NCBI GenBank assembly: GCA_017443165.1
Contig: JAFSOW010000231.1
Coordinates: 1-25,739, forward strand
Length of the DNA: 25,739 nt
Direction: 5' to 3'
From: Acidaminococcaceae bacterium
GTDB taxonomy: Bacteria > Bacillota > Negativicutes > Acidaminococcales > Acidaminococcaceae
The notes under the pieces are model-generated. The model ran no database searches and had not been told where the DNA came from. It worked only from the letters and a program-made list of their open reading frames with translations. How positions within the stretch are numbered: position 1 is the stretch's first letter; each line of letters opens with the position of its first letter. Shown in pieces: positions 1 through 25,739 of this stretch. A program made the translations under genes and the position numbers.

Positions 1-110
1 AAAATCTGTATCCCTTGCGGCATTTCCTTCTCCTTTTTCCGGCGTTTATAAATGATGGCCGCTGCAATTATCGCGATAACTGCAACGGCACCCGCAATAA
101 TCCACCACAT
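1..110 (-). CDS. Small membrane protein, cut by window edge
   Basis: The first 36 residues are visible, beginning MWWIIAGAVAVIAIIAAAII and followed by YKRRKKEKE, a single membrane helix with a basic cytoplasmic flank. The ATG at 110 overlaps the hub gene stop (TGATG) and has GGGGG seven nt upstream. An in-frame ATG 28 codons later also has AGGAG nearby, so the true extent is unclear. It may be a holin-like or accessory tail-region protein; the downstream part needed to decide is outside the window. Confidence 0.6.
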   Translation of the reverse strand, partial: MWWIIAGAVAVIAIIAAAIIYKRRKKEKEMPQGIQI

Positions 111-3100
111 CACCATACCCCCAGCCGTACACGCAGCACATTATTAGCGTCATATACCCGCAGCTGATTGCTTGCGATTTCCAACCGTGCGCCGCTGGTA
201 GCCGTCCGAAGCAGCCCTATCGTTGCACAGATAGCAGACAGGCTGGAGACGTTTATCTTATCTGCGGTCACTGCATTACTTTTTATCATGCCATTAGTAA
301 TCAGGTTGTTGTCGATGACAGTATTACCGGTCAGGTGTATGTATTTCCCGTCAATGGTAATTGTTTCCGGTGACATGTTAATCTTACTAATCAGTTCACC
401 GCTACGCACGCGCATTTCCATGGCATCCGCCAGCTGCACCAGTGCGGTATAGGTTTCCCCGTCGCCGATGTCGTTCATCGCCCGGACCAGTTGGACGATA
501 TCGGCGCTGGCTCCCTCCCCGGCTTCTAATGCTGCCTGCACAGCGGTATCACACTTATCCAGGCTGATGGCTTCCGCGTCTATCATGTCCTGTGTGATCA
601 GGACCTGGATAATCGCACGTACCTCACCGCTTTTCCCGCCTTCGCCGAAAATGTCGGTATAGGCCACCTGGCAGTCATAGATACCCGGGTCGCCATTGTA
701 GGAAAAAGCATTATTTACGCTGTCGAATACAAAGTGCCCGCTTTCCTGCCCGGCTGCGTCAATGTAGACGCGCATGCCGTTGCATCCAGCTGGAATCTCT
801 CCTGCCAGTAAGCTGAACCCGCCCAGGAACTCTTTGACCTGCGGCAGCTCCGGTGTAGGCGGGGCAGGTTTGTAATACTGCAGTATAGCCGGCGCTGAAT
901 ACTTACCAATCGCGCTCTTAGCATACAGATACAACGTGCCGCGCCGTTCGGTCAGCGGCAGGTCCGCGTTAAAATTATTCGTTCTGGCCAGTAGGTTCGC
1001 GGACTCAACACCTGGATGATTATCTTTCCTGATCTCATAGAACATAATGTCAGCATTGATAACTTCCTTCCAGGAAGCGCGGGCCGTTCTGCCAAACGAG
1101 AGCGCAAAATCTGCCGGCGTGTTCGGCGTTGTCGTCTTAATGGCCACCTTGATGGTCACCTGCGGCGCTGCATCCGGAGACGTCGCTACGCCCCACTCGT
1201 CCTTCGTGCAGACTGCAATGCGGTATGTATCACCGACCACAGCCTGCGGAATCACGACTTCGTTTTTGCCGCTGCCACCGTAGATCCAGCTTCCCTGATA
1301 GGCCAAATCATTAACGGAAATCCCCTCCGCCATGGCGATCTGGTTGACCTGCGCATGGTCTGTTTTGTACCATACCTGGCCTTCCAGATAACTCTGCAAA
1401 TCCGGCGGAGTCCACTTGACCACAATGTCATACCGGCTGACGCCATCCGCCAGCTGACGGTACCGGTTGTATGCCGTAATGTTTCTTACCGGCGGGATGT
1501 AATACGGCTGCAGTGTGTATTCATACGCCTGCACATCCGACAGGCTCTGCTCGTTGGCTCCGAAGATGTTATAAGAACAAAACTTGAGCCAGATATGTTT
1601 TCCGATATCCTCTTTATAAAAGGGTATCTTCAGCAGCCGCTCATCGCAGCGCACCAATGTGCTGTCGGAGTTATGAGCTGCAGCCTGCGTGTTGTACTGG
1701 CCCCGGATCAGGCCGTCAAGCCGGTAATGTCCGTTTGGTAGTAACGTGGCCGTCTGATAGCTGAGGCACTCGCCGTCAATCCACATAAGCGTATTGCCGC
1801 GCTGTGCATCCTGCAGCGTGCCGGAAAGCATCGTACCGTTGATGGCCACTTCCAGGCTGGTACCGGATTCCGTCAGCCCGGTGGCCAGCGTACCTATCCT
1901 TGCATTGTTGGCGATCTGCCCTGCCCGACGGTAATGTTCGTTATCGTCGGATACATAGACGATACAGCCGCCCCAGTTACTGGTCAGGCCTTTGGCAGCC
2001 AGCCACACTTCCAGCCCGTTCTGCGTCAGATCTGCAGGCGGCTGGAAAATGACCGGAGGCGCTACGTTGCCGGGCGGTACATTGAAATCAATAAACGGGC
2101 GGTCCACATCATGCACATCGTATTCCGCCGCGCCGTAGTTTGCAGTGAACCAGGAAATGGCGGTAAAGGTCAGGAGCCCTTTTTCGTCTTCCTGCACCCG
2201 GGTAATCATAACCGGCTGGTTGGTAATGCCGGAGGCCTCGTCCGTGATCCGTACCAGGTCGCCAGGCTCCAGCCGGCAAAATGCCCAGTCTAATTTAAAT
2301 GTGTACTGGTTCCGGCCAACCTTGCTGCGCCGTGCAGCCGCTTCCGCAATCTTAACCGCCCGGTCTTTGGTATAGATGTACCGTGCGTTAATCGTGGGAG
2401 CCTGTTTGACGCCCCGTTCCGCGATATCCGCCACATCCTCATAGGTGACAGATTCTTTTTCATAGCCGCTGGCTCGGTTCAAAAATTCGACCGTCCACCG
2501 GTTGTACTGCTCGGATGTATCCTTCCGGGACCATACGACGCAGGAGCCGTTTTGCGGCTTGAAGTCGTCCGTCGTCAGATCATATCTTATTGTTTTGTCC
2601 GGAGTCCAGCCGCCGATCGGACGGTCTGCCAGCGGAACGATTTTATATGTGTCATTGCTGGCGAATATGTAAGCGCCGCACAATTCCGCGATCTCGTTGA
2701 CGATTTTCTGCGCCTCTTCCGTGCCGGTCGCATCAGACGGCGTGGAGATTAACAGGTCTGCGTTAGCACAGAAGCTCTGGAAATTGGCCGCGCCTTTAAT
2801 TTCGACGCCGCCCTGGCCAACCTTGGACAGCACATACTGGATATAATCCAGCGGGTTGACGTCGATGCCGTCCCCGGTGGAAAGCAGCTTGCCCTTAACT
2901 TCAAAGTTATAGGACGGAAGGCCAGCAGAATCTCCCAGGTCAACGACGCCGGCCATGTACGCCAGATTCTGATAGGCCATTGCCTTTTCCGGATGCTTGC
3001 CGACGACATACGCCCAAGGCTGCTGGTTCGCGGTTCCCTTGAACAGTGTCAGCTGCAGCTGGTCAGCCGGGTAATATAACAGGTCTTTGTTTTTCCATAC

Positions 3101-3385
3101 CCGGCCTATGTTATAGATAGGCCCTTCGCATAAGCCGATGATGATGGCCACGCTGTATGTGTAGGTTATGTTGGTATTGGTGCTTCCCCCGCCGCCTTTA
3201 CCGGTCTCCACCGTCTCAGCATGTTCGTGAGCGGTAAAGTCATCATAATAGATGACGTTGCCGGAAATACGGGTGGTGCCCAGAATCTCCATAACAGGAG
3301 CGCCATATTCAGCTGTATTAACACTAAAATTACTGATTTTGTCAGCGCGCGTTACCGTGTGCTGGCTGTGTCCAAATAAGCCCAT
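110..3385 (-). CDS. Tail tip hub / host specificity protein (gpJ / GTA gp15-like)
   Basis: A 1091-residue central tip protein. A GKGGGGS linker lies at 62-68 after the N-terminal strand region, as in lambda gpJ. Residues about 330-400 match the phage tail attachment domain (RAVKIAEAAARRSKVGRNQY, FCRLEPGDLVRITDEAS). Two or three fibronectin III-like domains follow between about 635 and 930, beginning IPPVRNITAYNRY, NTPADFALSFGRT and PPTPELPQVKEF. The C-terminus has ITIDGKYIHLTGNTVID, then SNAVTADKINVSSL, a fibre-attachment type ending. It closes the tail and contacts the host receptor. The ribosome binding site is GAGGG. Confidence 0.92.
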   Translation of the reverse strand: MGLFGHSQHTVTRADKISNFSVNTAEYGAPVMEILGTTRISGNVIYYDDFTAHEHAETVETGKGGGGSTNTNITYTYSVAIIIGLCEGPIYNIGRVWKNKDLLYYPADQLQLTLFKGTANQQPWAYVVGKHPEKAMAYQNLAYMAGVVDLGDSAGLPSYNFEVKGKLLSTGDGIDVNPLDYIQYVLSKVGQGGVEIKGAANFQSFCANADLLISTPSDATGTEEAQKIVNEIAELCGAYIFASNDTYKIVPLADRPIGGWTPDKTIRYDLTTDDFKPQNGSCVVWSRKDTSEQYNRWTVEFLNRASGYEKESVTYEDVADIAERGVKQAPTINARYIYTKDRAVKIAEAAARRSKVGRNQYTFKLDWAFCRLEPGDLVRITDEASGITNQPVMITRVQEDEKGLLTFTAISWFTANYGAAEYDVHDVDRPFIDFNVPPGNVAPPVIFQPPADLTQNGLEVWLAAKGLTSNWGGCIVYVSDDNEHYRRAGQIANNARIGTLATGLTESGTSLEVAINGTMLSGTLQDAQRGNTLMWIDGECLSYQTATLLPNGHYRLDGLIRGQYNTQAAAHNSDSTLVRCDERLLKIPFYKEDIGKHIWLKFCSYNIFGANEQSLSDVQAYEYTLQPYYIPPVRNITAYNRYRQLADGVSRYDIVVKWTPPDLQSYLEGQVWYKTDHAQVNQIAMAEGISVNDLAYQGSWIYGGSGKNEVVIPQAVVGDTYRIAVCTKDEWGVATSPDAAPQVTIKVAIKTTTPNTPADFALSFGRTARASWKEVINADIMFYEIRKDNHPGVESANLLARTNNFNADLPLTERRGTLYLYAKSAIGKYSAPAILQYYKPAPPTPELPQVKEFLGGFSLLAGEIPAGCNGMRVYIDAAGQESGHFVFDSVNNAFSYNGDPGIYDCQVAYTDIFGEGGKSGEVRAIIQVLITQDMIDAEAISLDKCDTAVQAALEAGEGASADIVQLVRAMNDIGDGETYTALVQLADAMEMRVRSGELISKINMSPETITIDGKYIHLTGNTVIDNNLITNGMIKSNAVTADKINVSSLSAICATIGLLRTATSGARLEIASNQLRVYDANNVLRVRLGVW

Positions 3386-3388
3386 ATG

Positions 3389-3835
3389 TTATCCCTCGTA
3401 ACGATAAATACCGCGCAGCCGACTGCGGCCTTTCTTATCCAAAAACATAACGTCATCAAGATTACTGAGTATCACGCCCTGGCCGACCATGGAGTGACAG
3501 ACCATGCCGTCGCCGATGTACACGGCTGCATGGCTGATGCACCGTCCGAACTGGTACACCAGGAAATCACCCGGCTGCATCTCCTCCACCGGCTGGCAGT
3601 ATGCTTTGATATAGCCAAGCATCTTTTCTTCGCTGTGATGCAGGTGCCATTCGTTGCTGTACGGCTCAATCTCTACCTTGTATTTGTGCATCAGGCCCGC
3701 GTCTTCCACGGCAGCCATGCACAACAGGGCGCAATCAACGCCTACGCCTTTGACCTTGCCCATGTTCATGTGCGGCGTTCCCAGCCACTGCTTCGCGGCC
3801 TCTGCAATCTTTTTTCCATCTTCCGGTGTGATCAC
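3389..3835 (-). CDS. Tail-tip NlpC/P60 peptidase (GTA gp14-like)
   Basis: A 148-residue NlpC/P60-type cysteine peptidase. The catalytic Cys35 lies in GVGVDCALL, His102 in CISHAAVYIG, and a likely third polar residue is His114 in VCHSMVG. PGDFLVY before the His is typical. It should cleave peptidoglycan cross-links during genome entry. The start is a GTG overlapping the upstream stop (GTGA), with a strong GGGAGGTG six nt before it. All active-site residues appear intact. Confidence 0.85.
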   Translation of the reverse strand: MITPEDGKKIAEAAKQWLGTPHMNMGKVKGVGVDCALLCMAAVEDAGLMHKYKVEIEPYSNEWHLHHSEEKMLGYIKAYCQPVEEMQPGDFLVYQFGRCISHAAVYIGDGMVCHSMVGQGVILSNLDDVMFLDKKGRSRLRGIYRYEG

Positions 3836-4443
3836 AACAGCACCTCCCGGCGCGGAACGTAGGGAGCGATCAGCGTGGTATCCGTCGTGTCTGTGCTGGC
3901 CGTGATCCGCCCGGACTGCGTTGTGCTATAGGCACCCTGCGGATAATATTTCCGCCTGGGGAACTCCTGGCTCAGTCCCTGCGTCTTACTCTTGACGGTC
4001 AGCTCCAGCTTGATGCCGCCGGAGGATTTAATCTCCACGTCCCCGCCGAACAGACTGATCGTACCGATGATGGCTGCGGATGGCAGGTCCCCGGACGTCC
4101 GGAAGAAGACTCTCTTCAGATACAGCTTCGCACCGTCCAGCAAGCCGGAATGCGCTACCGCCATAACAGGAGTGCTTTCAATCATGTCCGCCGCATGGTC
4201 CCGGTCTGTATAAATGGTTACGCCCAGCGTGTCTACCGTTACCTGACTCTGGAGGCTGATACTCTGCCGCCGGATCAGCAACGCATCGTGCCTATATGTA
4301 TGGTTATTCAGCACAATATCGCAGTCCGCATTGGTGTATCGGTAGGTGTTCCCATTGGCCAGCACCAGCTCGAACAGATCCGCTGAGGTAAAATTCTTTT
4401 CTGTATTCAGATGTTCTGCCAACTCTTCGCTTACATCTTTCAT
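3832..4443 (-). CDS. Tail hub protein, DUF2163-like (GTA gp13-like)
   Basis: A 203-residue protein. The N-terminus (LFELVLANGNTYRYTNADCDIVL) and middle (SQVTVDTLGVTIY, KLYLKRVFF, LFGGDVEIKSSGGIKLELTVKS) match the DUF2163/gpL-type hub fold. In GTA gp13 and lambda gpL the C-terminal part carries four cysteines for an iron-sulfur cluster. Here the matching segment FPRRKYYPQGAYSTTQSG contains none, so the cluster appears to be lost. It lies between the DUF2460 ring protein and the NlpC/P60 peptidase, as in GTA-type tips. Confidence 0.75.
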   Translation of the reverse strand: MKDVSEELAEHLNTEKNFTSADLFELVLANGNTYRYTNADCDIVLNNHTYRHDALLIRRQSISLQSQVTVDTLGVTIYTDRDHAADMIESTPVMAVAHSGLLDGAKLYLKRVFFRTSGDLPSAAIIGTISLFGGDVEIKSSGGIKLELTVKSKTQGLSQEFPRRKYYPQGAYSTTQSGRITASTDTTDTTLIAPYVPRREVLL

Positions 4444-4446
4444 GGC

Positions 4447-5016
4447 TTATCTCCAGCTTTCAAACTTGATTGTCCCGCTCTGCTTAAAGTTATAGAAAAC
4501 ATGGTCGATGGAAATACCGTCTGCCGGAATGTGCACCTTCCAGTAATACCGGTAATCTGCCGTTACAACAGCTCCGGAAGGCAGCGCGCTGTTAAAAGTA
4601 ATCGCGCCGCCGTTTACCGTATATGTGCTGGCTGCCTTCAGCACACCGTCCACATACACCTTGAGCTGGTCAACATAATCCACGGCTTCCACATAGTCCC
4701 CAAACTTCATAACGCATTGATACGTGCGCCCGGAAATATTAGGGATCTGCAGTCCGGTTTCCTGATAGTCATCCGGATCCAGCCAGTAAAATGGTTTATG
4801 GGCGCCCCGTAAGAGCGCCACAAAACCCATCATCGTTTTATATTCCGCGTCAGTAAGATTCCAAAACTTTACGCTGATGCTCCACTTAGGCAGGAGCTGA
4901 TTCGTGTTGCTGCGCTTCCGGCCGCTGCCAGATGTTTCAATGGTCGTATCCCATTTCTGGCTTTTTGTGGACCGCATCACAATATTGCTCATAACCGGCC
5001 AAATCTGTACCGTCAT
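4447..5016 (-). CDS. Distal tail protein, DUF2460 (GTA gp12-like)
   Basis: A 189-residue protein with DUF2460 features: MTVQIWPVMSNIVMRSTKSQKWDT, then WSISVKFWNLTDAEYKTMMGF with an LRGAHKPFYWLDPDDY stretch, and FNSALPSGAVVTADYRYYWKVHI near the end. DUF2460 proteins (gene transfer agent gp12) form the ring between the tail tube and the tip hub. It starts directly after the tape measure stop, preceded by GGGGG, and is followed by the DUF2163-like gene, reproducing the GTA gp12-gp13-gp14-gp15 order. Confidence 0.85.
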   Translation of the reverse strand: MTVQIWPVMSNIVMRSTKSQKWDTTIETSGSGRKRSNTNQLLPKWSISVKFWNLTDAEYKTMMGFVALLRGAHKPFYWLDPDDYQETGLQIPNISGRTYQCVMKFGDYVEAVDYVDQLKVYVDGVLKAASTYTVNGGAITFNSALPSGAVVTADYRYYWKVHIPADGISIDHVFYNFKQSGTIKFESWR

Positions 5017-7491
5017 TTACCACACCCCCACAGCTGAAGAGAAGCGTCTGTCATCCTCGAATAACGCCTGCTTAATCTTGTCTAAACCGCCACGATCCAG
5101 AAAATCACTGAAGCTGGCAGCATCCACAGCCGATACGCTCAACGCCACATTACCAACGCCTGCGCTGGCTGCTATAGTATCATCCACGCTGCCGCCTTCC
5201 GCAAAGTGCGGAATAGCGCCTGCGTTCATGGCGTTCAGCGTGCCAATACCGATACGGTCAACGGCGCTGGAACGCAGCACATATTCACCATTGCTGAGCA
5301 TGGCCGGGATGCTGTCACTTGTTCCCGTGCCGGGCCCGGAGATATAACCGCCATTCGCTTTATGCAGCACTACTTTTCCGCCATTCGTGCCAAACAGGGC
5401 AGCCGATGCGTTTCGGGCCGCCAGCGTGGGATCCCCAACAAGAGAGAAGATTGCAAACAAAGACAGCCACTGCGTAAGAATCTGCAACGCATTTTTCAAA
5501 ATCGCCTTCACAAAATCAGCCAGGGCTTCTTTCCCACTTTTGGTACCGGTAATAAAGTCCATCATGGCATTCGACATTTCCGTCGCAACGCCTTTAGCAT
5601 AGTTCACAAGATTGTCATGCCACGTTTTCCCTGTCTTAACAGATTCGATTTGCGCTGCAGAGCCTTCCGCCATCTTTTGTTTATATTTCTCAATAAACTC
5701 TTCCAGCGTCTTTCCTTCCGCCTCCAATTTAGTTTGCAGCTCTTCAGGTGTCATCTTCAGTATTGCCGCCAACGGCGTCAGATCTTCCTGGTTAATCGAC
5801 ATGGCGGCCGCCTGATCAATTTCTTGCATATCAGCAATCAGTTTTTCTTTAATTTCATTTATCTTTTTTGTCGCTTCATCCTTGTCACCCAGCATCATAT
5901 CCATGATGGACTTGGAATCCGCCTGCATAGCGTTAAATATACTGTTAAACTCATCCGCATATGCTTTGGCGGCCGCCTTTGCTTCTGCTTCCGCTTTCCG
6001 TTTTGCTTCCGCTTCTGCTCTTGCGGTATCGTTTGCAGCACTCCTGCCGCCGCCTCCTCCACCGGAGCGGCCTCCTCCACCGCCACCGCCAGACGACGGC
6101 CGGATAAAGTGGTCAGCGGATACTGCTGCCGGAGAAGAACTGGAAAACGTCAGCCCCCAGCTCTTTCCAACTTCGCTGCTAAAGTTCTTACCAACGGAAC
6201 TCATAACAGCCTTAACTGCGTTATATAATGCAACTACCATATCAACAGCCGGCCGGATGGCGTCTACCACCTGCGCGCCAAAACTCTTGAACGCGGCATA
6301 AGCATCATTGATGATGATAATCACCAGCTTAATGGTATCGAAAACGAACCGTAACAGACCCGCAATAAAATTCAGCACCTCATCCGCAACGGCCCGCAGG
6401 TCGCTAAATGCTCCGCAGCCATCACCACGAACCATGTCAACGAGCGACTGGGTAAAATCAATTAACGTCTGGACTATCTCACTCTGATTGAATGCGTCAA
6501 AAATACTATTACCAATTTCGGCGCACATCGTGGACAGATTTCCCGTCACATCAGACCAGGCATCAATCGTGTTATTTTTGCTTTCCGCCATCTTTCCATC
6601 ATACTGTCCAAGATAATCGGTTAATGCGCCGATCGCCTGCTGGGCATCCAGCGAGCCATTCTGTACCGCCTTCATAGCCTGTTCGCCATCCATACCCAGG
6701 CTCTTAAACGCGGCATCCATATCAACCCCGGACATCTTCAGCTGCTGCATCTGCCGGGATGTCAGTTCCCCAACAGCCTGCATCCGGCTGATAGCATCCA
6801 CCAGCTGCTGCGCGCCTTGCTGGCCGGTTCCAAGACCTGCAGCTGCATCTGCGCATAGCTGGATCAGGCCCGCTGCATTTTGAGCAGAATAACCCATACG
6901 CATGAGCTGAGTGCCCATGTTCACAACTGTTTCCTCTTGGAAATTTGTATTCCGGTAAACGTCATTTAATGCGCGCCAGGCTTCCGTAGCACTTTCAGTC
7001 GTACCCGTCATTGCTGCCAGATGGGCTACGCCCTGCTGCATCTGCGCACCCAGGCTGACGACCTGGCTGGCCATCTCGCCCAGGGCGGAAACAACAGCTG
7101 TGGTGACAGTAGCCGCTAAACCTCCAAGCGCTACAGAAAAGGCGCTCGTAAAGCCCTCCGTCAATTTGAACGCACTGGCCAAGTTTCTGGCTCCCTTGTC
7201 TCCGTCGGCCATAGCCTTTACGCTGCGTTTAATTTCCGCCGTCGTCTGGCCAATTTCCTTACTATAGGCCTTGTTTGCGTCCTTTTGTTCATTTATGCTT
7301 TTGCGGAGATTGACCATCGCCTCGGTCTGTTCCTTAGTTGCCTGAGTCCCGCCCCGGGTTGCTTTTTCCAGGTCCTTCAGCTCTTTGGTCATGGAAACAA
7401 CCGACTGCTGACCTTCCGCTAACGCTTTATTAAGTTTCTCAAGACCGTCATTACGGGCCTCAGTGGTTATTGATACTTTCGCATCCGGCAT
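5017..7491 (-). CDS. Tape measure protein
   Basis: An 824-residue tape measure protein. Residues 1-105 are coiled coil. Residues about 115-145 and 365-400 are hydrophobic (SAFSVALGGLAATVTTAVVSA; FIAGLLRFVFDTIKLVIIII), the segments thought to enter the host membrane. Residues 145-310 match the tape-measure N-terminal domain (WRALNDVYRNTNFQEETVV, LTSRQMQQLKMSG). Near residues 465-484 is a linker with two runs of seven and six Gly, then a long Ala/Lys/Glu helix. The C-terminus has the usual NGGYISGPGTGTSDSIPAMLS and GEYVLRSSAV. At about 0.15 nm per residue this implies a tail of roughly 120 nm. Confidence 0.93.
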   Translation of the reverse strand: MPDAKVSITTEARNDGLEKLNKALAEGQQSVVSMTKELKDLEKATRGGTQATKEQTEAMVNLRKSINEQKDANKAYSKEIGQTTAEIKRSVKAMADGDKGARNLASAFKLTEGFTSAFSVALGGLAATVTTAVVSALGEMASQVVSLGAQMQQGVAHLAAMTGTTESATEAWRALNDVYRNTNFQEETVVNMGTQLMRMGYSAQNAAGLIQLCADAAAGLGTGQQGAQQLVDAISRMQAVGELTSRQMQQLKMSGVDMDAAFKSLGMDGEQAMKAVQNGSLDAQQAIGALTDYLGQYDGKMAESKNNTIDAWSDVTGNLSTMCAEIGNSIFDAFNQSEIVQTLIDFTQSLVDMVRGDGCGAFSDLRAVADEVLNFIAGLLRFVFDTIKLVIIIINDAYAAFKSFGAQVVDAIRPAVDMVVALYNAVKAVMSSVGKNFSSEVGKSWGLTFSSSSPAAVSADHFIRPSSGGGGGGGRSGGGGGGRSAANDTARAEAEAKRKAEAEAKAAAKAYADEFNSIFNAMQADSKSIMDMMLGDKDEATKKINEIKEKLIADMQEIDQAAAMSINQEDLTPLAAILKMTPEELQTKLEAEGKTLEEFIEKYKQKMAEGSAAQIESVKTGKTWHDNLVNYAKGVATEMSNAMMDFITGTKSGKEALADFVKAILKNALQILTQWLSLFAIFSLVGDPTLAARNASAALFGTNGGKVVLHKANGGYISGPGTGTSDSIPAMLSNGEYVLRSSAVDRIGIGTLNAMNAGAIPHFAEGGSVDDTIAASAGVGNVALSVSAVDAASFSDFLDRGGLDKIKQALFEDDRRFSSAVGVW

Positions 7492-7502
7492 GGTCTCACC
7501 AC

Positions 7503-7916
7503 CTATAACTTGATATGTTTCTGCAAATATCTCTCAAGGCTCTTTGCAAAATAATCTTCTATTGCCGCCTTGTTACTTTCAAAGTAAGAACCCCGTGAAG
7601 GGTATGTCGGGCCCCTCTGCCCACGCCTTGGTCCCCTCCCGCGTATTACACGGCCAAACGTGCCGGTATTATACCAGCGCGCGAAATAGTTGGCATACAT
7701 GTTAGTTATTATCCGATCGGCATGTACATCATAGGACCCAAGTTGAATCTTTTTTCCTGCCGTAATATTTTTGCCACCAAAAGCTGTACTTGGATGTGTC
7801 CGGGCGATAAAAGCCCGGGTTGCCCGCTGCGCGTCCCTTGCCGCAGCAGCCACATCCTGATAGTATCCATGATCAATATACTCTTGTACCCTTTTCTGCA
7901 GTTCAGCTAAAGTCAT
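7503..7916 (-). CDS. HK97 gp10-like tail component
   Basis: A 137-residue basic protein: an N-terminal helix (LAELQKRVQEYIDHGYYQDV), helices with many Arg/Ala, then YANYFARWYNTGTFGRVI, where YxxxxExGT-type residues mark gp10-like proteins. A Gly/Arg-rich loop (RGRGPRRGQRGP) and a final helix follow. gp10-like proteins act at the head-tail interface and usually precede the tail terminator gene. Here it follows the major tail protein, in the slot normally held by the chaperone. The ATG has no Shine-Dalgarno-like sequence and lies just past the hairpin, suggesting low or coupled translation. Confidence 0.55.
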   Translation of the reverse strand: MTLAELQKRVQEYIDHGYYQDVAAAARDAQRATRAFIARTHPSTAFGGKNITAGKKIQLGSYDVHADRIITNMYANYFARWYNTGTFGRVIRGRGPRRGQRGPTYPSRGSYFESNKAAIEDYFAKSLERYLQKHIKL

Positions 7917-7927
7917 AATTAAGGTAA

Positions 7928-7951
7928 ACGGGACGCCATGAGACGCCCCGT
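7928..7951 (-). promoter_or_regulatory. Strong hairpin after the major tail protein gene
   Basis: The minus strand reads ACGGGGCGTC, a TCAT loop and GGCGTCCCGT, a 10-bp stem with two G-U pairs, beginning 11 nt after the tail protein stop. No U tract follows, so it is unlikely to terminate fully. It may protect the 3' end of abundant tail protein mRNA or reduce expression of the genes beyond. Confidence 0.55.
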
Positions 7952-7962
7952 ATTTAAATAAT

Positions 7963-8724
7963 TTACGCCGTGATTGTAATCACGCAATCGTAGGTTGCGC
8001 CGCCGGACAGTACCACGGTAAAGGTAGTGGCGCCATTGGTCAGCGTGGTCAGATATGAGCCCAGGAGAATGACCTGCTGACCGCCCAGCGCGATGCTGTA
8101 ATCGGTAGCCGTCATATCCACGCCGCCCTTCTGCACCTTGGAGATGGTACCCGCCGGAACGGTCAGCACCACATCTGCCTCGGTCGCCTTGGAATAGGTC
8201 AGAGGCGGTAAAGTATGGCTGACATCCGGTACTACGAACCCGGTTTTCTTTTCCGGAGCGCCGGAACCGGTAGCCGTCAAAGACTTTGTGATCATGTCTT
8301 CACTTTCAGCAGTGATTTCCCAGGAAGTGGGAGCAATTTTTAAATCATACCATTCAAGGCTATCCAGATCCACGATAGCAACGTTCAGCAGATTCTTTTC
8401 TGCTGTAATTTCATCGTCGAGCAAGAACTCTTCGATGGCCGCCTGGGCTTCATTATCACGCAGCATAATGACTTCGGCAGACACTTCAAAAGACTTGCTG
8501 GTAATAGCCGTAATAGGCCAGAAACCGCTATCCTTAGTCTGCTGGCTATTCGCTTCCGCAGACAAAGACAGAGCATTGCTGGTGCAACCACCCAGCAGCG
8601 CCCAAACCGGATTCTGTGCAGTTGCACCGCTGCCATAGTTGACAAATATCACCAGCCGTTTACCGGAAATCCCGGCCCCTGCCGCAAAAGCAGGGTACTT
8701 TTCCTTAGCAATGGTTATGCTCAT
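7963..8724 (-). CDS. Major tail protein with C-terminal X2 Ig-like domain
   Basis: A 253-residue tube protein. The ATG at 8724 is used because the GTG at 8733 belongs to its ribosome binding site (GAGAGGTG). Residues 1-152 form the tube domain (WALLGGCTSNALSLSAEAN, KSFEVSAEVIMLRD, SWEITAESEDMITKSLTATGSG). After a short linker, residues about 177-253 form an X2-type Ig-like domain with DYSIALGGQQVILLGSYLTTL and NGATTFTVVLSGG, related to the three in the capsid extension. Unlike those it is fused in frame, so every tail ring would display it. Confidence 0.85.
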   Translation of the reverse strand: MSITIAKEKYPAFAAGAGISGKRLVIFVNYGSGATAQNPVWALLGGCTSNALSLSAEANSQQTKDSGFWPITAITSKSFEVSAEVIMLRDNEAQAAIEEFLLDDEITAEKNLLNVAIVDLDSLEWYDLKIAPTSWEITAESEDMITKSLTATGSGAPEKKTGFVVPDVSHTLPPLTYSKATEADVVLTVPAGTISKVQKGGVDMTATDYSIALGGQQVILLGSYLTTLTNGATTFTVVLSGGATYDCVITITA

Positions 8725-8737
8725 TTTTTTCACCTCT

Positions 8738-9202
8738 CTAATTTAACTGATGTAATTGGAAGCTTATGTCGGTACCGCCGTTCTGCCAAACGCCGTTATC
8801 GCCGTATATCGGCAGGGACACATGCAGCGCGCCTACCGTCAGGGATACCAGCGCATAGCCTTCCGCGCTCAGCGCCGTACTCAGCGCATTAAATCCGGTA
8901 TCACTGCTTAGATAATTCAGCAGTGCCTCCAGTTTCTGGGCCACTACCTTGCGGCCCTTGTAATTGCTATACACTTCCAGCTGCAGGCTGCCGTCCCACA
9001 CGACTGCCGTCTTATTCGGTTTGCAGTCAGCATCAGACTGGCCAAAAATCCCGTATGAAAATTCACTCTGATTTTTGAAACAGTCTTCTATTTCATTAAT
9101 GGGAACAGCGCTGTCAAACCAATCCAGCATTATTGCCTGATTGTCTTTCAACACGGCATATAATGATTTTGCTATCGCTGTAAAAGGTGCTTTGTAAATC
9201 AT
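8738..9202 (-). CDS. Tail terminator (DUF3168-like)
   Basis: A 154-residue protein. The N-terminal helix (FTAIAKSLYAVLKDN), strands (YGIFGQSDAD, VVWDGSLQLEVYSNYKGRKVV) with a following helix (VVAQKLEALLNYL), and a C-terminal strand series ending DISFQLHQLN match the alpha/beta layout of tail terminators, which cap the tube and bind the head. Its position between head closure and major tail protein is canonical. The family call rests on layout and context; sequence motifs are weak. Confidence 0.6.
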   Translation of the reverse strand: MIYKAPFTAIAKSLYAVLKDNQAIMLDWFDSAVPINEIEDCFKNQSEFSYGIFGQSDADCKPNKTAVVWDGSLQLEVYSNYKGRKVVAQKLEALLNYLSSDTGFNALSTALSAEGYALVSLTVGALHVSLPIYGDNGVWQNGGTDISFQLHQLN

Positions 9203-9567
9203 ATGATACCCCCGCTCCCATTGATAGCTGTGGCCGTCAGCTGGATATAATACGGAGCGCTTTCATCTATCAGCGTTATTTCATTTATCAGATAGGTATA
9301 GCCGTTATACGCCAGCCGCCAGTTTGTGTTCAGGGGAGTCTTGAGCAGACTTCTTATGTCCCTGATCACAAAGAAGCGGGTGTCACTGGTAACATAATCA
9401 CCAATAAACTGCTGGCGCGTCTGGCTTTTCTGCTCACACATAGCGAACAGTGTCAGCGCTGCCGTGTATGTTGTGGGCTTCAACCCGCCCAGGTCATCAC
9501 GCTCCGGAGCAGAAGGACTCAGCAACGTTATCTTTTTTGTAAACCTGCCAGGATTACGTCTAAACAT
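9199..9567 (-). CDS. Head closure / head-tail joining protein
   Basis: A 122-residue protein of the SPP1 gp16 / phage head-tail joining type: N-terminal MFRRNPGRFTKKITLLSPS, then DDLGG, a strand with LFAMCEQKSQTRQQFIGDYVT (in pieces), a segment TRFFVIRDIR, then YNGYTYLINEI and a final strand with YYIQLTATAI. It plugs the connector after packaging and accepts the tail. The ribosome binding site is AGGGGG. It overlaps the tail terminator start as ATGA. Confidence 0.8.
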   Translation of the reverse strand: MFRRNPGRFTKKITLLSPSAPERDDLGGLKPTTYTAALTLFAMCEQKSQTRQQFIGDYVTSDTRFFVIRDIRSLLKTPLNTNWRLAYNGYTYLINEITLIDESAPYYIQLTATAINGSGGII

Positions 9568-9931
9568 TATTTACCCCCTGCAATCCGCCTTTTAAAATCC
9601 CGCGCCAATAATTCTGCGTATCCACGTCAATCTCACCAATTTTGTTACGCTTAACGCGATGTGCAGTCAATTTCTTATATGTCGGCGCTTTTTTACCATA
9701 TGCGCCCCGGTAAGTTGGTAGCGCACAGTTGATGATGAACAGATCTTCCAGCCGTTCCTGTCGCCTGACATACCCGTCAAACATGGCATCTATCTCCATG
9801 ATGGTGTAGCTGCCAAACTGTTCCGGCGTCAGACCTAATTCACCAAGGGCAATAGGCTCAAGCTCTTCAATCAGAGCCGATACAGTTTTAAACGTTTTGC
9901 CAGGGCTTACGCCATTATGGCCGCCCCCGCT
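9560..9931 (-). CDS. Tail assembly chaperone, -1 frame extension (T-like part of GT)
   Basis: This frame is open from the slippery site to 9560 (123 residues) but has no credible start of its own until an ATG at 9799, which lacks a good ribosome binding site. The part before that ATG reads LIEELEPIALGELGLTPEQFGSYT in two pieces, the typical LGLTPEEFxxxT motif of chaperone C-terminal domains, so it is clearly coding. Fused to 110 residues of the short form it gives a protein of about 233 residues. The end is basic (KKLTAHRVKRNKIGE), fitting tape-measure or tube binding. It overlaps the head closure gene by 8 bp. Confidence 0.75.
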   Translation of the reverse strand, partial: SGGGHNGVSPGKTFKTVSALIEELEPIALGELGLTPEQFGSYTIMEIDAMFDGYVRRQERLEDLFIINCALPTYRGAYGKKAPTYKKLTAHRVKRNKIGEIDVDTQNYWRGILKGGLQGVNNV

Positions 9932-10260
9932 TTTTTTGGATCACCCAGAACGCCGCTAAGCACTAACGCTTTCATGCCGGCTTTAAACACGTCTACCACA
10001 GGCATCTCCTCAACCGCAGCCAAATAAAGCGCTTCCGCTTCATCTTCTTTCAGTTCGGGATTCCCGCCCATTAACGCATACTTAATGATGATATACATAT
10101 CGTATACATTTGGCGGGATACCCGCGGATGCGCGTTCCAGCATAAGCATGATGTTGCCATCAGTCAGCTGGCGTTCTGCTACAAATACCTGTTTGACGGG
10201 ATAGCACAGTTTGTGTTTCTTGCCGCCAAACTCAATTTCTACGAATTTATCAAATACCAT
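9907..10260 (-). CDS. Tail assembly chaperone, short form (G-like)
   Basis: A 117-residue protein resembling GTA gp10/TAC-type chaperones: strands around EIEFGGKKHKLCYPVKQ, then a helix VFVAERQLTDGNIMLMLERA, a segment YDMYIIIKYALMGG, and PELKEDEAEALYLAA. These proteins coat the tape measure before tube assembly. Near the end the codons CCA AAA AAA GCG contain A AAA AAA in phase, and the -1 frame is open for 123 further codons, giving the G/GT pair found in most long-tailed phages. Its location, before head closure and far from the tape measure gene, is unusual. Confidence 0.7.
   Translation of the reverse strand: MVFDKFVEIEFGGKKHKLCYPVKQVFVAERQLTDGNIMLMLERASAGIPPNVYDMYIIIKYALMGGNPELKEDEAEALYLAAVEEMPVVDVFKAGMKALVLSGVLGDPKKAGAAIMA
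9931..9937 (-). promoter_or_regulatory. Programmed -1 frameshift heptamer in the tail chaperone gene
   Basis: The minus strand reads CCA AAA AAA GCG in the chaperone frame, giving the slippery heptamer A AAA AAA. It is followed directly by a G/C-rich segment that can form short GGGC/GCCC and GCC/GGC stems. The -1 frame continues without a stop into the ORF at 9560. Confidence 0.75.
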
Positions 10261-10666
10261 CGCCTTGATTCTCCTGTTCTGGCTGCTGTTCCGGTTCCGG
10301 CTCAGGCTCCGGTTCCGGCACCGGATCCGGAGTTGGTTCCGGCGCCGGAGAAACCAGAGTATATTCGCAGCTGTACTTAAAATGCGCGATCAGCATGTCC
10401 GTCGCAAACGGGATATGGTTCTGCTGTTGACTTTCCACAGCTCCCCGGACGTCATACCAATGCTCCACCAGCTGGCAAATGCAGATCTGGAACAGGTCAG
10501 TGTCTTCAATGGCAGCAGGGGCGCTACTGCCATCCCCGACATATGCATTTTTACCGGATTGCTCTTTTATGAGCCTTATCGCCGCAGCAATCAGGCCTTG
10601 CAGCATCTGATCGTCTTCTGTCGTATCAATTCGACAATATTGTTTTACTTTTGCCAGCATACTCAC
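10250..10666 (-). CDS. Head-tail connector (HK97 gp6-like) with Pro-Glu tail
   Basis: A 138-residue protein. Residues 1-95 have the gp6-like connector layout: a short N-terminal helix, KQYCRIDTTEDDQMLQGLIAAA, a helix with EQSGK, then FQICICQLVEHWYDVRG and an FATDMLIAHFKY ending. It would form the ring beneath the portal. The GTG at 10666 has AGGTG seven nt upstream; an ATG at 10660 is the alternative. Residues about 107-131 are an unusual PEP repeat tail (PEPTPDPVPEPEPEPEPE) not expected in this family, followed by QQPEQENQGDGI. The tail may extend outside the ring. Its end overlaps the chaperone start. Confidence 0.75.
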   Translation of the reverse strand: MSMLAKVKQYCRIDTTEDDQMLQGLIAAAIRLIKEQSGKNAYVGDGSSAPAAIEDTDLFQICICQLVEHWYDVRGAVESQQQNHIPFATDMLIAHFKYSCEYTLVSPAPEPTPDPVPEPEPEPEPEQQPEQENQGDGI

Positions 10667-10668
10667 TT

Positions 10669-11448
10669 TTAATCACCTACCGTGACAACATAGGTAAGTT
10701 CATCCTCGCCGTCATCCAGCTGTACCTTGAATGTCTTATCGCCATTGGCCAGGCCACCCAGGTATTCATCATCAATGGTGATGCTGTGTGCGCCTTCCGC
10801 GATGGTGTAGTTATCGGGGTTCACGTTGGTACCGCCAATCTTCAGACCGGTAATTTCAGCATCCGCCACCGCAATAGTGATATCTGCCGGATCCGCCTTG
10901 CTGAAGCTGGCGCTACCGTTTCCGCTGACTTCAATAACCAGTTCGTCATACGCAGTCGTGCCCTCCAGTACCTTAAAGGTCTTGTCGCCGTTGGACAAAG
11001 TAGCCAAATATTCCTTTTTGATGGTGATCGTGTGGTTACTGTTGCTGATAGCATAGGCGCTGGCATCAACTGCTGCGTCCTGATACTTCAGGCCGGTAAT
11101 TTCCACATCAGATACAGACATTGCCACATCATCAGGATCTGAACGGTCAAATTCATCCTCATGTACACCGCTGATTACGACATCCCACAATACTGTGGTC
11201 GGCGTGGTTTCACTGTCATCCAGGATGATAGCAAACTCTTTGGTACCATTGGACAATGTTGCCAGGTAATCTTTATCAATGGTGATAGAGCACTCATCAT
11301 CAGAAATATCATAATAATCGGTGCTCACGCTGGCATCGTTAAGTTTCAGCCCATCAATAGCATGACCGATCCCGACGGTAACGTCGGCAGCATCCTCACG
11401 GCTGAAATCGGAGCTGCCGTCCGGTACCTGTTCATCGGTCGGGATCAC
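10669..11448 (-). CDS. Triple Ig-like (CBM_X2) capsid extension, made by -1 frameshift
   Basis: A 259-residue ORF overlapping the capsid stop as GTGA and lying in the -1 frame relative to it. It has three tandem beta domains at residues 15-93, 100-174 and 182-257. Each starts FxRxDPxDV, continues with ITGLK, a Tyr-x-Ile strand and ITIxxxYLATLSNGxKTF, and ends with a final strand. This is the CBM_X2/Ig-like module. The only start is a GTG with no ribosome binding site, so the likeliest product is a 661-residue capsid fusion (400 capsid residues, then 261 from this frame). Displayed on the head, such domains are thought to bind carbohydrate or mucus. Independent expression as a decoration protein remains possible. 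Confidence 0.8.
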   Translation of the reverse strand: MIPTDEQVPDGSSDFSREDAADVTVGIGHAIDGLKLNDASVSTDYYDISDDECSITIDKDYLATLSNGTKEFAIILDDSETTPTTVLWDVVISGVHEDEFDRSDPDDVAMSVSDVEITGLKYQDAAVDASAYAISNSNHTITIKKEYLATLSNGDKTFKVLEGTTAYDELVIEVSGNGSASFSKADPADITIAVADAEITGLKIGGTNVNPDNYTIAEGAHSITIDDEYLGGLANGDKTFKVQLDDGEDELTYVVTVGD

Positions 11449-11460
11449 GCCGATTTTTTT
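11368..11460 (-). promoter_or_regulatory. Programmed -1 frameshift signal at the end of the capsid gene
   Basis: The heptamer A AAA AAA (11460 to 11454) is in phase with the capsid codons AAA AAA. After a 7-nt spacer, GATCCCGAC (11446 to 11438) can pair with its exact complement GTCGGGATC (11376 to 11368). The 61-nt loop holds a second stem CGGCAGC/GCTGCCG. The -1 frame is open and runs straight into the Ig-like ORF. Slippery site, spacer and structure are all where a frameshift signal should be. Actual use is not shown. Confidence 0.7.
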
Positions 11461-12653
11461 AAGTATGCAAATGCCTTTGTGGTCAGGGGCTGACCGTCAA
11501 CCAGGGCATAGCCCATGTAGTCGGTGGTACGCGCCAGGACATGGTCTTCCTGGTACATGGTGATGTCTTCGTTTACGTTGAAGGCGTAACCGTCAGCCAT
11601 ATTGGCCAGCAATACAGCATGATCCGGGATTGCGTCTTCTTCTTCCACGATGATACCGAAGATACGGCCTACGCCGCCCTGGGTTGCGTCCGGAATGAAG
11701 ATCGGGCGATTGTCAGCGTCAAGGATGTTGGCCAAACGGTTCCAAATGCAGGCTGCATTCGCATAGAATTTAGCCTTGCCGGTATAACCGGATTTAATCT
11801 TGGCCATCAAGCCGGTCAGGTCGCCATATTTGATGCCGTTAGCGGCAGTATAGGTGCTGACCTGCGGAGTGTCAGATTCTGCTTCCAGTTTTGTGATAAC
11901 GCCCAGCGGTTCCGGTTTGTCGGTAGTACCATTACCAACGCCGTCACCGGTAACCAGGCCAGCTGCCAGGGCATTGGCCATCTTGTCAGCAATACGGCTG
12001 GCAACATATGCCAGGAATTCGTCCACAGCCATCTTTTTCAGCTTCCAGGAAACCTGGATGGCTTTGGCCAACTCGCACCCCTTCAGGGTGATCTTGGTGT
12101 TGGTAACTTTTTCTGCAGTCACGGCGTCTTCGTCATACCATGCAGCAGCATTGCCAACGGAAGTTTCCATCAGGATGTCAACGTCGCCATGGATGTTGGT
12201 GCGAGCCAGGGCAGCAATAATCGGATGCAGTTCTTCCATTTCATGCCAGATACCCTGTTTCAGAGTAGCAGGCACCACAACATGGTTTTCTTTTACGGTA
12301 GAGGTCGCATTCCGTGCGCTGAAAATATTCTGTTCTTCTGCAGACATTTTCACGCCCATCATAAAATGAGCAAATGCGTTGGTGTACAGTTTTTCCTCTT
12401 CCGCTTTTTTGTCAGCCACCGGTGCAATCGGTGCCTGATTCAGCACAACCGGAACCGCCGGAGCTGCCGGAACCTGGGTTCCATTCAGGGCGGCAAAATT
12501 CGCCTGTGCCGTAGCCAGCGCCTGAAATTTTTCATCCAGCGCCAGCACCTCTTTGTTTACCGCATCCGCCTTTACAGCGTCCTCGGCTTCGATTGCTGCT
12601 TTCATTTCTGCCAGCAGCTGAGCGCGTTTTGCTTCGTACTCTTTTTTGTTCAT
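11445..12653 (-). CDS. Major capsid protein, HK97 fold
   Basis: A 402-residue capsid precursor. Residues 1-55 are a coiled-coil delta domain (KRAQLLAEMKAAIEAEDAV), followed by a Pro/Ala/Val-rich linker (60-85). The mature domain starts after about residue 105 and carries HK97-type segments (VPATLKQGIWHEMEELHPI, AWYDEDAVTAEKV, KFYANAACIWNRLANILDADNRPI). Cleavage by the adjacent protease probably falls between about 95 and 115. The ribosome binding site is AAAGGAG. The last codons are TTA AAA AAA TCG GCG TGA, a canonical -1 slippery heptamer 6 nt before the stop, so a fraction of subunits probably carry the Ig-like extension encoded downstream. Confidence 0.95.
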   Translation of the reverse strand: MNKKEYEAKRAQLLAEMKAAIEAEDAVKADAVNKEVLALDEKFQALATAQANFAALNGTQVPAAPAVPVVLNQAPIAPVADKKAEEEKLYTNAFAHFMMGVKMSAEEQNIFSARNATSTVKENHVVVPATLKQGIWHEMEELHPIIAALARTNIHGDVDILMETSVGNAAAWYDEDAVTAEKVTNTKITLKGCELAKAIQVSWKLKKMAVDEFLAYVASRIADKMANALAAGLVTGDGVGNGTTDKPEPLGVITKLEAESDTPQVSTYTAANGIKYGDLTGLMAKIKSGYTGKAKFYANAACIWNRLANILDADNRPIFIPDATQGGVGRIFGIIVEEEDAIPDHAVLLANMADGYAFNVNEDITMYQEDHVLARTTDYMGYALVDGQPLTTKAFAYLKKSA

Positions 12654-13354
12654 TCTTTTTCTCCTTTCAAAGATAAATAATTATATTTCTGCCGCAGCAG
12701 ATTTAAAGCAGCTGCATTTTGCTGCTCATTAGCTTGGATCTCAGCATCCATGCGTTCCTTTAATTTCAGGATCTGCGCCTTGCTGAGCATCACAACACCA
12801 TCACAGGCCATCGCCGGTTGTTCTTCTTCCTGGAACAGAATCGTATCCGCAAAACCAAGTTTCTTTGCCTCTTCCGGTCCCATCCAGGTTGTAACATCCA
12901 TCAGGGCCGTAATTTTATCCTTGGAAAGCTTTGTTTTATCAACATACGCATTCGCGATCGTGTCATCCAGCTTTTCCAGATCTTCTGCAGTTTTGTAGAT
13001 GTCATTTTTATCACCGACAGCCCAGCTGTGTGCACGATGAATCATCATCTGGCTTACCGGCATCATCTGCACTTCAGCGGCCGCGCAGCAGATTACAGAC
13101 GCTGCCGACGCCGCAATGCTCATAACCAAAGCCGTAATTTTTGCCGAGTGTAATTTCAGCCGGTTATACATTTCCATTCCGGCATAAACATAGCCACCAG
13201 GCGAATTGATTTCCAAGACCACTTCTTCATTCCCGGCTTCCTCCAGAAATGCAGCCAGCTTCCCCGGCGATGTGCCTTCAAAACCGTAATAGTCATAAAT
13301 CCGCTGGTATTCTGTCGGAATGATCGTGCCTTTAATTGCAAACTTTTTCGGCAT
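12650..13354 (-). CDS. Prohead protease, ClpP (S14) type
   Basis: A 234-residue head maturation protease. The ClpP-like fold is visible: EINSPGG (49-54), nucleophile Ser83 in SIAASAAS, His106 in MMIHRAHS, and the catalytic Asp region in MDVTTWMGPEEAKKLGFAD. It should cleave the capsid precursor's N-terminal delta domain during expansion. The C-terminal tail (about 185-234) is a charged helix that may bind the capsid as a scaffold. It sits between portal and capsid genes, as in HK97. Its stop overlaps the capsid start (ATGA). Confidence 0.95.
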   Translation of the reverse strand: MPKKFAIKGTIIPTEYQRIYDYYGFEGTSPGKLAAFLEEAGNEEVVLEINSPGGYVYAGMEMYNRLKLHSAKITALVMSIAASAASVICCAAAEVQMMPVSQMMIHRAHSWAVGDKNDIYKTAEDLEKLDDTIANAYVDKTKLSKDKITALMDVTTWMGPEEAKKLGFADTILFQEEEQPAMACDGVVMLSKAQILKLKERMDAEIQANEQQNAAALNLLRQKYNYLSLKGEKE

Positions 13355-14547
13355 TATTCTTTACCTCCTTCCTTTACAACTTGGGTATCCAGCCGCCGGA
13401 TCGGTTTATCGCCGCCTTCAATCGGTGACAGGTTCATAATCTGCCGCCATTCATTTGGCGTCATGGCTCCACGGTCCACCATCTGCACAAGGCCAAGCTT
13501 GCTCTGCATACTTGCATATTGCAGGCTGGTGCTGTCCATAGTGATCCGGTTACCGCGGGCCCGCTCCCACCGGCTGAATATTTTCCTGGTGAATTCCTCC
13601 GCCATACCCTGGGCAAATGGCTCTATCACATTTTCGTAATATGCATTCCATTCGTCTTCCGTATAGCTGCTGTTGATGATCTTTTCATTGGTACCGAAAT
13701 AGGCCATCAATCGTTTATTCACCGCACTCATAACCATGGCATTCGGCACATAGTCATGCGGATCCACCTGTTTGGCCTCCGCGTCTGCTCCGGTCGCTGC
13801 CACGCCGACGCTGCCATCCTCCGAGTTTTCCGTATCCAGAAAACTTTTCGCAAACTCTTTGGCCCGGGTCTTTAATTCCTCCGGACGCATGCCGCGCGTA
13901 TACTTAAGTAGCCACTTGATGGCCCCACCGTTTTTTACCGCCTGCACAATAGAACGGTCCGATGCAACAGCAACCTCCATCAACATTTCCAGCGCCTTTT
14001 GGTTCGGCCGTCCGAACAGTTCATTACCTCCCACATCCCGCGGAATGTGAATCACATCCTCATAACTGATCACGGCCTGCTTGCCTGTCTGCAGACTAAA
14101 GCGCAAGTACAAACGCCGCTGTTCATCCAGCAGCGCTTCCACACTGTTCCATTCCAGCGGATACATCTGTATTGCAAAGCCATTGGCGTCCCGTACAATA
14201 TATGCAAACGCATTGTTTTTTAACATATACTGCCAGGCAAGCCGCTGCCGGAACATAACACCGGTCATAATCGGGTTCGGTTCCGTCAGCAGGATCCTCA
14301 CATACGGCTCCGGGTTGACTTTAATATCCGGGGTTCCGTCTTTTTCAACATTTTCCCGGATATGTTTGGCATCAAATTTACCGGCTGCCTGCGTAAATGG
14401 CCGAACCATTGCCCGGATATCCCCGTTATCCAACAGTTCCCCATTCCAGGTGTAGATGCTGTTGCCTGATTCCCGAACAAGTTTCACCACCGTTTCAGTA
14501 GGGTTCCGGTCTTTGAAAAAATTTTTAAACCTTGTGAAAACGCTCAT
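13354..14547 (-). CDS. Portal protein, HK97 family
   Basis: A 397-residue portal. It shows the family features: early MVRPFTQAAGKF, then LLTEPNPIMTGVMFRQRLAWQYMLKNNAFAYI (read in pieces), WNSV, VISYEDVIHIPR and GRP, then the C-terminal MQSKLGLVQMVDRGAMTPNEWRQ and LSPIEGGD. Twelve copies form the DNA channel at one capsid vertex and dock terminase, then the connector. Length is usual for HK97-type portals. It lies directly after terL and its stop overlaps the protease start by one base (TAATG). Confidence 0.95.
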   Translation of the reverse strand: MSVFTRFKNFFKDRNPTETVVKLVRESGNSIYTWNGELLDNGDIRAMVRPFTQAAGKFDAKHIRENVEKDGTPDIKVNPEPYVRILLTEPNPIMTGVMFRQRLAWQYMLKNNAFAYIVRDANGFAIQMYPLEWNSVEALLDEQRRLYLRFSLQTGKQAVISYEDVIHIPRDVGGNELFGRPNQKALEMLMEVAVASDRSIVQAVKNGGAIKWLLKYTRGMRPEELKTRAKEFAKSFLDTENSEDGSVGVAATGADAEAKQVDPHDYVPNAMVMSAVNKRLMAYFGTNEKIINSSYTEDEWNAYYENVIEPFAQGMAEEFTRKIFSRWERARGNRITMDSTSLQYASMQSKLGLVQMVDRGAMTPNEWRQIMNLSPIEGGDKPIRRLDTQVVKEGGKE

Positions 14548-16233
14548 TTAGGCACCCTCTTTCACAAATTCCACATCAGAAAGATATTCTTCCTCATGTT
14601 TTTTGTATGTTACATACGCATTTAACAACGCTGCCGCACCGTCGATCCTTGCCCGCGGATTTTTCCCTTTGCACGGTTGAATGTTTCCATTCTTATCCGT
14701 GTCAATATTCATATTGCTCAGGCACCATTTCAATATTGGATGATTCTGGTATACGATCCGTTTGGCCGCCATATCTGCTTTCAATTCTTTCAGCGGAATG
14801 GAGAGCGTCTGCTTTCCCTGCCGCACTGCTTCCATACAGTTCGGCCCGAAGCTGTTCTGCATATCTTCCACCCAGTAGGCTGCCGCCCAGGCATCGTATC
14901 CAATCCAGGTAATGTATGTGTCGGTTTCTTCCGATACTTCCATGAACCACTGCGTAACGTATTTCGGATGCAGCTTGTTGCCTGGCGTCGTCCGTAGCAG
15001 GCCCTGCTGTTTCCAAATATCATAAGGCACCTTATCTTCCTTGACGCGCGCCTCAAGAAGATCTTCCGGCATCCAGAACATGCAGCGTACATAAATCTTC
15101 CGGTCGCCAGGCATCCGGAACAGAATAACGGCTGCCGTCAAGTCGGTTGTTTCTGACAGATCCGCACCGCCGATGGCATATCGCGGATGCAGCTGCCCCG
15201 TGTCAAATACTGCAGTATTCAGGATTTCTTCATAAGTCATATAGGCTGTAGCACCGGTTTCCCTGACATTAAAATCCTTGCATACCAGGTTTTTGACTTT
15301 CAGACTGTCCAGCTGCGCGCTCTTCACCTTGTCTGCCAAAACCGCTACCGATTTGATAGTCCCCAGCCCCGGATTTGCTTTTGCCCAGCATCCCGGGTCG
15401 GTCCATTCGCTGCGCGCATCCAGTTCATAAATCAACGGAAGCAAACGGTCATTGATACAATCGCCGGTATAACTGTCGATAACGCGCTCAACCTCTTCAT
15501 ATTTAATATCGAAAATGCCATCCCTTACCGTTCCCGCTGTTGTAGTGATTAGAATCAGCGGCTGCCGCCTGGCGCTCACACCGTCCACAACAACGTCATA
15601 CAGATTGGTATCTTTCCAGGCATGCAATTCGTCCATCAGAGCGCCGTGAACGTTCAGACCGTCCAGTGTGTCACTATCGTTGCCAAGCGGCTGGAATATG
15701 CTGTCGTTGAATTCGCTGCGCATTTCCGCCACTCTGGGTTTTATCAGCCGCAACAGTTCCGGAGACTTCCGGACCATTTTAACGGCTTCCATCCAGATAA
15801 TCTTTGCCTGGTCCCTTTTGGTAGCCACCGCATAAATTTCGGCGCCAGGTTCCTGATCAGCGACCATCAGATATATGCCAATAGCAGAACCCAAAGTGGA
15901 TTTACCGTTTTTACGGGCCACCATCAAAATAACTTCACGGAACCGGCGCAGGCCAGTTTGCTTATCGACAAATCCGAACATGGCCGCCACCATGGCCTTC
16001 TGCCACAATTCCAGTTTGACCTGCTGGCCACCATACTGGCCTTTAGACTGCCGGCAGAACGTCTCAATAAACAAGATGGCGTGTTCTGCTTTTCGCCCGT
16101 TGTATACCCACGGACTTTTCGGATCCTTCATATCTGCAACCAGCTTCTGGTAAACCGCGTAAATTTTTTTGCAGACAGTGGTACCGTTATTCATGGCCAG
16201 CCAGTATTCATATACCGGGTTTTTATCTTGCAT
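14548..16233 (-). CDS. terL: Terminase large subunit
   Basis: A 561-residue HK97/YmfN-type large subunit. The ATPase half has Walker A ARKNGKST (106-113), Walker B ALMDEL with Asp201-Glu202, and the coupling motif LILITTTAGT (226-235). The nuclease half has acidic residues in GGADLSETTDL (Asp358), WIGYDAWA (Asp447) and RARIDGAAALLNA (Asp531), an RNase H-like metal site. It translocates and cuts phage DNA at the portal during packaging. Length is normal for the family. Both active sites look intact. The portal gene starts immediately after its stop. Confidence 0.97.
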   Translation of the reverse strand: MQDKNPVYEYWLAMNNGTTVCKKIYAVYQKLVADMKDPKSPWVYNGRKAEHAILFIETFCRQSKGQYGGQQVKLELWQKAMVAAMFGFVDKQTGLRRFREVILMVARKNGKSTLGSAIGIYLMVADQEPGAEIYAVATKRDQAKIIWMEAVKMVRKSPELLRLIKPRVAEMRSEFNDSIFQPLGNDSDTLDGLNVHGALMDELHAWKDTNLYDVVVDGVSARRQPLILITTTAGTVRDGIFDIKYEEVERVIDSYTGDCINDRLLPLIYELDARSEWTDPGCWAKANPGLGTIKSVAVLADKVKSAQLDSLKVKNLVCKDFNVRETGATAYMTYEEILNTAVFDTGQLHPRYAIGGADLSETTDLTAAVILFRMPGDRKIYVRCMFWMPEDLLEARVKEDKVPYDIWKQQGLLRTTPGNKLHPKYVTQWFMEVSEETDTYITWIGYDAWAAAYWVEDMQNSFGPNCMEAVRQGKQTLSIPLKELKADMAAKRIVYQNHPILKWCLSNMNIDTDKNGNIQPCKGKNPRARIDGAAALLNAYVTYKKHEEEYLSDVEFVKEGA

Positions 16234-16702
16234 TAATAAATGCTTCCAGCGGATCCACGTCTTTAGTGCCGCGGTTTTCTTTCTTTGCGTGGTCCCTGTC
16301 GTGTCGGATCATATCCTCAATCTGTTCCATCAGCGTGGAATAGATCTTCAGCAAATCCATATACGCCTTCAGGTTCGGGTTGATTCGCTGGATAATCTGG
16401 CTGCCATTTTCAAAATTCACAACCAGTCCCTCTTCATCCAGCTGATCTTCTGTAGATTCCAGCTTGCTGTTAATATAAGCTGCCCTGGCCAGCAATTTGC
16501 TGACCAAAATTTTCTGGCTTTCCGGAAGATCTTTATATATCTTTTGCAGTCGCCGGAATTCGCTCTTTTGGCGGCGCGAAAGAATTTCAGCATTCATGCC
16601 GCTTTCCGGCACTTTATCAGCGGTTTTCGGCGGTTTCGTGGCAGTCTTCCGGGAAACAGGCTTCTTTCCGCTTGTTTTCTGGCTTTTAGCCTTCTCTGCC
16701 AT
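16223..16702 (-). CDS. terS: Terminase small subunit (P27-like)
   Basis: About 159 residues. The first 35 are Lys/Ser/Thr-rich and probably disordered (AEKAKSQKTSGKKPVSRK). Residues about 40-140 are helical and end in NPNLKAYMDLLKIYSTLMEQI, resembling the N-P-hydrophobic-kiy signature near the end of P27-type small subunits. It would recognise packaging-site DNA and regulate the large subunit. The ATG at 16702 follows a run of seven G. A TTG at 16723 (AGG six nt upstream, overlapping the HNH stop) is an alternative start. Its end overlaps the large-subunit start by 11 bp. Confidence 0.8.
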   Translation of the reverse strand: MAEKAKSQKTSGKKPVSRKTATKPPKTADKVPESGMNAEILSRRQKSEFRRLQKIYKDLPESQKILVSKLLARAAYINSKLESTEDQLDEEGLVVNFENGSQIIQRINPNLKAYMDLLKIYSTLMEQIEDMIRHDRDHAKKENRGTKDVDPLEAFINAR

Positions 16703-16719
16703 CAATACCCCCCCTTGTT

Positions 16720-17097
16720 TCAAAAATGACCTGCGTGTTCTTCGTACTTCAGCCGTCGATTTGGAAAGTTATCCACAGCCCCTGCCGAATGGGGGGGCCT
16801 GTCAATCTGCCGGAGATCTCCAAATTCATCAAAATATAAACCATCTTTGACCGAACTATAGTCGGCGCTGCCATGCTCCCTGTTGTGACAGTCCAGGCAC
16901 AGGTACTCCAGATTGTCAAAGCTGAGCGTGACATCCGGATCATCAATATTTTCCTGTGTCAAATAAATTTTGTGATGAACGATAAAGCCAGGCCGATGGC
17001 ACCGCTCACACAACCCATGCACATGTTCTATATATGCTGCCCGGCAGTGCAACCATTCCTTTGAAGCATAAAACGCTTTTGCAAACTCTCTTGCCAT
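16720..17097 (-). CDS. HNH endonuclease, packaging-associated
   Basis: About 125 residues. The ATG at 17097 has GGGAG upstream; a longer GTG reading from 17121 would begin inside the terminator stem and is rejected. The HNH/zinc pattern is clear: CxxC at 30-33, HH at 41-42, DNLEYLC at 61-67, CxxCH at 67-71 and His75. HNH proteins encoded directly before terS and terL are known to act with terminase in cos-type DNA packaging (HK97 gp74 and relatives). The adjacency to both terminase genes supports that role and points to cos packaging. No cos sequence can be proven from one window. Confidence 0.85.
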   Translation of the reverse strand: MAREFAKAFYASKEWLHCRAAYIEHVHGLCERCHRPGFIVHHKIYLTQENIDDPDVTLSFDNLEYLCLDCHNREHGSADYSSVKDGLYFDEFGDLRQIDRPPHSAGAVDNFPNRRLKYEEHAGHF

Positions 17098-17111
17098 TAT
17101 CGTCTCCCAAC

Positions 17112-17145
17112 AAAAAAGCACCAGCCGCTAAGCTGATGCCTTTTT
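17112..17145. terminator. Intrinsic terminator, probably bidirectional
   Basis: On the minus strand GCATCAGC, a 6-nt loop, GCTGGTGC (8-bp stem with one G-U pair), followed by six T. The opposite strand also reads stem then CTTTTT. It sits between the early regulator gene and the HNH-terminase operon, and would stop early read-through or require antitermination for late expression. Confidence 0.75.
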
Positions 17146-17169
17146 AAGAGGAAAGTATGAGAATCGTCT

Positions 17170-17186
17170 GTGGCATTTCCTGCCAC
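17170..17186 (-). promoter_or_regulatory. Leader hairpin after the late promoter
   Basis: A perfect 6-bp stem GTGGCA/TGCCAC with a 5-nt loop, just downstream of the candidate late promoter. It has no U tract and is therefore not a terminator. It may be a leader RNA element or an operator. Confidence 0.35.
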
Positions 17187-17190
17187 TTAC

Positions 17191-17199
17191 ACTATACCA
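17191..17199 (-). promoter_or_regulatory. Candidate late promoter (extended -10)
   Basis: On the minus strand TGGTATAGT forms an extended -10 element. The bases 17 bp upstream (CGATTT) are a poor -35, as expected for a promoter needing an activator or sigma-like factor. It lies 10 bp past the stop of the sigma-like regulator and before the packaging operon. Confidence 0.4.
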
Positions 17200-17208
17200 C
17201 ATTTGCAC

Positions 17209-17652
17209 TTAACAAATCGTCTCAAATTTAGAAACTAAATGATAAAGTGCTTTACGATGAAAACGCCATAATGTTGCCCTGCTGTACTTCATCTTTTCTT
17301 CTATTTCTTCCCAGGAATATCCGTAAATATATTTATAGCGCAGCACCTGCGCTTCGTTCACGTTGTCAAGTTCACCGATCAAACGTTCCGCTTCATAGAA
17401 TGCTTTGGATAAATTATCTGTATCCGCCTTGATGTGTTTTGACAGTTTTTCAATTTCAGTCAATATAACATTCTGATCTGACTGCTTCCGGTCCCATCCA
17501 GGCGCATCTTTATACGCCACCGTAACCCGGACCATACAGTTCCTAAGCCGCTCAACTTCATCAAGATTATTTTGGATTCTGTCTTTCAGCGTCTGATATT
17601 TGTTCAGCCGCAGCTGCATTTCCTCAACGCTTGCCGGTTTCCTCTTGTTCAT
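17209..17652 (-). CDS. Sigma-region-4-like late transcription regulator
   Basis: A 147-residue protein. Residues 1-90 are helical and coiled-coil-like. Residues 97-135 (EAQVLRYKYIYGYSWEEIEEK, then YSRATLWRFHRKAL) form a sigma-70 region 4 helix-turn-helix. This is the layout of the DUF1492/ArpU/RinA-type phage proteins that switch on packaging and structural genes. Its position fits: last gene of the early block, just upstream of the control gap and the HNH-terminase cluster. The predicted target is the extended -10 promoter that begins 10 bp beyond its stop. It overlaps the DUF4406 gene as ATGA. Confidence 0.75.
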   Translation of the reverse strand: MNKRKPASVEEMQLRLNKYQTLKDRIQNNLDEVERLRNCMVRVTVAYKDAPGWDRKQSDQNVILTEIEKLSKHIKADTDNLSKAFYEAERLIGELDNVNEAQVLRYKYIYGYSWEEIEEKMKYSRATLWRFHRKALYHLVSKFETIC

Positions 17653-17951
17653 TCGTAAAATATCTCCATCCCTAATTCTTCAGCAATCTTTTTTTCAGCA
17701 CAGCAGCCTCTACTTTTTTCCCAGCCCAGGCACAAATATATAGCATCACACGCCTGCAGAATCTCCATGCACATGGCCATAATCTCTTCATACGTGATTT
17801 TGACCATCTGTGTGAAATAGAAATTATCCAGCGGATTAATCAGGCACCAGTCCTTATGCTCTTCTTTCAGATCAGAGCACAATGCTCTGGCATCTTGTCT
17901 GTTTTCCGTTTCATTGCCGGTAAACGGATGTGATATATATACTAATTTCAT
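17649..17951 (-). CDS. DUF4406 protein (deoxyribosyltransferase-like fold)
   Basis: A 100-residue protein whose motifs match DUF4406: YISHPFTGNETENRQDA at the N-terminus, LINPLDN in the middle, and CDAIYLCLGWEKSRGCCAE near the C-terminus. DUF4406 has a Rossmann-like fold related to nucleoside 2-deoxyribosyltransferases, suggesting binding of a nucleoside or nucleotide, but activity in phage members is not established. It is joined by ATGA overlaps to the ParB-like gene before it and the sigma-like regulator after it, so all three are probably co-translated. Confidence 0.8.
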   Translation of the reverse strand: MKLVYISHPFTGNETENRQDARALCSDLKEEHKDWCLINPLDNFYFTQMVKITYEEIMAMCMEILQACDAIYLCLGWEKSRGCCAEKKIAEELGMEIFYE

Positions 17952-19462
17952 TCCGCTGCCTCTTTCTTTGCATCGCCCAGGTGATAATTAACATCCGTAC
18001 CTTCGATAAGCCCGCGCTCCACTTCGCTGATCTGGTATCCAAGTCCTTCCAGCCATTTGTAAAGCGCCCATATGTCAGGACGTTGTTCGTCATATTCCGG
18101 CCACTGCCCACGCCATACATTGGCACCGTCGTGAATAAGCCCCGGGCCATCATCGAAACACGACCATATAAACTGCGGCAGCTCTTTTATAATTCTGTGT
18201 TTGGTAACGTCTAAGTTTTTAATAATATCGACCGCTTTTTTGTCATATGTGGCCCCTCGGCTTTTTTCATTATCAACTCCGACCAAGGCCAGCATTCTAT
18301 TAAAATCAAGCTCGCCATAGCCGCCTTCGCGAGCGATCAGCAACAGCATAAAACCTTCTATAACTTTATCGTAATTCGATTTTGTGATTTCGATCTCTTT
18401 AATAAATTTTTTCCTCAACTCGTAGGACAGTCTGCTTTGTGCTATCAGATAGTCCCACGCCTCATTCATTTCCTTTTCTTTTTTTATTTCTGCAGCGCTC
18501 TTCTTTTTCGGTTTCACTATTTCCCGCTTTTTAAGCAATTTCAGATATCCGCCGGTTGTGATAGTGTAAAACAGTGTTTCGCCGTCCCGCAGTTTTTTAA
18601 GCGCAGCATCCGCCTTATCTTTCTCTGTTTTCCATTTTTTTATTTCCACGCCCGGATACAAAGTCAGTAGATCGTAGCCCCAGGCCTCCGACTCCGATAC
18701 TTTTTCCTTTTTCCCCGGAAAATTTTTAATCCATTCCTGTACGGCAGGTATCATTTCTTTCGTCTTTTCCGCCGCTTTCGCCGCTGCCACGACATAATCA
18801 AAATTTCTTGTGCCGATTTCTTCCAGCAATTTGTTTCGTGTTTCCAGATCCTTTATGCCGGCCAGTTTGTCAAACTCTTCCAGCGTGAGCTGCTTGCCGC
18901 GCCCCTTCATAACCCTTTCCAGCTTATCCGGATCCAGCCTGGCAATCTCTGTGCGACGTTTTATAGTTTTCTCGGAAAATCCAGTTTTTTGAGCAATGCC
19001 TTCTATGCTGTCGCCCAGGTCCAGCAGCAGCTGGAACCCCTTGACCTGTTCGTACACGGTCAAATCTGCCCGCTGCATATTTTCCAAAATCATTGTTTCA
19101 ATTTGTTTTTGTGGAGCCATTTCGACAACAGCACAAGGCACTTTTTTTAAATTAGCCTCTTTCGCTGCCGCCAGACGCCTATGGCCAATAATAACAGTGT
19201 ATCCAATAACTTTTAACCCGGCGTTAAAAGCTTCCTGCATTCTCTCTTTTTCTGCCGGGTTGCTGCATCTCTGTATCTGGCCCGGTATTAACATTTTATC
19301 ATCGCCAACCATAGGAACCCGGCGCGGCACCACTGTTAAATTTTGGTATATGCCATTTTGCCGGATGCTTTCCGTTAACTCTTTTAAATCCCCCAGATCT
19401 TTCCGCGGGTTATCCGGGTGTGGTTCAATCAAGCCCGTTAAAATCATCTCGATATTATCCAT
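17948..19462 (-). CDS. ParB-like nuclease/partition-domain protein
   Basis: A 504-residue protein. Residues 10-135 are a ParB N-terminal domain: NPR at 18-20 (box I), GHRRLAAA at 93-100 (box II, in the place of GERRxRA) and LENMQRADL at 126-134 (box III). Residues 50-88 are a loop insertion absent from short ParBs. A helix-turn-helix follows (SIEGIAQKTGFSEKTIKRR, 152-170). The C-terminal 300 residues have a KPKKKS-rich linker and an unrecognised domain. No ParA partner is present, so plasmid-like partitioning is not supported. Phage ParB-domain proteins of this kind may act in DNA binding, transcription or nucleic-acid processing. The ATG has GAGG eight nt upstream. Confidence 0.8.
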   Translation of the reverse strand: MDNIEMILTGLIEPHPDNPRKDLGDLKELTESIRQNGIYQNLTVVPRRVPMVGDDKMLIPGQIQRCSNPAEKERMQEAFNAGLKVIGYTVIIGHRRLAAAKEANLKKVPCAVVEMAPQKQIETMILENMQRADLTVYEQVKGFQLLLDLGDSIEGIAQKTGFSEKTIKRRTEIARLDPDKLERVMKGRGKQLTLEEFDKLAGIKDLETRNKLLEEIGTRNFDYVVAAAKAAEKTKEMIPAVQEWIKNFPGKKEKVSESEAWGYDLLTLYPGVEIKKWKTEKDKADAALKKLRDGETLFYTITTGGYLKLLKKREIVKPKKKSAAEIKKEKEMNEAWDYLIAQSRLSYELRKKFIKEIEITKSNYDKVIEGFMLLLIAREGGYGELDFNRMLALVGVDNEKSRGATYDKKAVDIIKNLDVTKHRIIKELPQFIWSCFDDGPGLIHDGANVWRGQWPEYDEQRPDIWALYKWLEGLGYQISEVERGLIEGTDVNYHLGDAKKEAAE

Positions 19463-19491
19463 TTTTAGATCCTCGCTTTCCTCTTTTTTAA

Positions 19492-19562
19492 AACGCGCCC
19501 CGCGGCCTGTGATAGAGCCAATTTACCCCTAAATAAATTCGCTGCGCCATGCGAGGCGCGTT
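19492..19562. repeat. Inverted repeat in the leader of the ParB-like gene
   Basis: The 102-bp gap upstream of the ParB-like gene contains AACGCGCC at 19492-19499 and its exact complement GGCGCGTT at 19555-19562. A smaller GCGCC/GGCGC hairpin lies inside the right arm. The arrangement could form an RNA stem in the leader or serve as paired protein-binding sites. No classical Spo0J-type parS was seen. Confidence 0.4.
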
Positions 19563-19564
19563 GT

Positions 19565-20122
19565 TTACGCTTTTTCCCTCCTGGCCTCCAGGCTGATTAT
19601 GTTCTGCCCAGGCTTCAGCCCAATCATCTCGGCACCGGTAATTTTCTTCAGCACGTAATCGTCGACCGCCCGATCGTTTTTGTTTTGGCAGGCCTCCTCA
19701 TAAAAACGCCGGCATTGCGCGCTGGCCGTCTGCAGCTCGCTCCGGTTTAAATTGCATAAATCAGTGTAACCGTATGATTTAACCGCTGCCGCGATTTCCG
19801 GCGTGGACCAGGACGGCTTTTCATATAGGCCGCACTGGCGCACCTGCCGCAGAATCTCCTCCCACGCTTCGGCCCATGTGCGTTCCCGTTTTGTATCGTC
19901 CGCGCTGCCGACCAGAGTCCGGCACGCCTGCACAATTTCCGCAATAGACGGTATAAATACTTTTGTCAGCATCAGTTTATGGCAAGCACGCATCAGCAGC
20001 TCTTCCGGAACATCTGCCAACACCATGCTGTACGCTGCCAGTCTCTTTTCGTCCCCGGCCTGCCCATACGCCGCAAACATCGTTGCCAGAATCTGCGTCC
20101 TTTTATTCGCTGTTAAAGTCAA
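19565..20122 (-). CDS. Putative helicase loader (G39P-like)
   Basis: A 185-residue protein. The N-terminal 70 residues are helical and end in VFIPSIAEIVQAC, the PsiaEI signature typical of SPP1 G39P-type replicative helicase loader/inhibitor proteins, which carry helicase to the origin-bound initiator. Residues about 75-185 are a charged helical tail. The start is a TTG at 20122 with GGTGAG a few nt upstream. The next in-frame ATG would remove the first helix, so TTG is preferred. It overlaps the replisome organizer by 20 bp, which fits an initiator-loader pair. No helicase gene lies in the window, so the phage probably recruits the host DnaB. Confidence 0.65.
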   Translation of the reverse strand: MTLTANKRTQILATMFAAYGQAGDEKRLAAYSMVLADVPEELLMRACHKLMLTKVFIPSIAEIVQACRTLVGSADDTKRERTWAEAWEEILRQVRQCGLYEKPSWSTPEIAAAVKSYGYTDLCNLNRSELQTASAQCRRFYEEACQNKNDRAVDDYVLKKITGAEMIGLKPGQNIISLEARREKA

Positions 20123-20978
20123 TTATCTCACCGCTTTCCAAAATTTTATTCGCTGCCTCCGCTCCGGCCACCGGATCATTCACGTCCGGCCCGTCCCTGT
20201 TCTTCAGCACCTCTTCCAGATACGGGAACGGAGCCCGCGGCCGTTTTTTCTTCACAACTTCCAGCGCTTTCCGGAAGGCAGCCAGACCACACTCGTCCAC
20301 CATGGCCCGGATCCGTTCTGCCTCGTCAATATTTTTAATCGGCCGGACAGAATTGTTAAACATACTCACTGCTTCATTTGCCTCAGCGCTGAATCCGTTA
20401 TCTTGTACACTACTATCGGAGTTAGAGAGATCTCCTTTATTCTCAATCTTATTCTTATTCTTTTCTATTCTAAGGGCGTTACGTGACGTTACTGTTACGT
20501 TATCGTTACCGTTATCCGTAACGTTACGCGTAACGTTACTATCGTTATACAATGAATCATCTGCAGCAGTTCCCTGCCCGGCGTTTAACAGTTTTTGCTT
20601 GTCCCGGTACCGCTGCTGCCGTAACCGGTTTTTCTCTGCCGCTGTTTCTACGGCCGCGACCCCGCCCTGGTGCTCTGCCCATCCGGTAATCTGGATAGTA
20701 TAATCGTCCAGTATGGTTATCATGCCAAACTTCTGGAACGTCTGCAGGGCCAGGCGCACCGTATTAATCGGACGACGCAGCTCGCCGGCCAGCATTTCTT
20801 CCGTAAACGGTATATCCTTTGTTACGTAGATCAGGCCATTATTGTTAATAGTCCCTGCCAAAGAGAGCAATTTAATCCAAATGATCAATATGGTGTCACC
20901 TTCCGGCAGCAACTCTATCTGTTTTATTTTCCGGTTATCAAAAATACCTGTGGCCAGTTTAATCCATTTGAGTTCCAT
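20103..20978 (-). CDS. Phage replisome organizer (DnaD-like)
   Basis: A 291-residue protein. Residues 1-110 match the phage replisome organizer N-terminal domain: MELKWIKLATGIFDNRKIKQIE start, then a winged-helix region with LRRPINTVRLALQTFQKFGMI. Residues about 135-200 are a low-complexity linker containing repeated NVT (SNVTRNVTD..., NDNVTVTSRN). Residues about 215-275 form a helical DnaD-like region (RIRAMVDECGLAAFRKALEVV). Such proteins bind the phage origin and recruit the helicase via a loader, which is the next gene. The linker DNA contains a palindrome and iteron cluster that may be the origin itself, as in lambda O. The ATG follows a run of six G. Confidence 0.85.
   Translation of the reverse strand: MELKWIKLATGIFDNRKIKQIELLPEGDTILIIWIKLLSLAGTINNNGLIYVTKDIPFTEEMLAGELRRPINTVRLALQTFQKFGMITILDDYTIQITGWAEHQGGVAAVETAAEKNRLRQQRYRDKQKLLNAGQGTAADDSLYNDSNVTRNVTDNGNDNVTVTSRNALRIEKNKNKIENKGDLSNSDSSVQDNGFSAEANEAVSMFNNSVRPIKNIDEAERIRAMVDECGLAAFRKALEVVKKKRPRAPFPYLEEVLKNRDGPDVNDPVAGAEAANKILESGEIIDFNSE
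20434..20548. repeat. Candidate replication origin: GTTAC iterons, palindrome and AT-rich run
   Basis: On the plus strand GTTAC/GTTAT pentamers begin at 20478, 20488, 20494, 20499, 20505 and 20511, mostly at 5-6 bp spacing. They are followed by two copies of the palindrome GTAACGTTAC (20518-20527 and 20530-20539) separated by CG, which together form a perfect 22-bp palindrome, and a further GTTAT at 20544. Next to them (20434-20475) is an AT-rich stretch with repeated AGAATAA-like units on the minus strand. Iterons beside an AT-rich segment inside the initiator gene is the arrangement of lambdoid origins. Function is inferred. Confidence 0.55.
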
Positions 20979-20979
20979 T

Positions 20980-21657
20980 TTATTGCCCCCCCAGGTTGGC
21001 GGCCGTCAGGCGGTAGCGTTTTCCAATCGCCGGCGTTAGCGGTATCGGCTGTAAATGATATTTATCCATAAATGTTTCCCTGCCGATTTTATGACATTCT
21101 GTATGATGGATCCTGCACAACGGCAGCACGCCCATGCCTATCTGATGAACAGCATCCCGGTCCCTGCCGGCGCCGATCGCGTCCACATGATGCAGATCTG
21201 CAGATTTCCCACACACAGCACAAACGCGAAGCATAAGACATTCATATACATAGCGCTCTATGTCGCTGCAGCATTCCGTAAGCGGCTGCCGGGCCGGTAT
21301 GTTATTGGCCACTATGAACCTGATCAGAAAATCAATAAACTCCCTGGCAGTTGTCATGTCGCAATCAGCCAGCGAAAAAATGCGCCGCTCTATAGCCTTC
21401 ATTTCTTCCACCATGAATTTAAGTTTCATAAGATCTTTCACGGTGTCCATTTCCATTTCGCCCATCCAGTCGGAAATGTCCCGCATTAATGCATAAGCAT
21501 GTTTGCGTTGTTCCGGCGTGATAAGCCGCCCGTCAGGGATCCCTATTTCCACCACATTGCCGCAGATGGACATGTTTCTCCATTCCGGCATCTGGGCCAC
21601 AATAATCATCATGCCAGACGGCCTGATTTCATGTATCCTTCCGCTTACTATTTCCAT
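20980..21657 (-). CDS. HNHc_6-type putative nuclease
   Basis: A 225-residue protein. The C-terminal third has the zinc-bound HNH pattern: CxxC at 146-149, HH at 156-157, Cys181, HH at 184-185 and His189, followed by FMDKYHLQPIPL. This matches the putative HNHc nuclease family seen in early regions of staphylococcal and other Firmicutes phages, usually next to annealing and ssDNA-binding genes. The N-terminal 120 residues form a strand-rich start and a helical middle. It overlaps the annealing gene by 29 bp and the replisome organizer starts 2 nt after its stop, so it is likely part of the recombination/replication module. Confidence 0.75.
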   Translation of the reverse strand: MEIVSGRIHEIRPSGMMIIVAQMPEWRNMSICGNVVEIGIPDGRLITPEQRKHAYALMRDISDWMGEMEMDTVKDLMKLKFMVEEMKAIERRIFSLADCDMTTAREFIDFLIRFIVANNIPARQPLTECCSDIERYVYECLMLRVCAVCGKSADLHHVDAIGAGRDRDAVHQIGMGVLPLCRIHHTECHKIGRETFMDKYHLQPIPLTPAIGKRYRLTAANLGGQ

Positions 21658-22390
21658 GCGCTGCCTCTTCCTTATCTACCGCTTTCTGCCACTCCTGCCG
21701 GTAGATAATCATATTTTCTTTCAGATCGCGCAGCAGACCGGGAGACAGGCTTTCTACCTTCTCCGTCCCGTATTTAAACTGTACGATTTTCAAAATCACG
21801 CTGCCCATGCCGAACTTTTTAACAGCCTCCCGCAATTCTGCCAGGGCCTTTTCTTTGTCTGCAGGTTTTGATATATCCGGATCCGGGCCTGCGTTTGGTT
21901 CCGGATCCGGAGAGGCGGGCGGAAGGTTTTTATCAGGTTCCGGTAGTGGATCCATAGCCAGGCCGATGCCAAAAAAGCGCGCAGCCGCCGCCAGCGCTTT
22001 TTCCTGCGCAACGTCCCAGGCGTCCAAATGCTTTAAGTATGACTGTCCAGCGCGCTCCACCAACATAGCGCAGCCGTAACCGATACCCACATAACCATTC
22101 GCGGTATCCGCTATCACTTTTGCAATTACGGCCTTCACGCTGCACAGCTTTTCCCCGCCGCCCGCGTCAATCACTTCCTCACGGCTGTATTCCGCTCTCC
22201 AATACGCACCGCGCAAACCAATTACGGCATCCAGCGCAGCCAGCAGCCAGGATAGTTTTGCCCTGGGCTGGCCATCGCTGCCAAATTCCTGCGCATCCAC
22301 CGGTACCGTAGCAAAATCCTGTTTTGTATCGGGTTTATTATCCGCTGCCGGTACCTGTTTTTCCGCCGGCGTTTTTGTGGCTCTTCTCAT
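21629..22390 (-). CDS. Putative Rad52-like single-strand annealing protein
   Basis: A 253-residue protein. I chose the ATG at 22390, which overlaps the previous stop as ATGA; a TTG reading begins at 22417. Residues 45-146 have the layout of the Rad52/Rad22 annealing fold: an N-terminal helix (WLLAALDAVIGLRGAYWRAEY), strands with CSVKAVIAKVIADTANGYVGIGYG, and a final helix DAWDVAQEKALAAAARFFGIGLAM. That helix resembles the AaxxAlxrAaxxFGiGL signature of Rad52-like proteins. A Pro/Asp/Glu-rich linker (about 148-177) leads to a C-terminal helical tail that may bind host SSB. Such proteins anneal ssDNA during phage recombination. The family call rests on pattern recognition only. A nuclease gene follows immediately. 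Confidence 0.5.
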   Translation of the reverse strand: MRRATKTPAEKQVPAADNKPDTKQDFATVPVDAQEFGSDGQPRAKLSWLLAALDAVIGLRGAYWRAEYSREEVIDAGGGEKLCSVKAVIAKVIADTANGYVGIGYGCAMLVERAGQSYLKHLDAWDVAQEKALAAAARFFGIGLAMDPLPEPDKNLPPASPDPEPNAGPDPDISKPADKEKALAELREAVKKFGMGSVILKIVQFKYGTEKVESLSPGLLRDLKENMIIYRQEWQKAVDKEEAAHGNSKRKDT

Positions 22391-22536
22391 AACGACAACA
22401 CCCAGCCCGCCCAACAAATAATCTCATACAAGACATCAATCAGCAGTGCCGTTACCATTCCGGCAAAATACATGCTGTCAGTAAAAACGATTACGCTGCC
22501 CATTCCAATTTCATAAGCGTTTCTTATGGTTCTCAT
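22387..22536 (-). CDS. Short hydrophobic ORF, 49 aa
   Basis: A 49-residue ORF starting MRTIRNAYEIGMG, with AGGAGG six nt before the ATG and an ATGA overlap with the next gene. From residue 14 onward it is largely hydrophobic (SVIVFTDSMYFAGMVTALLIDVLYEIICWAG in two pieces), suggesting one or two membrane passes. Apart from possible membrane association, its main visible effect may be translational coupling to the annealing-protein gene, which lacks its own strong ribosome binding site. Confidence 0.55.
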   Translation of the reverse strand: MRTIRNAYEIGMGSVIVFTDSMYFAGMVTALLIDVLYEIICWAGWVLSL

Positions 22537-22552
22537 AATTTCCTCCTATGCG

Positions 22553-22705
22553 CTATGCGCTTTTACTATTATCTTTTTCTTCCTGTTCTATTGCCTGGAT
22601 AAACTGCACCAGGGCATCCGCAAATAAATCTGTTATTGCGTCCGGAACGTTACCGGATGTGATCACAATTTTATCCTGTTGCCAGCTTTTATTATTCCCA
22701 GTCAT
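22553..22705 (-). CDS. Short early ORF, 50 aa
   Basis: A 50-residue ORF starting MTGNNKSWQQ and ending EEKDNSKSA. A clear GGAGG lies 7 nt before its ATG and the next gene follows after 16 nt, so it is very likely translated. The product is acidic and predicted helical (PDAITDLFADALVQFIQAIE), soluble, with no recognised family. Function unknown. Confidence 0.6.
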   Translation of the reverse strand: MTGNNKSWQQDKIVITSGNVPDAITDLFADALVQFIQAIEQEEKDNSKSA

Positions 22706-22808
22706 CCCGTAGCCTCCGTATTCTCAGCTTTTTTTGCTGCCACTTACTATCCCATTTCCCTTTTGCCCGGCGTCGCGACTTTCCGCGTCGTATACAACAA
22801 TGTTGCAA
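22692..22808 (-). CDS. Possible short Arg/Lys-rich ORF (TTG start)
   Basis: A candidate 38-residue ORF in the gap between the zinc-ribbon gene and the next short gene. It would begin at a TTG nine nt after a GGAGGTG. The product (MQHCCIRRGKSRRR..., ending LRDDWE) is strongly basic and overlaps the next gene start by 14 bp, as is common here. The support is only the ribosome binding site, spacing and the otherwise empty gap. It could equally be non-coding leader for the next gene. Confidence 0.3.
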   Translation of the reverse strand: MQHCCIRRGKSRRRAKGKWDSKWQQKKLRIRRLRDDWE

Positions 22809-22814
22809 CGCGTT

Positions 22815-23108
22815 TCACCTCCGTTTCTTTTTCCGGAACGTATCCGCATCCGGACACGTTGCAAAATGAGCCTCAAAAGCAACCACGCTGTCAACGCCGT
22901 CGTAACGCACCGCGCCTTCCGGAAGGGCCTGCACGGTAGAACCATCCACCAGGACAAACGTGTGCCCGCCAATCTGTACCGGCGTGGCCATGATCGCCCG
23001 ACGGTTTACCGGCAGCCAGTTGCCTTTACGTGTTTTTATCCAGTAAATCGGAGCGCCGCAGCTTTTACAGCGACCCGACCTCAGATCCGTATCAATATCA
23101 AACCTCAT
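22815..23108 (-). CDS. Zinc-ribbon phage protein
   Basis: A 97-residue protein with CKSCGAPIYWIKT near the N-terminus (CxxC at 14-17), then a Gly and LPVN strand segment. Near the C-terminus is HFATCPDADTFRKK. The CxxC...HxxxC arrangement suggests one zinc site. This architecture (CxxCgapIxWi...G..lPVn....H..tCp....fR) recurs in small early proteins of many phages, with unknown function. The ribosome binding site is GAGGTG. The C-terminus is a basic KKKRR tail. Confidence 0.65.
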   Translation of the reverse strand: MRFDIDTDLRSGRCKSCGAPIYWIKTRKGNWLPVNRRAIMATPVQIGGHTFVLVDGSTVQALPEGAVRYDGVDSVVAFEAHFATCPDADTFRKKKRR

Positions 23109-23123
23109 TTTTGCACCTCAACA

Positions 23124-23276
23124 TTATCTACCATCCATATTTAACGCAATCGCCTGCAGCGCCAGCGCGCACACTATCCATGTCAGGCTTTGCGTCCCTG
23201 CCAATTCGTGCAGCTTTGCGCCAACCGCTGCCCCGCCGCACATGATCGAGAATAATACCGTGAACATTCTGGCCAT
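23124..23276 (-). CDS. Small membrane protein
   Basis: About 50 residues beginning MARMFTVLFSIMCGG. A longer TTG-initiated reading from 23309 exists, but the ATG at 23276 has GGAGGG nine nt upstream and begins one nt after the upstream stop, so it is preferred. Two hydrophobic stretches (residues about 4-18 and 27-43) would make one or two membrane segments. It lies among early genes rather than beside an endolysin, so a holin role is not supported. It may be a superinfection-exclusion or host-interaction peptide, but that is only a guess. Confidence 0.55.
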   Translation of the reverse strand: MARMFTVLFSIMCGGAAVGAKLHELAGTQSLTWIVCALALQAIALNMDGR

Positions 23277-23277
23277 A

Positions 23278-23796
23278 TTATGTGCCCTCCAATAATCCGC
23301 GCGTGACAAAAGTTTTATTTGTCATTGATGCAAGGGCAGCGGCTGCTCTTACAACATCGTCATCTGTTTTTGCAAATTGCATATTTTTATCATGTACTCG
23401 CACGTTTTCATCCGGGTAAATACCGTTTGCTTGCACAAATGCGATATAGGCAGCCTGCATATGCTTTTTGATTGCTGCCGCATAAACCTCATAATGCAGC
23501 CCAATCTCCGCCGCTTCAAAATCCGTTGTATCCGCCGTCAAAATCCGTTTCCCGACAGCTTGAAAAACTTTCACGTCACCACAAACCATGTAAATGATTT
23601 GAGCCAACAGTTTCCTTTCGTAATCCCTGTTGTATTTAAATACATGTCTTGTTACGGATGCCGTGCCGATCATATCGTCGGTGATTCTATATAACGACTT
23701 TAGACGTTCATACGTTTCGAGAGCTGCCGTCTTCTCTCCCGCGCATCCGTTCTCTGCCAGTTCCTTAATTTTGCGTAACCGTTCCAGTTTATCCAT
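23278..23796 (-). CDS. DUF2786-like domain protein
   Basis: A 172-residue protein. The N-terminal 40 residues (ERLRKIKELAENGCAGEKTAA..., then YERLKSLYRITDDMI) match the pattern of DUF2786: a charged helix, a small-residue turn, a helix with repeated Ala/Glu, then a short helix ending in a hydrophobic/acidic turn. The remainder is a helical and strand domain rich in Ala and Tyr (HYEVYAAAIKKHMQAAYIAF). DUF2786 proteins are common in phages and mobile elements and their biochemical role is not settled. The ribosome binding site is GGAGGCGG. The gene starts one nt after the upstream stop. Confidence 0.6.
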   Translation of the reverse strand: MDKLERLRKIKELAENGCAGEKTAALETYERLKSLYRITDDMIGTASVTRHVFKYNRDYERKLLAQIIYMVCGDVKVFQAVGKRILTADTTDFEAAEIGLHYEVYAAAIKKHMQAAYIAFVQANGIYPDENVRVHDKNMQFAKTDDDVVRAAAALASMTNKTFVTRGLLEGT

Positions 23797-23797
23797 A

Positions 23798-24445
23798 TTA
23801 TTCCGCCTCCGTGTCGTCTTTCAGCAGCTCTTTCATCAAAGCCCTGCCGATATAACCGGTAGCTGTTTCTCCGGTAATATTTAATTTCGGGACATCCAGA
23901 TAGGCCGCTATACAAATATCCTTTAACTTTTGCTTGTATTCCGCCACAGCTTCCCGGCGTGCTCTTTTAATCCCGAAAACGTCTGGCGGCTCCGTTGCAG
24001 AATAAATCGCGGCGTCTACATAATCGGGCGGTGGAGTCTTCTTTTCTTCCGGCGGATCCTCCGGCCAGCGTTCTTTTTGCCGCTCCTTTTTTGCTGTTCC
24101 TTTTTTTGCCGGTTCGTTTTTCGGAGCTTCCAGCGCGCCCGCTTTTCCGGTCGCTTCCGTTATGCCGCTCAGGTTAATGCTGCCGATTACCGCATCCGGT
24201 TCTTCCGGCTCTATTTTCGGCAGCTCCGGAACGCTGCCCGAAATCGCCGCATTGATATCGCCTACAGAGCACTGCAGCGCCAGAGCAAATTTCTGTTTTG
24301 TCGCTTCTTTGAAATTGGTGGAGCCGGCCTTCGCCCGCTGCATCGTCGCGTACGGTATATCGTAATCCATTTCCAGGTCGTACCGTGTTAACCCCAGCTC
24401 ATGCATGCGCTTTTCAATGAAATCCCATAACGGTTTTTTTGCCAT
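23798..24445 (-). CDS. XRE-like helix-turn-helix protein
   Basis: A 215-residue protein whose first 65 residues look like a Cro/cI-type helix-turn-helix: LTRYDLEMDYDIPYATMQRAKAG reads as helix, turn and recognition helix, followed by KQKFALALQCSVGDI. Residues about 70-140 are Pro/Glu/Lys-rich and probably disordered. The C-terminal 70 residues form a second small helical domain. It sits mid-operon with a GGAGG eight nt before the ATG, rather than divergent from an early promoter. It is therefore more likely a middle-gene regulator or replication accessory factor than the lysogeny repressor. The promoter it acts on is unknown. Confidence 0.65.
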   Translation of the reverse strand: MAKKPLWDFIEKRMHELGLTRYDLEMDYDIPYATMQRAKAGSTNFKEATKQKFALALQCSVGDINAAISGSVPELPKIEPEEPDAVIGSINLSGITEATGKAGALEAPKNEPAKKGTAKKERQKERWPEDPPEEKKTPPPDYVDAAIYSATEPPDVFGIKRARREAVAEYKQKLKDICIAAYLDVPKLNITGETATGYIGRALMKELLKDDTEAE

Positions 24446-24446
24446 T

Positions 24447-24770
24447 TTACTTTCCTCCCGGCACGCTGCCGTCTGCCTCTACTATCACAACACCTTCACC
24501 AATCATTCCCAGGATGATTTCTTCTGCCGTGATCAGGCGCTTGTTAATACTTATGATCGTATTGTTGCGCCTGTCCATGAACCGAGACAGCCGTTTGGTA
24601 CTAAAACCAAACTCGTCTTTAAGGGCCAGCATGGAAGCCGCCTCACAGTCCCGCATTGCGTCGTTATACAACGCTTTGGCCCATTCGTTCATCTGTTCCC
24701 GGTTCATGTTCTTGACCGTCTTGTATGTGGCTCTGGATATCAGCTCACGTACTTTAACTTTCTGGGCCAT
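24447..24770 (-). CDS. Hypothetical helical early protein
   Basis: About 107 residues, starting MAQKVKVREL. A longer reading from 24833 exists, but the ATG at 24770 has GGGAGG nine nt upstream and gives only a 17-bp overlap, so it is preferred. The protein is almost wholly helical and basic. Residues about 45-75 (LKDEFGFSTKRLSRFMDRRNN) look like a helix-turn-helix-type segment, so a DNA-binding or transcription-related role is possible but unproven. It lies directly before the XRE-like gene. Confidence 0.6.
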   Translation of the reverse strand: MAQKVKVRELISRATYKTVKNMNREQMNEWAKALYNDAMRDCEAASMLALKDEFGFSTKRLSRFMDRRNNTIISINKRLITAEEIILGMIGEGVVIVEADGSVPGGK

Positions 24771-25044
24771 CCGCTGCCGCCTCCCCGGTTTTCTGTTCGG
24801 TTTCCGGATCGTCGGGACGCATCGCGTAAGCATTCATTCTATTGGAATCCCCTGCAATCAATGCCAGACCCAGATCCGCCATCGCCTTAACAACGCTCTT
24901 TACTGTCTTGTACCGGCCCAACGTAATAGTATGGTCTTTGGTCCGGGCCAAGATGACCAGCATATTATCTTGCTGTTCTGCGCAAAAAAATTCCGCATGT
25001 TCGCTGTTAACAATGACTTGGCCGGTTTGTCCAATTATGTACAT
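24754..25044 (-). CDS. Conserved-type hypothetical phage protein
   Basis: A 96-residue protein with an excellent AAGGAGG 7 nt before the ATG. The N-terminal 70 residues alternate beta strands and end in an LGRYKTVKSVVKAM helix. This layout (a strand-rich body with LGxY followed by a helix) resembles small proteins of unknown function found often in early regions of Firmicutes phages. The C-terminal 25 residues are acidic and Pro/Glu-rich, probably disordered. Its last 17 bp overlap the next gene. Function unknown. Confidence 0.65.
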   Translation of the reverse strand: MYIIGQTGQVIVNSEHAEFFCAEQQDNMLVILARTKDHTITLGRYKTVKSVVKAMADLGLALIAGDSNRMNAYAMRPDDPETEQKTGEAAADGPES

Positions 25045-25056
25045 GCGATTGCCTCC

Positions 25057-25302
25057 TTACAATGCCAATTTTTCGGCAATTTCCCTTTTTACACTTTCCA
25101 ACGGCCGCCCCGGCACGCAAAAACCTTCACCGAGCCGATAGGTTCCGACGCCGACGCTGCCGTCCAGATAGTACGCTTTAATTTTTACCGGCTGCTTGGT
25201 TGCAGCAGCTGCGACCAACGCCATGACGCTGGCGTCTTTTACACAACGAAATCGCCCGCACAACGTTCCATCGTTGTGGCTTATTTCTATATAGTCAAGC
25301 AT
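25057..25302 (-). CDS. Hypothetical early phage protein
   Basis: About 81 residues, starting MLDYIEISHND, with a mixed alpha/beta pattern and no recognised family. An in-frame ATG lies 4 codons upstream at 25314. I prefer 25302 because GGGA lies 6 nt before it, whereas the 25314 start has no clear ribosome binding site, but the choice is uncertain. It overlaps the end of the upstream gene. Two cysteines occur in CGRFRC. Function unknown. Confidence 0.6.
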   Translation of the reverse strand: MLDYIEISHNDGTLCGRFRCVKDASVMALVAAAATKQPVKIKAYYLDGSVGVGTYRLGEGFCVPGRPLESVKREIAEKLAL

Positions 25303-25514
25303 ACCTTTTCCCATCCCCGCTTATCCGCGTACCTCATCAGCGACACTGCAGCCTCTTCTTCACTCAGGTACCAATTCTCACACGGCCATGGCCACCATAT
25401 ATCTTTCTTGGGATTATAACAGAAGGTGGTCCACCCGTAATGTCCATGCCTTACTTCAAACAAAAAGCCGCGTTTATCTTTGTACCTCAAGCCCCGTTTA
25501 TCTTTGCGCCTCAT
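25287..25514 (-). CDS. Hypothetical early phage protein
   Basis: A 75-residue basic, aromatic-rich protein not recognised as any family. The N-terminus contains KDKRG twice (residues 4-8 and 12-16), a short tandem duplication visible in the DNA. The middle is rich in Trp and Tyr (WWPWP, ENWYLSEEE). The ATG is preceded by a strong GGAGGTG at proper spacing and overlaps the upstream stop by 4 bp, so it is very likely translated. Function unknown. Confidence 0.65.
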   Translation of the reverse strand: MRRKDKRGLRYKDKRGFLFEVRHGHYGWTTFCYNPKKDIWWPWPCENWYLSEEEAAVSLMRYADKRGWEKVCLTI

Positions 25515-25723
25515 TCCGTCACCTCCGGATCAGCCAGAAATGATTCCTGTAATTTCTTTTCGGCCTTCACAATATCGTCATCTGTCAATGGTTCGCCGGA
25601 AAAATCGCCACCGATTGTTACGCCACAGTTTTTGCACTCCGCTGTAAAACCGTTTTTGTAATCTGTTACCTCTATGCGATGTTTGCACACCGGGCAGATT
25701 ATAAAATATGCACCAACATCCAT
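25511..25723 (-). CDS. Small zinc-ribbon-like protein
   Basis: A 70-residue protein with two CxxC knuckles, CPVC at residues 10-13 and CKNC at 30-33, spaced as in a rubredoxin-type zinc ribbon. The C-terminal half is acidic and helical. It is the first gene visible in the early operon and its stop overlaps the next start (ATGA). The ribosome binding site is weak (GCGGTG). No specific function can be assigned. Small zinc ribbons of this kind in phage early regions are usually of unknown role and may bind nucleic acid or a host protein. Confidence 0.7.
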   Translation of the reverse strand: MDVGAYFIICPVCKHRIEVTDYKNGFTAECKNCGVTIGGDFSGEPLTDDDIVKAEKKLQESFLADPEVTE

Positions 25724-25739
25724 TGTTTACACCGCTTTC

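Follow-up and report, generated by a model that had tools for sequence, protein, structure and literature searches.

In the 25,739 nt of DNA analysed here (the window), the gene for the major capsid protein of a gut phage is followed, in the -1 frame, by an open reading frame (ORF) that encodes Ig-like domains. This arrangement raises the question of whether the second frame is a gene of its own or is translated as an extension of the capsid protein. Programmed -1 ribosomal frameshifting, as put forward in a preliminary description of this DNA, is very probably the answer as judged from the sequences, and would yield a minority capsid form with three X2 Ig-like domains.

The capsid gene encodes an HK97-type protein (PF05065, E 4e-34; phrog_10, E 2.6e-48), and its neighbours match Pfam and PHROG profiles of portal, protease and terminase. 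The structural genes run on the minus strand in the order terminase, portal, ClpP-like protease, capsid, Ig ORF, connector and further genes. The source assembly is in fragments (1.49 Mb, 255 contigs, 73% complete). Its closest named genome relative (L030, with 74% capsid identity; L numbers denote loci) is in an Acidaminococcaceae genome from roe deer duodenum. The junction of the two frames has the following parts:

11445..12653, minus strand: major capsid protein gene (HK97 fold family), 402 aa, stop TGA at 11447-11445 (PF05065, phrog_10)
11454..11460, minus strand: slippery heptamer A_AAA_AAA, zero-frame codons AAA AAA (sequence; codons the same in 11 of 11 relatives compared)
10669..11460, minus strand: -1 frame extension from heptamer to stop, 263 codons including two Lys codons (open frame)
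11446..11448, minus strand: GTG overlapping the capsid stop (GTGA), with no Shine-Dalgarno core in the preceding 20 nt (sequence)

As the preliminary description had it, the capsid gene ends in TTA AAA AAA TCG GCG TGA, with A_AAA_AAA in phase at 11460-11454, and no stop interrupts the -1 frame between 49 nt before the capsid stop and 776 nt past it. A slip at this site would join 400 capsid residues to 261 others through the junction AYLKK-IGVIPTDE; recomputation returned these lengths, 661 aa in all. The computed precursor masses are 43.3 kDa for the plain protein and 70.8 kDa for the extended one. Removal of the N-terminal delta domain is usual for HK97-type capsid proteins, and if the domain is removed here, by a cut that would fall near residue 105, mature forms of about 32 and 60 kDa are expected. 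The band near 70 kDa foreseen earlier would thus fit the precursor but not the mature protein. The heptamer by itself is not rare, since A_AAA_AAN occurs in phase at 15 of 7906 positions in the 30 window genes.

The extension contains three stretches that match the CBM_X2 (Ig-like) family PF03442 (E 2.9e-18; 66.2 bits against a gathering score of 28.9):

11170..11412, minus strand: X2/Ig-like domain 1, limits approximate, from the model (PF03442, predicted structure)
10927..11157, minus strand: X2/Ig-like domain 2, limits approximate (PF03442, predicted structure)
10675..10914, minus strand: X2/Ig-like domain 3, limits approximate (PF03442, predicted structure)

A single-sequence AlphaFold model has three consecutive beta-sandwich segments (mean pLDDT 68.7, with 30-36 in the other four models), in agreement with the three domains described before. 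Foldseek matched the extension model, at TM-scores of at most 0.28, to a glucan-binding protein, a three-module GH5 glucanase and chains of Ig/cadherin domains, and the sole PDB match by sequence was an IgA protease, at the third domain (E 5.9e-6). Eight of the ten relatives scanned reach the PF03442 gathering score or more, and L090 (28.5) and L019 (28.2) fall just under it. The major tail protein of the window (7963-8733, minus strand) also has one CBM_X2 domain, at its C-terminus and in frame. Since the tail X2 is in frame and that of the capsid lies in the -1 frame, the phage may have two separate ways of presenting X2, one for the head and one for the tail.

In order to see whether heptamer and extension go together, capsid homologues were taken from IMG/VR, GTDB genomes, phage records and whole genomes. 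Identical 120-nt junctions were merged, which reduced 211 loci to 112 distinct junctions; those in which the capsid match ended more than 25 residues short of the query end, or with less than 200 nt past the stop, were dropped. Each junction was then scored for an in-phase A_AAA_AAN within the open -1 frame and for a -1 ORF that extends 150 nt or more beyond the stop. Both were present in 26 junctions, the heptamer only in one, the ORF only in eight and neither in 77 (Fisher p 2.2e-17, which is not strict because the rows share descent). The one heptamer without a long ORF, in L165, is followed by an ORF of 140 nt, just short of the 150 nt cut-off. Two of the junctions with an ORF and no A_AAA_AAN (L099 and L210) carry an ATG at the capsid stop, and their ORFs are probably separate genes. 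Twenty of the 26 double-positive junctions are X2-type, 11 assigned by Pfam scan and nine by likeness to those. The preliminary description had named the loss of the heptamer in homologs that keep both ORFs as evidence against frameshifting; all 20 retain an in-phase A_AAA_AAA. L014, whose capsid is 62% identical over residues 294-400, has neither heptamer nor Ig ORF. No Ig gene is annotated 3' of the capsid gene in the seven annotated records among the eight phage records examined (15 matched; L027 is unannotated).

The 40 codons that end at the slippery site were compared across 11 relatives, selected to represent the window's types a, b and c. The codons TAC TTA AAA AAA are invariant among them, whereas variation is seen in the Lys codon eight positions earlier and in the columns with Leu. 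Ten of the 40 columns have a single codon, and two of these are ATG. The heptamer, of the form X_XXY_YYZ, is thus both in phase and conserved in homologs, as is expected of a programmed -1 frameshift.

The other six double-positive junctions (L037, L043, L045, L188, L194 and L211) have a different extension. A second class of -1 extension on homologous capsids carries Rho_N/SAP-like domains (L043, L165, L178, L181, L187, L188, L194 and L204, with L045, L209 and L211 assigned by eye); several of the Rho_N matches are under the cut-off, and an EF-hand is weakly matched in L194, L187 and L043. Four members of this class (L178, L181, L187 and L204) have no classical heptamer and share GGG GAA in their last codons, so that G_GGG_GAA is perhaps an unusual slip site.

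A second frameshift is likely elsewhere in the window, as predicted from its sequence. Gene 9907-10260 (minus strand) matches tail-chaperone families (PF11836, 2.3e-5, under the cut-off; phrog_183, 4e-4) and has CCA AAA AAA GCG near its end, with an in-phase A_AAA_AAA at 9937-9931, from which the -1 frame runs for 125 codons to 9560, through ORF 9560-9799. All ten distinct tail-chaperone junctions, including that of the window, have A_AAA_AAA in phase, and in each the -1 ORF extends at least 296 nt beyond the stop. We take the region 9560-10260 to fit the known frameshift of tail assembly chaperones.

Because the GTG of the Ig ORF overlaps the capsid stop, coupled re-initiation must be considered. 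Here ribosomes would stop at the TGA, start again at the GTG and produce a free Ig protein of 259 aa. Overlapping stop/start pairs are common in phage operons, and the overlap is present in the window and its type a relatives. It is also restricted to them (window, L003, L005 and L007): a start at the overlap conserved in homologs, as re-initiation would call for, was not found, types b and c having no such GTG. Nine of the 19 X2 rows have no ATG, GTG or TTG before the domain. The first such codon in these lies at least 63 nt past the heptamer start, at 162-168 nt in five type b rows and at 63-84 nt in L034, L085, L090 and L214, and it falls inside the Pfam-placed domain in all six of the nine that were scanned. 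It had been noted earlier that the ORF has only a GTG start and no Shine-Dalgarno sequence, which we also find; clear cores are present at clpP, the capsid gene and 9907-10260, though several other window genes are without a clear one as well. Re-initiation gives no account of the conserved heptamer, and we consider it very improbable.

If frameshifting is programmed, a stimulatory RNA structure may be expected downstream of the slippery site. The 9-bp perfect inverted repeat reported earlier, GATCCCGAC (11446-11438) and GTCGGGATC (11376-11368), was found again. It begins 7 nt past the heptamer and encloses a nested hairpin, and it forms the outer stem P1 of the minimum free energy (MFE) fold:

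11438..11447, minus strand: P1 stem, 5' arm; ten pairs in the MFE fold, one of them U-G, nine perfect (MFE fold)
11429..11437, minus strand: 9-nt bulge on the 5' side; same length in seven other cassettes (MFE fold)
11377..11428, minus strand: P2, inner imperfect hairpin, continuous with P1 on the 3' strand (MFE fold)
11367..11376, minus strand: P1 stem, 3' arm, in codons for an early beta strand of X2 domain 1 (MFE fold, predicted structure)

The same plan of P1, 9-nt bulge and P2 is found in L034, L064, L085, L090, L129, L214 and L215, and with a bulge of 6 nt in L009, while the letters of P1 vary by cassette (CGACTGATAC, AGCAACAACA, ACCGTGA, CAGTCAGC, TAACCGTCAA and others). In L046 the choice between two folds is ambiguous. 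The pairing in type b is different though related; it is of longer range and starts 1 nt past the heptamer. We also considered whether the bulge pairs with sequence downstream of P1 in a pseudoknot, as inspection by eye shows complementary letters in the window, L064 and L085; they are absent in L090 and the candidate was dropped.

A perfect helix of at least 9 bp at this place occurs in 1-2% of synonymous-codon nulls for the window, and perfect-helix length is not significant in type b, L046, L064, L129 and L214. Since the nulls average about 5 bp, helix length is weak as a sole statistic, and therefore we used energy against synonymous nulls, covariation and inner-domain controls. By eye, T-V codons are able to pair with T-V codons.

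For the 90 nt past the heptamer in the window, the fold energy has z -3.55 with one synonymous null and -3.68 with a second (p 0.0025, the lowest value that 400 nulls allow). A dinucleotide shuffle over 141 nt gave a weaker result (z -2.03; 12 of 200 shuffles as low). For other cassettes, under codon permutation that preserves the amino acids (type b over 160 nt), z was -2.49 in L005, -2.95 in type b, -5.29 in type c, -4.06 and -3.02 in the two loci of the Dielma fastidiosa type strain (L034 and L046), -3.01 in L129, -3.59 in L090 and -2.10 in L215; the values for L064 (-1.42), L085 (-0.90) and, narrowly, L214 (-1.75) are not significant. Eight inner X2 domains have z between -0.93 and +1.46, that is, no excess structure, and the in-frame X2 of the tail protein has z -1.50 (p 0.076). 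The excess structure is thus tied to the place after the heptamer and not to X2 coding. Nor is such structure confined to the junction, since other stretches are structured as well: two just before the heptamer (z -3.3 and -2.3), another in the Ig ORF some 100 nt past the heptamer (z -2.4) and one inside the capsid gene. The last, 90 nt at about 12015-12104 on the minus strand, has z -5.0 against codon permutation.

Six cassettes could be aligned, and in these the share of cells that pair is 100% for P1 and 90.5% for P2. Both sides have changed in six pairs, a count that 4 of 500 shuffles matched, and the covariation score of 0.521 was reached by none of 500, slid structures scoring at most 0.183. 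Short spacing and covariation, the marks of a stimulatory structure, are thus found together in the six related cassettes, and for the window it is the energy against synonymous nulls that argues for one. The preliminary description had suggested a search for conservation of both heptamer and stem in homologs. The heptamer is present in all X2 rows and the stem covaries in the six cassettes; in the window's own type a, P1 has a single change, in L005, which is compensated, and 126 of 500 shuffles are as good, so that covariation there falls short of significance because four rows are too few and the family is too uniform.

In pairs of the four type a sequences, synonymous differences are scarcer early in the Ig ORF, with 15 of 168 over its first 30 codons compared with 396 of 1226 over the remaining codons. 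The Ig frame stays open, and its amino acids are better kept than its synonymous sites. This bears on the view that sees in the Ig ORF a remnant out of frame or an error of assembly, for which the fragmented and incomplete state of the source assembly might speak. Against it stand the constraint on the amino acids and the open frame, and the same layout recurs in numerous independent contigs, from collections both of viruses and of genomes. A remnant or an error is hardly conceivable.

The same fusion could also be made without any RNA stem, by an RNA polymerase that adds an A on the seven-A run. All X2 rows have a run of A at the site, and the product of such transcriptional slippage would be the same. 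Seven A is short for efficient slippage, and the run is not special, because the minus strand of the window has eleven of them. Slippage leaves the covarying stem and the downstream synonymous constraint without an explanation, and we regard it as improbable. Programmed frameshifting draws its support from the association of heptamer and ORF, the synonymous constraint, the covariation in six cassettes and the nine of 19 rows without a start. Within the limits of sequence comparison, phase, open frame, domain identity, conservation, six-cassette covariation and the exchange of extensions described below are established.

An RNA model built from the six cassettes was searched against 43 sources, the window and 42 loci, which are a subset of all loci. 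Five of these loci were new, from a screen in which six of 398 genomes of the phylum had a capsid match at E 1e-30, and were used only in this search. L034 (E 0.003) and L003, the window and L005 (E 0.39-0.57) were matched, each at its own heptamer; the window's score (E 0.44) is not significant. The match in L046 lies 15 nt downstream of the heptamer, and off-site matches of similar score occur in L031 and L129. Under stricter filters, with thresholds below which the window itself falls, 63 genomes of the order gave no new site (two matches, both model-building sequences). A match in one of the 398 phylum genomes, lying among metabolic genes, was rejected as chance. An Rfam search of window positions 11200-11600 in E-value mode gave no match at gathering score and two chance matches (E 7.8 and 8.7).

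Comparison of related junctions indicates that extensions are exchanged. L009 and L011 are 71% identical at the capsid end, 99% in the extension and 96% in the next 400 nt; the values are 70, 100 and 100% for L008 and L065, and 75, 93 and 75% for L004 and L019. Conversely, the window and L004 are 79% identical at the capsid end, 37% in the extension and 69% in the next 400 nt. The extension is thus swapped as a block, with its left edge at or near the slippery site and a variable right edge. The slip signal, that is the A run and the RNA fold in domain 1, seems to be traded between related phages along with the domain. We consider it plausible, with the balance slightly in favour, that this is a portable frameshift-and-display cassette, in which a stimulator RNA of definite plan lies inside the first X2 domain and whole extensions are exchanged at or near the slippery site. 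With one breakpoint there, dosage control would move together with the domain, and a capsid gene that gained the cassette at a terminal A_AAA_AAA would at once produce a minority of decorated subunits.

Under programmed frameshifting, ribosomes on the capsid mRNA would reach A_AAA_AAA at codons 399-400 and be paused by the downstream RNA (P1, the 9-nt bulge and the inner hairpin). A minority would slip back one base, bypass the stop two codons later and add the 261 residues with their three X2 domains. The shell would then consist of plain capsid protein and fewer copies that bear an Ig-like array on the surface, where the array would probably bind weakly to carbohydrate, mucus or fibre. The slippery site is retained through exchange of the extension and the pairing is retained with different letters, which suggests selection for partial decoration, in other words for a certain proportion of Ig-bearing to plain subunits in the capsid. 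The number of X2 domains on homologous capsids is zero, one, two or three, which makes them a natural series, and the structure is a candidate RNA element for dosage-controlled capsid display. Gene callers easily miss or mis-start such extensions.

Garcia 2004 and Rodriguez 2005 reportedly described a -1 frameshift extension of the major head protein of Lactobacillus phage A2. According to a review (PMC5009743), frameshifting gives C-terminal Ig-like domains to diverse phage proteins, with T3, A2 (-1) and Listeria phages named, so that such additions to phage structural proteins are indeed known, as the preliminary description had stated. The same review passes on the view that Ig-like extensions out of frame reflect chance insertion followed by selection (PMC5009743). 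The locus has two of the features of the A2/T3 kind, a capsid gene and an Ig-like domain in the shifted frame past the capsid stop, and resembles A2, whose capsid protein has an Ig-like C-terminal extension by -1 frameshift (PMC5009743). Capsids of the A2-like phage iA2 are 33% identical to the window's. The iA2-type Lactobacillus phages (L024 and others, e.g. L093-L111) have C_CCA_AAA before the capsid stop and a -1 addition of only 23 residues, perhaps a remnant or a minimal extension, whereas the window has A_AAA_AAA and three X2 domains.

The gene 10 proteins of T3/T7 and K1F belong to a different capsid family from the window's and are without an X2 array. They are alike in that T3/T7 gene 10 and K1F gene 10b yield a minor capsid form by -1 frameshifting at the gene end (PMC5009743 and PMC13370021), with an Ig-like extension in T3 as in the window (PMC5009743); the K1F site has been used to display Ig-like adhesins (PMC13370021). 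In Bacillus phage SPP1, frameshifting likewise puts an Ig-fold (FN3) domain on a fraction of a structural protein, gp17.1/gp17.1*, at 3:1 (PMC8718954). That protein is a tail tube and not a capsid protein, and the tail X2 of the window is in frame. The X2 modules of carbohydrate-active enzymes (PF03442) are of the same domain family as all extensions scanned; the window's X2 differs in sitting out of frame on a phage capsid, where binding would be its probable role.

Signals of the dnaX type have a downstream stem. They share the lysine-codon slippery site, which is A_AAA_AAG in dnaX, and A_AAA_AAA was less shift-prone in E. coli constructs (PMC5009743). The window differs by its A_AAA_AAA and in that its element is longer, has a 5' bulge of 9 nt and lies within the coding sequence of the extension. 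No paper among the matches listed in a literature search deals with X2 capsid extensions by frameshift or with covarying stimulators of Ig extensions. While -1 frameshift Ig-like capsid extensions are known from T3 and A2 (PMC5009743), the X2 array, the recurring stimulator within Ig coding sequence and the exchange of stimulators appear to be new.
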